A DNA stretch of 61,430 nt from positions 1-61,430 of the forward strand of contig CAJEZV010000003.1 in assembly GCA_903995005.1 (NCBI GenBank), in the 5' to 3' direction. This document shows positions 1 through 61,430 of this stretch, piece by piece; position 1 is the first letter of the stretch, and every line of letters starts with the position of its first letter. The position numbers and the translations under genes were made by a program. The notes below the pieces were generated by a model. It was not told where the DNA came from and searched no databases. It was given only the letters and a program-made list of their open reading frames with translations. The DNA comes from an uncultured beta proteobacterium. GTDB taxonomy: Bacteria > Pseudomonadota > Gammaproteobacteria > Burkholderiales > Burkholderiaceae.

Positions 1-1
1 A

Positions 2-154
2 TCCTTGCAAAAGCTCGTGATTGCACAAGACACAGGAAAAGCCATCGTAGGTGGCGTTAGGGCCGATTTTTATTGGGGTTCTGGTGACGCTGCTGGAGAA
101 ATTGCAGGGCGTATGAAACAAAATGGCAAGATGTGGTTATTGTTACCACGTTAA
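2..154 (+). CDS. mltA: Membrane-bound lytic murein transglycosylase A, C-terminal fragment
   Basis: Only the last 50 codons are in the window; the 5' part lies upstream. The visible peptide contains QDTGKAIVG, VRADFYWGSG and AGEIAGRMKQNGKMWLLLPR, which fit the C-terminal 3D domain of MltA, including its conserved aspartates. The family is an outer-membrane lipoprotein that cleaves peptidoglycan glycan strands to 1,6-anhydromuropeptides. The frame ends with TAA at 152-154, 28 bases before the hydratase start. The call rests on the C-terminal motif alone. Confidence 0.8.
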   Translation, partial: SLQKLVIAQDTGKAIVGGVRADFYWGSGDAAGEIAGRMKQNGKMWLLLPR

Positions 155-182
155 TTGATGGATCTTGGATAGAAAGAAATTG

Positions 183-959
183 ATGAGCTATAAAACAATT
201 TTGACCGAAGTGGATGGCAAGGTTGCCACCATTACCTTAAATCGTCCTGAGGTTCTCAACGCCTTAAATGATGAATTAATGGATGAGCTTGGTGCTGCGT
301 TGCTTGGTTTTGATGCTGATGACAGTATTGGCTGCATCATCATTACTGGTAGCGAAAAGGCTTTTGCTGCTGGTGCTGATATCGCCTCAATGGCCAAGTA
401 TGGTTTAAAAGATGTATATCGGGGCGATTTCATTACTCGCAATTGGGAAGAAATTAGAAAAGTTCGCAAGCCAGTAATTGCAGCAGTATCTGGCTATGCC
501 CTAGGTGGTGGTTGCGAGTTGGCCATGATGTGTGACACCATCATGGCTGCAGATAACGCTAAGTTTGCCCAACCAGAAGTGAAGCTGGGAATCATTCCAG
601 GTGCTGGCGGTACGCAACGTTTGCCACGGGCTGTATCCAAAGCGAAGGCGATGGACTTGGCTTTAACTGGTCGCATGATGGATGCGGCAGAGGCTGAGCG
701 TTCTGGTTTGGTATCACGCGTCTTTCCAAAAGCAGATCTATTGAAAGAGGTGAAAGCCATTGCTAAAGAGATTGCCGATATGCCCTTGCTGACAGCAATG
801 ATGGTGAAAGAGGCGGTCAACGCTGCATATGAGACTACGCTATCAGAAGGCATTCATTTTGAACGTCGCTTATTTCATACCTGTTTTGGAACCAATGATC
901 AAAAAGAAGGTATGGCTGCGTTTATGGAAAAACGCCCAGCGAAATTTACCAACTCTTAA
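183..959 (+). CDS. Enoyl-CoA hydratase (crotonase family)
   Basis: This predicted 258-residue cytoplasmic protein hydrates trans-2-enoyl-CoA to 3-hydroxyacyl-CoA in fatty-acid beta-oxidation. The oxyanion-hole segment AFAAGADI (about 60-67) and the two catalytic glutamates of true hydratases are present: E112 in GGGCELA and E132 in [16 protein letters not shown]. The length is the family norm. I chose ATG 183 over the in-frame TTG at 165 because MSYKTI matches the usual N-terminus; the ribosome binding site is weak. It lies just after mltA and convergent with the M20 gene. Both catalytic residues argue against an isomerase, but the chain-length preference cannot be read. Confidence 0.92.
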
Positions 960-969
960 GTAAAAAGCC

Positions 970-2166
970 TTAGTTTTTTTCTAGATAGCGTTGAGCAAGT
1001 TTTACCCAGTAGCTTACGCCCACCGGAATTAAAGCGTCATTAAAGTCGTAAGAGGGATTATGTAGGTGGCATGGACCCATGCCATGACCTACCGCACGGT
1101 GATCACCATCACCATTGCCTAAAAATACATAACATCCCGGCTTCTCGAGCAACATGAAGGCGAAATCTTCCGCACCCATTGTGGGATCAATATTGGTATT
1201 CACGTTTTGCTTACCTACCAGCTCACTCATCACTGCACTTGCAAACTCAACTTCAGCATGGTGATTAATGAGTGGGGGGTAGTTTCTGGAAAATGCAATT
1301 TCAGCATGGCAATCAAATGCCCCCGCAACACTGTGTGCAATTTCACGTAGCCGTTGCTCTAGGAGATCCAATACTTCTAAGGTGAATGTTCTGATGGTAC
1401 CGCCGATGAAAGCGCTATTAGGAATGACGTTGCTTGTTTCGCCTGCATGAAACTGTGTAACAGATAGAACGGCCGCATCAACAGGGCGCTTATTGCGAGT
1501 AATAATGCTTTGTAGCGCCAAAACTACTTGCGCCCCAGTAAGAACAGGGTCAGCACTATTGTGAGGGAGGGCAGCGTGACCGCCTTTGCCAGTGATGGTA
1601 ATTTCAAAAGTATTGCTTGAGGCCATCATAGGGCCTGATGTAACACCAAAGTGACCTTCGGTTAATCCAGGCCAATTGTGTAACCCAAAAACAGCATCGC
1701 AAGGAAATTGTTTAAAGAGCCCATCCTTAATCATTTCATTCGCACCAGCACCACCCTCTTCGGCAGGCTGAAATATAAAAATGACGCTGCCTTTGAAATC
1801 ACGGTGATTCGCTAGATATTGAGCGGCACCTAACAGCATTGCAGTATGACCATCATGACCACAAGCATGCATCTTTCCAGCATTACGTGAGGTGTGCTCA
1901 AAATTATTATGTTCTTGCAGCGGAAGTGCATCCATGTCAGCCCGAAGACCAATCATTTTCCCAGGACCTAAATCACCATCGAGACGGCCGACTACGCCTG
2001 TTTTACCCATGCCGCGATAAACGGCGATGCCCCAGCTTGAAAGCGCCTCTGCAACTAAATCAGAAGTGCGATTTTCTTCGAAGCGCAATTCAGGGTGAGC
2101 ATGAATATTGCGACGAATGTCTCGAATAGCTTCTGCAGAATCAAGGATTTCAGGAAGTAAATGCAT
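970..2166 (-). CDS. M20 family metallo-amidohydrolase (hippurate hydrolase / N-acyl-amino-acid amidohydrolase type)
   Basis: A 398-residue cytoplasmic di-metal hydrolase of the M20D type, which cleaves N-acyl amino acids such as hippurate. The metal-binding and catalytic segments are clear: LRADMDALP (about 74-82), HACGHDGHT (100-108) and FQPAEEGGAG (132-141), with the catalytic/metal glutamate pair at 136-137. A dimerisation lid domain should occupy roughly residues 180-290. It reads in the same direction as bioA-bioF-bioD and starts 55 nt downstream of bioD, so it may be cotranscribed, although no link to biotin is known. The true substrate cannot be inferred. Confidence 0.9.
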   Translation of the reverse strand: MHLLPEILDSAEAIRDIRRNIHAHPELRFEENRTSDLVAEALSSWGIAVYRGMGKTGVVGRLDGDLGPGKMIGLRADMDALPLQEHNNFEHTSRNAGKMHACGHDGHTAMLLGAAQYLANHRDFKGSVIFIFQPAEEGGAGANEMIKDGLFKQFPCDAVFGLHNWPGLTEGHFGVTSGPMMASSNTFEITITGKGGHAALPHNSADPVLTGAQVVLALQSIITRNKRPVDAAVLSVTQFHAGETSNVIPNSAFIGGTIRTFTLEVLDLLEQRLREIAHSVAGAFDCHAEIAFSRNYPPLINHHAEVEFASAVMSELVGKQNVNTNIDPTMGAEDFAFMLLEKPGCYVFLGNGDGDHRAVGHGMGPCHLHNPSYDFNDALIPVGVSYWVKLAQRYLEKN

Positions 2167-2221
2167 CCCTTCATCTTATCTGAAAGTCCCGCCAGTTGCA
2201 CTTTAGGGCTTGCTCTAGGGG

Positions 2222-2941
2222 TTAATGATTCCTGATTTGGATGTGCTCTGCAGCAAAACGAAGTGCTTCAATTGAATAGGGACTGTTATCTGCTTTTTGA
2301 AGTTCTTTTGGTAGCGTCGGAATATGCCCTAAAAAAGGTACATCTATTCTTGCTTGCAAAGTAGCAATATTTTCTTTGAGTAAGAGCATTTCAGTTGCTA
2401 GAGAGTTAGCAATCCACCCGGCAATTTTCAAACCACGTGCTTTGATCGCTTCCTGGGTGAGCAGAGCGTGGTTAATGCAACCTAATTTCATGCCGACTAC
2501 CAAAATGATGGGTAAATTGATTTGCTGTGCAAAATCCCCGAGATCTTCATCATTATTTAAGGGAATCAAAAATCCACCGGCCCCTTCAACAACAAGGTAG
2601 TCACTCTGTTTTTGAATCTGACTAAGCGCTTGCATGATGGTATTGAGCTCAATAGTAATACCCTGATTTGCGGCGATCAGATGGGGCGCTGCGGGCAAGT
2701 CTAAAACATAAGGGCACAACTCTAATTGACCTTCTGCAAGTTGAGAAGCAATGCGCAAAGTTTCAAGATCTTCATTGAGCATATCACCATTAGCACCTCG
2801 GTATGTTCCAGCAACGACCGGTTTAAATCCCAATACTTTCTTGCCTTGTTCGTGGAGCTTTAGTATTAATGCACCACTCACTAAGGTTTTGCCAACCTCG
2901 GTATCGGTGCCAGTCACAAAGAAGCCAGAAAGCTTAGTCAT
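2222..2941 (-). CDS. bioD: Dethiobiotin synthetase
   Basis: A 239-residue cytoplasmic enzyme that closes the ureido ring: 7,8-diaminopelargonate plus CO2 and ATP gives dethiobiotin. The P-loop GTDTEVGKT is at residues 11-19, the switch-like VVEGAGGFLIPL segment is present, and the C-terminal region continues to normal family length. It overlaps the 3' end of bioF by 8 nt, so translation is probably coupled. It is the last biotin gene of the minus-strand bioA-bioF-bioD set; bioB is divergent. Confidence 0.95.
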   Translation of the reverse strand: MTKLSGFFVTGTDTEVGKTLVSGALILKLHEQGKKVLGFKPVVAGTYRGANGDMLNEDLETLRIASQLAEGQLELCPYVLDLPAAPHLIAANQGITIELNTIMQALSQIQKQSDYLVVEGAGGFLIPLNNDEDLGDFAQQINLPIILVVGMKLGCINHALLTQEAIKARGLKIAGWIANSLATEMLLLKENIATLQARIDVPFLGHIPTLPKELQKADNSPYSIEALRFAAEHIQIRNH

Positions 2942-4172
2942 GTTTTGCCTTGTGATTGATTTCTTGCTCGATCTTTTTCAGGGTTGTAATGAGTTTGCGT
3001 AAATCATCAACACTATGATTTGCTGAAAAGGTTATACGCAAACGTGCGCTACCAAGAGGAACCGTAGGTGGACGAATTGCCGGAATCCAATAACCTGCTT
3101 CGTCTAGTAGCTTTGCTGTCATGAGTGCATTAGCATTGCTTCCTAAAATAACCGGCTGAATTGGTGTACAAGATGGTACTTTTCCCCAACTGATAAAGTT
3201 CATTTCATCTTGCCAAATTTGAATCAGATGATTGAGGTGTAATCGACGTTTTACGCCCTCATCACCTTCAATAATCGCAAGACTTTTGAGCAGGGTATGT
3301 GCAATGGCTGGCGGGGTTGCAGTACTGTAAATGTAAGGGCGCCCTTTTTGAATCAGCCATTCAATAAAAGAGTCTTGTGCACAAACAAAAGCACCGCTGA
3401 CACCAGCAGATTTTCCTAGTGTGCCAATGTAAATAATGCGGTTAGATTGAATATCCTCTTGCTCTAGGATGCCGCACCCATTTTTCCCAAGCACTCCAAA
3501 GCCATGTGCATCATCAACTAGCAGTAGCGCATCGTATTGCTCCGCTATTTGAAGTAATTCCTGAACGGGAGCTACATCGCCATCCATACTAAAGACGCCA
3601 TCAGTCACGATGAGCTTAAGAGACTTTGTATCTTTTTTGAGGGTCTCAGTTAATGAAGTCAGTTGCGTGTGATCGAATAAGTTGACCGAAGCATTCATCT
3701 GCGCGCCAGCCAAGCGAACACCATCAATTAGGGAGGCATGATTAAGTTTGGCTGAGTAAATACTCAAATCACCGCGCTCGGTAAGCCTGGCTAAGCCTGT
3801 AATGGCAGCTAAATTGGTAAGGTAGCCGGTACTAAAAAATAGGGCGCGAGCATTTGGAATATGCTTCTCTTCAAAAGACGCCAATTTTTTTTCAAGCAAC
3901 TCATGTGCAGCGCTATGGCCACTGATTAAATGGGACGCGCCACTACCAACCCCATATTTTCTAGCGCCCTCTGCTAAGGCATTCACTAGGTCAGGGTGAT
4001 TTGCAAGACCAAGGTAATCATTGCTACAAAAGGCCTTGAGCTGCCTATTCTCAACAGTTGCATTGGTATCGCAGGGCGATTGGGTAACTCGTAATTTTCG
4101 TCTAAGTAGTTGCAGATCTAAATCCGCAATACCCTCTTGTGCGAGTTCTAAGGCTTTAAACGAGCTGCTCAT
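2934..4172 (-). CDS. bioF: 8-amino-7-oxononanoate synthase
   Basis: A 412-residue PLP enzyme that condenses pimeloyl-ACP (or -CoA) with L-alanine, the first step of the biotin ring pathway. The PLP lysine is K254 in GTLGKSAGVSGAF. The DDAHGFGVLG segment (220-229) holds the aspartate and histidine that contact the cofactor, and SNDYLGL (50-56) is the family N-terminal signature. The start overlaps bioA by 4 nt (ATGA). It is slightly longer than the E. coli enzyme of about 384 residues, mainly at the N-terminus. Confidence 0.95.
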   Translation of the reverse strand: MSSSFKALELAQEGIADLDLQLLRRKLRVTQSPCDTNATVENRQLKAFCSNDYLGLANHPDLVNALAEGARKYGVGSGASHLISGHSAAHELLEKKLASFEEKHIPNARALFFSTGYLTNLAAITGLARLTERGDLSIYSAKLNHASLIDGVRLAGAQMNASVNLFDHTQLTSLTETLKKDTKSLKLIVTDGVFSMDGDVAPVQELLQIAEQYDALLLVDDAHGFGVLGKNGCGILEQEDIQSNRIIYIGTLGKSAGVSGAFVCAQDSFIEWLIQKGRPYIYSTATPPAIAHTLLKSLAIIEGDEGVKRRLHLNHLIQIWQDEMNFISWGKVPSCTPIQPVILGSNANALMTAKLLDEAGYWIPAIRPPTVPLGSARLRITFSANHSVDDLRKLITTLKKIEQEINHKAKHD

Positions 4173-5515
4173 GCTAAAGCCTTCTCAAGTGCACGTTCAA
4201 TAGCTTGGCCCATTTGCATGGTTTCTTCAGTCGACAAGATATAGGGAGGCATGGCATATATCGTATTGCCGATTGGTCTAATAAGAACACCTTCCTCAAG
4301 GCCTTTAGCAAACATTTCACGAGGAAAGGCGCTTACATTTTTGAGATGATCATTCTTAACATCAAATGCCAGAATCATCCCTTGTTGACGCCAGTGCTCG
4401 ATTCGAGAATCAGTTTTTGCCCATGCAAATGCATTTGCTAAATCTTGTGAGCGAGCTCTATTCTTTTCTAAAATATTTTCTGTTTCAAAAATATTCAAGC
4501 AAGCAAGTGCCGCTGCGCAAGCTAATGGGTTTCCTGTGTATGAGTGTGAGTGTAAGAACCCTTGCTGCGTTTTATCACTATAAAACGCACGATAAATTTC
4601 ATCAGTGGTCATGCAAAGCGATAGAGGGAGGTAGCCACCGCTAATGCCTTTGGATAGAGTGAGAAAGTCCGGCCAAATACCAGCATGCTCACAGGCAAAG
4701 AACTTGCCACTGCGCCCGCAGCCTACGGCGATCTCATCGGCTATTAGGTGTATGTCAAAGCAGTTACATAAGTCTCTTACTAAGCGAAGATATTCCGGTG
4801 AATGCATTGCCATTTGGCCTGCGCATTGCACTAGTGGTTCAATGATGATCGCAGCAATGTGTTGATGTTCTGCTTTAAATAATTCTTCGAGTTCGGCCGC
4901 CGCATGCCTTGCAAGCTCTTCTGCACTTTCACCATTTTTTGATTTTCGCGCATCAGGTGATGTAACTGTATAGACGTCTTGTAATAGTGCGCCATATGCC
5001 TCACGAAAAATAGCAACATCAGTTACTGCTAATGCACCCAATGTCTCTCCGTGATAACCATTCTCGAGACAAACAAATTTTTTCTTTTTAGGCTTGTTAT
5101 TAAGTTGCCAAAAATGGTGGCTCATTTTTAAGGCAATCTCTACTGCAGATGCGCCATCTGACGCATAAAAGACGTGGCCTAAATTACCATTTGTGAGTGC
5201 AGAAAGTTTTTCGGATAACTCAACCACTGGTGGATGGGTGAATCCAGCAAGCATGACATGCTCAATTTTTTCTAACTGATCAGTGATCGCTTGGTTAATT
5301 TTCGGATTGGAGTGGCCAAATAAATTGGTCCACCAAGAGCTAATGCAATCGAGTAGAGCGTTTCCCTTTTCGTCGTAAAGCCAGGGACCCTTTCCTTTCG
5401 CAATAGCAATTAGGGGAAATGACTCATGATGTTTCATCTGAGTGCAAGGGTGCCAAACGGCAGCTAAGCTGCGATCAACGAGGGTGGCTTGATTTAAATC
5501 AGAAATAACCTTCAT
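4169..5515 (-). CDS. bioA: Adenosylmethionine-8-amino-7-oxononanoate aminotransferase
   Basis: A 448-residue class III PLP aminotransferase that makes 7,8-diaminopelargonate, normally with S-adenosylmethionine as amino donor. Visible signatures are WHPCTQM (21-27), the active-site SSWW (59-62), SDGASAVEIALKM for phosphate binding, DEIAVGCGRSG (260-270) and the PLP lysine K289 in LSKGISGGYLPLS. It is the first gene of the bioA-bioF-bioD unit and faces bioB across an 89-bp gap. No Shine-Dalgarno sequence is evident before its ATG. No bioC or bioH is seen nearby. Confidence 0.95.
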   Translation of the reverse strand: MKVISDLNQATLVDRSLAAVWHPCTQMKHHESFPLIAIAKGKGPWLYDEKGNALLDCISSWWTNLFGHSNPKINQAITDQLEKIEHVMLAGFTHPPVVELSEKLSALTNGNLGHVFYASDGASAVEIALKMSHHFWQLNNKPKKKKFVCLENGYHGETLGALAVTDVAIFREAYGALLQDVYTVTSPDARKSKNGESAEELARHAAAELEELFKAEHQHIAAIIIEPLVQCAGQMAMHSPEYLRLVRDLCNCFDIHLIADEIAVGCGRSGKFFACEHAGIWPDFLTLSKGISGGYLPLSLCMTTDEIYRAFYSDKTQQGFLHSHSYTGNPLACAAALACLNIFETENILEKNRARSQDLANAFAWAKTDSRIEHWRQQGMILAFDVKNDHLKNVSAFPREMFAKGLEEGVLIRPIGNTIYAMPPYILSTEETMQMGQAIERALEKALA

Positions 5516-5542
5516 GTTTGATATTTGACCACTAGTTTTTCC

Positions 5543-5599
5543 AATTCCAGGCTTGTATCTGTTATGTTTATGGCTTGAATCGATCTATTTTCTGGAATT
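5543..5599. promoter_or_regulatory. Divergent bioA/bioB control region with a spaced inverted repeat
   Basis: The interval between bioA and bioB contains AATTCCAG at 5543-5550 and its exact reverse complement CTGGAATT at 5592-5599, 41 nt apart; the second arm lies 5 nt before the bioB ATG. A TTGACC at 5525-5530 could be a -35 element, but no convincing -10 follows at the right spacing. I see no classical BirA operator. The repeat could be a paired regulator site or chance; no regulator is assigned. Confidence 0.35.
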
Positions 5600-5604
5600 T
5601 GCCA

Positions 5605-6642
5605 ATGTTGGACACCCAAACTGCTGAAAAACCGCTGACCTTAGTTAAATCTAAGGCTAATTTACGAAAAGAGGTCGATGCCTCTGGCCAGTGGACTGTG
5701 GCCCAAATTGAGCAACTTTTTGCCTTGCCTTTTAATGAATTAATGCTCAAGGCCCAGGAGACACACAAAACCTATTTTCCTGAGGGCGATGTAGAGCTCG
5801 CTACTTTGCTATCTATCAAGACTGGCGGCTGTCCTGAGGATTGTGGTTATTGCCCTCAAGCTGCGCGCTATGACACGGACGTGAAGGCTGAGAAGCTGAT
5901 GAGCTTGGAGGAAGTTTTAGAGGCTGCTAAAGCCGCTAAGGCGGCAGGCTCAAACCGTTTCTGCATGGGTGCTGCTTGGCGTGAGCCTAAAGATCGCGAT
6001 ATTGAAAAAGTAACTGCCATGATCAAGGGTGTAAAGGCTTTAGGTCTCGAGACCTGCGCTACCCTGGGGATGCTAGAGGCTGATCAGGCCCAAGCACTTC
6101 AAGAGGCTGGCCTAGATTTTTATAACCATAACCTTGATACCAGCGAGGATTTTTACCGTTCAGTGATTTCTACACGTGGTTATCAAGATCGTCTAGATAC
6201 CATCTCCAATGTCCGAGCAGCCGGCATGTCTGTGTGCTGCGGCGGCATTGTTGGAATGGGTGAGTCTCGTGAGCAGCGAGCTGCTTTCTTGGCGCGCTTA
6301 GCCAATTTGAGTCCTTACCCTGAGTCTGTGCCGATTAATCACCTGGTGCCCGTTGCAGGCACTCCCCTGGCCGATCAAAAGCCTTTAGACCCCCTTGAGT
6401 TTGTGCGCACCATTGCAGTAGCACGCATCACGATGCCTAAGGCACGTGTACGTTTATCTGCGGGGCGCCAAGAGCTGGGTAGGGCCGTTCAGGCCATGTG
6501 CTTTATGGCTGGAGCCAATTCGATTTTCTATGGTGAGCAACTACTCACTACCGGCAATCCCGAGGCTGAACAAGACCGTGAGCTACTCGCAGAACTAGGA
6601 TTAAAGACCAAGCAGAGCTGTAAAGCCGAGGTTTTGGTCTAA
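5605..6642 (+). CDS. bioB: Biotin synthase
   Basis: A 345-residue radical-SAM enzyme that inserts sulfur into dethiobiotin. The radical-SAM cluster ligands are C76, C80 and C83 in [17 protein letters not shown], and the [2Fe-2S] ligands are expected at YNHNLD-region and later cysteines and R in the RLSAGRQ segment, which is present. I use ATG 5605 (MLDTQTAEK); an in-frame TTG at 5575 would add ten residues without family support. It is divergent from bioA and is followed 10 nt later by coq7. Confidence 0.95.
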
Positions 6643-6652
6643 TTTTCAGCTG

Positions 6653-7282
6653 ATGACTCCAGTCGACCGTTTCATTCTTGAATTTGATACCGCACTTCGT
6701 TCAGTCGTAGGCGGGGCAAATGCTCAAAGACCTACCCCAGGTTCTGAGTCTGGCGCCAATCTGGCATTAGATGCTGAGCAGCGAAAGCATGCGGCAGGTT
6801 TAATGCGCATCAATCATGTTGGCGAAGTTTGTGCGCAAGCTTTATATCAATCGCAAAAATTAGTCGCCAGAAATTCAGAAATAAAAGAGATGCTAGATCA
6901 CTCCGCACAAGAAGAGTTGGATCACTTAGCATGGTGTGAAACTCGCTTAAAAGAACTCGGTTCCCACACGAGTTATCTCAATCCATTTTGGTATGCAGGG
7001 TCCTTTGCAATCGGCTTAGCAGCTGGCTTAGCGGGTGATAAGTGGAGTTTAGGTTTTGTTGTTGAAACTGAAAAACAAGTTGAAAATCACCTTGAGAGTC
7101 ATCTCAAAAAATTGCCGGAAGAAGATCATCGCTCACGTGCAATTGTTGATCAAATGCGTATTGATGAAATTGAGCATGGGCAAGCAGCTTTACATGCAGG
7201 CGGTGTTACTTTGCCTGAGCCAATTCAAAAAATAATGCAAGCAATGTCTAAGGTAATGACAAGCACTGCTTACAAAATTTAA
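6653..7282 (+). CDS. coq7: Ubiquinone biosynthesis hydroxylase Coq7 (2-nonaprenyl-3-methyl-6-methoxy-1,4-benzoquinol hydroxylase)
   Basis: A 209-residue di-iron hydroxylase for the penultimate hydroxylation of ubiquinone. Iron ligands are visible as E58 in [16 protein letters not shown]88 and H91 in QEELDHLAW, and the later [10 protein letters not shown] motif. A hydrophobic stretch [15 protein letters not shown] fits the membrane-facing helices of the family. It sits 10 nt after bioB in the same direction and may share its transcript. A 300-bp spacer follows before mraZ. Confidence 0.93.
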
Positions 7283-7526
7283 AATGGATATTGAGGATTT
7301 AGTTTGAATAAATCCAGAAAATCAATTTCAGATTAATTTTTGATAAATACTGTTTTTAATTACAGTGTATTTAGGTATTATCTATCTCCATAGCTAAGAC
7401 CTATTCTTAAGTATATTTTCCAAGCCATTGTTTCAAGTAGCTATTTTATTATCACCATCTTCTGAACACATTACGCTAAGTGTTTGTAAACATTAGAGAA
7501 TTTCCCAAAAAAATCCCCAAAAACAC

Positions 7527-7555
7527 TTGACCCTCCTATTGCGATCCTCTAAAGT
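7527..7555 (+). promoter_or_regulatory. Sigma-70 type promoter of the mra/dcw cluster
   Basis: TTGACC at 7527-7532 (5 of 6 to the -35 consensus) is followed after 17 nt by TAAAGT at 7550-7555 (4 of 6 to -10). Transcription would start near 7562, so the mraZ leader would be about 20 nt. The -10 element runs into the first MraZ box, so repressor binding should block polymerase. Read from sequence only. Confidence 0.6.
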
Positions 7556-7578
7556 GGGAGGAAGTGTGAAAAAGTGGG
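7554..7578 (+). promoter_or_regulatory. MraZ operator: three GTGGG-like boxes at 10-bp spacing
   Basis: GTGGG at 7554-7558, GTGTG at 7564-7568 and GTGGG at 7574-7578 lie on one face of the helix, exactly 10 bp apart. MraZ is known in E. coli and other bacteria to bind tandem repeats of this kind before its own gene and repress the dcw cluster. The third box also supplies the G-rich ribosome binding site 4 nt before the mraZ ATG, so binding would cover promoter and translation start region. Confidence 0.8.
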
Positions 7579-7582
7579 GTAA

Positions 7583-8014
7583 ATGGTGTTTCAAGGTGCG
7601 TCAGCTCTTAATTTAGATGCAAAAGGCCGAATGTCAGTTCCGGCAAAGCATCGTGACGCCTTGTTAGTTCAAGGCGATGGCCGCCTCACGCTCACAAAAC
7701 ATCCAGATGGCTGCCTTTTGCTATTCCCAAGGCCAGAATGGGAAAGTTTTAGAGCGCGGGTTGCTCAGCTTCCAATGGACGCACATTGGTGGCGCAGAAT
7801 TTTTTTGGGTAATGCTGCAGAAATTGATTTGGATAATGCTGGACGAATTTTGGTTAGTCCGGAATTGCGTGCAGCAGCTGGAATCGAAAAAGAAGTGATC
7901 TTACTTGGTATGGGCAGTCACTTGGAATTGTGGGACGCAGCTACATACGCTGCAAAAGAACAGGCTGCAATTGCACTAGGCATGCCTGAAGCACTCAAGC
8001 AATTTAATTTTTGA
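7583..8014 (+). CDS. mraZ: Transcriptional regulator MraZ
   Basis: A 143-residue DNA-binding protein with two SpoVT-AbrB-like halves. The first is [20 protein letters not shown] (residues 1-20) and the second is [20 protein letters not shown] (about 76-95), each with the D-x-x-G-R turn that contacts DNA. It is the first gene of the cell division cluster and probably autoregulates through the three boxes directly upstream. The length is normal for the family. Confidence 0.95.
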
Positions 8015-8026
8015 TGACAGGGTGCT

Positions 8027-8977
8027 ATGAACATAACTCATCGCCCAGTGTTACTGGCCGAGGCGGTGACGGCGCTAATCAGTGGTCCGCTCATTCAAAA
8101 ACAAAACGCAGCAAACAATATTTTGGTAATCGATGGAACATTTGGGCGCGGTGGTCACACAAAGGCTTTGCTCCAACAGCTTCCTCGGTCTGCACGCATG
8201 ATTTCCTTCGACAAGGATTTGGATGCAATCGCAGTGGCGCAGAGAATCAACGATCCACGTTTAACTATCGTGCACGACAGCTTCGCAAATATGGATCAGT
8301 ATGCGCAAGCAGAATCAGCCGATGGAATTTTGTTGGACTTGGGAATCAGTTCGCCGCAAGTGGACGAAGCGCATCGGGGCTTCTCCTTTCGTCGCGAAGG
8401 ACCGCTAGATATGCGGATGAATACAGATCAAGGAATGACAGCTGCAGAGTGGTTAGAGCATGCGCCGCAGGAGGAAATCACGCACGTGATTAAGACTTAC
8501 GGGGAAGAGCGTTTTGCATTTCAGATTGCTAAAGCCATTGTGGCAAAGCGAGAAGAGGGTTTGTCTCCAAAAACGACGACTCAACTAGCAAGTTTGGTTG
8601 CTAGCGTGGTACGAACACGTGAAGCTGGTCAAGATCCTGCTACCAGAACATTTCAGGCATTGCGTATTTTTATCAACCGCGAATTAGAAGATTTAGAGCT
8701 TGGGCTGAGAGCTGCCATCAATTTACTGAAGCCGGGTGCACGACTTGCGGTGATTAGCTTTCATTCATTAGAAGATCGCATTGTGAAGCAGTTTCTCCAG
8801 GCGCACGCAAAAGTGGAAGTGCCTCGTGGTCTTCCGGTACGTGAAAAAGACTTACCTCAAAGCACTTTAGAAATCATTAGCCGCGTTAAACCAAGTGAAG
8901 CAGAAGTTTTAGAAAATTCAAGGGCTCGTTCAGCCATCATGCGTGTCGCAGAGAAGCGCATGGGAGCATCCGTATGA
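8027..8977 (+). CDS. rsmH: 16S rRNA (cytosine(1402)-N(4))-methyltransferase
   Basis: A 316-residue S-adenosylmethionine methyltransferase (formerly MraW) that modifies C1402 in the ribosomal decoding centre. The SAM-binding loop is [14 protein letters not shown], the acidic motif is [10 protein letters not shown], and [21 protein letters not shown] is the family signature. The insertion domain and the C-terminal [12 protein letters not shown] motif are intact. It begins 12 nt after mraZ and overlaps ftsL by 4 nt. Confidence 0.95.
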
Positions 8978-9240
8978 ATCGCGCTACCTTGACCTTGCTT
9001 ACTTTGTTATTAATTTGCGCCTTGTCGCTGGTGGCAGCTCAACAACGTGCACGTAAATTATTTATTGCCCAAGAGCGTGCTCAGATTGAAGAGCGTAAAT
9101 TAAATCAAGAATGGTTGCGTTTAGAGTATGAGCAACGCAATCTTTCAAAGTCAGCGCGTATTCGTGATGTTGCGCGTAATCAATTACGCATGTCCCCAAT
9201 TTCTCCAGAACGTACTTTGTATCTCAAGGAAGCTAAATGA
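8974..9240 (+). CDS. ftsL: Cell division protein FtsL
   Basis: An 88-residue bitopic inner-membrane protein of the FtsQLB divisome subcomplex. Residues 3-21 are hydrophobic ([19 protein letters not shown]). The periplasmic part is heptad-rich and probably coiled coil ([15 protein letters not shown]), followed by the short [10 protein letters not shown] region. It overlaps rsmH by 4 nt (ATGA) and ftsI by 4 nt. Sequence is poorly conserved in this family, so position in the cluster carries much of the evidence. Confidence 0.9.
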
Positions 9241-11009
9241 GGCCAGTTGGCTTTTCTACAACGCCAAATTTAGTATTGCGTCTGCCGATGTGGCGGTCAC
9301 GCTTAATGCTATTCCTTTTATTCTTTGTTTTTATGATGCTATTACTGCGTGCATTTTGGATTCAAGGCCCTGGAAATGCATTCTATGAAGCAAAGGGAGT
9401 GCGAGGAACTCAGCGAGAGCTAGAGTTACCAGCAAGTCGTGGAAAAATTTTAGATCGCAATGGACAAGTAATTGCTACTAGTCTAGAGGCAAAGTCTGTG
9501 ATCGCCTATAACGACACAGTTCCAGATGATTTGGCTGCAGACAAAGTAAAAAAACTCGCTAGTCTTTTGCAAATTAGCGAATCTGAACTTAGGAAAAAAC
9601 TCAAGGAAGATCGTAAGCAGATTTTCTTAAAGCGTCAGGTTGAGCCGGCAATTGCACAGCAAATTAAGCAATTAGAAATTCCGGGCATCGGTTTGAATAA
9701 CGAATATCGCCGCTTCTATCCAGAAGGCGAAGCGATGGCACACGTGGTTGGCTTTACAAATGTGGAAGATCGTGGTCAAGAGGGCATGGAGCTCTCGAGA
9801 CAGAAAGAGCTTGCCGGTCATCCTGGTCAACGGCGTGTAGTGGTTGATCGCTTGGGCCGTGTGGTTGAAGAGATGGCCATCTTGCAGTTACCGCAAAACG
9901 GTAAAGATTTAAATCTATCGATTGATAGCAAGATTCAGTTCTTAGCTTATAACGCTGTCAAAGATGCGGTTGAAAAACATCGAGCAAAAGCTGGTGGCGC
10001 AGTAGTGCTGGATGCGCAAACTGGTGAAATTTTAGCCTTAGCAAATTATCCAAGCTACAACCCGAATGATCGTAAATTTCTAACGGGTGAACAGTTGCGT
10101 AATCGTGTATTGACCGATACTTTTGAGCCTGGCTCAACAATGAAGCCATTAACCGTTGCAATTGCCTTAGAAAAAGGCGTAATCCAGGCAGACACCAATA
10201 TGGTGATTGGCGCTAAGTATTTAATTGGGCCCAAGCCTATTACTGATACACATCCTTATGCCAATCTAAGCGTTGCACAGATTATTCAGAAGTCCAGCAA
10301 CATCGGCACTGCAAAAATTGCAATAAATAGTCTCTCTGCAGAAGAGATGTGGGATTTTTATACTGCGGTTGGTTTTGGGCAGTCGCCAAAAATTGGTTTC
10401 CCTGGTGCTGTAGCTGGGACAGTGCATCCATTTAAAAAATGGATGCCAACCGATCAAGCTCGCATTGCTTTTGGTTACGGTATTTCTGCATCACTCTTTC
10501 AGGTAGCGCAGGCCTATACAGTATTCGCACGGGATGGTGAATTAGTGCCACTCACTATTGAGCGCAGTCCTAATTTCAAACCAGGCACAAGAGTACTCTC
10601 TGCAAAGACTGCGATTGAGATGCGTGCCATGCTTGAGACTGTAACCGAGCCTGGCGGAACCGCAATCAAGGCACAGGCTGAAGGATTCAGAGTTGGCGGT
10701 AAGACAGGGACAGCACATAAATTAGTTGGCAAAGGGTATGGCAATAAGTATCGCGCATACTTTGCTGGTTTAGCGCCGATCAGCGCTCCGCGGATTGTGG
10801 TTGCAGTCATGATTGATGAGCCAACCGTTGGTGGTCACTACGGTGGTGAGGTTGCGGCACCAGTGTTCTCAACTATTGTGAGTGAAACACTCAATACTCT
10901 CAATGTTCCACCTGATAACAAAGTGAAGCAAATGGTTTTGCAAGATAAGAGTCCTGAAGAGATTCGAACTGCAAATGTACAGACTCAGCATGTGGTTTTA
11001 AAACGATGA
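9237..11009 (+). CDS. ftsI: Peptidoglycan D,D-transpeptidase FtsI (PBP3)
   Basis: A 590-residue septal transpeptidase anchored by one N-terminal membrane helix (about 17-41). The pedestal domain follows (ELPASRGKILDRNG), then the transpeptidase domain with the three penicillin-binding motifs: S300-T-M-K303, SSN in IQKSSNIGTAK, and K489-T-G in GGKTGTAHK. It works with FtsW in septal wall synthesis. The gene overlaps ftsL and murE by 4 nt each. Length and motif order are normal. Confidence 0.96.
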   Translation: MRPVGFSTTPNLVLRLPMWRSRLMLFLLFFVFMMLLLRAFWIQGPGNAFYEAKGVRGTQRELELPASRGKILDRNGQVIATSLEAKSVIAYNDTVPDDLAADKVKKLASLLQISESELRKKLKEDRKQIFLKRQVEPAIAQQIKQLEIPGIGLNNEYRRFYPEGEAMAHVVGFTNVEDRGQEGMELSRQKELAGHPGQRRVVVDRLGRVVEEMAILQLPQNGKDLNLSIDSKIQFLAYNAVKDAVEKHRAKAGGAVVLDAQTGEILALANYPSYNPNDRKFLTGEQLRNRVLTDTFEPGSTMKPLTVAIALEKGVIQADTNMVIGAKYLIGPKPITDTHPYANLSVAQIIQKSSNIGTAKIAINSLSAEEMWDFYTAVGFGQSPKIGFPGAVAGTVHPFKKWMPTDQARIAFGYGISASLFQVAQAYTVFARDGELVPLTIERSPNFKPGTRVLSAKTAIEMRAMLETVTEPGGTAIKAQAEGFRVGGKTGTAHKLVGKGYGNKYRAYFAGLAPISAPRIVVAVMIDEPTVGGHYGGEVAAPVFSTIVSETLNTLNVPPDNKVKQMVLQDKSPEEIRTANVQTQHVVLKR

Positions 11010-12556
11010 GGATGGCATTGAATATAGATCCCAATCATCTGATTGACCACTTGCACAGCCTAGTAAACAGAAATGCTAAGGTAAGTGCCGATAGTCGCCA
11101 GATTGAATCTGGCGATATCTTTTTTGCTTATTCTGTTGGTCATGGAAATGCATTAAGAGATGGCCGTCAGTTTATTCACGCTGCATTGGAGAAGGGTGCA
11201 GCAGCTGTAGTATTTGATCCTGCGGGAGTTGGTGCTGAATATCTAGATCATCCACAATGTATTGCTATTGAAAACCTTGCAGAAAAGGTTGGTGAGTTAT
11301 CTGCACAATGGTATGGCTATCCAAGCAAGCAATTAAAAGTGATTGGTGTAACAGGCACTAACGGTAAAACAAGTATTACGCAATGGTTAGCTCAAGCGCT
11401 GGATGAGACCAGCCATCGAACAGCAGTTCTAGGTACCTTGGGCACTGGCTTTCCAGGCTCTTTAGTGCAAACTGGATATACAACTCCAGATGCGCCGAAG
11501 TTACAGACTCAACTTCAAGAGTTGCTCAATGCTGGTGCTAAGCAGGTAGCAATGGAAGTGTCATCACATGCTTTGCATCAAGGTCGAGTACTGGGTACTC
11601 ATCTTAACTGCGCAGTATTTACAAATCTGACGCAAGATCATTTGGACTATCACCATAGTATGGCTGAGTATGCTGAAGCGAAGGCAAAGCTATTTAAGCT
11701 GGCGGGATTAGAGCATGCTGTCATTAATTTTGATGATGCCTTTGGTCGTGAGATCGCTATAAAGCTTTTAGCTCAAGGCCACATTCAGGTTTGGGCATTC
11801 ACCATAAATCAAGAATCTCTAAAGGGATTTGAAAAATTTGGCGATCGCTTGCATCGTGTTTTTGCAAAAGATAGCGCACTGAATGGTACGGGGTATGACT
11901 CCCTATTCGTATATGAGGGGATTGGCAGCAATTGCGTGCATATTCCTGTATTGGGTGAATTTAATTTAAGTAATGCACTTGCTGTATGGGCTGTATTACT
12001 TACTCAAGGTTTAACTTGTGATGAGGCAAGCAAGCGAGTGAGTCAATTACGTCCCGTGCTCGGTCGTATGGAATTAATTCAAGTAGGTAAGCAGCAAAAA
12101 TCAGAAGGTTTATTAGTGGTGGTTGATTACGCTCATACGCCTGATGCCCTTCAGAAGACTTTACAAGCTTTACGTCCAATTGCAGAGCAACGCAGTGGAA
12201 AGATTTGGTGTGTATTTGGGTGTGGTGGTGATCGTGATATTGGTAAACGGTCACAAATGGGTGCAGTAGCACAAAAATTTGCTGATCAAATCATTATTAC
12301 CAGTGATAACCCAAGATCTGAAGAGCCGCAAGCCATCATGGAAATGATTCGCACAGGTATCAATCAACAATCATCAGAAGTGCAGATGATTGTTGATCGT
12401 GCCGCAGCAATTATGGCTGCCGTGCGTAGTGCCGATTCCCAAGATATTATTTTGGTAGCAGGAAAAGGTCACGAAACTACCCAAGACATTAATGGCAAGA
12501 AATTTGATTTCTCTGACCAAGAGCATATTCGTTTGGCTGCTGGGGGAATGGCCTGA
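11006..12556 (+). CDS. murE: UDP-N-acetylmuramoyl-L-alanyl-D-glutamate--2,6-diaminopimelate ligase
   Basis: A 516-residue ATP-dependent ligase that adds meso-diaminopimelate to UDP-MurNAc-L-Ala-D-Glu. The nucleotide loop GTNGKT is at 117-122. The DNPRSEEP motif beginning at D434 is the signature for diaminopimelate rather than lysine, as expected for a Gram-negative. ATG 11006 overlaps ftsI by 4 nt; ATG 11012, two codons later, has the better-placed GAG-rich sequence and is an alternative start. Confidence 0.95.
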   Translation: MRMALNIDPNHLIDHLHSLVNRNAKVSADSRQIESGDIFFAYSVGHGNALRDGRQFIHAALEKGAAAVVFDPAGVGAEYLDHPQCIAIENLAEKVGELSAQWYGYPSKQLKVIGVTGTNGKTSITQWLAQALDETSHRTAVLGTLGTGFPGSLVQTGYTTPDAPKLQTQLQELLNAGAKQVAMEVSSHALHQGRVLGTHLNCAVFTNLTQDHLDYHHSMAEYAEAKAKLFKLAGLEHAVINFDDAFGREIAIKLLAQGHIQVWAFTINQESLKGFEKFGDRLHRVFAKDSALNGTGYDSLFVYEGIGSNCVHIPVLGEFNLSNALAVWAVLLTQGLTCDEASKRVSQLRPVLGRMELIQVGKQQKSEGLLVVVDYAHTPDALQKTLQALRPIAEQRSGKIWCVFGCGGDRDIGKRSQMGAVAQKFADQIIITSDNPRSEEPQAIMEMIRTGINQQSSEVQMIVDRAAAIMAAVRSADSQDIILVAGKGHETTQDINGKKFDFSDQEHIRLAAGGMA

Positions 12557-14004
12557 TGTCTTTTATGACAACACTTGCTCAAGTACATGCCATGCTGCCT
12601 GGAAGCGCTTTGATCAATATTTCCTCAGAAGCTGCTCACTTAGCAAGTATTTCCAGAGTTGGCACCGATAGTCGGCAGATTGATGCCAAAGAATTATTTG
12701 TGGCTTTGACTGGTGATCGCTTTGACGCCCACGATTTTCTATCGGATGTTGCTAAAGCAGGAGCAACTGGAGTACTAATTAGTAATCAAGATAAATGCCC
12801 TGAAAGTTTGCCTGCAGTTTGCGTTGCTGATACTCGTATTAGCCTGGGAGTATTTGCAAAAGCCTGGCGCGCCAATCACCCCATTCCGCTGGCTTTGGTG
12901 ACTGGTAGCAATGGCAAAACTACTGTGAAAGAAATGATTGCCTCTATTTTTAGGGCGGCGGTTGGCGAGGCGCATACCTTGGTGACTAAAGGGAACTTGA
13001 ATAATGATATTGGCCTACCGCTGACATTATTAAAGCTTAGCTCAACCGATCGACTTGCTGTAGTTGAGTTAGGAATGAATCATCCTGGAGAGACTGCGCA
13101 GCTTGCTGATATTGCTCAGGCAAATATTGCCTTGATTAATAATGCGCAGCGCGAACATCAAGAGTTCATGGCTACTGTAGCTGCAGTAGCCCAGGAGCAC
13201 TCTGACGCTATCAGAGCCTTGCCGAAAGATGGAATAGCGGTATTTCCAGCGGATTCTGAATTTGGAAGCGTTTGGCATGAAGCTGCAGCTGGACGCAAGA
13301 TCATTGATTTTATTTTGCAATCTGGTCAGTCAATACTGCAGGCTGCAGTCATGGGGCGCTTATTAAATAATGGCCACGTGCATGTGCAAACAGAGTTAGG
13401 TTCGATAGAGATTCAGTTAAATACTTTGGGCAGCCACAATGCACGTAATGCATTGGCTGCTAGCGCTGTTGCTATAGCGGCTGGCCTTAGCCTCGAAAAT
13501 ATTAAGCAAGGCTTGGAGTCATTCTCTCCGGTTAAGGGACGTATGCAGGCTAAGAAAATTGATCCCAATCACACCTTAATTGATGACAGCTATAACGCCA
13601 ACCCAGATTCAGTCAGGGCTGCAATTGATGCTCTCAAGCAGTCAGGCAATATCTCTTGGTTGGTTTTGGGTGATATGGGTGAAGTAGGCAATCAAGGGCC
13701 GGAGTTTCATCGTGAGGTTGGTGCTTACGCTGCTGAGCAGGGTGTCAATAAATTATTTGCTCTGGGCGAGCAATGTCAATTTGCTGTTCAAGGATTCGAT
13801 GATGTCCAGAAAAATGGATTACCCACTCCTAGCGCAAAACATTTTGCTGAGATGGATAGCTTGATTGAGCACTTAAGAGACGCATTGCATGCTCAGTCAA
13901 CTGGTAGTAATGAGCATTTAAATATCTTGGTTAAGGGTTCACGTTTTATGCGCATGGAGCGTGTAGTGCAGGCCTTGTTAGAGGAGGCTAAAACATGCTC
14001 TTAA
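12556..14004 (+). CDS. murF: UDP-N-acetylmuramoyl-tripeptide--D-alanyl-D-alanine ligase
   Basis: A 482-residue Mur ligase that attaches D-Ala-D-Ala to the UDP-MurNAc-tripeptide. The ATP loop GSNGKT is at residues 117-122, [12 protein letters not shown] and ELGMNHPGE are family signatures, and [15 protein letters not shown] marks the start of the C-terminal domain. Its ATG shares one base with the murE stop (TGATG), and its 3' end overlaps mraY by 10 nt, so expression should be tightly coupled. Confidence 0.95.
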
Positions 14005-15164
14005 TTGTGGCGCAATGGCTGCAGGATGATTTTGGCTTCTTCCGAGTCTTTAACTACATCACGTTTAGAGCGGTGATGGCAACGGTGACTGCCTTGTTGA
14101 TTGGTCTGGCTGCTGGTCCATGGGTCATTCGAAAATTAACGGCATTGAAAATGGGTCAAGCCGTTCGTACTGATGGACCACAAACACATTTAGTCAAATC
14201 TGGCACTCCAACAATGGGTGGGGTTTTGATCTTGATCGGTATTTTTGTGTCCTGTATGTTGTGGGCAGATTTAAGCAATCGCTTTATCTGGATTGTGATG
14301 ATCGTGACCTTTGGATTTGGTGCAATTGGCTGGGTAGATGATTATCGTAAGGTTGCCAGAAAAGATCCTAAGGGTATGGCCTCAAGAGAAAAATTCTTTT
14401 GGCAAACCTTGATCGGGCTATTTGCGGCGATCTATTTAGCATTCTCAGTTTCCGAGGTTAATAACCTCAAGGTGCTGCAACTTTTCTACGAATGGCTCAA
14501 GAGTGGTTTGGCTTTGGATCTTCCAGCAAAAACAAATTTGCTACTACCCTTTATTAAAGAGGTAAGTTATCCCTTAGGCATGATGGGTTTCATCATCTTG
14601 AGTTACTTAGTCATCGTTGGCAGTAGTAATGCAGTGAACTTAACCGATGGACTAGATGGCTTAGTCATCATGCCCGTTATCTTGGTGGGGGCAGCTTTGG
14701 GTGCATTTGCTTATGTGATGGGTAATGCTATCTACGCCAAATACTTATTGTTTCCTTATATTCCAGGCGCTGGTGAGTTGTTGATCTTTTGTGGGGCCAT
14801 GGGTGGCGCGGGTTTAGCTTTCCTCTGGTACAACGCGCATCCAGCACAAGTATTCATGGGTGACGTTGGCGCACTAGCATTAGGCGGCGCACTTGGGACT
14901 ATTGCAGTCATTGTGCGTCAAGAAATTGTGCTTTTTGTAATGGGTGGAATTTTTGTTGCAGAAACAGTCTCTGTAATGTTGCAAGTATTTTGGTTCAAGT
15001 TAACTAAGAAATATTTTGGCGAGGGGCGCCGCATTTTCCGCATGGCGCCACTGCATCATCATTTTGAATTAGGTGGTTGGAAAGAGACTCAAGTGGTTGT
15101 GCGTTTCTGGATCATCACCATCCTATTGGTATTGATTGGCTTATCTAGCCTGAAATTACGGTGA
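13995..15164 (+). CDS. mraY: Phospho-N-acetylmuramoyl-pentapeptide-transferase
   Basis: A 389-residue polytopic inner-membrane enzyme (about ten helices) that makes lipid I from UDP-MurNAc-pentapeptide and undecaprenyl phosphate. Catalytic and magnesium motifs are GWVDDYRKV near 115, [10 protein letters not shown] near 215 and [13 protein letters not shown] near 290; APLHHHFE near 350 completes the active site. A strong AGGAGG ribosome binding site inside murF supports ATG 13995 despite the 10-nt overlap. Confidence 0.96.
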
Positions 15165-16801
15165 GACAAAGAGTAAATATGTTGAATCTAGAAAATACCT
15201 TCGCAAATCCTGCTTTCATAGCTGATGCAGGCTATCAAGCTCCCCACCGCTTTTTGATTTTGGGTCTGGGAGAGTCTGGTGTTGCTATGGCTAAGTGGTG
15301 CTTGCGTAATGGCGCCATTATTCGTTTGGTGGATACACGCGATCAATCTCAATTTTCTGAGCGCCAGAATGCTTGGCTAGATGAATTAAAAATTGATGGA
15401 TTGAAAGATATTCAGTTTGGACCCTTAAACGACGATTTATTGCTTGATATCGATGTGATTGGCATTAGTCCTGGCCTATCTCCATTTCAGGAGCCTACTC
15501 AATCATTCTTAGCCAAGGCTAGAAAAGCCAGAATTGATGTTTGGAGTGAGATCGAGTTCTTTGCGCGCGCAATTACAGCATTAAGTCGTATGGCCCAGGC
15601 GGCTACTTCAAACTATGAAGCGGCAGTATTGGCGATCACTGGGACCAATGGAAAAACTACTACTACTGCACTAACTGGCCAACTCTGTGAGCGCGCAGGT
15701 AAAAAAGTTGCTGTAGCTGGAAACATCAGCCCTGCTGCATTAAATAAGCTGATGAGTTGTCTGAATGAGGCTGACCAAATTGAAGATATGCCCGATATTT
15801 GGGTGCTTGAATTGTCCAGCTTCCAATTGGTTTATACGTATACCCTCAATGCTACTGCTGCCACTGTTCTGAATATTACCCAAGATCATTTGGATTGGCA
15901 TGGCGATATGCAGGCGTATGCAGATGCAAAAGCAAAGATATTTGGCGCAGACACACTTTGTATTTTGAATCGCGACGATTCTTTGGTGATGAGTTTGCTT
16001 TCTGAGGATCAAAAGACAGAAAAGTCGGTTGTGACTTTTGGTTCCAATAGACCAGATGAGCAAGGTGCATTCGGCATCGAGCATGATTTGCGAGCTGGTG
16101 GAATTGATTGGCTTGTATGGGCAGAGGTAGATGAGGATCTTGAGCCAAAGCCTAAGCGTCGTCGTAAATCAGCTGCAATTGCAGAAGACGAGCCGCTGAG
16201 ATTAAAACGCTTAATTCCGGCTGATGCACTCAGAATTCGTGGTCGCCACAATGCATTGAACGCATTAGCTGCATTGGCATTAGCAAGGGCAGCTAACCTA
16301 CCAATGAATGTTCTCCTACATGGTTTGCGTGATTATCACGGCGAGCCTCATCGTGTTCAGAGCGTCGCAGTTGTAAATGACGTTGAGTATGTCGATGACA
16401 GCAAAGGTACTAATGTAGGTGCAACGGTAGCAGCCCTGAATGGTCTAGGAAGCAATGAATCCGGTAAGAGAATTTGGTTGATCGCTGGTGGTGATGGCAA
16501 GGGGCAGGACTTTAGTCCATTACGTGAACCCACTTTACGTTTTGTTAAAGGCGTTTTCTTGATTGGTAAAGATGGCGCTGCCATTGGCGAGGCTATTGGC
16601 AATGATGTTTCTTGCACGATCAGCGGTACTTTGGCGTCAGCAGTCAAAACCGCCGCACAACAGGCTCAGCCTGGGGATTTAGTATTGCTCTCCCCTGCTT
16701 GTGCAAGCTTTGATCAGTTTAAAGATTATGTTGCGCGTGCTCAGGCGTTTGTTGAAGAAGTTGAAGAATTAGGAATGCGTTTCGAAGGAGCTCAAGCGTG
16801 A
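15161..16801 (+). CDS. murD: UDP-N-acetylmuramoyl-L-alanine--D-glutamate ligase
   Basis: A 546-residue Mur ligase adding D-glutamate to UDP-MurNAc-L-Ala. The N-terminal Rossmann segment [14 protein letters not shown] (33-46), ATP loop GTNGKT (161-166), [11 protein letters not shown] (238-248) and [11 protein letters not shown] are intact. It is about 100 residues longer than E. coli MurD. Part of the excess is a charged, probably disordered insert around 322-347 ([19 protein letters not shown]). I report GTG 15161, which overlaps the mraY stop; ATG 15179 is an equally plausible start and would give 540 residues. Confidence 0.93.
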
Positions 16802-18069
16802 ATCTAAAAGATAAACTTTTCCCTGACAACCGTTTAAGTCTAGATCGCTTCTGGAATTTTTCTAGAGGTGGGATTGATAACTTCCGCACTGGCCTAAGAG
16901 ACGCTGTATCGGGAGTTGAGCAAACTCGCTCGCGCATGATGGAATACGATCAACTGCTCGTATGGGCGGTTCTTTCTCTGATGTTAATTGGTTTGGTAAT
17001 GGTGTATTCGGCATCGATTACTTTGGCAGATGGTCCTAAGTACGCTAATTACAGTAGCAACTTTTTCTTAATTCGTCACATGATTTCTTTGGTGATTGCG
17101 ATTGGGGTAGGCATTTGGGTCTTCAAGATTCCAACTAAGGTATGGGATCGATATTCGCCCTTAATTTTTGGATTTACCGTGCTGCTCTTGATCGCGGTTC
17201 TCATCCCAGGTGTTGGTAAGGGTGTGAACGGAGCTAGACGCTGGATTCCGCTGGGCTTAATGAACTTCCAGCCATCTGAGTTAATGAAGTTTGCAGCCAT
17301 CATTTTTGCTGCAAGTTATACCGTGCAACGTCAAGAATACTTGCACTCATTTGTTAAGGGTATGTTGCCAATGGGTATTGCAGTGGCATTGGTTGGTGGT
17401 CTATTGATGGCAGAGCCTGATATGGGTGCATTCGTAGTGGTTGCCTTAATTGCATTTGGTATCTTGTTCTTAGGCGGTATTAATGCCAAGTTATTTGGTG
17501 GTTTGATTGCCGTTGGCTTAATGAGTGGCGCAGCGATGATTGCGCTCTCGCCATTCCGTCGCGGCCGCATGCTTGCCTTTATGGATCCATGGCAAGTGGA
17601 TAACGCTGCAAATAAAGGCTACCAATTAACACATTCCTTGATGGCTTTTGGTCGTGGTGAGTGGTTCGGTACTGGACTTGGTGGCAGCGTAGAGAAATTG
17701 CATTACCTGCCAGAAGCTCATACTGATTTCATCATGGCAGTGATTGGTGAAGAACTTGGCTTCGTTGGCGTGGTTGTGATGATCTTCTTGTTTTATTGGA
17801 TCGTCCGACGTGCTTTTTTAATTGGGCGTACTGCTTTGCAGTTAGACCGTAGTTTTGCTGGTCTTGCAGCCAAGGGCGTAGCAATTTGGATTGGCTGGCA
17901 AGCCTTTATTAATATGGGTGTGAACCTCGGTTTATTACCAACTAAAGGTTTGACATTGCCATTAGTGAGTTACGGTGGATCTGCAATTTTGATGAATGTC
18001 GTGGCGATTGCCATGCTCCTCCGAATTGATTATGAGAATCGTATTCTGATGCGCGGAGGGAAGCTATGA
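16798..18069 (+). CDS. ftsW: Septal peptidoglycan glycosyltransferase FtsW
   Basis: A 423-residue SEDS-family inner-membrane protein that polymerises lipid II at the septum together with FtsI. The N-terminal 50 residues are cytoplasmic and charged, then about ten membrane helices follow. Family motifs are NGARRWIPLG, FQPSELMKFA (with the conserved P-S-E), EAHTDFIMAVIGEELGF and the C-terminal LPLVSYGGSAI. It starts with GTG overlapping murD, preceded by AAGGAG, and overlaps murG by 4 nt. Confidence 0.96.
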   Translation: MNLKDKLFPDNRLSLDRFWNFSRGGIDNFRTGLRDAVSGVEQTRSRMMEYDQLLVWAVLSLMLIGLVMVYSASITLADGPKYANYSSNFFLIRHMISLVIAIGVGIWVFKIPTKVWDRYSPLIFGFTVLLLIAVLIPGVGKGVNGARRWIPLGLMNFQPSELMKFAAIIFAASYTVQRQEYLHSFVKGMLPMGIAVALVGGLLMAEPDMGAFVVVALIAFGILFLGGINAKLFGGLIAVGLMSGAAMIALSPFRRGRMLAFMDPWQVDNAANKGYQLTHSLMAFGRGEWFGTGLGGSVEKLHYLPEAHTDFIMAVIGEELGFVGVVVMIFLFYWIVRRAFLIGRTALQLDRSFAGLAAKGVAIWIGWQAFINMGVNLGLLPTKGLTLPLVSYGGSAILMNVVAIAMLLRIDYENRILMRGGKL

Positions 18070-19139
18070 CAAGACCCTCAATTTTAGTGATGGCTGGTGG
18101 CACTGGTGGGCATATCTTCCCAGGCCTTGCTGTTGCTGAGTATTTGAGGATCTGCGGTTGGAATGTGTCATGGTTGGGCAACCAAAATGGCATGGAATAC
18201 CGCTTAGTAAAGTCTTGTGATTTTCCATTTGAAGCGGTTGAGTTTGGCGGTTTACGAGGCAAGGGCCTCAAGGCCAAATTGATGTTGCCATTTAATTTAA
18301 TACGCGCTTGCGTTCAAAGCTGGAAGATTATGCGTCGCTTAAAACCATCTGTGGTCTTAGGTATGGGTGGCTATATTTCTTTCCCTGGGGGTTTAGTAGC
18401 TAAGTTATTAAGCCGTCCTTTAGTGCTACATGAAGCAAATTCTGTAGCAGGAAGTGCAAATCGTGCGCTTGCCAAAATTGCAATGCGCACATTAACTGGC
18501 TTTCCAAATACGATGCCGAATGCCGAATGGGTAGGCAATCCTATTCGTGAAGAGTTTGATCATCTTTCGGCACCTACATTGCGCTACGAAGAGCGTCAAG
18601 GACCTTTATCTATATTGGTCGTGGGCGGTAGTTTAGGTGCAGCCGCTTTAAATGAAAATATTCCTGCAGCCTTGGCGCTACTCACTAAAGATGCGCGTCC
18701 TCAGGTCATTCACCAGGCAGGCGATAAGCATTTAGCCGATTTGCAAAAGCGTTATACCGAGTTAGGTGTTGAAGCGGATATTCGTCCCTTTATTGACGAT
18801 ATGCCTTCTGCATATGCACAGGCAGATCTTGTGATTTGCCGTGCGGGTGCCATGACAGTTTCAGAATTAGCAGCTTGTGGCGTTGCTTCTTGCTTAATTC
18901 CTTTCCCATATGCAATTGATGATCATCAAACTGCTAATGCAAAATTTTTGGCTAATGCAGATGCTGCAATCTTATTGCCCCAGAAAGATCTGAACCCACA
19001 AGACTTGGCATTAATGATTCAAAGTTTTAATCGTGCGGACCTAAAAGAAATGGCTTTACGTGCGCATGCTTTAGCTAAACCACATGCAACCCAGCGAGTC
19101 GCTGAGGTTTGCGCTGATTGTGCGGGGGTGGGTGTATGA
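18066..19139 (+). CDS. murG: Undecaprenyldiphospho-muramoylpentapeptide beta-N-acetylglucosaminyltransferase
   Basis: A 357-residue GT28 glycosyltransferase that converts lipid I to lipid II at the inner membrane surface. The glycine-rich loop [16 protein letters not shown] (9-24), the second loop [13 protein letters not shown], and the donor-binding [16 protein letters not shown] and [14 protein letters not shown] segments are all present. GGAGGG precedes the ATG at a good distance. Overlaps ftsW and murC by 4 nt. Confidence 0.96.
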
Positions 19140-20572
19140 AGCATATTGTTCAGCAAATCCATTTCATTGGTATTGGCGGTGCAGGTATGAGCGGCATAGC
19201 TGAAGTCTTATTGAATTTGGGTTATCAGGTATCTGGTTCTGATTTGGCAGAAGGCTCTGTAACGAAGCGCCTAAAAGAGTTGGGCGCAGTCATTCATATT
19301 GGCCATGATCCTAAAAATATTGGCACTGCAGAAGCTGTGGTTATTTCTACTGCAGTAGCTGGAAATAATCCTGAAGTGCTCGCAGCACGTGCTGCAAAGG
19401 TTCCGGTGATTCAGCGAGCGGTGATGTTGGGTGAGTTGATGCGCCTAAAACAGGGTATCGCTATTGCTGGTACGCATGGCAAGACCACAACAACCAGCTT
19501 AGTTGCATCAGTCCTGGCTGAAGGTGGTCTTGATCCAACTTTTGTCATTGGTGGAAAGCTTAACTCAGCTGGTGCTAATGCGCGTTTGGGTCGCGGCGAC
19601 TTTATTGTGGTCGAAGCTGATGAATCCGACGCTTCTTTCTTGCAGCTTTTCCCGGCAATGGAAGTGGTTACCAATATTGATGCAGATCACATGGATACCT
19701 ACCAGCACGATATGGCGAGATTGAAGCAAGCCTTTGTGCAATTTATTCAGCGTATGCCATTTTATGGCGTAGCAGTATTGTGTATTGATGATGCCAATGT
19801 GCGCGACATCATTCCATTTGTATCTCAGCCCGTCTTACGTTATGGACTCTCTGAAGATGCAGATATCAGAGCTAGCAATGTTCGTGCTGATGGCACGCGT
19901 ATGCACTTTACAGTGGATCGCCGCACCGTTCGGAAGCATGGTAATAGACCAGGCCCTCTCAATGTCACATTGAACTTACCTGGTTTGCACAATGTACGTA
20001 ATGCTCTAGCTGCAATTGGTATTGCCACTGAGTTAGGTGTTGGCGACGAAGCAATTACAAAAGCGCTCTCTGAATTTAGTGGTGTTGGCCGACGCTTCCA
20101 GCGCTATGGTGAGATTCCGCTTGCCTCTGGTGGAAGTTTTACCTTGATCGACGATTATGGCCACCATCCGGTAGAGATGGCTGCGACCTTAGCAGCAGCT
20201 CGAGGCGCATTCCCCGACCGCCGTTTAGTGTTGGCATTCCAGCCACATCGCTTTACAAGAACACGAGATTGTTTTGGAGAGTTTGTTCAAGTCCTCCGAA
20301 ATTTTGATGCATTGGTATTGACTGAAGTTTATCCAGCTGGCGAGGCAAAGATTCCGGGTGCAGACGGTAAGAGTTTGATGAAGGCAGCACTTGCAGAGGA
20401 GAAGCATACAAAAGGCGCCTTAAATTCTGCGGCGGTGGTATTCGCAGCAAATATTGCAGAGATGCCAGAAAAGTTATCGCAAGTATTAAAAGATGGCGAT
20501 GTCTTAATCACAATGGGTGCAGGATCAATCTCTGCGCTGCCTCATACCTTGGCGGAGGCAAAGAGTGTCTAA
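19136..20572 (+). CDS. murC: UDP-N-acetylmuramate--L-alanine ligase
   Basis: A 478-residue Mur ligase that adds L-alanine to UDP-MurNAc. Starting at ATG 19136, which overlaps the murG stop, the protein opens [20 protein letters not shown], the normal family N-terminus with its dinucleotide-fold loop. The ATP loop GTHGKT is at 112-117, [13 protein letters not shown] and [10 protein letters not shown] follow, and the C-terminal DDYGHHPVE and [11 protein letters not shown] motifs are intact. Confidence 0.96.
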
Positions 20573-21578
20573 GTTAGATACAAGCCTCGGCATGTGGGGC
20601 GATCGTGTGAAGTCTCAGCTATCCAAGCTAGATGTGAAATCGTTTGGTCGGGTTGGTGTTTTGCTAGGTGGGTGCTCGGGTGAGCGAGAAATATCACTCA
20701 TGTCAGGTAATGGTGTTTTGGAGGCTTTGCTTTCTAAAGGCGTGGATGCACATGCTTTTGATACTGGCTTACGCTGCCCAACAGAGTTAGCAAAAGAAAA
20801 ATTTGATCGTGTTTTTATCGCCTTACATGGTCGTTATGGTGAAGATGGAACTATCCAAGGCTTATTAGACTTATTGAATTTGCCGTATACCGGTAGTGGT
20901 GTATTAGCTTCTGCTTTAGCAATTGACAAGATTGTGACTAAGCAAGTTTGGATCAGTAATGGTCTAGCAACCCCAGAGTATGAAGAATTAACTGCAAATA
21001 GCAACTGGAATGCAGTTGTCGAGCATTTAGGTCTGCCTTTGATTGTGAAGCCAGCGCATGAAGGCTCTTCACTTGGCTTAACCAAGGTGAAATCTGTAAA
21101 AGAATTACCAGCAGCCTATAGGCTTGCTGCAGGATTAGATAAAAAAGTGATTGCCGAGACTTGCATTATTGGGGATGAGCTCACTTGCCCTCTAGTTGGT
21201 CAGGGTGACACAGCAGAAGCATTGCCTGTGATCAAAATTATCCCGCCGGAAGCTAACTACGATTTCCATAACAAGTATTTCTCAGACGAGACTCAATACC
21301 TATGCCCAACTGGACTTGCGGTTGAGGTTAACGAGCGCGTTCAAGAGTTGGCTTTGGCTGCATACAAAGCCCTAGGTTGCCGCACATGGGGTCGTGCAGA
21401 TGTCATGCTCGATCAGAAAACTGGTAAGCCCTATTTATTAGAGATGAATACCTCACCAGGCATGACTTCTCACTCTTTGGTTCCGATGGCAGCTAAAGCA
21501 GCCGGTGTTCCTTATGCAGACCTAGTGCTGTGGTTACTAAGCCAAACTTTGCAACAAAAAGAGGGTGTGGCTATATGA
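20565..21578 (+). CDS. ddl: D-alanine--D-alanine ligase
   Basis: A 337-residue ATP-grasp ligase that supplies D-Ala-D-Ala to MurF. I place the start at GTG 20565 because GGAGG at 20554-20558 lies 6 nt upstream and the start then overlaps the murC stop by 8 nt, like its neighbours. Recognisable parts are [14 protein letters not shown], the [16 protein letters not shown] loop, [14 protein letters not shown] (ATP lid) and the metal-binding [13 protein letters not shown]. The last base codon overlaps ftsQ (ATGA). In this cluster position it is the DdlB type. Confidence 0.95.
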
Positions 21579-22432
21579 ACACACTCTTAGACCGCTTCGG
21601 AGATATTTTCTCCGTCATTATGTCTCCGCTTTGGAATCATCCAGAGCGGATGCAAAAGCTTAGTCGTTTCTTGATGCGCTGCTTTGCTGTGATGTTGGTA
21701 GTTGGGATTCTAGTTTGGCTAAGCCAGAGACCTGTTTTTACTTTAAGGCAAATTCAGGTTGAGCCCGCTGCTGGTCAAACACTTAAGCATATTAATAAAT
21801 CTCTTGTGAAGCGTCAGGTAATGGAGACCGTGCAAGGCAACTTCTTCAGCGTACGTTTAGAGGATGTGAAGCGTGGCTTTGAAAGCATGCCTTGGGTGCG
21901 TCACGTTAATGTACGTCGCGTTTGGCCCAATGGTTTGATAGTGAATATTGAAGAGCAGAAAGCCTTTGCTACTTGGGGTGGTGAGAGTAGTAATACTTTA
22001 ATGAATACACATGGCGAGCTATTTGCTGGACGTGTTTCAGAGCTAGCTGATGACAAGCGCTTATTGGATTTTTCTGGACCAGATGATGCTGGTAAAGAGG
22101 TAATGAGTCTTTATGAAAAGGCTAATAGCTGGTTTAAACCTTGGAATGCTGAGGTAGTGAGCTTGGCATTAACCGAGCGTTATGCCTGGCACGTCAAGCT
22201 ATCCAATGGCATGAAAGTCGAATTTGGTCGGGATGAAGAGAGCTCTGACAAAAACTTAACAGAAGAACGTGTTGCACGTCTATTTAAGTATTGGCCTCAG
22301 GTACAAGAGAAATGGGCCAATCGAGTTGATGCAGTAGACCTACGTTATGCAAATGGTTTCGCAGTGCATCTTGCATCTGGAAGTGTGAAAAAAAATGATG
22401 TAGATGGCAAAAAAAGTGAGCTGAAGCAATGA
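21575..22432 (+). CDS. ftsQ: Cell division protein FtsQ
   Basis: A 285-residue bitopic inner-membrane protein linking early and late divisome proteins. The cytoplasmic tail of about 30 residues is followed by one helix (about 34-54, [13 protein letters not shown]), the POTRA domain beginning [13 protein letters not shown], and the FtsQ beta domain with [24 protein letters not shown] and [18 protein letters not shown] 21575 overlaps the ddl stop by 4 nt. Normal size. Confidence 0.94.
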
Positions 22433-22441
22433 GGAATGGCA

Positions 22442-23671
22442 ATGAGTAAAGACAATCGCGATCTGCTAGTAGGTTTGGATATTGGGACCTCTAAGGTGGT
22501 GGCCTTAGTAGCGGAGCTTGCGCCTGACGGCCAATTCAATGTAGTTGGTGTTGGTCAAACAGCCTCAAAGGGTTTAAAGAAGGGCGTTGTAGTCAATATT
22601 GAAGCAACTGTTCAGTCGATTCAGAAGGCCTTAGAAGAGGCTGAGGTGATGGCTGACCGTCAGATTGTTCAGGTATTTACTGGTATTGCCGGAAATCACA
22701 TTGTGAGCTTTAACTCTAGCGGTATGGTTGCTATACGAGACAAAGAGGTAGGCGCTGGTGACGTTGAGCGTGTATTGGAAACTGCTAAAGCAATCAATAT
22801 TCCAACAGATCAACAAATTTTGCACATCTTGGTTCAAGAATTCATCATTGATGGCCAAGAAGATGTTCGTGAGCCAATTGGTATGAGTGGTTTACGTTTA
22901 GAGGTGAAAGTTCATATTGTTACTGGTGCTGTAAGTGCTGCACAAAATATTGTGAAGTGTGTACGTCGTTGCGGTCTAGAGGTGAATGACCTGATTTTGC
23001 AACCTTTGGCATCAAGTTTGGCTGTCCTCACTGATGATGAAAAAGAGTTGGGTGTTGTCTTGGTTGATATTGGTAGCGGTACTACTGATATCGCTATTTA
23101 TTGCCAAGGATCGATTCGCCATACCGCTGTGATTCCAATTGCCGGCGACCAAATTACTAACGATATTGCAATGGCATTGCGTACTCCAACCATTGAGGCA
23201 GAAGATTTAAAAATTGCCCATGGAATTGCTCGTCAAGATATGGCTGATTCAGCCGCCATGATTGATGTACCTGGTGTTGGTGATCGTGACCCGCGTCCAA
23301 TGTCTAAGCAAGCACTTGCTGCAGTGATTGAGCCACGCGTAGAAGAGCTCTTTACCTTGGTGAGAGGTGTGGTGCGTGACTCTGGTTATGAAGACATGGT
23401 CTCCTCTGGAATTGTGCTCACTGGCGGTACGTCATTGATGCCAGGAATGGTTGAGTTAGCTGAGCAAGTCTTCTTGCGGCCAGCTCGAATTGGCACACCT
23501 GAATATCGTGGGCACTTACATGAAGTATTACGTAGCCCTAGATATGCCACCAGTATTGGCTTGCTTATGGAAGGTCAAGCACAGTTGTTGCGTGGCCGTC
23601 GTGCTTCTCAATCAGGCGCGCTCCAAGGAATTATGTCGCGTATGAAGGAATGGTTTGCAGGAAATTTTTAA
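22442..23671 (+). CDS. ftsA: Cell division protein FtsA
   Basis: A 409-residue actin-like ATPase that tethers FtsZ to the membrane. The phosphate-1 loop is LVGLDIGTSKVVALV, phosphate-2 is VLVDIGSGTTDIAIY, and the adenosine motif is GIVLTGGTSLMPGM. The last residues GIMSRMKEWFAGNF form the expected amphipathic membrane-targeting helix. ATG 22442 has GAGG 7 nt upstream and is preferred over ATG 22436, which has it 1 nt away. Confidence 0.95.
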   Translation: MSKDNRDLLVGLDIGTSKVVALVAELAPDGQFNVVGVGQTASKGLKKGVVVNIEATVQSIQKALEEAEVMADRQIVQVFTGIAGNHIVSFNSSGMVAIRDKEVGAGDVERVLETAKAINIPTDQQILHILVQEFIIDGQEDVREPIGMSGLRLEVKVHIVTGAVSAAQNIVKCVRRCGLEVNDLILQPLASSLAVLTDDEKELGVVLVDIGSGTTDIAIYCQGSIRHTAVIPIAGDQITNDIAMALRTPTIEAEDLKIAHGIARQDMADSAAMIDVPGVGDRDPRPMSKQALAAVIEPRVEELFTLVRGVVRDSGYEDMVSSGIVLTGGTSLMPGMVELAEQVFLRPARIGTPEYRGHLHEVLRSPRYATSIGLLMEGQAQLLRGRRASQSGALQGIMSRMKEWFAGNF

Positions 23672-23721
23672 GTTGTTTTTCGTCGTCGTCAATGTAGTAA
23701 GTTATTTACCTAGGAGGGTAT

Positions 23722-25065
23722 ATGGAATTTGAAATGTTAGATCAAGATACAGCTGGCAAAACCATTATTAAAGTGGTTGGAGTCGGTGGAGCTGGTGGTA
23801 ATGCTGTCCAGCACATGATCCGTCGTGGAGTAAATGGCGTAGAGTTCATTTGCATGAACACCGATGCTGGCGCTTTACAGTGTTCCGAAGCATCTGTGAA
23901 TTTGCAACTGGGCTCTAGCGGATTAGGTGCGGGTGCAAAACCAGAAATCGGTGCAGCCTCTGCTGAAGAGGCACGTGCTCGCATTGCAGATACTTTGCAA
24001 GGTGCACATATGGTCTTCATTACTGCAGGTATGGGTGGTGGTACCGGAACTGGTGCTGCTCCAATCGTTGCTCAAGTCGCGAAAGAAATGGGTATTTTGA
24101 CTGTTGGTGTTATCAGTAAACCATTTGATTTCGAGGGTGTGAAGCGCTTGAAGGTTGCTGAGAATGGCGCTGCAGAGCTCGAATCTTATGTTGATTCATT
24201 GATTGTTGTTCTCAATGAAAAACTCTTTGAAGTCATGGGTGAAGATGCTGAGTTTGATAAGGCCTTTGCTTGTGCTGATGATGTTTTGCATAATGCAGTC
24301 TCTGGTATTGCTGAAATTATCAATGTTCAAGGTTTAATTAACGTTGACTTTGAAGATGTGAAGACTGTCATGGGCGAGCAAGGTAAGGCCATGATGGGAA
24401 CAGCAACAGTTTCTGGTATGGATCGTGCTCGTTTGGCAGCAGAAGCTGCAGTTGCCTCCCCATTATTGGAAGGTGTTGATTTATCTGGAGCCCGTGGTGT
24501 ATTAGTAAATATTACTGCTAGCCGCTCATTAAAATTGTCTGAGACACGCGAAGTAATGGCTGCTATTCGTGGTTATGCTGCTGATGATGCAACTGTAATC
24601 TTCGGTACCGTATACGACGAGACCTTGGGCGATGCATTACGCGTGACGGTGGTTGCCACTGGCTTAAATAATCCTCAGGCACGCAAAGCAAATCAACCCG
24701 AAGTGGTTTGGAGACAGGCTACTGGTACTAGTGATGCAATGCCTACAATGGCAGACCTCAATACTTTTGCTCCTGCTAGCGCATCTGCTGCTATGAGTAA
24801 GGTTGGCTTAGATTCTGCTTTGAGTACTAGTGCGGGTATGGCTTTGATTGGTGCCGGTAGTGCTCCATCAGTTGCCGTTCAACCAGCAGCAAGTAGCGGT
24901 GTTGATTACAGCCAATATGATTTGCCACGGGTATTCCGCAGTTCTCGTGAGGCGACTCCTACACCTACTTTGGGTGCAGATAGCTCTCCTCAGGCTAAAT
25001 CCATGTTGGATAAAGGGGCTGATTACTATGAGATTCCAGCCTTTTTACGTAAGCAAGCAGACTAA
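23722..25065 (+). CDS. ftsZ: Cell division protein FtsZ
   Basis: A 447-residue tubulin-like GTPase that forms the Z ring. The tubulin signature GGGTGTG is at residues 105-111 and the T7 loop region [11 protein letters not shown] is intact. After the globular part (about 315) comes a variable Ala/Ser/Thr-rich linker, then the C-terminal FtsA/ZipA/ZapD-binding peptide [11 protein letters not shown] strong AGGAGGG ribosome binding site lies just upstream, and the gene is separated from ftsA by 50 nt, which suits its higher expression. Confidence 0.97.
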
Positions 25066-25097
25066 CTAACTGCTCAATACAATACGTAATTGCAAAC

Positions 25098-25146
25098 TGC
25101 CAGCGCGGCGCCCCTCCGGACGACGAATCCCGCGCTTGCGTTGGCA
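25098..25146. other. GC-rich structured spacer after ftsZ
   Basis: The 112-bp ftsZ to peroxiredoxin gap holds a block far richer in GC than its surroundings. AGCGCGG (25102-25108) pairs with CCGCGCT (25130-25136), and TGCC (25098-25101) can pair with GGCA (25143-25146) across a 6-nt bulge; the loop contains CCCCTCCGGACGACG. No T-run follows, so it is not an ordinary intrinsic terminator. It may be a Rho-related end, an mRNA processing site or a small RNA fragment. Confidence 0.4.
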
Positions 25147-25177
25147 TGCTTACTAACAATTACTTATTGGAGATGTC

Positions 25178-25678
25178 ATGATTACTGTTGGACAAAAATT
25201 ACCAAACGCCACTCTTTATGAATTTTTTGACGAAGAGAGCGAAGGCTGCTCCTTAGGGCCAAATGCCTTTGAAGTTGAGAAGCTTGTAGCTGGCAAAAAA
25301 ATTGTGATCTTTGCATTGCCTGGCGCATTTACGCCAACTTGCTCTGCAAAGCATGTACCTGGATATGTTGAACACTACGATGCGATCAAAGCAAAAGGTG
25401 TTGACGAAATTTGGTGTATTTCCGTAAATGATCCATTTGTAATGGGCGCTTGGGGACGTGATCAAAAGGTTGGAAAAAAGATTCGTATGATGGGTGATGG
25501 CAGTGCCGAGTTCACCAAGAAGATGGGCATAGAGTTAGATTTAACGGCTCGTGGTTTAGGTGTGCGCTCAGATCGTTACGCAATGATTGTTGAAGATGGT
25601 GTAGTGAAGTCTTTAGATCGTGAAGCGCCTGGAAAATTTGAAGTAAGCGATGCTGCTTCTATTCTGAAAAAACTATAA
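25178..25678 (+). CDS. Peroxiredoxin (Prx5/AhpE-like redoxin family)
   Basis: A 166-residue thiol peroxidase of the Prx5 type, reducing hydrogen peroxide and organic hydroperoxides in the cytoplasm. The peroxidatic cysteine is C55 in PGAFTPTCSAKHVPGYVE. Other cysteines are at about 24 (EGCSLG) and in EIWCISVNDPFVMGAW, either of which might resolve. GGAG lies close to the ATG. It sits between ftsZ and lpxC, an arrangement I associate with Burkholderiales. The electron donor (glutaredoxin or thioredoxin) cannot be read. Confidence 0.9.
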   Translation: MITVGQKLPNATLYEFFDEESEGCSLGPNAFEVEKLVAGKKIVIFALPGAFTPTCSAKHVPGYVEHYDAIKAKGVDEIWCISVNDPFVMGAWGRDQKVGKKIRMMGDGSAEFTKKMGIELDLTARGLGVRSDRYAMIVEDGVVKSLDREAPGKFEVSDAASILKKL

Positions 25679-25727
25679 TTCGCATTCACTCAGTCAGTAA
25701 TGCTCCCTGAATTTTAGAGATCTCACC

Positions 25728-26642
25728 ATGATGAAACAAAGAACTATTGCCACTCCAGTGAAAACTGTAGGCATTGGTTTGCATTCTGGTCGTAAGGTGA
25801 CAATTTCTATTAAGCCTGCAGCGGTAAATTCAGGGGTCCAGTTTGTTCGTGTTGATACGCCAGAGCAGTCGGTTGTCCCTGCAACTGCCCTGGCTGTCTG
25901 CGATACAAGGCTTGCATCAGTTATTCAGAAGGATGGTGTGCGAGTCTCTACGGTTGAGCATTTGCTATCAGCTTGTGCTGGCCTAGGCTTAGATAATTTA
26001 TTGATTGAGCTTAATGATGAAGAAGTTCCCATCATGGATGGTAGTGCTGCCTCATTCTTATTTTTAATTGAATCTGCTGGAATTGTTGAACAAGATGCGC
26101 CACGTCAATTTGTCGTGATTCAGAAACCCGTCGAAGTTCGCGAGGGCGATAAGCTTGCGCGTCTAGAGCCTTTCTTCGGATTTAAATTAGATTTCACGAT
26201 CGACTTCAAGCATCCAGCAGTTGATAAAACCGGCCAACGTTTTATTGTCGATTTTGCAGAGCATGCATATCGTAGTGAAATTGGGCGTGCAAGGACATTT
26301 GGTTTTGCACATGAGGTAGAAGCTTTGCGTGAAATGGGTTTAGCTCGTGGCGGTAGTTTAGATAATGCTATTGTTTTAGATGAGCACCGCATCTTAAACA
26401 ATGAAGAACTGCGTTACGAAGATGAGTTTGTACGTCACAAAATTTTGGATGCGATTGGTGATTTGTATTTAATGGGCCATCCAATTGTGGGCGCATATGT
26501 AGCCGAGAAGTCTGGCCACGCACTCAATAACGCTCTTTTGCGTAAGCTTTTAGAAGACCCTAGTTCTTACACAATTGAGTCTTTTGCAGAAGCTAAGGCC
26601 CCTGAAGCCTATTCTCAGGAAAGTCAGCCCCTCTTTTTCTAG
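25728..26642 (+). CDS. lpxC: UDP-3-O-acyl-N-acetylglucosamine deacetylase
   Basis: A 304-residue zinc enzyme that commits precursor to lipid A synthesis. The N-terminus [21 protein letters not shown] is characteristic. Zinc-ligand segments are [15 protein letters not shown] (first histidine) and [17 protein letters not shown] (second histidine plus aspartate); the catalytic [11 protein letters not shown] follows. The length equals that of the E. coli protein. It closes the dcw-side cluster and ends convergent with the DUF721 gene, 6 nt away. Confidence 0.96.
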
Positions 26643-26648
26643 GGCGTC

Positions 26649-27149
26649 CTATTTAGATTTATTTTGTAGGAGGCGCTCTACCGCCTCACGAAGATCAGAG
26701 TCTGGTGGTAGTTTTTCCAGGAGGTCTTGCCATGACTGTTTGGCCACCTCATTTAAGCCCTTAGGCCTTATGTTCTTGGGGTTTTGCCTTGGCTTGACTT
26801 CCCAATCTGGACTTGCTGGCTTTACTTTGATCTTTATAGCCTTACAACTGAGCCCAATATTCGATAACTCATTGATTAAGCTAGGTAAAATCTGCTGGAG
26901 TCGGGTTCCAATGCTGGCGCTACTAACTAGTAAAAAGAGCTCATCCTGGGCTCCAGAGCGCCATCCAGCCTCAATTTTTGGGCTTAGGTGACCTAAATCC
27001 AAGCGCTCCAATGCCTTATGGAGCTTCATCTTTAACTTGGCCAGATCTTCAGTTTTGGCCAAGATTCCCCCAAGCCCATTGGACTCTCGCAGGTATTCCA
27101 TCCAGTCATGGGCTGAATGATTGCGTGATGGTTTGCGAGTAAAGTTCAT
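26649..27149 (-). CDS. DUF721 (DciA-like) family protein
   Basis: A 166-residue protein from ATG 27149; an in-frame TTG at 27197 would add 16 residues but would bring the start to within 7 bp of secA. The middle, from LSPKIEAGWRSGAQDELFLLVSSASIGTRLQQILPS to IKIKVKPA, matches the DUF721/DciA pattern of a small KH-like fold. DciA proteins load the replicative helicase, but many Burkholderiales versions are uncharacterised, so the role is inference. The C-terminus is charged. It is divergent from secA and convergent with lpxC. Confidence 0.7.
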   Translation of the reverse strand: MNFTRKPSRNHSAHDWMEYLRESNGLGGILAKTEDLAKLKMKLHKALERLDLGHLSPKIEAGWRSGAQDELFLLVSSASIGTRLQQILPSLINELSNIGLSCKAIKIKVKPASPDWEVKPRQNPKNIRPKGLNEVAKQSWQDLLEKLPPDSDLREAVERLLQNKSK

Positions 27150-27203
27150 AAAAAATGGGGTTGCGGGTGATAAACTCAAGGACTTAATTTTCTTCAATAT
27201 CCC

Positions 27204-29969
27204 ATGGTAATCGGTCTTCTTAAAACCCTGGTCGGCAGTCGTAACGACCGCCTCTTAAAGCAGTATCGCAAAGTCGTTGCTAAGGTTGGCGCTTTTGAGG
27301 CTAGCCTGCAATCTTTGGATGATGCCGCCCTTGCTGCTAAAACCGCAGAGTTTAAGGCTCGTCTAGCTAGCGGAGAGTCATTGGAGGATATTACTGCTGA
27401 AGCATTTGCGGTGGTGAGAGAAGCCAGTGTTCGCGTGATGAAGATGCGGCACTTTGATGCGCAGATTATGGGTGGACTTGCTCTGCATCAGGGCAAGATT
27501 GCCGAGATGGGAACTGGTGAAGGAAAAACCTTAACAGCAACACTCCCAGTGTATTTAAATGCTTTGACTGGTAGAGGTGTTCATGTTGTTACGGTGAACG
27601 ATTATTTGGCTCAGCGTGATGCTGAGTGGATGTCAACCTTATATAACTTTTTGGGCATGAAGGTTGGCGTGAATCTATCTCAGATGGATCACAAGACAAA
27701 ACAAGAAGCTTATGCCTCAGATATTACATACGGTACTAATAACGAGTTTGGTTTTGATTATTTGCGCGACAACATGGTTCAGGATTTGGACCAACGTGTT
27801 CAACGTGGTTTAGCGTATGCAATCGTCGATGAAGTCGACTCAATTCTGATTGATGAAGCGCGAACACCGCTCATTATTTCTGGTCAAGCCGAAGATCACA
27901 CAGATCTTTACATCAAAATTAACTCACTACCTTCTTATTTAGAGCGTCAAATTGGCGAAGAAAAAGCAGATGGCACTGGTGTTGAAAAGCCTGGAGATTA
28001 CTGGGTAGATGAAAAGTCACAGCAGGTTTACTTGACTGAACAAGGTCACGATAAGGCGGAAGAAATCTTAGTACAGTTGGGCGCCTTAAATGATGGCGCC
28101 TCTCTCTATGCTCCACAAAACATTACTTTGATGCATCACGTTTATGCAGCATTACGTGCACACTGCTTGTATAACCGTGATCAACACTACGTTGTGCAAA
28201 ATAAAGAAGTCATAATTGTTGATGAGTTCACTGGTCGCTTGATGCAGGGTCGCCGTTGGTCTGATGGGTTACATCAGGCAGTAGAGGCTAAAGAGGGTGT
28301 ACCGATTCAAAATGAGAATCAAACCTTAGCCACGATTACTTTCCAGAATTACTTCCGCATGTATGGCAAGCTCTCTGGTATGACGGGTACTGCCGACACT
28401 GAAGCTTATGAGTTCAAAGAAATTTATAACCTTGAAACAGTTGTCATTCCACCCAACAGAATTAGTCAGCGCAAAGACCGTCAAGATCAAATCTTCAAAT
28501 CGTCTCGCGAGCGATATGATGCCGTTATTAAAGATATTGAAGATTGCTACGAGCGTGGTCAGCCAGTGTTGGTGGGTACTACCTCGATTGAAAACTCTGA
28601 GTTGATTGCTAAATTACTCGATCAACGTAAATTACCGCACCAAGTTTTGAATGCTAAGCAGCATGCACGAGAAGCAGAAATTATTGCGCAAGCGGGCCGC
28701 CCAAAAATGATCACCATTGCTACCAATATGGCGGGTCGCGGAACGGATATCGTCCTTGGCGGAAACGTAGGCAAGCAGTCTCATTTGATTGAGGCAGATG
28801 CCGCACTCTCGGCTGCAGATAAAGCAAGCAAGATTAAAGCGCTGCAAGATGAGTGGCAAGGAATTCATGATCATGTGCTTGCTGTTGGTGGTTTGCACAT
28901 TATTGGTACCGAGCGTCATGAGAGTCGTCGTATTGATAACCAATTAAGAGGCCGCTCTGGCCGTCAAGGTGACCCAGGCTCCTCTCGCTTTTATCTCTCT
29001 TTAGATGATTCGCTCTTACGCATCTTTGCCGGTGATCGTTTACGTGCCGTTATGGAACGCTTAAAGATGCCTGATGGTGAGCCGATTGAGGCTGGTATGG
29101 TGACCCGTTCGATTGAGTCGGCCCAGCGCAAGGTGGAAGGCCGTAACTTTGATATTCGTAAGCAGCTACTGGAATATGACGACGTTGCAAATGATCAGCG
29201 TAAAGAAACTTATCGTCTCCGAAATGAAGTGCTTGAAAGTAACGATATTGGCGATTTAATTGCTAATTTGCGTGAAGATGTCTTGCGCTCGGTTTGTTCT
29301 CTTTATGTACCTCTTGAGTCTATGGAAGAGCAGTGGGATTTAGCTGGACTCGAGAATGTTTTGGCGAGCGACTGGGGCCTGACGATTGATTTACGTAGTT
29401 GGGTTGAAAGTGCCGAGACTGTGGATGACACCGAGATTATTGATCGCGTGTTGGAAGCTGCTAAAGAAACCTATGATGCGAAGGTCGAGTTATCCGGTCG
29501 CCAGTCTTTTGCCGGATTTGAGCGCTCAGTTCTTCTTTATAGTCTAGATACTCATTGGCGCGAACACTTGGCAGCTTTAGATCATTTGCGTCAAGGTATT
29601 CACTTGCGCGGCTATGCTCAAAAAGATCCAAAACAAGAGTACCGTCGCGAAGCTTTTGAGTTGTATGGCGAATTACTAAGCGTTATTAAGAATGATGTTG
29701 TGAAAAGTATCATGACCGTCAAAATTAGAAGTGCGAGTGAGTTGGATGAAGCAGCCGAGTCCATGAATGATGACCTAGCTAAATTAGCAGGTGTTCAATA
29801 TCAACATGCTGATCCTGATAAAGAAATTGCTGGATCAACAGGTGACCGTGGAGACTCTATACAAATTGTTCCGGCGCCTATGCGGACTGGCCCAAAGATT
29901 GGGCGTAATGACCCATGCACTTGTGGCAGCGGTAAAAAATATAAGAATTGCTGCGGCACCTTAAGCTAA
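27204..29969 (+). CDS. secA: Preprotein translocase ATPase SecA
   Basis: A 921-residue motor that drives unfolded preproteins through SecYEG. Walker A GTGEGKT is at 103-109, [16 protein letters not shown] follows with Walker B, then the preprotein cross-linking domain, the second nucleotide-binding fold ([17 protein letters not shown]) and the helical scaffold. The C-terminal zinc motif [14 protein letters not shown] near the end serves SecB and ribosome contact. No good Shine-Dalgarno is seen, and there is no secM-like arrest gene upstream. Confidence 0.97.
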
Positions 29970-29975
29970 GCGCTA

Positions 29976-30007
29976 TTTAAAGGGTGGCTCGCTAGCAACC
30001 CTTTAAA
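29976..30007. terminator. Perfect inverted repeat between secA and argJ
   Basis: TTTAAAGGGT (29976-29985) and ACCCTTTAAA (29998-30007) form a perfect 10-bp stem with a 12-nt loop, starting 7 nt after the secA stop. The 3' arm is followed by CCC rather than a T-run, so termination is likely but not textbook. The lower stem is AT-only. Confidence 0.5.
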
Positions 30008-30030
30008 CCCTCATCTACAATTGTCAGACT

Positions 30031-31266
30031 ATGACAGTTAATCTATCCCTCCCCCAAAAAGCGGATCTCAAGCCAGTTAAAGGTTTTGAGATGGGCATCG
30101 CTGAAGCCGGCATTAAGAAAGCCAATCGTAAAGATTTGTTAGTGATGACTTTAGCGCCCGGATCTCAGGTTGCTGGCGTATTTACTTTGAATCGCTTTTG
30201 CGCTGCACCGGTTCAGGTTTGCCGCGATCATTTGGCGCAAGAGGGTCGCAAAGGGGAAATTCGGGCTTTAGTAGTAAATACTGGCAATGCCAATGCTGGC
30301 ACAGGTGAATCAGGAATGAAGCATGCCTTAGAGACATGTGCTGCTTTAGCCAAGGACCTGAAGATTAATCCTGAGCAAATTTTGCCATTTTCAACAGGCG
30401 TAATTCTGGAGCCTTTGCCAATTGAAAAAGTTATTAGCGCTTTACCAAAGGCGGTATCTAATTTAGCTGAGGACAATTGGTTTGATGCTGCCCAGGCAAT
30501 CATGACTACCGATACTCAGCCCAAGGCAAGCTCAATGACAGTATCAACCCCAGCGGGGCCGGTTGTAATTACTGGCATCTGTAAGGGTGCGGGCATGATT
30601 CACCCAAATATGGCAACCATGCTGGGTTTTATTGCCACAGACGCTGGTTTTGCTGCGGGCCTATTAGATAACCTTACTCGCGAAATTGCTGACCTCTCTT
30701 TTAATGCGATCACGATTGATGGTGATACCTCAACGAACGATTCTTTCATCATTATGGCTACTGGTCAGTCTACGGTACGGATTAAGTCAGCGACAGATCC
30801 AAGCTATGCGGTCCTGCGAGACGCTTTGATTGCACTAGCCAGAAAGTTAGCCCAGATGATTGTGCGTGACGGTGAAGGCGCTACGAAGTTCATCACCATC
30901 GATGTACTTGGCGGTAAGAGTCAAGAGGAGTGCCGTTTGGTTGCTGAGGCAGTTGCGCACTCGCCTTTAGTCAAAACTGCTTTTTTCGCAAGCGATCCAA
31001 ACTTAGGACGTATTTTGGCTGCGATTGGTTATGCGGGGATTAACGATTTAGATGTCGGTCGCGTTCAGATGTGGCTTGGTGATGTATTGGTTGCTAAGGA
31101 TGGTGGCCGCAATCCCGGCTATCAAGAGGCTGATGGCCAAAGAGTGATGCAGGCTCCGGAGATTACAGTCAAGATTGACTTGGGTCGAGGCAATGCCAGC
31201 CAAACCATGTGGACTTGCGATTTATCTCATGATTATGTTTCTATTAATGCGGACTATCGCTCATAA
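30031..31266 (+). CDS. argJ: Bifunctional ornithine acetyltransferase / N-acetylglutamate synthase
   Basis: A 411-residue enzyme recycling the acetyl group in arginine synthesis. The precursor cleaves itself before the threonine in [17 protein letters not shown], giving alpha and beta chains; this site is intact. [12 protein letters not shown] and the C-terminal [29 protein letters not shown] are family signatures. Probably cytoplasmic heterotetramer. The DUF815 gene follows after 13 nt. Confidence 0.96.
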
Positions 31267-31279
31267 AGGTTTTTGATTG

Positions 31280-32137
31280 ATGAATGAAAAATTAGACCAG
31301 CTCCTCAGCCATCTCGAAACTTTTTTACCAAAACCTTTAAGTGTTGAGCAGTGGGACTCCTCAACTGCTTTTAGATGGCGCCGCCGCGATAGTATTTTTG
31401 GTAGCATTGGCTTTCTACAACCTGTGAAGCATGTTTCAGATATTACTTTTGAAGATTTAAAGAATATTGATCGTCAAAGGGATGCTATTCGGGACAACAC
31501 TAAGAATTTCATCCAGAAAAAGCCGGCCAATAATATTTTGCTGACTGGTGCCAGGGGAACCGGTAAGTCCTCTCTGATTAAGGCAAGTCTTCATGAGTTT
31601 GCTAGTCAAGGTTTGCGCTTGGTGGAGGTCGAGAAAGAGCATTTGGCTGATTTGGCAGATATCACTGAGTTATTAGCTGAGCGTCCTGAGCGCTTCATCA
31701 TCTTTTGCGATGACTTATCTTTTGAAGATGGGGAGTCGGGTTATAAAGCCATGAAATCCGCCTTAGATGGTTCGGTTTCTGCCCAGGTCGATAATATTTT
31801 GATTTATGCCACCTCTAATCGCCGCCATTTATTACCCGAGTACATGAAAGAAAACGAGAGTTATGTGCATAGTGATGATGGTGAAATTCATCCAGGTGAA
31901 GTGGTGGAAGAAAAGATTTCTTTGTCTGAGCGCTTTGGATTGTGGCTATCATTTTATCCGCCCAAGCAAGATGAATATCTAGCTATCGTTGCGCATTGGC
32001 TTAATCATTTTGGTTTAAGTGCAGCACAAATTGAATCTGCTCGTTCAGAGGCATTGGTTTGGGCATTAGAGCGTGGCTCACGCTCAGGCCGTGTTGCTTG
32101 GCAGTTTGCAAAATACTGGGCAGGCACCCATGCTTAA
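31280..32137 (+). CDS. DUF815 family AAA ATPase
   Basis: A 285-residue ATPase of unknown function. Walker A is LTGARGTGKSSLIKA (about 88-102) and Walker B is FIIFCDDLSF; an arginine-containing sensor region follows in ATSNRRHLLPEYM, with the family segment ERFGLWLSFYPPKQDEYL near 210. It lies between argJ and a MutT-type gene, an arrangement common in betaproteobacteria. I take ATG 31280; TTG 31277 directly before it is less likely. Confidence 0.88.
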   Translation: MNEKLDQLLSHLETFLPKPLSVEQWDSSTAFRWRRRDSIFGSIGFLQPVKHVSDITFEDLKNIDRQRDAIRDNTKNFIQKKPANNILLTGARGTGKSSLIKASLHEFASQGLRLVEVEKEHLADLADITELLAERPERFIIFCDDLSFEDGESGYKAMKSALDGSVSAQVDNILIYATSNRRHLLPEYMKENESYVHSDDGEIHPGEVVEEKISLSERFGLWLSFYPPKQDEYLAIVAHWLNHFGLSAAQIESARSEALVWALERGSRSGRVAWQFAKYWAGTHA

Positions 32138-32151
32138 TCTGATTTATTTCG

Positions 32152-32568
32152 ATGAGTGAAATAAATCGCCCCGTCACCGTTGTTGCTGCAGGAATATTAA
32201 TAGATTCTGAGAATCGCTATCTTTTAGGTCAGAGACCTGCAGGCAAACCATATGCTGGTTACTGGGAGGTCCCTGGCGGAAAAGTGGAAAAGGGTGAAAC
32301 CGTTTTTCAGGCTTTGCAGCGTGAATTGCAGGAAGAGTTGGGGATTGATATTCGGTCTAGCGAAGAATTAACGGTTCTAGAACATGACTATCCACATGCT
32401 TATGTTCGTTTATATGTCAGCATCATTCGTGATTGGACTGGTACTCCAATGGGTTGTGAGGGACAAGCCCTATCTTGGGAGTTGATTGGTGCCGAAAAAC
32501 CAAGTGTCGAGCCTTTATTGCCAGCTGCCTGGCCAATGCTGGAGTGCCTTAGAAGGTTTTTAGCTTAG
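32152..32568 (+). CDS. MutT-type Nudix hydrolase (8-oxo-dGTP diphosphatase family)
   Basis: A 138-residue Nudix protein. The complete Nudix box GGKVEKGETVFQALQRELQEELGI is at about 42-65 with the RELQEE core. The N-terminus VTVVAAGILIDSENRYLLGQRP and the late PMLECLRRFL resemble MutT, which removes 8-oxo-dGTP from the nucleotide pool, so this is the likely role. It follows the DUF815 gene by 14 nt and its stop overlaps the end of zapD by 4 nt on the other strand. Confidence 0.88.
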   Translation: MSEINRPVTVVAAGILIDSENRYLLGQRPAGKPYAGYWEVPGGKVEKGETVFQALQRELQEELGIDIRSSEELTVLEHDYPHAYVRLYVSIIRDWTGTPMGCEGQALSWELIGAEKPSVEPLLPAAWPMLECLRRFLA

Positions 32569-33317
32569 AACTGACAGAGCGTCAGCTTGAAGGGCACATC
32601 AGCATTAATCAGCTGCGCTTTTTTATCTCGATCGGCCTTTAAAAAGCGTACAGAGAGTAGATACTTATTGGCGCTGATTTCTGAGAATAGTGAGTCATCC
32701 TCCAATGTAATGCGCATCAATTGATATACCTTACCAGACGGCGCTTGCTGAAACGAACCATTATGAGCAAGCACATCTTTTGCTTCACCCGATTGACGCA
32801 ATAAACGCAAAAATAATTGACATGCTTCTTGCCATGGCAAAAGTGGATTAATGTAATTTTCTAAAAGTTTACGTCGCTCAATTGAAGCACTGTTTTTCCA
32901 AGCGTGATAACTAGGTAAATCAATCGGACTTGTTCCACCGGGAATATTCAGTCGAGTACGAATCGCATTGAGCCACTCACTCTCGGTGATAGCAGAATTT
33001 GGTCTGCCGGTAGAGTGATTGATATTGCTAGCAACAGCATCAATTTCAGAGAGCGTTTGGGATAGCGCTTCTTGATCTACCTTTTGTGACGACTTCAGGC
33101 CGTTAAGAGCATATTTTTGACGCTCAAATTCTTTGAGTAACAAAGACTTGATATCACCTCTAGCGCCAATATCACCAAGATCAAACAAAATAGAGATTGC
33201 ATTGTGGTGAAGCTCTGGTTCATCCGAGCGAAGAAACTGATTGAAACGGGCGAACAAATACTCCAGTCGAAGCATGCTTCGAACTAATTCGTTAAAGGGG
33301 TATTCGTAGACAATCAC
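32565..33317 (-). CDS. zapD: Cell division protein ZapD
   Basis: A 250-residue cytoplasmic protein that bundles FtsZ filaments by binding the FtsZ C-terminal peptide. The N-terminus VYEYPFNELVRSMLRLEYLFARF and the later INHSTGRPNSAITESEWLNAIRTRLNIPGGT are strong family signatures. The start is GTG. It is the last gene of the minus-strand run pilB-pilC-pilD-coaE-zapD, 35 nt after coaE, and its expected target ftsZ is about 8 kb away. Confidence 0.92.
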   Translation of the reverse strand: MIVYEYPFNELVRSMLRLEYLFARFNQFLRSDEPELHHNAISILFDLGDIGARGDIKSLLLKEFERQKYALNGLKSSQKVDQEALSQTLSEIDAVASNINHSTGRPNSAITESEWLNAIRTRLNIPGGTSPIDLPSYHAWKNSASIERRKLLENYINPLLPWQEACQLFLRLLRQSGEAKDVLAHNGSFQQAPSGKVYQLMRITLEDDSLFSEISANKYLLSVRFLKADRDKKAQLINADVPFKLTLCQF

Positions 33318-33352
33318 AAGCCCATATTCTATGACGAACTGCGCTAATGTTT

Positions 33353-34015
33353 CTAAATCTGTAGGATTTTTTGGTGCAAGCTTTGCACCTCTACCTCTAG
33401 GTCCTTAAGACTTCCTTGGTTTTCAATCACTATATTGGCATGCTTGAGACGTTCTGCTCTGCTGGCTTGAGCCATCAGAATTCTCTCCACATCTTCCCGG
33501 GGTAAATTGCTGCGCTGCATCACCCTCTGAATTTGGGTCTCTTCAGGGCAGTCCACTACCACTAGAAGGTCAATGAGGTCCATCCAGGACCCGGACTCAA
33601 GTAATAAGGGCACTACGAAGACCAGGTATTGCACCCCATCTTTCTCTAACCGTGAGGCCTGTCTGATAGTTTCTGTGCGGATCAGCGGGTGAGTGATTGC
33701 CTCGAGGGATTTTCTGGCTTCTGGGTTTGTAAAAACTAGAGCGCGCATTTTCTCTCTATCGAGTGAACCATCGGATGCAATGAAGTCAGAGCCAAAATGT
33801 TTCTCAATCGCTGAAATTGCTGCTTTATGAGGTGCTGTGATTTGGTGGGTAATCAGATCTGTGTCCACAATACCAGCCCCAAGCTTAGCTAGTAAATCAC
33901 TCACGGCAGTTTTCCCAGAGCCAATTCCGCCAGTCAAGCCAATCAGGGGTATGCGCCCCTTGAGTGCACTTAACTCAGAATGCTCAGTAGTAGGTTTTGA
34001 AGAAGCTGTGGCCAT
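33353..34015 (-). CDS. coaE: Dephospho-CoA kinase
   Basis: A 220-residue kinase for the last step of coenzyme A synthesis. The P-loop IGLTGGIGSGKTAV lies at about 24-37, followed by the D-T-D-x-I segment GIVDTDLITHQI and the substrate-binding THPLIRTE. ATG 34015 gives about 22 extra N-terminal residues rich in Ser/Thr (MATASSKPTTEHSEL) and overlaps the pilD 3' end by 46 nt. A later start is possible, so the N-terminus is uncertain. Confidence 0.9.
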   Translation of the reverse strand: MATASSKPTTEHSELSALKGRIPLIGLTGGIGSGKTAVSDLLAKLGAGIVDTDLITHQITAPHKAAISAIEKHFGSDFIASDGSLDREKMRALVFTNPEARKSLEAITHPLIRTETIRQASRLEKDGVQYLVFVVPLLLESGSWMDLIDLLVVVDCPEETQIQRVMQRSNLPREDVERILMAQASRAERLKHANIVIENQGSLKDLEVEVQSLHQKILQI

Positions 34016-34470
34016 AACAACTCCATGATGCCAGCAAAGATCAAAAAAGGTCCAAAAGGAAAAGCTGAGCCATGATTTTGTTTGTGCAATTTCAGCCAAA
34101 TCATGCCACCAATGATTCCAGAGATGGAAGCCAGGAATAGTATGCCAGGTAGGGCAGTCCAGCCAAGCCAGGCACCTAGGGAAGATAAGAGTTTGGCATC
34201 ACCCATACCAATACCATCTTGTTTTTTAATGTATCGATATAGGCGATTTAAGAGCCAGAGTAGTAAATAGCCTAGTAGTCCACCAAAAATAGACTCTTGA
34301 GGGGTAATGAACCTGAGGCTTGAGAAACTATTGAAGCAAAGTCCAGCTAAGATGAGGGGAATAGTAATGACATCTGGCAGCCGAAATGTTCGTAAGTCAA
34401 CATAAGCCAAGTAAGCCAATATGAGAATTAGAAAAATCCGGATAAGGTCAAGCGCTTCTAAATGGCCCAT
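33970..34470 (-). CDS. pilD: Short type IV prepilin peptidase (A24 domain only)
   Basis: A 166-residue polytopic membrane aspartic protease that removes prepilin leader peptides. Both catalytic aspartates are present, in YVDLRTFRLPD near residue 22 and GIGMGDAKLL near 94. The N-terminal cytoplasmic zinc/methyltransferase domain of ordinary PilD (about 290 residues) is absent, as in CpaA-type peptidases. Its ATG shares a base with the pilC stop, so it was not simply cut off by a misassigned start. N-methylation of pilins would need another enzyme or be lost. Confidence 0.85.
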   Translation of the reverse strand: MGHLEALDLIRIFLILILAYLAYVDLRTFRLPDVITIPLILAGLCFNSFSSLRFITPQESIFGGLLGYLLLWLLNRLYRYIKKQDGIGMGDAKLLSSLGAWLGWTALPGILFLASISGIIGGMIWLKLHKQNHGSAFPFGPFLIFAGIMELLWPQLLQNLLLSILS

Positions 34471-35516
34471 TACACAATCTGTCCTAGATTAAAGATTGGA
34501 AGATATAAGATTATGACAAGACTACCAATCACAATCCCAACAAAAATGATGAGCAAGGGCTCTAAGCTCTGGCTTAAAGTATTTAGGCGATTACTGAGTT
34601 GAGAGTCTAGTGCATTCGCGCGTTTACCCAGCATTTGGGGAAGGGATCCACTTTCTGAGGCGATACGCAGTAATTGCCACGTTTCAATATCAAACAAGAC
34701 GTGTTTAGGATCGGCACGAATCAAGGCATCCCCCAGTGGCCAGCCTCTAGTGAGGTGTTTAAAGATCTCTGCACTCAAATCATGACTGAGCCAATGGTTG
34801 GAGGATTGAGCCGTTACGCGCAATGCATCGGGTAGGGCTAAGCCAGAGTCCAATAAATGTCCTAGAGTTCTGCACCAGTAGGTAAGGGTTGCCAGGCGAA
34901 ATAACTGACCCAATATAGGAATGTAAAAACTCAGCTCATCACACTTTTTTTGTAAGCGGGGTAGTTTTAGCCATGCAAATAGAAAAAAACCAGCACTACT
35001 GATAAGTAAAATAGTCATCTCAAAGAAAAAATTTTCAATAACCGTCGATATTTGAATCAGTGCTTTAGTGGGTGCTGGCAACTCAGCTTGAAAGTGTGCA
35101 AAGACATCCTTAAATACTGGTACAACCCAAATCATCATTACTAGAATCAGCAGTAAGGAGCTGACCAGCGTGATAGCGGGGTAGCTCAAAGCCTGATGAA
35201 CCTTTCGCCTTAATTCAATTTGTGCCTCAAGTTGCCGACAAATAGTTTGTAGCGCCAATTCAATATTGCCGGTGCGCTCACTGACCCTAATGAGATTAAT
35301 AAATTCTGCAGAAAACCGGTTTTGCTCTGCCAGCAAGGCTTGAGAAAAGCTTTCACCCTGTTTTAATTGGTCGCATAAATTACTTAAGCACTCTTGCCAG
35401 TACTTTGGTGCGGATAGCCGAATCAGCTCCATCGCATTTAGTAGCGGAAGGCCAGCAGTTAATAGTGACAAGAGTTGTTGAGCAAAGTTGAGTTGATCTA
35501 GCTTACTTACTGCCAT
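34470..35516 (-). CDS. pilC: Type IV pilus / type II secretion inner-membrane platform protein (PilC/GspF family)
   Basis: A 348-residue membrane protein with two GspF repeats: LSLLTAGLPLLNAMELI early and TLGHLLDSGLALPDALRVTAQSS around 215-240, each followed by hydrophobic helices (about 125-150, 170-190 and 320-345). Typical PilC is about 400 residues; the usual N-terminal cytoplasmic stretch is missing. It overlaps pilB by 10 nt and pilD by 1 nt. It should form the platform turned by the PilB-like ATPase. Confidence 0.85.
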   Translation of the reverse strand: MAVSKLDQLNFAQQLLSLLTAGLPLLNAMELIRLSAPKYWQECLSNLCDQLKQGESFSQALLAEQNRFSAEFINLIRVSERTGNIELALQTICRQLEAQIELRRKVHQALSYPAITLVSSLLLILVMMIWVVPVFKDVFAHFQAELPAPTKALIQISTVIENFFFEMTILLISSAGFFLFAWLKLPRLQKKCDELSFYIPILGQLFRLATLTYWCRTLGHLLDSGLALPDALRVTAQSSNHWLSHDLSAEIFKHLTRGWPLGDALIRADPKHVLFDIETWQLLRIASESGSLPQMLGKRANALDSQLSNRLNTLSQSLEPLLIIFVGIVIGSLVIILYLPIFNLGQIV

Positions 35517-36586
35517 GTGCCGACCTCAGTCAGAAGATCGGTTTCCTTAATCAATCCCCTTTTTACATGATGCAGCCCAGCTTCATGCATGGTGCAGTAT
35601 TGAAAAGACAGGTCAAATATGTGCGCCGTACTTAAAACTTCATGCACCCCAATGCGTCCGTGATATCCAGATTCATTGCAGCTTGCACATTTATTGCTTT
35701 TGTTGATACCTCTACCCAAACATTCCCGACATATCTTACGGACTAAGCGTTGTGAGCTAACGCTACGTAAACAAGATTCCAAAGCTTCTTGGTCCAGCCC
35801 TAAGCTCTTTAATCGATTTAATGCCCCTCGAGCATTGCGAGTATGAAGGGTGCTTAAAACAAGATGGCCAGTTTGTGCTGCTTGAATGGCAAGTCGGGCA
35901 GTAGTGCTATCTCGAATTTCACCAATCATGATGACATCTGGATCTTGACGCAATAGTGCACGAATAATTGTCGGAAAATCTAAACCCGAACGAGGGTGAT
36001 ACGCCACTTGATTCACTCCTGGTAGGCGAATCTCGATGGGATCCTCTATAGAACAAAGATTGCGATGGCTTTGGTTCAGGGTTCTTAAGCAGCTGTAGAG
36101 AGTTCTGGTTTTGCCGCTACCCGTAGGGCCTGTTACTAATATCAAACCATTCGTCTGGATGAGAGCATTTTTAAATATCTCCAACTGTTCTGGAAGTAAG
36201 CCGACTTGTTCGATAGCAAGTTCATTTATACAGCTAGGCAAAATTCGTATAACCGCTTTTTCGCCATACAGAGTCGGAAGGATCGATACTCGACAGTCAA
36301 TATTAGGTTTTGCAAAATCAAGTCCAATTAAGAGGCGACCATCTTGAGGCAGACGTTTTTCAGCAATATCAAGTCGTGCCAGTATTTTGATGCGAGTAAT
36401 TAATCGATCATGCAATTGAATGTCAAATTGTGCTTGCACTTGTAGCAAGCCATCCACTCGAATGCGGACTAGAGTACCTTGTGACCCAGCCTCGATATGG
36501 ATATCACTCGCTCTAGATTGAAGCGCATTAACTGCGATTTCATGCCAGGTGCGAATAATGAGTGAGTCATCATGGGTATTGCTCAA
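35507..36586 (-). CDS. pilB: Shortened type IV pilus / type II secretion assembly ATPase (PilB/GspE family)
   Basis: A 359-residue hexameric ATPase. It begins directly with the N2 domain (ALQSRASDIHIEAG). Walker A is GPTGSGKTRTLYS, the Asp box is CSIEDPIEI, Walker B is DPDVIMIGEIRD and the His box is TGHLVLSTLHTRNA. The tetracysteine zinc loop CRECLGRG-CASCNESGYHGR is kept. Typical PilB is about 570 residues, so the whole N1 region is missing. The start is TTG overlapping the upstream stop (TTGA). Confidence 0.87.
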   Translation of the reverse strand: MSNTHDDSLIIRTWHEIAVNALQSRASDIHIEAGSQGTLVRIRVDGLLQVQAQFDIQLHDRLITRIKILARLDIAEKRLPQDGRLLIGLDFAKPNIDCRVSILPTLYGEKAVIRILPSCINELAIEQVGLLPEQLEIFKNALIQTNGLILVTGPTGSGKTRTLYSCLRTLNQSHRNLCSIEDPIEIRLPGVNQVAYHPRSGLDFPTIIRALLRQDPDVIMIGEIRDSTTARLAIQAAQTGHLVLSTLHTRNARGALNRLKSLGLDQEALESCLRSVSSQRLVRKICRECLGRGINKSNKCASCNESGYHGRIGVHEVLSTAHIFDLSFQYCTMHEAGLHHVKRGLIKETDLLTEVGTWQ

Positions 36587-37872
36587 TCTTGCTCTTGATT
36601 AAGGGTGGGGCGGTAGAGTTTGACGGTCTTTACGCCCTGATCATCAAACTGCATAATTTCCATAACGGTGCCCGAAATTCGAATGCTGACATCATGATCC
36701 GGTATCGCCTCAAGCTTTTCAAGAATGAGCCCATTTAAAGTGCGAGGACCATCTAAAGGTAAATTGAGATTCAGCAAACGATTTAGGTCCCTGAGTGATG
36801 CAGTACCGCTGGCTAAGTAAGTACCATCAGCCAGCCAATGGGGATCGGTTGAAAGATTAGAGAAAGAGGTTGTGAACTCACCAATGAGCTCTTCAACAAT
36901 GTCTTCAAAGGTTACGAGGCCTAAGACTTCACCATATTCATTTACAACCAGACTTAAGCGCTGTTGGTTATCTTGAAAGAATTGCATCTGCTGTAGTACA
37001 GGCGTTCCGCTGGGAATGAAATAAGGCTCATTTAATAAAGATTGAAAGTCTGCGTGTTTTAGGTCGGTATCGCCTAGTAAGGAAAGCGCCTTCTTGACTG
37101 ATAGTATGCCTACGATACGCTCAGAGTCACCATCGCAGACAGGCAGTTTGTTGTGATAGCAGGTTTCTAACTGTTGAACGACTTCATCAATGGGTCGCGA
37201 GAGATCCAGAACTTCAATCTTTGATCTTGGAGTCATCACATCGTCGACTGTAATGTTTTCTAGATTAAAGAGGTTCAGCAAGATATTGCGATGATGGTTT
37301 GATACGAAGCGGTTGGACTCTAGAACCAAGCTGCGTAACTCCTCTGTACTCATCGTTCTGCTGTCTGAAGAAGACTGCAGACCAGAAACCTTCATCAGTC
37401 CAGATACAAAGCTATTAATAAACCACAGCAGGGGTTTTAGTAAAAAGGTCAGCGGTAGAATGAACCAGCCTACTCGGGAAGCGATTTTTTCTGGGAAGGC
37501 TGCCCCAATAACCTTCGGAGTAATTTCACTAAAAATGATGATTAGCAAAGCAACTACTAAGGTGGCAATTGAAAGTACAAGACCACTATCTCCAAAGATA
37601 TGTAAAGCGATGCCCGTCACCAGAATAGGCAGTATGGTATTGATGAGGTTATTGGAAATTAAGAGAACAGATAAAAGCGAATCAATACGCTTTAAGAGTC
37701 GTTCAGCTAAGGCTGCCCCCGAATTACCACTAGTTGCCATGGCTCGCAGACGATGGCGATTTGATGAGAGCATGCTAGTTTCGGCCATTGAGAAAAAGCC
37801 AGAAAGAGCAAGTAAAAAAAGGACGAGAGCAACTTGCCCGTAAAACGGCCAATCGTCGAAAAAGGTGTCCAT
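36583..37872 (-). CDS. CNNM/CorC family membrane protein with CBS pair
   Basis: A 429-residue protein: DUF21 membrane domain (about 10-190, opening GFFSMAETSMLSSNRHRLR), a CBS pair (about 205-330, including TVDDVMTPRSKIEVLDL and YGEVLGLVTFEDIVEELIGEF) and a C-terminal CorC-HlyC domain. Related proteins export or handle magnesium, though annotations as hemolysin persist. ATG 37872 is preferred to a start 18 codons upstream because it opens directly before the membrane domain. It heads the pilB-pilC-pilD-coaE-zapD run and overlaps pilB by 4 nt. Confidence 0.88.
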   Translation of the reverse strand: MDTFFDDWPFYGQVALVLFLLALSGFFSMAETSMLSSNRHRLRAMATSGNSGAALAERLLKRIDSLLSVLLISNNLINTILPILVTGIALHIFGDSGLVLSIATLVVALLIIIFSEITPKVIGAAFPEKIASRVGWFILPLTFLLKPLLWFINSFVSGLMKVSGLQSSSDSRTMSTEELRSLVLESNRFVSNHHRNILLNLFNLENITVDDVMTPRSKIEVLDLSRPIDEVVQQLETCYHNKLPVCDGDSERIVGILSVKKALSLLGDTDLKHADFQSLLNEPYFIPSGTPVLQQMQFFQDNQQRLSLVVNEYGEVLGLVTFEDIVEELIGEFTTSFSNLSTDPHWLADGTYLASGTASLRDLNRLLNLNLPLDGPRTLNGLILEKLEAIPDHDVSIRISGTVMEIMQFDDQGVKTVKLYRPTLNQEQD

Positions 37873-37990
37873 AAGGTCTACCTGAAAAAAGTAAGGATGA
37901 ATCAATATAGCAAAGTGGCATTTCACAAGCTATAGATGTGGAAGAAAGACCTGTCGTCTTTGGCCTCTAATTATGTGAGAATCGCTTTCT

Positions 37991-38503
37991 ATGACTCCGG
38001 CTAAAAAACAAGTTACTTCAGATAGTGCTCAATATTGCGTTATTGCCGCCCCTTTTGGGAGATTGGGGATTTTGACTGAGCTGGTTGATGGCAGTTTAAT
38101 GTTGTCCAAAATTGAGTATTTGCCAATATCAACCGCTTTAGTAAGTGCTAGAAATCAATTGGCAAAAGAGGCAGAAAAGCAGCTTAAAGCGTATTTTCAG
38201 AATCCTCAGCACCAGTTTGATTTACCCATGAAGTCATTAGGGACCGAACACCAGCAAAGGGTTTGGAAAATTATTCAGATGATTCCTGTTGGCAAAAGCA
38301 AAACCTACGGCGAGATTGCAAGTAAGATCAAGAGTGGCCCGCGCGCCGTAGGGACGGCATGCGGTGCCAATCCCTATCCTTTAATTACACCTTGCCATCG
38401 CGTTGTTTCTGCACAAGGAATTGGTGGTTTCATGAAAGAAAACGCGCCTGGTTTGTATCGCCAAATCAAGATGTGGCTTTTGCAGCACGAGGGCGCTCTA
38501 TAG
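37991..38503 (+). CDS. ogt: Methylated-DNA--[protein]-cysteine S-methyltransferase
   Basis: A 170-residue suicide DNA-repair protein that takes alkyl groups from O6-alkylguanine. The acceptor cysteine is in LITPCHRVVSAQGIGGF (about residue 136), and the DNA-binding helix precedes it (PVGKSKTYGEIASKIKSGPRAVGTACGANP). The short N-terminal domain lacks an Ada-type regulatory module, so Ogt-like is the best name. It is divergent from the CNNM gene and convergent, 2 nt apart, with the squalene-synthase-like gene. Confidence 0.9.
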   Translation: MTPAKKQVTSDSAQYCVIAAPFGRLGILTELVDGSLMLSKIEYLPISTALVSARNQLAKEAEKQLKAYFQNPQHQFDLPMKSLGTEHQQRVWKIIQMIPVGKSKTYGEIASKIKSGPRAVGTACGANPYPLITPCHRVVSAQGIGGFMKENAPGLYRQIKMWLLQHEGAL

Positions 38504-38505
38504 GC

Positions 38506-39468
38506 TCAAATTGCTTTAATGGATTTAGAAAATCGATTAAAGAAAATCCGCATGAGTGCGTCACTGTTTACTGCAAATTTTGTGAAGGTATAAAACGCCA
38601 TGACTGTTTTTCTAGAGAGCTTTACTTCTTCCTTGCCGCTAATTTCTTTTTGTTTGGCAATCTTCGCGAGCGTCATTACCGCTAAGCCAAAAGCCAGGAA
38701 ACAAAAGCGCCGTATTCCAAGTTCCTCTTTTGGAATGAGGAGTATGTAGTTGAGTGAGTCTTGGAGCTTTTCATAAGCAATTACTAAGAGTTGCTCCTGA
38801 CTCATGCCGACTGGCTTCCAAGATACCCCACGAGCGCGATCTTCAGGTGAATCTTTCAGGATGTTAGTCATTTGCAGGGCTTGACCAAAGGCTATGGCGA
38901 GGTCTTCATGGCCCTGAATGCGCTTTGCAAATTCAGCGGAGTAGTTACTGAAGATAGTGGTGAGAAGCTCTCCTACAACACCCGCAACCACATAGCAGTA
39001 TTTTTCAAATTCCTGCAAATTCTGCAGGCCTACTTGAGTCTGCTTTCCGTGGAAGTAAGACATTCCCTCTGACATGATGGAGACGCAGCGACTCACTGCT
39101 GCTCGATCATCCCCGGAGCAAGTGTGCAAAATTCTCAAGACGGTAGGAGTGTGTGCGATGAGATCTAATTCATCTTGATTGCCGTAATGATTGAGAGCCT
39201 CAAGGCAAGGTTGTACAAAAAACTCAACGGGCACCTTTTGAAGCACCACATCTAAAAACAACTGAGAGAGTTTTTGTTTGGTTTGTGGATTTAATTCTGC
39301 AGCATCCTCAATAGTGTCAACAATTCGGCACAGTAAATAGGTATTACCCACCACTTTTTCAATGATGGAAGGTAATAGTGGAATAGTGAGAGCAAAGGTG
39401 CGGGAGACTGAGCTCAAGATGGCTTTTTGATAAGCCAGGTCAGTACTTGGGTTCTCGCTTGGGCTCAT
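38506..39468 (-). CDS. Squalene/phytoene synthase family protein
   Basis: A 320-residue head-to-head prenyl synthase from ATG 39468; GTG 39483, five codons upstream, is an alternative and neither has a clear Shine-Dalgarno. Both aspartate-rich motifs are intact: D51-T-I-E-D55 and D206-S-P-E-D210-RARG. YCYVVAGVVGELLTTIF is a squalene-synthase-type segment. Expected products are presqualene diphosphate, squalene or phytoene. No hopanoid or carotenoid partner gene is nearby, so the pathway is unknown. Confidence 0.83.
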   Translation of the reverse strand: MSPSENPSTDLAYQKAILSSVSRTFALTIPLLPSIIEKVVGNTYLLCRIVDTIEDAAELNPQTKQKLSQLFLDVVLQKVPVEFFVQPCLEALNHYGNQDELDLIAHTPTVLRILHTCSGDDRAAVSRCVSIMSEGMSYFHGKQTQVGLQNLQEFEKYCYVVAGVVGELLTTIFSNYSAEFAKRIQGHEDLAIAFGQALQMTNILKDSPEDRARGVSWKPVGMSQEQLLVIAYEKLQDSLNYILLIPKEELGIRRFCFLAFGLAVMTLAKIAKQKEISGKEEVKLSRKTVMAFYTFTKFAVNSDALMRIFFNRFSKSIKAI

Positions 39469-39543
39469 TTGAAATGAATTCACCCTTGGATTATGTCAGA
39501 GTGGGCTTGCACTATCTGGCGCCCCAAGTTGATACAAATTCCC

Positions 39544-39573
39544 TTACTAGTAAAAGTGACAAGGTCATATAAT
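39544..39573 (+). promoter_or_regulatory. Sigma-70 type promoter of the symporter gene
   Basis: TTACTA at 39544-39549 (4 of 6 to -35), an 18-nt spacer and a perfect TATAAT at 39568-39573. Transcription would begin near 39580, inside the longer open frame, which supports the shorter GTG start at 39604 with GGAGA 8 nt upstream. Confidence 0.6.
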
Positions 39574-39603
39574 TTCACCAAATTCTTCAGGGAGAAATTG
39601 GGC

Positions 39604-41019
39604 GTGCTCATTTGGTTCGTCATCATCTACTGGGTAGTATCCGTAGGTATTGGCCTATGGGCTGCGCTGCGCGTAAAAAATACAGCTGACTTTGCTGCGG
39701 CCGGTCATAGCCTCCCCTTGCCAATCGTTACAGCCACTGTATTTGCTACCTGGTTTGGTTCTGAAACAGTTTTGGGTATTCCGGCTACTTTTCTGAAGGA
39801 AGGTTTAGGCGGGGTAGTGTCCGATCCCTTCGGATCCTCCTTGTGTTTAATTTTGGTTGGTCTATTTTTTGCGCGCCATCTCTATAACCGCCGTATGTTA
39901 ACGATTGGCGACTTCTTCCGTGAAAAATATGGGCGTACGGTTGAGGTCTTGGTAACTCTTTGTATTGTTGTTTCCTATTTAGGCTGGGTTGCCGCGCAGA
40001 TTAAAGCCCTTGGTTTAGTTTTCAATGTGGTGTCAGAAGGGAGCATTTCTCAAACAGGTGGCATGTTGATTGGGGCTGGCAGTGTCTTGATTTACACCTT
40101 GTTCGGAGGCATGTGGTCTGTAGCGATCACGGACTTCATTCAGATGATCATCATTGTGATCGGCATGTTGTATATCGGTGGCGAAATGACTACGCAAACC
40201 GGTGGAATTGGCGTAGTGCTAGAGCATGCAGCTGCCGCTGGACAATTTAGCAATTTTTGGCCGGACATGAATCTTGCCTCGATCTTGGGATTTGTTGCCG
40301 CTCTTTGCACCATGATGCTGGGTTCAATCCCCCAGCAGGATGTCTTCCAACGCATCACCTCTTCGAAGAATGTCAATATTGCTGTGCAAGCAGCGATCTT
40401 AGGTGGAGTGCTGTACTTTATTTTCGCTTTCGTGCCAATGTATTTAGCTTACTCAGCAACCTTAATTAGCCCTGACCTGGTTAAGAAGTATCTTGACACT
40501 GACCCGCAAATGATTTTGCCTAAACTCATCTTGAATCATGCGCCGATCATTGCGCAGGTAATGTTTTTTGGCGCCTTGCTCTCAGCCATTAAGAGTTGTG
40601 CAAGCGCCACCTTACTTGCACCTTCAGTGACTTTTGCGGAAAACATTGTGAGAGGATTCTTTAAGCATCTCTCAGATCACGACTTGCTCAAAATTATGCG
40701 CATCACAGTATTGTGTTTTGCAGTAGTTGTTACTTTCTTTGCAATCAATTCTGAGCTCTCCATTTTTAAGATGGTCGAGAGTGCTTATAAGGTGACTTTG
40801 GTTGCCGCATTTGTACCTTTAGCGTTTGGGGTGTATTGGTCAAGAGCCAACTCTTTAGGCGGCTTACTGTCAGTGGTCTGCGGCCTTACTATTTGGATTA
40901 GTTGTGAAATTCTGGCTCCAAAAGCTATTTTGCCGCCCCAATTGGCGGGCTTATTTGCAAGTATTGCCGGTATGATTTTGGGTAGTCTAGTATCAAAAGA
41001 CCGGTTAAAAGCAGTTTAG
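39604..41019 (+). CDS. Sodium:solute symporter family transporter
   Basis: A 471-residue inner-membrane protein with about 13 predicted helices. Family features are the N-terminal VVSVGIGLWAALRVKNTADFAAAGHSLP, the Na+-site region ATVFATWFGSETVLGIPATF and the long amphipathic loop SIPQQDVFQRITSSKNVN. GTG 39604 is chosen because the promoter lies within the longer frame and GGAGA is well placed. Substrates in this family include carboxylates, amino acids and sugars; this one cannot be assigned. The next gene, 116 bp on, is a ketopantoate-reductase-like enzyme. Confidence 0.88.
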   Translation: MLIWFVIIYWVVSVGIGLWAALRVKNTADFAAAGHSLPLPIVTATVFATWFGSETVLGIPATFLKEGLGGVVSDPFGSSLCLILVGLFFARHLYNRRMLTIGDFFREKYGRTVEVLVTLCIVVSYLGWVAAQIKALGLVFNVVSEGSISQTGGMLIGAGSVLIYTLFGGMWSVAITDFIQMIIIVIGMLYIGGEMTTQTGGIGVVLEHAAAAGQFSNFWPDMNLASILGFVAALCTMMLGSIPQQDVFQRITSSKNVNIAVQAAILGGVLYFIFAFVPMYLAYSATLISPDLVKKYLDTDPQMILPKLILNHAPIIAQVMFFGALLSAIKSCASATLLAPSVTFAENIVRGFFKHLSDHDLLKIMRITVLCFAVVVTFFAINSELSIFKMVESAYKVTLVAAFVPLAFGVYWSRANSLGGLLSVVCGLTIWISCEILAPKAILPPQLAGLFASIAGMILGSLVSKDRLKAV

Positions 41020-41052
41020 GTCATTATTTGCTTAAAAATTAGGCAATCAAAA

Positions 41053-41069
41053 TTGTTGCACCGCAACAA
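41053..41069. promoter_or_regulatory. Inverted repeat between symporter and reductase genes
   Basis: TTGTTGCACCGCAACAA is a perfect 7-bp inverted repeat with a 3-nt centre, 33 nt after the symporter stop and 67 nt before the reductase start. It could be an operator of GntR/LacI/TetR type, or a short terminator, because GTTTTCC follows. Nothing in the window names a cognate regulator. Confidence 0.4.
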
Positions 41070-41135
41070 GTTTTCCTCTAAAGTTCTCATCTAATATTGC
41101 ACTAATACAAAAATTTTTATTCTGATAGGGTTCCT

Positions 41136-42155
41136 ATGAAAATCTGTGTAATTGGAGGAGGCGGTGCTATTGGCGGCTACCTAGCTGTCATGCTGGCGCG
41201 AGCGGGCAATGACGTAACAGTTGTTGCTCGTGGCGCAACTTTAGCTGCAATTAAAGAGCGCGGTTTGGCATTAATTATGGATGACCAACCCGAGCCACTA
41301 GTAGCCGAAGTCAAAGCAGTTGAAAAAATTACAGATGCTGAAACTCCAGATGTCGTGATCTTGGCAGTCAAGGCGCATCAAGTTGAGCCAATCATCGATG
41401 ACTTGGCAGCAATCATGGGCCCAGAAACTATTTTGATCCCTATGCAAAATGGTATTCCTTGGTGGTATTTCCAAAAACTTGGTGGCGAGTATCAAGACCA
41501 CTCGGTTGAGACAGTTGACGCCGGCGGCGTTGCGAAAAAAACAATCAACCCAAACAACATCATTGGCTGCGTTGTTTACCCTGCAACCTTTACTCAAGCT
41601 CCTGGTGTGATCCGTCACGTAGAAGGCAATCGCTTCCCGTTGGGTGAGTTGGATGGTAAGTCTACTGAGCGTATTCAGAAGATGTCTGAGATGATGGGAG
41701 CAGCCAGTTTTAAATCACCAATCCTTGACGACATTCGCTCTGAGATTTGGCTCAAGCTTTGGGGCAATATGACTTTTAATCCAATTAGCTCTTTGACCCA
41801 TGGAACCTTGGAAGGCATTTGCCAATACCCATTAACCAAAGAGTTAGCGCGCAATATGATGGCGGAAGCCCAAACTATTGCTGAAAAGCTCGGCGTTACA
41901 TTCCGGGTTGATATTGAGCGTCGTATTGCAGGCGCTGAAAAAGTTGGCAAACATAAGACTTCGATGTTGCAAGACTTAGAGGCCGGCCGTAGTTTAGAGA
42001 TCGATGCACTCTTAGGCTCTGTGATCGAGCTTGGCAAAATTACCCAAACACCTACGCCTTGCTTAAATACAGTTTTTGCTTTGACAAAGTATTTAGATGA
42101 GAACGTGCAAGCCTCCAAAGGTAGCTTGGCGCTACCATCTGTTTCAGGTTACTAA
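41136..42155 (+). CDS. 2-dehydropantoate 2-reductase (ketopantoate reductase family)
   Basis: A 339-residue NADP(H)-dependent reductase. The N-terminal loop KICVIGGGGAIGGYLAVMLARAGNDVTVVARG binds the cofactor, VILAVKAHQ and IPMQNGIPWWYF line the substrate site, and the lysine/asparagine segment WLKLWGNMTFNPISSLT belongs to the C-terminal helical domain. True PanE makes pantoate for coenzyme A, but many paralogues, especially with the WWYF insert seen here, act on other 2-oxo acids. With transporter, FAH and selenoprotein-B-like neighbours, a catabolic role is possible. Confidence 0.85.
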   Translation: MKICVIGGGGAIGGYLAVMLARAGNDVTVVARGATLAAIKERGLALIMDDQPEPLVAEVKAVEKITDAETPDVVILAVKAHQVEPIIDDLAAIMGPETILIPMQNGIPWWYFQKLGGEYQDHSVETVDAGGVAKKTINPNNIIGCVVYPATFTQAPGVIRHVEGNRFPLGELDGKSTERIQKMSEMMGAASFKSPILDDIRSEIWLKLWGNMTFNPISSLTHGTLEGICQYPLTKELARNMMAEAQTIAEKLGVTFRVDIERRIAGAEKVGKHKTSMLQDLEAGRSLEIDALLGSVIELGKITQTPTPCLNTVFALTKYLDENVQASKGSLALPSVSGY

Positions 42156-42166
42156 AACCACCGGCA

Positions 42167-42221
42167 ATACTAAAAGTTTTTAGTATAAAAAACCCTTGCT
42201 ACTCAACATAGCAAGGGTTTT
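42167..42221. terminator. Tandem hairpins, bidirectional terminator
   Basis: AACCCTTGCTA (42191-42201) pairs with TAGCAAGGGTT (42209-42219) around a 7-nt loop. An A-run precedes and a T-run follows, so it can end both the reductase gene and the opposing FAH gene. Just upstream, ATACTAAAA (42167-42175) and TTTTAGTAT (42178-42186) form a second perfect AT-only repeat. Confidence 0.85.
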
Positions 42222-42236
42222 TGTTTTGTAGTAGCT

Positions 42237-43004
42237 CTATTCGAAGCGATTATCTAATCGACCAACACCATCAATAATGATGCTGACGTTGCTGCCAGGT
42301 TTCATTGAGCCAACACCTACTGAAGTGCCACAGGCAATAATGTCGCCCGGCTCTAAAGGAACGTCTTGTGAGATCAAGCTAACTAATTTTGCTGGTGCAA
42401 AAATCATATCTGCTATTGGATAGTTTTGACGCTCTTGATCATTGAGAATGGTTTTGATGGTCAATTTACTTGGGTCTATATCGGTAGCGATATAAGGACC
42501 AAAGACACCGAAAGTATTAAAGCTCTTAGAGCGAGTCCACTGTGCATAACCAGGATCTCGATTAAGAATCTCAATGGCGGTCACATCGTTAATGCAGGTA
42601 TAGCCAAAGATTGCTTTTGCTGCTTGGGCTTCGTCACCCTCATGAATAGGTTTGCCGATGACAATTCCCAGCTCGCCTTCATAAACTACTTTGCCAGAGT
42701 AGGACTTAGGCGTACGAATAATTTGATTGGCGGCTAAGAAGGAGTTGTTTCCCTTAAGAAAGTACAAAGGTTCAGCGGGCACCGCATGCTCTAATTTAGT
42801 AACTAGCGCATGGAAGTTATCAACCATTGCTACCATTTTGGATGGGGTGCATGGGATATCAATCGTGATATCTGCCAATTTGAGCGTTTCCCCAGTAGGT
42901 TGTGGATCTTGAAACAAGTCTCCCGAGTACACAGTGATTTGCTCGCCTTGTACCTGTCCTAAACCGCTTTTCCCTTGGTGCTGAAATCTAAGCCATTGAG
43001 CCAT
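42237..43004 (-). CDS. Fumarylacetoacetate hydrolase (FAH) family protein
   Basis: A 255-residue FAH-fold protein. Metal-binding and core motifs include YEGELGIVIGKPIHEGD, GYTCINDVTAIEILNRDPGYAQWTRSKSFNTFGVFGPYI and the C-terminal EPGDIIACGTSVGVGSMKPGSNVSIIIDGVGRLDNRF. Family members cleave or decarboxylate oxo-acids of aromatic degradation or hydrolyse acylpyruvates; the substrate here is unknown. AGGA precedes its ATG. It is divergent from the selenoprotein-B-like gene and convergent with the reductase gene. Confidence 0.87.
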   Translation of the reverse strand: MAQWLRFQHQGKSGLGQVQGEQITVYSGDLFQDPQPTGETLKLADITIDIPCTPSKMVAMVDNFHALVTKLEHAVPAEPLYFLKGNNSFLAANQIIRTPKSYSGKVVYEGELGIVIGKPIHEGDEAQAAKAIFGYTCINDVTAIEILNRDPGYAQWTRSKSFNTFGVFGPYIATDIDPSKLTIKTILNDQERQNYPIADMIFAPAKLVSLISQDVPLEPGDIIACGTSVGVGSMKPGSNVSIIIDGVGRLDNRFE

Positions 43005-43059
43005 AATGAGTTCCTGTGAAGTAAATATTTAACAAGCAATATCTTACAGGGATGTATTG

Positions 43060-43995
43060 ATGTCCAAAACCGCCGAACTCGTTTTTGCGCCAGAATCGGA
43101 CCAGCCTGTTCGCTATATCGAGCGTACTCGCAGTTATTACCTAGGTTTGGGTTATGAAAATCCCTATGTTTGGGCTCATTACATTAAGACCCCGTTTAAT
43201 CCATTGCAAAAGCCACTGAATCAATCTGTATTGGGGTTGATTACTACAGCAGTTCCTTTTGATGTCAGCAAGGGGCCGCAGGGGCCTGGCGCCTCCTATA
43301 ATGCTGCTGCTAAGTTTTACCAGCCTTATCAAAAACCAACGAATACCGATTTTGATTTAAGAATTGCTCACGTGGGCATAGATCGTAAAAATGCCAATAT
43401 GGAAGATGGCAATTGTTGGTTTCCATTAGAGGCGGCCAAACAAGCGGTGCAGTCCAAAAGAGTGAAGGCTCTATCACCCAACTTTTATGGCTTACCAACC
43501 AATCGTAGTCAGCGTCATACTTTAGAAGTGGATGCACCACTCATTTTAAAAATGCTACAAGCTGACAAAGTCGATGTTGCAGTCTTAATTCCAAATTGCC
43601 CCATATGTCATCAGAGTCAAAGTTTGTTAGCACGGTATTTGGAGGCAAATGGTATTTCTACTGTTGTGATGGGCGCTGCAAAGGACATTGTTGAATATTG
43701 TGGCGTACCGAGATTTCTATTTAGTGATTTTCCACTTGGCAATGCAGCAGCAAAGCCTAATGATCCTGGTTCCCGAGCGCTGAACTTTGAATTAGCGTTA
43801 AGTCTTTTAGAGAGTGCTCCTGCTGCTCGAACGACAGTGCAATCTCCCTTGATTTGGTCTACTGATCCGAGTTGGAAATTGGATTATTCAAATCTAGAAA
43901 AATTATCCTCAGAAGAGGTTTCGCGCTTAAGAGAAGATGCAGAGAAGGTGCGCATTACCGCACGCGAGCTAAGGATGAAAAGCGTTGGGAGTTAA
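43060..43995 (+). CDS. Glycine/sarcosine/betaine reductase selenoprotein B family protein, cysteine form
   Basis: A 311-residue protein whose core LIPNCPICHQSQSLLARYLEANGISTVVMGAAKDIVEYCGVPRFLFSDFPLGNAAAKP fits a family that often has selenocysteine where C180 stands in the C180-P-I-C183 pair. HVGIDRKNANMEDGNCWFPL is a second signature. The anaerobic GrdB/PrdB relatives reduce glycine, betaine or proline; the proteobacterial relatives are uncharacterised, so function is open. ATG 43060 has CAGGGA upstream. Nearby genes encode FAH and ketopantoate-reductase-like enzymes. Confidence 0.75.
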   Translation: MSKTAELVFAPESDQPVRYIERTRSYYLGLGYENPYVWAHYIKTPFNPLQKPLNQSVLGLITTAVPFDVSKGPQGPGASYNAAAKFYQPYQKPTNTDFDLRIAHVGIDRKNANMEDGNCWFPLEAAKQAVQSKRVKALSPNFYGLPTNRSQRHTLEVDAPLILKMLQADKVDVAVLIPNCPICHQSQSLLARYLEANGISTVVMGAAKDIVEYCGVPRFLFSDFPLGNAAAKPNDPGSRALNFELALSLLESAPAARTTVQSPLIWSTDPSWKLDYSNLEKLSSEEVSRLREDAEKVRITARELRMKSVGS

Positions 43996-43998
43996 TTA

Positions 43999-45003
43999 TT
44001 AAGTCTGGCGTGCGAGAGAGTATTCGCATAAGGCACGCAATGCTGATGTTGCCTCATTGGCTGGGAAGTCTTCAATGCATGCTAAAGCTAAGTCTACTTC
44101 ACGTTTAGCAGCAGCTTGGGTGTAATCCAGAGCGCCGGAAGTTTGTATGGCATTTAAAATTTGTGCAAATACATCTTCAGGTAAATCTTGATTTTGTTCA
44201 ATAGCGGCACGCACTAAAAGACGCTCTTCATTACTGCCATTTTCTAGTAGGTAAATGAGAGGTAGTGTTGGTTTGCCTTCACGTAAATCATCGCCAGCAT
44301 TCTTACCCATCTGCGCAGCATTGGCTGTGTAATCCAGGAGATCATCCATGAGCTGGAATGCTGTGCCAATGTGACGACCAAAGGCAGCCGCCTGCTCTCG
44401 TTGAATATCTGTTGCATTCGCTAAGATTGCACCTAATTCAGTAGAGGCTTCAAATAATTTTGCAGTTTTGTAGCGAATAACTTGTAAGTAGCTTGCCTCG
44501 TCTACTTCAGGGTCATTCATATTCAGGAGCTGAAGAACTTCACCTTCGGCGATCGTATTGGTAGCATCCGACAGGATCTGCATTACTCGCAAGTCATTTG
44601 GGGCAACCATCATTTGGAAAGCCCGGGAATACAGGAAGTCGCCTACTAAAACGCTGGCGGCATTGCCAAAAGCAGCATTTGCGGTTTCTCGCCCTCTTCT
44701 GAGGGTCGATTCATCTACAACATCGTCATGTAGGAGGGTGGCAGTATGGATAAATTCCACTACGGCAGCCATTTCTAGGGTGTGTGGCGTTTCTTGAGTA
44801 GTCGCTAAAGCCTTAGCTACTAGCATCAATAGGGCTGGCCGAACCCGTTTTCCACCCGCCTGGATGATATATGTAGAAATTTGGTCAATTAAGGCGACTT
44901 TTGAGGCTAAACGATGGCGAATTACCCCATCTAAGGCCTTGAAATCTAAGGCAATTGGGGCCAGGATTTGGCTTAAGTCATTGATTTTGACAGTGCTCGT
45001 CAT
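43999..45003 (-). CDS. ispB: Octaprenyl diphosphate synthase (polyprenyl synthetase)
   Basis: A 334-residue trans-prenyltransferase that builds the ubiquinone side chain. The first aspartate-rich motif is LLHDDVVDESTLRRG and the second is LMDDLLDYTANAAQMGKNAGDDLREGKPTLPLIYL. The GGKRVRPAL segment near the N-terminus binds isopentenyl diphosphate. It is divergent from rplU, and the rplU -35 element lies within its first codons. Product length is inferred from context and size only. Confidence 0.92.
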   Translation of the reverse strand: MTSTVKINDLSQILAPIALDFKALDGVIRHRLASKVALIDQISTYIIQAGGKRVRPALLMLVAKALATTQETPHTLEMAAVVEFIHTATLLHDDVVDESTLRRGRETANAAFGNAASVLVGDFLYSRAFQMMVAPNDLRVMQILSDATNTIAEGEVLQLLNMNDPEVDEASYLQVIRYKTAKLFEASTELGAILANATDIQREQAAAFGRHIGTAFQLMDDLLDYTANAAQMGKNAGDDLREGKPTLPLIYLLENGSNEERLLVRAAIEQNQDLPEDVFAQILNAIQTSGALDYTQAAAKREVDLALACIEDFPANEATSALRALCEYSLARQT

Positions 45004-45015
45004 GCAAGATATAAT
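44987..45015 (+). promoter_or_regulatory. Perfect consensus sigma-70 promoter for rplU-rpmA
   Basis: TTGACA at 44987-44992, a 17-nt spacer and TATAAT at 45010-45015 match both consensus hexamers exactly. Transcription should begin near 45022. The -35 lies inside the start of ispB on the other strand. Such a promoter fits the heavy demand for ribosomal proteins. Confidence 0.88.
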
Positions 45016-45024
45016 AATGGGCTT

Positions 45025-45047
45025 AGCTTATCCAGGGTGGATTAGCT
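45025..45047 (+). promoter_or_regulatory. Leader hairpin of the rplU transcript
   Basis: AGCTTATCC (45025-45033) pairs with GGATTAGCT (45039-45047) around a 5-nt loop with a single T/T mismatch, at the very 5' end of the predicted transcript. It could protect the RNA or serve r-protein feedback. No known leader family is assigned. Confidence 0.4.
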
Positions 45048-45078
45048 TAAATGTAGATATTAATTGAGGTTTCAAACC

Positions 45079-45390
45079 ATGTACGCGGTCATAAAAACCG
45101 GTGGCAAACAGTATAAAGTTGCTGCAGGCGAAAAATTGAAAATAGAACAGATACCAGCGGAAATCGGCAGCGAAATCACTCTTGACCAAGTCCTCGCCGT
45201 TGGCGAAGGCGCTTCACTGAAATTAGGTGATCCATTGGTTAATGGTGCAGCTGTGATGGCCACTGTCGTCTCCCAGGGACGTCACGATAAAGTGACAATC
45301 TTTAAGATGCGCCGTCGCAAGCATTATCAAAAGCACCAAGGCCATCGTCAGAATTTCACTGAAATTTTGATCAACACGATTAAAGCCTAA
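45079..45390 (+). CDS. rplU: 50S ribosomal protein L21
   Basis: A 103-residue large-subunit protein, the same length as in E. coli. The start is ATG 45079 ([24 protein letters not shown]), preceded by TTGAGG; five further in-frame codons upstream are not used. The C-terminal [22 protein letters not shown] is the RNA-binding signature. First gene of rplU-rpmA-obgE. Confidence 0.97.
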
Positions 45391-45409
45391 TTCAGGGTAG
45401 GAGAAAGAT

Positions 45410-45670
45410 ATGGCACAGAAAAAAGGCGGCGGCTCAACAAGAAATGGTCGCGACTCAGAATCGAAACGCTTGGGCGTGAAGGTATTTGGCGGCGAGCAGA
45501 TTAATGCTGGCAGCATCATCATTCGTCAGCGTGGCACACGCGTTCATCCAGGCGCTAACGTTGGTATTGGTAAGGATCACACTTTGTTCGCCTTAATTGA
45601 CGGTCAAGTGGAATTCGGCGTTAAGGGTGCTTTGAAGAAGGCCCAAGTTTCAGTCTTGCCTCGTTCATAA
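45410..45670 (+). CDS. rpmA: 50S ribosomal protein L27
   Basis: An 86-residue large-subunit protein whose N-terminal tail reaches the peptidyl transferase centre. [24 protein letters not shown] and the later [26 protein letters not shown] are invariant features. GGAG lies upstream at good spacing. Unlike Firmicutes L27 there is no cleaved leader. It follows rplU after 19 nt. Confidence 0.97.
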
Positions 45671-45730
45671 GGCGCCTGACTGAGACTCGTTTGATTCAGA
45701 TTTATTCCGAATTTAACTCTTAGGAACAGG

Positions 45731-45753
45731 CCTCGCTAAGCGAGGACTTTTTT
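45731..45753 (+). terminator. Terminator-like hairpin directly before obgE
   Basis: CCTCGC (45731-45736), loop TAA and GCGAGG (45740-45745) form a perfect stem, followed by AC and six Ts (45748-45753). The obgE ATG is only 4 nt later, so the only Shine-Dalgarno candidate for obgE, GAGG at 45742-45745, is inside the 3' arm. It may act as a partial terminator or attenuator after rpmA and also limit obgE translation. Confidence 0.75.
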
Positions 45754-45757
45754 ATTC

Positions 45758-46846
45758 ATGAAATTTATAGACGAAGCGCGTATTGAAGTCATAGCTGGCC
45801 AGGGTGGCGCCGGGAGCGCTTCTATGCGCCGTGAAAAGTTCATTGAATTTGGTGGGCCAGATGGTGGCGACGGCGGTAAGGGTGGGAGTGTATGGGCTAT
45901 AGCTGATCGCAATATCAATACCCTGATTGATTACCGCTACGCTAAAACGCATACCGCAAAAAATGGTGAGCCTGGCCGTGGCGCTGATTGTTATGGCCGC
46001 GCAGGTGACGATATTGAATTACGTATGCCAGTTGGCACGATCATTGCGGATTACGAAACTGGTGAACCGATTGCTGATTTAACAACACATGGTGAGCGCC
46101 TTTGCCTTGCCCAAGGCGGCGTTGGTGGTTGGGGCAATATTCACTTTAAGAGCAGCACTAATAGGGCGCCACGTCAGAAGACCAATGGCAAGCCTGGTGA
46201 GCGTCGTAAATTGAAATTGGAATTAAAGGTGTTAGCTGACGTTGGTTTACTCGGTATGCCTAATGCTGGTAAATCTACTTTGATTACCGCTGTTTCTAAT
46301 GCTCGCCCAAAGATTGCAGATTACCCATTTACTACCTTGCACCCCAATTTGGGTGTGGTTCGTGTTGGCAATGAGCGTAGCTTTGTGATTGCAGATATTC
46401 CAGGATTAATTGAGGGTGCTGCTGAAGGCGCTGGCCTGGGTCATCGCTTTTTGCGTCATCTTCAGCGTACAGGCGTTCTATTGCATTTAGTTGATCTTGC
46501 TCCTTTTGATGAAAATGTTGATCCTGTGGCTGATGCAAATGCGATTGTGAATGAGTTGCGCAAATACGATGAAGCTTTGGTGGAGAAGCCACGTTGGTTG
46601 GTCTTAAACAAGGTGGATATGATTGCTGAAGAGGATCGTAAGAAAGTAGTGGCTGACTTTGTGAAAAAATTTAAGTGGAAAGGTCCAACGTTTGAGATCT
46701 CCGCTTTAACTGGACTTGGCTGCGATAAGCTCTGTTACGCTTTACAGGACTACTTAGACTCCGTTCGTCGTGACCGTGATGAGCAAGATGAACGCGCCCA
46801 AGATCCTCGTTACAAAGATCAGTTAGAAGATAAAAAACCCGATTAA
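45758..46846 (+). CDS. obgE: GTPase ObgE/CgtA
   Basis: A 362-residue ribosome-associated GTPase involved in 50S assembly and growth control. The glycine-rich Obg fold (about 1-158) contains [11 protein letters not shown] and [19 protein letters not shown]. The G domain has G1 [10 protein letters not shown] near 166, switch [15 protein letters not shown]3 DIPGLIEGA and G4 LNKVDM. A short acidic C-terminal tail follows. Its ribosome binding site lies inside a hairpin described separately. Confidence 0.96.
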
Positions 46847-46869
46847 AGAATTAAAAAATCTTAGTTTCC

Positions 46870-47661
46870 ATGAACACCAAACAAACTAAACGAATTGTTA
46901 TCAAAGTTGGGTCTAGTCTTGTCACCAATAATGGCGAGGGCTTAGACCATGCTGCGATTGGGATGTGGGCCGAGCAAATGGCAGCGCTATTAAAGTCTGG
47001 CCATGAGGTGTTGATGGTGAGCTCAGGGGCAATTGCTGAAGGTATGCAGCGCTTAGGTTGGGCTAAGCGCCCACAAGAAATTCATCAGCTTCAAGCCGCT
47101 GCTGCCGTTGGGCAAATGGGACTAGTTCAGGTTTATGAAAGTTGTTTTGCACGCTTTAACTTACGTAGCGCACAGATTTTATTAACTAATGCCGATTTGG
47201 CAAATCCAGAGCGCAATGCAAATGCTAAGGCAACCTTAGATACTTTGTTAAAGCTGGGCGTTGTTCCAATCATTAACGAGAACGATACTGTAGTTACGGA
47301 TGAAATTAAGTTTGGCGATAACGATACTCTCGCAGCTCTAGTGAGCAATTTAATTCATGCCGATTTGTTGGTGATTTTGACTGATCAAGGTGGTTTGTTT
47401 ACTGCTGATCCTCGTAAGAATGCTAATGCAACTCTCCTCAGTAATGCCATAGCGGGCGACCCTGCTTTGGAGAAAATGGCCGGGGGTGCTGGGAGTGAAC
47501 TGAGTAAGGGCGGTATGTTAACCAAAGTGCTGGCTGCAAAAATTGCCGCTGAAACTGGAGCATCTACTGTAATTGCTTCTGGGCGCGAACCCAATGTTCT
47601 AACTCGCCTCTTGGGCGGCGAGAAAATTGGTACAAATTTAGCGCCCGCTATGAATAGCTAG
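46870..47661 (+). CDS. proB: Glutamate 5-kinase without PUA domain
   Basis: A 263-residue amino-acid kinase for the first step of proline synthesis. The kinase domain is complete: [49 protein letters not shown] and [14 protein letters not shown]. Most proteobacterial ProB proteins are about 370 residues with a C-terminal PUA domain; this one stops at [10 protein letters not shown], with the convergent lipoprotein gene overlapping its stop. Short, PUA-less kinases are known and active in some bacteria, so function is likely kept. It begins 23 nt after obgE. Confidence 0.93.
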
Positions 47662-48227
47662 TTATCAATTACTCCGAATGAGTTGCTGGGTTTTACTCCC
47701 CCAATAAATCCATCGGGATTAAGTGATTTCAAAACAGTATTGATATTTTTTTCCTGACTAGAAAGGTTGCAAAATGCGCCCTGCGCTAAGGAAGCTTGAT
47801 AGCGATTGGGTGTATTGATTTGAATCTTTTGCCAAGTCGATAAAGGATTGTCTCTCCAAGTACTATTCTCAAGCGTCCCATAGAGTCGCCATTGAAATGA
47901 GTCACAACGAATACCTTCATACTGAATTTGCCGGCCGCCACTTGGATTGGTAATCACTACGATATAGCGTGTAATACTATCTTTTCCGATCAAAATAGAT
48001 TGAGTGTCTACCGCAAACTTAAATACCGTTCCCTCGGAAACATAAAATGGTTGAAGGGTCGACGGATTGGGTGGGGTTAGTGGCATCGTAGTCGCACCTT
48101 CTTTAAACACCATAGGGGCGTATGGATCTAATCCACTTTCTAGCGCATCACCTGCACAGGCCACTAGGGCGCTTGCCATGGAAATGCTAATCGCGTAGCC
48201 GCCTATTTTGCGAAACATGGCATTCAT
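47658..48227 (-). CDS. CNP1-like family lipoprotein
   Basis: A 189-residue exported lipoprotein. The signal peptide [20 protein letters not shown] has a lipobox ending at cysteine 24. The mature part contains [46 protein letters not shown] and [22 protein letters not shown], resembling the CNP1-like family of neisserial and betaproteobacterial envelope proteins. No function is known. Its start overlaps the rppH stop by 4 nt and it follows rppH on the minus strand, as commonly seen in betaproteobacteria. Confidence 0.8.
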
Positions 48228-48823
48228 TTTTCTTTATCCGATTTGTTAGATGGTTTTGTTTGATCTTCATTGCCAGTATAAAAAGACTGAATGAGATCAA
48301 GCGGTGTGCCCCAAGCCAATTGTTGCATGCGCAATCCTCTGGAAAGGTAGCGAGCTAGTTCTGAAAGGGCTAGCTCGTATACCTCTCGCTTAAAATCGAT
48401 TACTGCATCCAATTGGATCCAGAAGGGGACCCAACGCCAGGCATCAAATTCGGGGTGGTCTGAGGCGCGTAATTGAATATCGCTATCAAGACCTATTAAA
48501 CGCAGAAGGAACCAAATCTGTTTTTGACCACGATAGGCGGTACGGTGGACGCGAGTGGCGTGTTGACGGCGTAGGTATTCCTCAGGGACGTCATAACGAA
48601 GCCAGCCCCTAGTCCGTCCAATAATTTGGACATGCTCCGGCAGCAAGCCAACTTCCTCGTGCAATTCGCGGTACATGGCCTGCTCAGGGCTTTCACCATG
48701 CTGAATCCCACCCTGTGGGAACTGCCACGAATGCTGCCCAACGCGTTTTCCCCAGAAAACCTCGTTACGGCTATTAAGGAGGACAATGCCGACATTGGGG
48801 CGATACCCTTCACGGTCAAGCAT
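48224..48823 (-). CDS. rppH: RNA pyrophosphohydrolase
   Basis: A 199-residue Nudix enzyme that converts 5'-triphosphate mRNA to monophosphate and so opens it to RNase E decay. The N-terminus [27 protein letters not shown] and [28 protein letters not shown], with a full Nudix box, are diagnostic of Rpp[11 protein letters not shown] is a further signature. The C-terminus is 20-40 residues longer than in E. coli and lysine-rich at the end. It is divergent from proS, 48 bp apart. Confidence 0.93.
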
Positions 48824-48871
48824 GATCGTGCCTCAAATCCTTTAAAATCAATGATTTGATTATATCCATAC

Positions 48872-50614
48872 ATGAAAGCATCACAATCATTTCTCGCTAC
48901 GCTAAAAGAAGCGCCCTCTGACGCAGAGGTGGTTTCGCACAAACTGATGGTGCGGGCAGGTTTAATTCGCAAGCTTAGCGCTGGCATTTATAACTATTTA
49001 CCGCTCGGTTTGAAGGTGATTCGCAAGGTCGAAAATATTATTCGCGAAGAAATGAATCGTGCTGGTGCAATTGAATTGCTGATGCCAATGATCCAACCTG
49101 CTGAATTATGGCAAGAGACTGGCCGTTGGGAGAAGATGGGTCCTGAATTACTTCGCATTAAAGATCGTCACGACAGAGATTTTTTGATTCAGCCAACTTC
49201 TGAGGAAGTAATTACCGATTTGGCTCGTAATGAAATTAAGAGTTACAAGCAGCTGCCGGTGAATTTCTATCAGATTCAAACCAAATTTCGCGATGAGCGT
49301 CGCCCACGTTTCGGAATCATGCGTGGTCGTGAGTTCAGCATGAAGGATGCTTACTCATTTGATCGTGATACAGAGGGCTTAAAGAAGTCTTATCAAACGA
49401 TGTTTGATGCTTACACGCGTATCTTTAAGCGTATGGGTCTCAAGTTCCGCGCAGTTACTGCCGACAACGGCGCAATTGGCGGATCGGGTAGTCAAGAGTT
49501 CCATGTGATTGCGGATACTGGCGAAGACGCTATTGTGTATTGCCCAAATTCTGATTACGCAGCCAATCTAGAAGCAGCGCAATCTCTTGCATTGATAGCA
49601 GCAAGGGCTGTAGCAAGCGCCACAATGACTAAGGTTTCGACGCCTGATAAGAGTACCTGTGCTGATGTCGCCCAGTTTCTCAATCTCCCATTAGAAAAGA
49701 CAGTAAAGACTCTATTGTTTGCTGCTGACCAAGAAAAAGCGCCAGCTAAACTCTTTATGTTGCTAGTTCGGGGTGATCATGATTTGAATGAAGTGAAGGC
49801 CAGTAAGATTCCAGGTATGGCCGAGTCACGCTTTGCTACTGAGGCTGAGATTAAGCAAGCCTGTAATGCGCCTGCAGGCTATTTAGGCCCTGTCGGAGTA
49901 AGTGCTGATGTAACTGTGGTGGCAGATCGCACGGTTGCCAATATGTCTGATTTTGTATGTGGCGCTAATGATGCTGGCCACCACTTGACAGGCGTGAACT
50001 GGGGGCGTGATTTACCAGAGCCGCTCATTTTGGATATTCGTAATGCAGTGATTGGCGATCCTTCTCCGGATGGTAAAGGTGTTGTAGATATTTGCCGCGG
50101 TATTGAAGTGGGTCACGTCTTCCAATTAGGCACACGTTATTCAGAAGCAATGGGCTGCACCTACCTTGATCAACAAGGAAAAGCACAACCCATGGTGATG
50201 GGTTGCTACGGTATTGGTGTCACTCGTTTGTTGGGTGCCGCTATTGAACAAGGTCATGATGAGCGCGGCATTATTTGGCCCATCTTGATGGCGCCATTTG
50301 AAGTGGTCATTTGCCCAATGGGTTACGACAAATCTGAGGCGGTGAAGGCTGCCTGTGATCGATTGCATGATGACTTGCTGGCTGCTGGCATCGATGTGAT
50401 TTTGGATGATCGCAATGAGCGTCCAGGTGCCATGTTTGCTGACTGGGAGCTGATTGGTGCACCATTCCGCGTTGTGATTGGTGACCGCGGTTTAGCTAAT
50501 GCTGAAGTGGAATTTAAAGGGCGTACTGATGCTGAATCGCAAAACATTCCGCTAGCAGAGATCAAAGCAAAAGTGATTACTGCTGTGGAAGCAGCCAAGA
50601 ACTCAATTCAATAA
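48872..50614 (+). CDS. proS: Prolyl-tRNA synthetase
   Basis: A 580-residue class II synthetase of the bacterial type. Motif 1 region [20 protein letters not shown], motif 2 [26 protein letters not shown] and motif 3 [13 protein letters not shown] are present. Between them (about 230-380) lies the editing insertion domain that removes Ala-tRNA(Pro), and the C-terminal anticodon domain begins near 470. ATG 48872 is the only well-supported start. It ends 2 nt from the convergent ffh gene. Confidence 0.96.
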
Positions 50615-50616
50615 GT

Positions 50617-51999
50617 TTATTTTTTAAAGAGTCCGCCAATACCTTTGGCGGCTCCTTTGGCAGCCATGCTTGCCATGGTGCGTGCCATTTTCCCGCCCTT
50701 GAATTGCTTCATCATGGTTTGCATTTGCTCAAACTGAGCCAGTAGGCGATTGACTTCTTGCACTTCCACGCCAGCACCTGTGGCGATGCGCCGTTTGCGA
50801 CTAGCCTTGAGTAGCTCAGGCTTGCTACGTTCACGCGGGGTCATGCTATCGATAATTCCGCGCATACGCGTAGTTTGTTTATCTGCATTACTCAAATTTG
50901 TTTTAGAGGCTGCTTGAGCAACTTGGCTTGGCAATTTGTCCATCAAGCTCGCCATGCCGCCCATCTTTTGCATTTGGATGAGTTGATCGCGGAAGTCTTC
51001 CAGATCAAATCCACCTTTAGAAATCTTTGTGGCGAGCTTTTCAGCTTTAGCAACATCAACGTGTTGCTGGGCTTGTTCCACAAGCGCCAAAATATCGCCC
51101 ATGCCCAAAATCCGATTCGCCATCCGCTGCGCATCAAATGCTTCAAGGCCATCCATCTTTTCCGCGACACCAATAAATTTGAGAGGTACACCAGTGACTT
51201 GACGCACGGAAAGGGCAGCCCCACCACGGGAATCGCCATCTAATTTGGTGAGAATGACGCCGGTTAGTGGCAGTGCCTCATGGAAGGCTTTTGCAGTATT
51301 GACAGCATCTTGACCGAGCATGGCATCAACTACAAATAAGGTTTCGATTGGATTTAAGCCTGCATGTAAAGTTTTAATTTCTTGCATGAGCGCTTCATCA
51401 ATACCTAAGCGACCTGCGGTATCGACTAACACCACATCAAAATAATGACGGCGCGCCCAATCTAAAGCTGCAAGAGCAATATCATTTGGTTTTTGATTAG
51501 CGTTGCTTGGGAAAAATTCTGCGCCGACTTGTTTGGTAACTGTTTCCAGCTGTTCTATAGCAGCAGGGCGATAAACGTCACAAGAAACAGTCAGAACCTT
51601 TTTCTTTTTCTTTTCTTGGAGCCATTTAGCTAGCTTGCCAACAGAAGTGGTTTTACCAGCACCCTGTAGGCCCGCCATCAAAATAACTGCTGGGGGTTGA
51701 GTGGCTAAATTGAGCTCACCACTTTGATTAGCGTCCCCCATCATGACTTGGGCAAGTTCGCGCTGTACTACGCCAACTAGGGCTTGACCTGGGCTCAGGC
51801 TTCCAACCACTTCCTCACCAAGGGCTTTAAATTTAATCTGCTCTAGCAAGGATTTGACAACCGGCAAGGCTACGTCGGCCTCCAGTAAGGCCAGGCGGAT
51901 TTCCCGTAGCATTTCTGCGGTATTGGCTTCGGTTAGGCGGGCTTGTCCCCGCATTGTTTTAACAACGCGTGAAAGACGGTCGGTGAGGTTTTCTAGCAT
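50617..51999 (-). CDS. ffh: Signal recognition particle protein Ffh
   Basis: A 460-residue SRP GTPase that targets nascent membrane proteins to FtsY. The N domain is helical (1-85). The G domain has G1 GLQGAGKTTSVGKLAKWL near 110, DTAGRLGIDEALM and TKLDGDSRGGAAL. The methionine-rich M domain (about 325-435) binds 4.5S RNA and signal peptides, with the motif MRGIIDSMTPRER. It is divergent from the CcsA-like gene by 20 bp. Confidence 0.96.
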   Translation of the reverse strand: MLENLTDRLSRVVKTMRGQARLTEANTAEMLREIRLALLEADVALPVVKSLLEQIKFKALGEEVVGSLSPGQALVGVVQRELAQVMMGDANQSGELNLATQPPAVILMAGLQGAGKTTSVGKLAKWLQEKKKKKVLTVSCDVYRPAAIEQLETVTKQVGAEFFPSNANQKPNDIALAALDWARRHYFDVVLVDTAGRLGIDEALMQEIKTLHAGLNPIETLFVVDAMLGQDAVNTAKAFHEALPLTGVILTKLDGDSRGGAALSVRQVTGVPLKFIGVAEKMDGLEAFDAQRMANRILGMGDILALVEQAQQHVDVAKAEKLATKISKGGFDLEDFRDQLIQMQKMGGMASLMDKLPSQVAQAASKTNLSNADKQTTRMRGIIDSMTPRERSKPELLKASRKRRIATGAGVEVQEVNRLLAQFEQMQTMMKQFKGGKMARTMASMAAKGAAKGIGGLFKK

Positions 52000-52019
52000 T
52001 TATCGATTAGACTTTCCAG

Positions 52020-52868
52020 ATGGATATTTTAGGTTACTCAAGTTCGGGATGGCTCCCATCTACGCTTTACTTGTTTCTTTTGCTCATTTTGGGCTTGAGA
52101 GCCAAGGGCAGTGTGGATTCACCCTTATTTGCTGGGCTTGTACAGGCAGCAATTTTCCTGGCTTTACTGGTTCATGGCATTGAACTTCATGACTCAGTCT
52201 TCACAGATCAGGGGTTTGTCTTTGGCTTTGCCCAGGATTTATCCCTAATTGCCTGGGTTGGACTGGCTTTTTACTGGTTTCAATCCTGGTTTTTGCCGAT
52301 CTCTAGTTTGCGTTGGATGGCTTTGCTGTTTGCCTGCGCATGCACTTTGTTGCCTAATCTATTCCCGGGAACTTTGATTTCGCCTAAAGCAGTGTCGGAT
52401 CCTTGGTTTAAAGGGCACTTCATCGTAGCAACAATTGCTGTTGGCTTACTTAGTTTGGCTGCTATGCATGCCTTGTTGATGAGTGTTCAGGATCGCGCCT
52501 TACATCGCCAGTTCGCTTTTGTACCAAACAGTCGTGCTGCTCATTGGTTAGAGGAGCTTCCTCCACTTATGACAATGGAGAGTCTTTTATTCAACTTACT
52601 CTATGTTGGCTTTGCTCTTTTAACTCTGACAGTATTTTCTGGCTTGTTATTTTCTCAAGCGCTATTTGGTAAACCTTTTATCTTTGATCACAAAACAATT
52701 TTTGCGTTGATATCTTGGTTCTTGTTTGTCAGCTTGTTGATTGCTCGTTGGAGAGTTGGCTTACGAGGTAGAGCCGCGATTCGTTGGGTATTGAGTGCTT
52801 ACACTGCTTTACTGCTCGCATATGTTGGCAGCCGTTTTGTGTTGGAAGTAATTCTTCAGAGACCATGA
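52020..52868 (+). CDS. CcsA/YpjD-like cytochrome c assembly family membrane protein
   Basis: A 282-residue protein with about eight membrane helices. The family features are the early GLVQAAIFLALLVHGIELHDSV, FGFAQDLSLIAWVGLAFYWFQSW, FKGHFIVATIAVGLLSLAAMHALLM and the late FDHKTIFALISWFLF with a conserved histidine. Relatives handle heme in cytochrome c maturation, but this lone gene next to ffh is the poorly studied YpjD/HemX-like branch. The amidase gene begins 3 nt after its stop. Confidence 0.83.
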   Translation: MDILGYSSSGWLPSTLYLFLLLILGLRAKGSVDSPLFAGLVQAAIFLALLVHGIELHDSVFTDQGFVFGFAQDLSLIAWVGLAFYWFQSWFLPISSLRWMALLFACACTLLPNLFPGTLISPKAVSDPWFKGHFIVATIAVGLLSLAAMHALLMSVQDRALHRQFAFVPNSRAAHWLEELPPLMTMESLLFNLLYVGFALLTLTVFSGLLFSQALFGKPFIFDHKTIFALISWFLFVSLLIARWRVGLRGRAAIRWVLSAYTALLLAYVGSRFVLEVILQRP

Positions 52869-52871
52869 CCT

Positions 52872-53690
52872 TTGCTTAAGTGGCTTTTACTATTTGCTGG
52901 AGCGGGTCTTTTGTATTTTTGGCTGAAGGGAAAAAAGCAAGCCAAATTTAATCAGAAGCAATCGCCCAGCTCCAATGACAATAAGACAAACACCCTGACA
53001 GAGCCTGAAGTAATGGTGCAATGTCAGTGTTGCAAGGTGCACCTACCAAAACCAGATGCGATCGTTTATGACGATCGGTTCTATTGCTCAAAAGAGCATC
53101 TCAATACATTAGATCAGCAGGGTTGGATTGGCGCTGCAGACTGGCGCGCATCACCTAATAAAGATGCGCGACCAGAAAATATCAATCCTGATTTATTGGT
53201 CATTCATCACATTAGTTTGCCACCGGGTGAATTTAGAAATCGTGCATCTAGTCAACATATCATTGATTTTTTTCAAAACAGATTGGATGTAACTGCGCAT
53301 CCTTATTTTGCAGAGATTGCAGATCAAAAAGTTTCAAGTCATTTTTTGATTGCCCGTACAGGAGAACTAATTCAGCTTGTTTCCACTCGCGACAGAGCAT
53401 GGCATGCTGGCGTATCCTCCTTTATGGGCAGAGAGAGATGCAATGATTTTTCTATTGGCGTTGAGTTGGAGGGCGACGGCGACACCCCATTTGAGGATAT
53501 TCAATACAAATCATTAGCAAGGCTTATTCAGAAATTGCAACAGAGTTACCCCAATTTGCAATTTGCAGGACATAGCGATATCGCTCCACAGCGAAAAATG
53601 GATCCCGGAAAATATTTTGATTGGGAAAAGTTCCAAAAAGAGACAGGTATTTCGCCAGAAAAAATACCTTACGGATTGATTTCTCGTTAG
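52872..53690 (+). CDS. AmpD-type N-acetylmuramoyl-L-alanine amidase with N-terminal membrane/PP0621-like module
   Basis: A 272-residue protein starting with TTG. An N-terminal helix (3-18) leads to a linker and a cysteine/histidine module, VQCQCCKVHLPKPDAIVYDDRFYCSKEHL (50-77), of the PP0621-like type often encoded just before ampD. From about 105 an amidase_2 domain follows: VIHHISLPPGEF, SSHFLIARTGELIQLV, RAWHAGVSSF, and GHSDIAPQRKMDPGKYFDW with the zinc ligands. AmpD cleaves anhydro-muropeptides during wall recycling. One continuous frame joins the two parts; no internal stop is seen. Confidence 0.87.
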   Translation: MLKWLLLFAGAGLLYFWLKGKKQAKFNQKQSPSSNDNKTNTLTEPEVMVQCQCCKVHLPKPDAIVYDDRFYCSKEHLNTLDQQGWIGAADWRASPNKDARPENINPDLLVIHHISLPPGEFRNRASSQHIIDFFQNRLDVTAHPYFAEIADQKVSSHFLIARTGELIQLVSTRDRAWHAGVSSFMGRERCNDFSIGVELEGDGDTPFEDIQYKSLARLIQKLQQSYPNLQFAGHSDIAPQRKMDPGKYFDWEKFQKETGISPEKIPYGLISR

Positions 53691-53704
53691 CTCAAACTTT
53701 GTAT

Positions 53705-53742
53705 GTGAGCATACGCTCACTTTTTTAGCCTTTAGCTAAAAA
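53705..53742 (+). terminator. Intrinsic terminator after the amidase gene, with overlapping alternative hairpin
   Basis: GTGAGC (53705-53710), loop ATAC, GCTCAC (53715-53720) and six Ts form a standard terminator 14 nt after the stop. The T-run also belongs to a second stem, TTTTTAGC (53722-53729) with GCTAAAAA (53735-53742). The two hairpins share bases only at the T-run edge. Confidence 0.8.
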
Positions 53743-53844
53743 GGGCAAAAAAATCCGCACCAAAATCACCCTTAAATTACTAGAAAGCTTAGTAAAAATA
53801 CTAATAAGTAATTGCCAGAAAAAGCTTACCAAACACTAAATATT

Positions 53845-53891
53845 TCCCTATACTTAGTGCCTAATGCGCTTCGAGACACTAGATGTAGTGT
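53845..53891. promoter_or_regulatory. Pair of NrdR boxes before nrdA
   Basis: ACACTAGATGTAGTGT at 53876-53891 is a near-perfect NrdR box, and TCCCTATACTTAGTGC at 53845-53860 matches its right half well. Their starts are 31 bp apart, three helical turns, the usual NrdR spacing. NrdR represses ribonucleotide reductase genes according to ATP/dATP. An additional ACACTAAATA half-site is at 53834-53843. I cannot fix the promoter hexamers. Confidence 0.82.
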
Positions 53892-53962
53892 TTGAATACA
53901 GCAATACCCCATTGTTTTTTAACGATATTTTGTCCAAATAACTATATATATGCAGGAGCAAC

Positions 53963-56947
53963 ATGACATACGCTAATCCTCAGACAGCAGGCCAGCCAAG
54001 TGGTGCCAATAACCCAGGAATGAGTCCTGTTGGAGGAATTAATCAAGCTCCTTCTGCCGGTTTTGTGGCCGGTGGCGTTGGTGGTGGCCAAGCAACCCAG
54101 CTGTCTGATTACAAAATTATTCGCCGCAATGGCTCTGTAGTTGCATTTGAGCCATCCAAGATTGCAATTGCAGTAACCAAAGCATTTTTGGCCGTCAATG
54201 GTGGCCAAGGTGCAGCATCTGCACGCGTGCGTGAACAAGTTGAGCAGCTAACTCATTCTGTAGTGCGAGCTTTATTGCGTAGCCGTCCAAATGGCGGTAC
54301 TTTCCACATTGAAGATATTCAAGATCAAGTTGAATTGGCTTTGATGCGCAGCGGAGAGCACAACGTTGCTCGTGCTTATGTTCTCTATCGTGAAAAGCGC
54401 AATCAAGAACGCGCAGCTCAGCAAGAGGCTTCTCAAGATACACAAGTAGCAAATCAGACTAGCGAGACTGGTATCAAGGTAACCGACGATGGTGTTGAGA
54501 AGTGGCTCGATATGGCTGCTTTGCGCACTGTGATTGAGGCAGCCTGCGAAGGTTTAGGAAATCATATTGATGCCACACCAATCATCACTGAAACTATTAA
54601 GAATTTGTACGATGGTGTACCAATGGCGCAAGTCTATGACTCCGCGATCTTGGCTTCCCGTACTTTGATTGAAAAAGATCCAGCGTACAGTCAAGTAACA
54701 GCTCGTATCTTGATGCACACGATTCGTAAAGAGATCTTTGGTAAAGAAGTGTTGCAAGGTGATACACAAGCCGAATACAGCACTTACTTTACTAAGTACA
54801 TCAACGAAGGCATCTCTGCAGAATTGTTAGACCCACGTATGCGTGAGTTTGACTTACCACGCTTGGCCGCAGCCTTGAATGCAAGCCGTGACTTGCAGTT
54901 CAACTACCTTGGCTTACAAACTTTGTATGACCGTTATTTCTTGCATATTGAAGAGCGTCGTATTGAAATGCCACAAGCATTCTTTATGCGCGTAGCAATG
55001 GGCTTAGCCTTGAATGAAATGGATCGGGAGCGTCGTGCGATTGAGTTCTATGAAATCCTCTCCACATTTGATTTTATGTCCAGCACACCAACCCTCTTTA
55101 ACTCAGCAACAACCCGTCCGCAGCTCTCCAGTTGCTACTTGACTACAGTTGATGATGACCTTGATGGCATCTACGAAGCTTTGAAAGAAAACGCATTACT
55201 GTCTAAGTTTGCAGGTGGCTTGGGTAATGACTGGACGAACGTCCGTGCTTTGGGTAGTCATATCAAAGGCACTAACGGTAAATCACAAGGTGTTGTGCCA
55301 TTCTTAAAAGTGGTTAATGACACTGCGGTTGCTGTGAACCAAGGTGGTAAGCGTAAAGGTGCAGTTTGCGCCTACTTGGAAACTTGGCACCTAGATATCG
55401 AAGAGTTTTTGGAGTTGCGTAAGAACACTGGTGACGACCGTCGTCGTACCCACGATATGAACACTTCTAACTGGATTCCTGACTTGTTTATGAAGCGCGT
55501 CATGGAAAACGGCGATTGGACCTTATTCTCCCCATCCAATACCCCTGACTTGCATGACAAGTTTGGTAAAGCGTTTGAAGAGGCTTATGTTGCTTACGAG
55601 CAAAAAGCGGATCGTGGCGAATTGAAGCCATTCCGTAGAATCCCTGCCCAACAGTTATGGCGTAAGATGCTTGGCATGCTGTTTGAAACCGGTCATCCAT
55701 GGATTACTTTCAAAGATCCATGCAATATCCGTAGCCCACAACAGCACGTTGGTGTGGTCCACTCCTCTAATTTGTGCACAGAGATCACTCTGAACACAAA
55801 CGAGACCGAGATTGCTGTTTGTAACTTGGGTTCTGTGAACTTAACTGCTCACATGACTACCGATGCCAATGGCAAGATGATTTTGGATCACGAGAAGCTC
55901 CAAAAGACTGTCCGTACTGCTATGCGTATGCTTGATAACGTGATCGATATCAACTACTACGCTGTTGCTAAAGCTCGTAATTCCAATTTGAAGCATCGTC
56001 CAGTCGGTATGGGCATCATGGGCTTCCAGGATTGCTTGCATATGCAGCGCATTCCTTACGCTAGTGATGAAGCTGTGAAGTTTGCCGACTCTTCGATGGA
56101 AGCAGTTTGCTATTACGCTTACCAAGCTTCATGCGAATTGGCTGAAGAGCGTGGCGTGTATAGTACTTACAAGGGTTCTTTGTGGGATCGCGGCATCCTC
56201 CCACAAGACTCGGTGGCACTTTTAGCCCAGGAACGTGGCGGTTATGTAGAGGTAGATAATTCTTCTACTATGGATTGGAGTGGTTTGCGTGCTCGTATTA
56301 AGCAGCACGGCATGCGCAACTCTAATTGTGTCGCTATTGCGCCAACAGCAACGATTTCAAACATCATCGGTGTTTCAGCCTGTATCGAGCCGACATTCCA
56401 GAATTTATTCGTGAAATCCAACCTTTCAGGTGAATTCACAGTGGTTAATGAGTACTTGGTGCGTGATTTGAAGGATCGCGGCCTCTGGGATGAAGTCATG
56501 ATTGCGGATTTGAAGTACTTTGACGGTACTTTGTCTAAGATCGATCGTATCCCACAAGACTTGCGCGATTTATACGCAACTGCCTTTGAAGTTGAGCCAA
56601 CCTGGTTAGTGGAAGCAGCTTCTCGTCGTCAGAAGTGGATTGATCAAGCTCAGTCATTGAACATTTACATGGGCGGGGCATCTGGTAAGAAATTGGATGA
56701 CACCTATAAGTTGGCATGGTTACGTGGCTTGAAGACCACTTACTACCTCCGCACTATGGCTGCAACGCACGTTGAGAAATCAACGGTTGCTAGTGGCCAA
56801 TTGAACTCAGTTTCTAGTGGCGGTGGCGTAAACGGTACAGATGCAGCTGCTGCTGCGGGTGCTGGTGGTGCAGTTGAAGCTGACGGCCCAGTTTGCACAA
56901 TGCGCCCAGGCGATGCTGGCTTTGAGGAATGTGAAGCATGCCAATAA
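53963..56947 (+). CDS. nrdA: Ribonucleoside-diphosphate reductase alpha subunit (class Ia)
   Basis: A 994-residue catalytic subunit that makes dNDPs. A Gly/Ala/Pro-rich N-terminus (1-45) leads to an ATP-cone (about 50-145, YKIIRRNGSVVAFEPSKIAIAVTKAF); a second, more divergent cone-like region follows to about 260. Active-site cysteine segments are LSSCYLTT and NLCTEITLNTNETEIAVCNLGSVN, the radical-pathway tyrosines are near the end (TTYYLRT), and the tail has the redox pair ECEACQ. It resembles the long two-cone NrdA of Pseudomonas. AGGAG precedes the ATG. Confidence 0.95.
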   Translation: MTYANPQTAGQPSGANNPGMSPVGGINQAPSAGFVAGGVGGGQATQLSDYKIIRRNGSVVAFEPSKIAIAVTKAFLAVNGGQGAASARVREQVEQLTHSVVRALLRSRPNGGTFHIEDIQDQVELALMRSGEHNVARAYVLYREKRNQERAAQQEASQDTQVANQTSETGIKVTDDGVEKWLDMAALRTVIEAACEGLGNHIDATPIITETIKNLYDGVPMAQVYDSAILASRTLIEKDPAYSQVTARILMHTIRKEIFGKEVLQGDTQAEYSTYFTKYINEGISAELLDPRMREFDLPRLAAALNASRDLQFNYLGLQTLYDRYFLHIEERRIEMPQAFFMRVAMGLALNEMDRERRAIEFYEILSTFDFMSSTPTLFNSATTRPQLSSCYLTTVDDDLDGIYEALKENALLSKFAGGLGNDWTNVRALGSHIKGTNGKSQGVVPFLKVVNDTAVAVNQGGKRKGAVCAYLETWHLDIEEFLELRKNTGDDRRRTHDMNTSNWIPDLFMKRVMENGDWTLFSPSNTPDLHDKFGKAFEEAYVAYEQKADRGELKPFRRIPAQQLWRKMLGMLFETGHPWITFKDPCNIRSPQQHVGVVHSSNLCTEITLNTNETEIAVCNLGSVNLTAHMTTDANGKMILDHEKLQKTVRTAMRMLDNVIDINYYAVAKARNSNLKHRPVGMGIMGFQDCLHMQRIPYASDEAVKFADSSMEAVCYYAYQASCELAEERGVYSTYKGSLWDRGILPQDSVALLAQERGGYVEVDNSSTMDWSGLRARIKQHGMRNSNCVAIAPTATISNIIGVSACIEPTFQNLFVKSNLSGEFTVVNEYLVRDLKDRGLWDEVMIADLKYFDGTLSKIDRIPQDLRDLYATAFEVEPTWLVEAASRRQKWIDQAQSLNIYMGGASGKKLDDTYKLAWLRGLKTTYYLRTMAATHVEKSTVASGQLNSVSSGGGVNGTDAAAAAGAGGAVEADGPVCTMRPGDAGFEECEACQ

Positions 56948-56963
56948 GCGATTCGCTTATTGG
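56941..56963 (+). other. Perfect hairpin over the nrdA stop codon
   Basis: CCAATAAGCG (56941-56950) and CGCTTATTGG (56954-56963) form a perfect 10-bp stem with a 3-nt loop. The nrdA TAA (56945-56947) lies inside the 5' arm. Only a weak TTATTAAT follows, so full termination is unlikely. It may partly attenuate or stabilise the mRNA between nrdA and nrdB. Confidence 0.65.
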
Positions 56964-56992
56964 TTATTAATAGAAGAATTTAGGAGAAAGTT

Positions 56993-58165
56993 ATGTTGAA
57001 TTGGGAAGAGGAAGTTGCTCCAGCACTAGCGAAAGCTGGTCTTGCACCGCAGCCGGTAGCAGTGGAGCCACAACGTCCGCAGCCAGATCAAGTCGCAATG
57101 GCGCCACAAGCTGCCGCACCTGCTACAAATTTGTCTGGCGGCGCAGCTTTGCGTGTAAATGCTGCTGATAAGCGTGTAATTAATGCCAAGACTGACGTAA
57201 ATCAGCTAGTACCTTTCAAGTACAAATGGGCTTGGGAGAAGTATTTGGCTGGTTGCGCAAACCATTGGATGCCACAAGAGATCAATATGAACCGCGATAT
57301 CGCGCTTTGGAAAGATCCAAATGGCCTGACAGAAGACGAGCGTCGCATTATTAAGCGCAATCTTGGTTTCTTTACGACTGCGGATTCTTTAGCTGCTAAC
57401 AATATTGTTTTGGGTACGTATCGCCACATTACCGCTCCAGAATGCCGCCAATACCTATTGCGCCAGGCTTTTGAAGAGGCAATTCATACCCACGCTTACC
57501 AATATATTGTGGAATCTTTGGGTCTAGACCAGTCCGAAATCTTCAATGCCTATAACGAAATTGAATCTATCCGCGCTAAGGATCAATTCTTAATTCCGTT
57601 TATTGATGTCTTAACTGATCCGAATTTTAAGACTGGTACATTAGAAAACGATCAAAAATTACTTCGTTCACTGATTGTTTTTGCCTGCGTAATGGAAGGT
57701 TTATTCTTTTATGTTGGTTTTACGCAAATACTTGCAATGGGTCGTCAAAACAAAATGACTGGTGCCGCAGAGCAGTATCAATACATCCTTCGCGACGAGT
57801 CAATGCATTGCAATTTTGGTATCGATTTGATTAACCAAATCAAGCTGGAGAACCCGCAGTTATGGACTTCTGCGTTCAAAGACGAGATCAAATCCATCTT
57901 CGAAAAAGCAGTCGAATTAGAGTACCGTTATGCCGAAGATACGATGCCTCGAGGAGTGCTCGGATTGAACGCTCCGATGTTCAAAGGCTACCTAAGATAC
58001 ATTTGTAATCGCAGATGTTTGCAAATAGGACTTGACGCGATGTTCCCAAATGAAGAGAATCCATTCCCATGGATGTCAGAAATGATTGATCTTAAGAAAG
58101 AACGAAACTTTTTTGAGACACGCGTTATTGAGTATCAAACTGGTGGTGCGCTAAGTTGGGAGTAG
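56993..58165 (+). CDS. nrdB: Ribonucleoside-diphosphate reductase beta subunit (class Ia)
   Basis: A 390-residue di-iron/tyrosyl-radical subunit. Residues 1-50 are a Pro/Gln/Ala-rich extension ([19 protein letters not shown]). The ferritin-like core starts near 60; iron-ligand segments are [42 protein letters not shown] and [20 protein letters not shown] lies 8 nt before the ATG. It forms an operon with nrdA (45-nt gap, with a perfect hairpin) and ends before the terminator at 58311. Confidence 0.95.
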
Positions 58166-58497
58166 TTGGCGGTAAGTAAGCGCACAACCGGTTAAATTGG
58201 AGATTAGACGGTTGGATAGTTTAAGAAGTCAGCAAAAACAGACTCAAATCCGAAAACCCTTGCTCAAGGGTGCCAGGGCTATTCTCTCTATTTTTTCCAG
58301 CACATTTAAGAAGCCGTTGTCCTTCGGGGCCACGGCTTTTTTTCCAGGATTCATTAGCGTGCAGCACCTAGCATCAAGCCGCGCGCCGATGAATGGCTCG
58401 CTCGTCAGCTCCAAAAGGTTGCAAAACCAGGTGGAATTAGATGGTCGGGTCTTCTTAATGTAGTTTGTACTAATCCTCACGTGAAGGAGTAACACAC
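58166..58497 (+). other. Spacer between nrdB and the H1-like gene
   Basis: This 332-bp gap holds no credible gene. It contains a small hairpin, ACCCTT-GCTC-AAGGGT (58256-58271), the nrdAB terminator listed separately, and about 150 bases of leader for the H1-like gene ending in a good ribosome binding site, GAAGGAG at 58483-58489. A 44-codon open stretch at 58358-58492 lacks a start codon and is treated as chance. Confidence 0.6.
58311..58343 (+). terminator. Intrinsic terminator of nrdAB
   Basis: AAGCCGTTGTCC pairs with GGGCCACGGCTT around a TTCG tetraloop, with one mismatch and one G-T pair, followed by a run of Ts to 58343. The stable tetraloop and long T-run make this a strong terminator. 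Confidence 0.88.
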
Positions 58498-58886
58498 ATG
58501 GCAACAAAGAAAAAACCTGCTGCAAAGAAACCAGCTGCTAAGAAAAAAGTAGCTGCTAAGAAACCAGCCGCTAAAAAAGTAGCTAAGAAGAAGCCAGCTG
58601 CTAAGAAGCGCCCAGCTGCTAAAAAAGCTGCTGCTAAAAAGCGTCCAGCTGCTAAGAAAAAAGCTGCCGCTAAGAAGCCTGCTGCTAAAAAAGCCGCTAA
58701 AAAGAAGCCAGCCGCTAAGAAGCGTCCAGCTGCTAAGAAGCGCGTAGTAAAAAAAAAGTAAGTAAGCCTGCTGCGAAGAAAGCGGGCTCTGCTGTAAAAA
58801 AGCCCGCGGCTAAGAAAGCTGCATCAGCGACTAGTGCGTTGAACCCTGCCGCTGCTTGGCCCTTCCCAACTGGCACACGTCCTTAA
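58498..58886 (+). CDS. Histone H1-like Lys/Ala/Pro-rich DNA-binding protein, with apparent -1 frameshift at 58752-58758
   Basis: The zero frame (58498-58761) codes 87 residues of PAAKK-type repeats and ends with TAA at 58759. The stop follows the slippery heptamer A AAA AAG (58752-58758) inside a run of nine As. The -1 frame runs on for 42 codons (VSKPAAKKAGSAVKKPAAKK...) to LNPAAAWPFPTGTRP and TAA 58884-58886, which I recognise as the usual C-terminus of Burkholderiales H1-like proteins; the joined product is 129 residues. An 8-bp stem starts 6 nt after the heptamer. The full extent is listed because the tail is clearly coding. It may be a programmed frameshift, or a mutation or sequencing error. 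The protein should compact or bind DNA. Confidence 0.8.
58752..58788 (+). promoter_or_regulatory. Candidate -1 frameshift signal in the H1-like gene
   Basis: Heptamer A AAA AAG (58752-58758) is followed by UAA, a 6-nt spacer and a stem of AGCCTGCT (58765-58772) with AGCGGGCT (58781-58788): eight pairs, one of them G-U, and an 8-nt loop. A competing stem, GCGGGCT (58782-58788) with AGCCCGC (58801-58807), is also perfect. No convincing internal Shine-Dalgarno is seen upstream. The layout resembles the dnaX signal. Confidence 0.6.
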
Positions 58887-58905
58887 TCAGACGGGTGTTA
58901 TTAGA

Positions 58906-58932
58906 AGGGGTCTCTAACGAGACCCCTTTTTT
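58906..58932. terminator. Strong terminator between the H1-like and PfkB genes
   Basis: AGGGGTCTC (58906-58914), loop TAAC and GAGACCCCT (58919-58927) form a perfect 9-bp stem with a T-run to 58932. It ends the H1-like transcript 20 nt after the -1 frame stop, supporting the view that the tail is part of the gene. It may also serve the convergent kinase gene. Confidence 0.9.
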
Positions 58933-58957
58933 ATTGCCTAGAATGTATAGACAACGC

Positions 58958-59917
58958 TCAGTAGTTAAAGCCGAATGCTGCATTAAATTGCTCAGCAATC
59001 TGAGCTTGGCTTAATTGGTGATTTTGTGGTCCCTGATGGGTAATTTTGATTGAGCCCATCAAACTTGCCAGGCGACCAGTAGTCTCCCAGTCCATACCAC
59101 TTTCTAGTCCAAAAAGTAATCCACCCCGGAATGCGTCCCCACATCCAGTTGGATCTATTACCTTTGCCGCAGGTACTGGCGGAATAGAAATACATTTACC
59201 TTCGGAGTAAATGTCCGCACCTTCAGCACCCTTGGTAACAATCAATGCTTTTACCCGTTCAGCCACTTTACCCAGACTCAGTCCGGTTCTTTGGGAAAGC
59301 ATTTCACCCTCATAGTCATTAACTGCGAGGTAGCTGGCAATTTCAACTAACTCAAGAAGTTCTGGGCCATTAAACATGGGTAAGCCTTGGCCTGGATCAA
59401 AAATAAAAGGGATATTGGCTTCTGATAGTTGATGGCAGTGTTCCCACATCCCTTGACGACCATCTGGAGCAACGATTCCAAATTTAGCTGCACCTTTAGT
59501 ATTTTTGCTGCGCTCAGCAATTACTGCAGACACTTGGTTTAGGTGGGATTCACCCATGGCGCCCGGATGAAAAGCAGTAATTTGATTATTGGCTTGATCG
59601 GTTGTGATCATCGCTTGGGCTGTGAAAGACTGGTCAATTTGACGAATGTGGCTAGCATCAATCTGCAGCTGCTCAAGACGCTTCATGTAGGGGGTAGCAT
59701 CGCCACCAACAGTTGCCATGATGATGGGGTCGCCACCTAAAAGCTTCAGGTTGTATGCAATATTTCCTGCGCAACCACCAAATTCTCGGCGCATCGTTGG
59801 GACTAAGAAGGCCACATTTAGGATATGAATCTGCTCAGGCAGGATTTGGTCGGCAAATTTGCCTTCAAAGTTCATGATGGTGTCGTAGGCAATAGAGCCA
59901 CAGATCAAGCTAGCCAT
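58958..59917 (-). CDS. PfkB family carbohydrate/adenosine kinase
   Basis: A 319-residue ribokinase-fold kinase. The N-terminus MASLICGSIAYDTIMNFEGKF and the substrate loop EFGGCAGNIAYNLKLLGGDP resemble bacterial adenosine-kinase-like proteins. The PfkB signature with the catalytic aspartate is DPTGCGDAFRGGLLFGLE near 265. The substrate is not certain: adenosine or another nucleoside is likelier than a sugar phosphate. It lies 65 nt downstream of the prmA fusion gene in the same direction and may be cotranscribed. Confidence 0.86.
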   Translation of the reverse strand: MASLICGSIAYDTIMNFEGKFADQILPEQIHILNVAFLVPTMRREFGGCAGNIAYNLKLLGGDPIIMATVGGDATPYMKRLEQLQIDASHIRQIDQSFTAQAMITTDQANNQITAFHPGAMGESHLNQVSAVIAERSKNTKGAAKFGIVAPDGRQGMWEHCHQLSEANIPFIFDPGQGLPMFNGPELLELVEIASYLAVNDYEGEMLSQRTGLSLGKVAERVKALIVTKGAEGADIYSEGKCISIPPVPAAKVIDPTGCGDAFRGGLLFGLESGMDWETTGRLASLMGSIKITHQGPQNHQLSQAQIAEQFNAAFGFNY

Positions 59918-59982
59918 AAGTTACTTTCTGTAAGGGGGTAAATATGAATCAGGGTCAAGAATAAAGAAAAATGAGAGAGGCA

Positions 59983-61430
59983 TTAGGGGTAAATAACCCT
60001 TACTCGATAGCCTGCAGCATTCTGCGGCAATTGAATTGCTAATGAAGTTTGTATTTGCTCCCCAGAGGCGACACCTGCCCGCAAAAAATCAGGATGAGAC
60101 TCTTGCCAAGCAGCGGGTAACCATTCTTTTGGTGAGAATTGGAGTGATTTGATCTCAGCCTCTTCTGCATCGGTGAGAGAAATTTCTAAATTTGGGGCTA
60201 AAACAGAGAGCGCAAGACGATTTTGTATTTCAACTTGCAGTATTGATTGATTTGCGCCGCTTTTAAGGCCCTCTCGTGCGTTTTCAGGTGATAAGGCGGC
60301 TGAAGTTATTTTCCACGCAGCAAAATCGCTTACAGGGCGGTTTACGCAGCCTAGCGCGCGACAAATTTTTTCATCAAAGTACTGCAAAACAGTAAATGAA
60401 TTTACTAAAAAAGCATTTGATGTGCCATCAACCCGAGGTGCTAATGCGGGAAGCAAAGAATTTCTCGAAAGATGCTCACCAAATACCAGCAGCAGAACAA
60501 AAAAGCAGCCTAGTAGAGCTAACTTAACTCTTTTTTTTTGCGCAGGCGTATCTAAAAGAGTGGTTTTGCTGACGTCCTTATCTTTTGATAGGGTTCCGTG
60601 CAAGCAAACCCATCCATCATTTTCTTTCCAGACAGAGAGTCTGAGCCATTGACTATAGGTGGCAATCACTTCCTCCGCTTGGCGTGCAAGTACTCCAGAC
60701 AGAACAATTTGTCCGCCTGGACGCATTTTGTTAACCAATGCTGGAGCCAATACTTGTAGCGGGTTAGCCAAGATATTGGCCATCACAATGTCGTATTTTG
60801 TTTCTGCGGCAAGTTCTGGCGCATCTTCATTAGGCAAAACAAACTGAATAACGGTGTTATTGATTTGTGCATTGCTGCGTGCTGCAACCATCGCCTGAGG
60901 GTCGATATCGGTTCCTACAACCGGATTGCAACCAAGTTTTGCAGCTGCAATGGCAAGAATGCCCGAGCCGCAACCGTAATCGAGCAAACTTTGCTTATTT
61001 AGATTGCCATATTCTTCGAGCCATAACAAACACAAATGGGTAGTGGGGTGGCTACCAGTACCAAAAGCTAAACCTGGATCAACAGCCAAGCAGATTGCAT
61101 TTGGATCGGTGGGAGCGTCATGCCAAGAGGGTACAACCCAAATTCGTTTACCAATTGGAATAGGGGCAAATTGGCTTTGGGTAAGTCTTACCCAATCCTG
61201 TTCTTCAACGATTTTTTCCTGGGGAGCTGATAACTTAAAGCCAGCCTCTTTTAGGGAGGCCAGTAATTCAGGAATAAAGTTTGCACTTGCTGAAGCATCA
61301 ATATCGGGATTAAAGAGGGCGGTTACAGAGGATCTATCCCAGGCCTGTACTTCAGGGGATAGCCCAGGCTCTCCGTAAAGTGGATTCTCATCGTACCCAC
61401 CGGCTGCATCATCTTCTACCGTGACAGATA
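59983..61430 (-). CDS. prmA: Ribosomal protein L11 methyltransferase fused to a DUF3426 membrane domain (5' end outside window)
   Basis: The frame is open to the window edge, so at least 481 residues are visible and the N-terminus is missing. PrmA parts are EDDAAGGYDENPLYGEPG, RIWVVPSWHD, DPGLAFGTGSHPTTHLCL, the SAM loop DYGCGSGILAIAAAKLG and the NPL motif NILANPLQVLAP, ending near GWVCLHGTL (about 60588). Without a stop it continues through a membrane helix (VKLALLGCFFVLLLVFG) to a DUF3426 region ending YRVRVIYP at 59986. Normally these are two genes, the second with an N-terminal zinc ribbon that is absent here. Confidence 0.88.
   Translation of the reverse strand, partial: SVTVEDDAAGGYDENPLYGEPGLSPEVQAWDRSSVTALFNPDIDASASANFIPELLASLKEAGFKLSAPQEKIVEEQDWVRLTQSQFAPIPIGKRIWVVPSWHDAPTDPNAICLAVDPGLAFGTGSHPTTHLCLLWLEEYGNLNKQSLLDYGCGSGILAIAAAKLGCNPVVGTDIDPQAMVAARSNAQINNTVIQFVLPNEDAPELAAETKYDIVMANILANPLQVLAPALVNKMRPGGQIVLSGVLARQAEEVIATYSQWLRLSVWKENDGWVCLHGTLSKDKDVSKTTLLDTPAQKKRVKLALLGCFFVLLLVFGEHLSRNSLLPALAPRVDGTSNAFLVNSFTVLQYFDEKICRALGCVNRPVSDFAAWKITSAALSPENAREGLKSGANQSILQVEIQNRLALSVLAPNLEISLTDAEEAEIKSLQFSPKEWLPAAWQESHPDFLRAGVASGEQIQTSLAIQLPQNAAGYRVRVIYP

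Follow-up and report, generated by a model that had tools for sequence, protein, structure and literature searches.

At one locus of a Polynucleobacter MAG, a Lys/Ala-rich gene resembling H1-like histones stops just behind a run of A residues, and a further open frame in the same Lys/Ala style continues behind the stop. The question raised by this locus is whether the break is a flaw in a homopolymer, or whether it is a recoding signal through which one mRNA would give two forms of a chromatin protein. The stretch of DNA analysed, here termed the window, comprises 61,430 nt of the MAG (G000; 152 contigs, 80% complete), whose nearest named relatives are Polynucleobacter isolates; G and L numbers denote genomes and loci, respectively.

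The H1-like gene of the window

The gene follows matches to nrdA and nrdB, and the features at the locus are collected in Table 1. The zero-frame ORF is composed almost purely of Lys, Ala and Pro, and its 3' end reads GTA AAA AAA AAG TAA. The description given by an earlier sequence-only reading was recovered in full, i.e. a stop codon directly adjoining A_AAA_AAG, a -1 frame of 42 residues, a stem of 8 pairs beginning 6 nt past the heptamer, and a terminator behind the -1 frame; the terminator stem begins 18 nt after the -1 stop, for which 20 nt had been stated.

Table 1. Features predicted at the H1-like gene (positions within the window)
Feature	Position	Strand	Remarks
Shine-Dalgarno-like AAGGAG	58484..58489	+	putative, spaced 8 nt from the ATG; read from the sequence
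Zero-frame ORF, short H1-like form	58498..58761	+	87 aa; stop TAA 58759-58761
A9-G run	58749..58758	+	A9 = 58749-58757; includes slippery heptamer A_AAA_AAG 58752-58758
-1 frame tail	58758..58886	+	42 aa, VSKPAAKKAG...LNPAAAWPFPTGTRP; long form 129 aa in total
Hairpin A	58765..58788	+	8 pairs, AGCCTGCT/AGCGGGCT (58765-58772/58781-58788), candidate stimulator, starting 6 nt past the heptamer
Competing fold, hairpin B with closing pairs C	58765..58811	+	B GCGGGCT/AGCCCGC (58782-58788/58801-58807); C AGCC/GGCT (58765-58768/58808-58811)
Terminator-like stem with T run	58905..58932	+	AAGGGGTCTC/GAGACCCCTT; read from the sequence

The zero-frame ORF matches PF07382 (HC2) and NF038053 (hist_H1_lk_Burk) weakly and below the cut-offs; against NF038053, with its curated cut-off of 80 bits, the short form scores 25.7 bits and the long form 46.4 bits, and the alignment of the long form extends to model position 195 of 195. 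The traits of NF038053-type proteins are present, namely Lys/Ala repeats, a C-terminal WPFP motif and a position after nrdB. A homologue search with the fused protein, in which the best 7996 candidates by common words were scored, returned 17 weak matches, the low complexity of the protein defeating the search. One other DNA match in the same genome (L002, 1495-1842, minus strand) encodes a 115-aa protein with a Lys/Ala-rich end, by its look a putative ribosomal protein L31. The short form would be a bare DNA-binding chain, and the long form this chain extended by a conserved hydrophobic end. For AlgP, with its Lys/Ala/Pro repeats, DNA binding and a requirement in the spacing of polyphosphate granules are reported in the portion of PMC9239181 available to us.

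The frame break across Polynucleobacter and its relatives

A total of 186 genomes of the genus were searched; 150 loci were read from that listing, and a further 34 genomes were approached via nrdB, of which 26 matched, so that eight genomes with neither tail DNA nor an nrdB match stand outside the counts. Among the 177 loci read, the tail was present in 167 and absent from 10 in the first pass; one of the 10, L128 (G033, motif WPSP), was recovered afterwards, so that a C-terminal tail was readable in 168 loci. Of these, 141 have A_AAA_AAG with a stop codon and the tail following at -1; in 23 the tail is continuous with the gene, and in two (L007 and L140) it would need a +1/-2 shift; the remaining two are a broken MAG copy (G054) and a truncation at a contig end (G019). 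In 130 of the 141 break loci an ATG and an open zero frame lie inside the locus, and 11 are cut at contig ends; the median lengths across the break loci are 93 aa for the short form and 135 aa for the long form. At L007 (G018) and L140 (G051) the run is one A shorter and the zero frame two codons longer, possibly through loss, through error, or as access to the tail by another type of slip.

Of 153 loci counted initially, 13 with a TAG stop were set aside as continuous-frame relatives (12 so classed, and L228, on a contig without the N-terminus and with the tail frame open over its available extent). Also left out of the -1 count were L246, a broken copy inside a continuous-frame clade, and L167, a MAG locus with the site present and a further one-base difference downstream. 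Contigs end in or near the H1-like gene in many MAGs (e.g. L006, L017, L161, L173), presumably because of the repeats of the gene.

The break is also found in 51 of 61 single-contig genomes (50 plus G033) and in named isolates (P. sinensis, L036; P. cosmopolitanus, L045; sp. 73C-SIWE, L034). The alternative attached to the sequence-only reading, loss of one base from the A9 run or its misreading in sequencing, is ruled out by these counts, and sequencing error is excluded for this MAG because the break recurs in orthologues, single-contig genomes included. A homopolymer in a MAG would lend itself to a sequencing or assembly error, or to a pseudogene; given the single-contig genomes and isolates, such an origin of the break is left with a negligible probability.

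Outside the genus, the homologous tail is in one open frame with the gene in 52 loci; one more locus (L052) is masked. Single-frame tails number 55 among the loci fetched by nrdB (L047-L113), and L047, L048 and L056 of these belong to the P. rarus group; the tail was not found in 11 of these loci, including those of Ralstonia and Cupriavidus. A pattern scan for AAAAAAGTAAGTAAGCC was positive in 15/15 sampled Polynucleobacter genomes and in 0/135 genomes of 24 other genera of the family. The long form is the only form in these relatives with single-frame genes.

In a tree constructed from nrdA and nrdB of 41 genus members and 6 outgroups, two deep branches carry the break, namely the P. cosmopolitanus group and the core. 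The frame is continuous in G053, the P. rarus group and the G001/G050/G055/G127 group, and, as isolated cases, in G034, G182 and G031; in the latter three, within the break-bearing core, a single frame is restored (L145 of G034, with A7; L182 of G182, by an upstream change with A9 kept; L171 of G031, a rewritten repeat gene), and these loci are predicted to yield the long form only. A single origin of the break followed by several losses matches the shared sequence of the site; two origins are also possible. Continuous-frame orthologues, which the sequence-only reading had counted against programming if they were without a conserved slippery site or stem, do exist (the 23 in the genus and those of the outgroups), and are read here as the ancestral form or as apparent reversions, not as a refutation. 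Judged from the orthologues, the frame break became fixed inside the genus, and about 140 species retain it together with an intact tail. Because the break is fixed, the tail is intact and the relatives are single-framed, programmed recoding is the most likely explanation.

Sequence constraint at and behind the break

The run is A9 in 129 of the 141 break loci, A8 in nine, A10 in one, and A6 in G033 and L222, and an A9 run anywhere gave 9-14 matches per genome in the five genomes searched. A_AAA_AAG stands directly before the zero-frame stop in 129 of the 130 loci assigned to the -1 class from reading frames alone, hence the heptamer is not a product of the filter alone; for the 140-locus set, which was filtered on heptamer plus TAA, the first tail codon GTA and the A-initial codon after it follow from the filter. 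Farther upstream, these genes encode Lys by AAA (1539) and AAG (1543) in near-equal numbers, and therefore the Lys content alone does not explain the slippery site. The A_AAA_AAG site at the break is more than chance.

The nine A8 loci read GCT AAA AAA AAG TAA and retain the heptamer. The single-contig genome G033 reads GCA AGA AAA AAG TAA, with A6 only; the longest other run in the gene is A7, and the tail is open at -1. This gene is diverged (Glu for Lys, and WPSP), for which reason it may be decaying. Locus L222 (G057), sister to a continuous-frame clade, reads GCA AAA AAG TAG, the A6 being located 12 nt behind an A10 run.

Conservation of the A9 and of the heptamer with its stop was thus found, which the sequence-only reading had named as support for programming; the conservation of the stem was partial. 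For the window, the energies of the folds are -14.0 kcal/mol (A), -12.8 kcal/mol (B), -15.5 kcal/mol (B with C) and -21.0 kcal/mol (minimum), and the predicted minimum-energy fold includes hairpin A; RNAalifold on the core clade gave hairpin B, not hairpin A. Pair conservation was scored on 71 distinct core sequences, which represent 112 of the 140 loci; 19 further distinct sequences lie outside this set. Here, the inner six pairs of hairpin A are kept in 55/71 and all eight in only 20/71; the first six pairs of hairpin B are kept in 66/71, as are all four closing pairs C. Two-sided changes are rare, with one for B (L132), and one at the first G-C common to the columns of A and C and consistent with C (L123). 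The substitutions favour a fold other than hairpin A.

In comparison with synonymous recodings under three codon-use models, the first 36 nt downstream in the window fall at 0.5%, 4.5% and 2.5%, i.e. they are more stable than 95.5-99.5% of the recodings. Among nine representatives, two pass the 5% level in all three models on these 36 nt and six in at least one; L212, L232 and L222 pass in none, and L222 passes on 56 nt in two. A downstream RNA stimulator is likely in the core clade, with two competing folds predicted. An upstream Shine-Dalgarno-like stimulator was looked for as five 4-mer motifs in the 20 nt upstream, and none was present in 140/140 loci; such an element is not obligatory for -1 programmed ribosomal frameshifting.

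Four-fold sites were compared for those 69 of the 140 loci that belong to the core clade, align without gaps and have nrdB; the differences amount to 0.020 in tail codons 1-10, 0.031 in codons 11-20 and 0.318 in codons 21-36, with 0.212 in nrdB. The expected contrast between a conserved site and variable third positions elsewhere therefore held in the core clade, but not in the P. cosmopolitanus branch, where the break occurs without suppression (0.301 vs 0.427 in nrdB, the latter from 7 of 12 loci). Differences are also low in the G001 group without the break (0.123, 0.026 and 0.049 vs 0.261 in nrdB); in the P. rarus group, which aligns poorly, they are 0.122 over columns 1-20, followed by 0.434 and 0.355, with 0.286 in nrdB. 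Since the P. cosmopolitanus branch is unsuppressed and the G001 group is low without a break, constraint at the RNA level is firm only in the core clade, and it may not stem from the shift alone.

Proposed recoding mechanism, rival explanations and known systems

The explanation that we consider best, at a probability of roughly 0.68, is a conserved -1 recoding in which the ribosome slips at A_AAA_AAG in the mRNA of the H1-like gene, to give a short and a long form. Most ribosomes would read AAG and halt at the adjoining TAA, releasing the short, purely basic form; a fraction would move back by one base on the heptamer through tandem re-pairing of tRNA-Lys, probably aided by the adjacent stop codon and by the RNA hairpin from 6 nt downstream, and would read the tail to WPFPTG. 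Both products would then be made, and the short form may act as a tail-less DNA-binding variant.

In place of the ribosome, the polymerase might slip, adding one A at the A9 in some transcripts so that the long form is encoded directly, an explanation that we regard as rather unlikely but as a serious rival; both processes may act together. It would account for the prevalence of A9 at the break and for the choice of the ninth A, which is synonymous: GCA is used for 113 of 122 Ala codons at the site and for 137 of 2825 Ala codons upstream. The ribosomal heptamer does not need A9 rather than A8, and this preference counts against the ribosomal reading. Moreover, a second A9 is found at a PrmA/DUF3426 junction in 20/30 genomes and in three codon phases, a variation that slippage would tolerate, and the lineage may use A9 in this way. 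Against polymerase slippage stand the A6 of G033, the retention of heptamer and stop, and the direction of the shift, which in the 168 loci is -1 in 141 and +1 in two (L007, L140); the A6-G-TAG site of L222 does not discriminate, because of its upstream A10. A fixed direction predicts ribosomal shifting and a variable direction slippage, according to the portion of Antonov et al. (PMC3711429) available to us. The 38/38 tRNAs of genome G077 include one tRNA-Lys, with anticodon UUU, and in E. coli, likewise with a single tRNA-Lys(UUU), A_AAA_AAG is very shift-prone as described in part of PMC5009743. Slipping of the ribosome is hence favoured for the fixed direction, the heptamer with its adjoining stop, the A6 of G033, the nine A8 loci that keep the heptamer, the one tRNA-Lys(UUU) and the hairpin 6 nt downstream.

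An early indel in the A run might also have been merely tolerated, rescued by shifting, with the long form alone of importance and the short form waste. This rather unlikely alternative shares its mechanism with ribosomal recoding, and the dispute is limited to the use of the short form; it agrees with the conserved tail and with the restored frames of G034 (A7), G182 and G031, apparently without loss, yet a one-base change would restore the frame, few species of the break-bearing branches have made it, and site and stop are kept. Phase variation, i.e. slipped-strand mispairing in the A run that toggles between short and long form, could draw on the homopolymer at the break, but should leave a mixture of lengths, in contrast to A9 in 129/141 loci and a phase changed only in G034, G018 and G051 (with one genome per species); we consider it very improbable. 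Even less credit is due to reinitiation at a start codon within the tail: many tails contain GTG or TTG codons, but at varying positions, 28 of 140 tails have none, and the product would be only a short peptide. It was rejected for the lack of a conserved start codon.

Among the closest known systems is dnaX of E. coli, with A_AAA_AAG, a stem-loop shortly downstream, a single tRNA-Lys(UUU) and two products per gene (as given in parts of PMC5009743 and PMC3711429). The present case differs in its gene, an H1-like histone, in that no upstream Shine-Dalgarno-like stimulator was found, and in that the longer product comes from the shift and the shorter one from the zero frame. In dnaX of Polynucleobacter itself, in-frame A_AAA_AAG is absent from 7/7 genomes (L301-L307; L303 has one A6G out of frame), so the E. 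coli-type dnaX shift seems absent in these strains, and dnaX was rejected as an in-genome yardstick. Transcriptional slippage genes such as dnaX of Thermus thermophilus and tssM of C. rodentium, as far as their descriptions were available, share a poly-A run and two protein lengths, whereas here the direction is fixed and one single-contig genome has A6 only. The chlD frameshift, reported for P. duraquae among others, also concerns a Polynucleobacter gene, but not a histone (part of PMC9227772). The H1-like histones of Burkholderiales (NF038053) have the Lys/Ala/Pro repeats and the C-terminal end in common with the long form and are read in one frame; AlgP of P. aeruginosa shares KPAA repeats, but is single-framed with a further N-terminal domain (part of PMC9239181). 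A term search of the main texts of the GeneTack survey, the Atkins review (the first 300,000 of its 475,107 characters) and the E. coli heptamer survey gave no bacterial histone and no Polynucleobacter, and no paper on this frameshifted gene was found in the open-licence PMC literature, exclusive of the GeneTack database and of supplementary tables.

Few ordinary bacterial genes have a conserved programmed frameshift (dnaX, prfB, chlD and some others); if true, a frameshift in an H1-like histone gene would connect the packing of the nucleoid with recoding. Through the variety of naturally occurring sites (A6, A8, A9, A10, restored frames and break-free branches), the origin of the signal and the role of the tail become testable. 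More tentatively, and at somewhat less than even odds, we propose that a genus-wide programmed frameshift sets two isoforms of a bacterial chromatin protein, the short form having been gained by an early break, with selection on the proportion of short to ancestral long form, and that the PrmA/DUF3426 A9 within 2 kb joins or splits these two proteins by slippage. Homopolymer recoding would then be a habit of the lineage, carried out by the ribosome in the histone gene and by the polymerase in its neighbour.

This second A9 (60531-60539, minus strand), 1.8 kb from that of the histone gene, lies between PrmA (PF06325) and DUF3426 (PF11906) in one ORF (59983-61428, minus strand). In the 20 of 30 genomes (loci L338-L367) that keep it the linkers differ, and the codon phase of the run is 1, 0 and 2 in 13, 5 and 2 genomes, respectively. 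Three genomes (G112, G023 and G030) have a zero frame that closes within ten codons, with DUF3426-like sequence at -1; in the other 17 the zero frame continues, and a slip would mostly end within about 15 codons (in G016, not at -1). Such a pattern would be expected of slippage by RNA polymerase, and this A9 is a candidate for programmed transcriptional slippage, predicted to give PrmA alone and a PrmA-DUF3426 fusion. Six genomes (G010, G118, G057, G050, G001, G127) have the joined PrmA-DUF3426 ORF without A8 or longer, and four genomes of the P. rarus group have a PrmA that terminates on its own.
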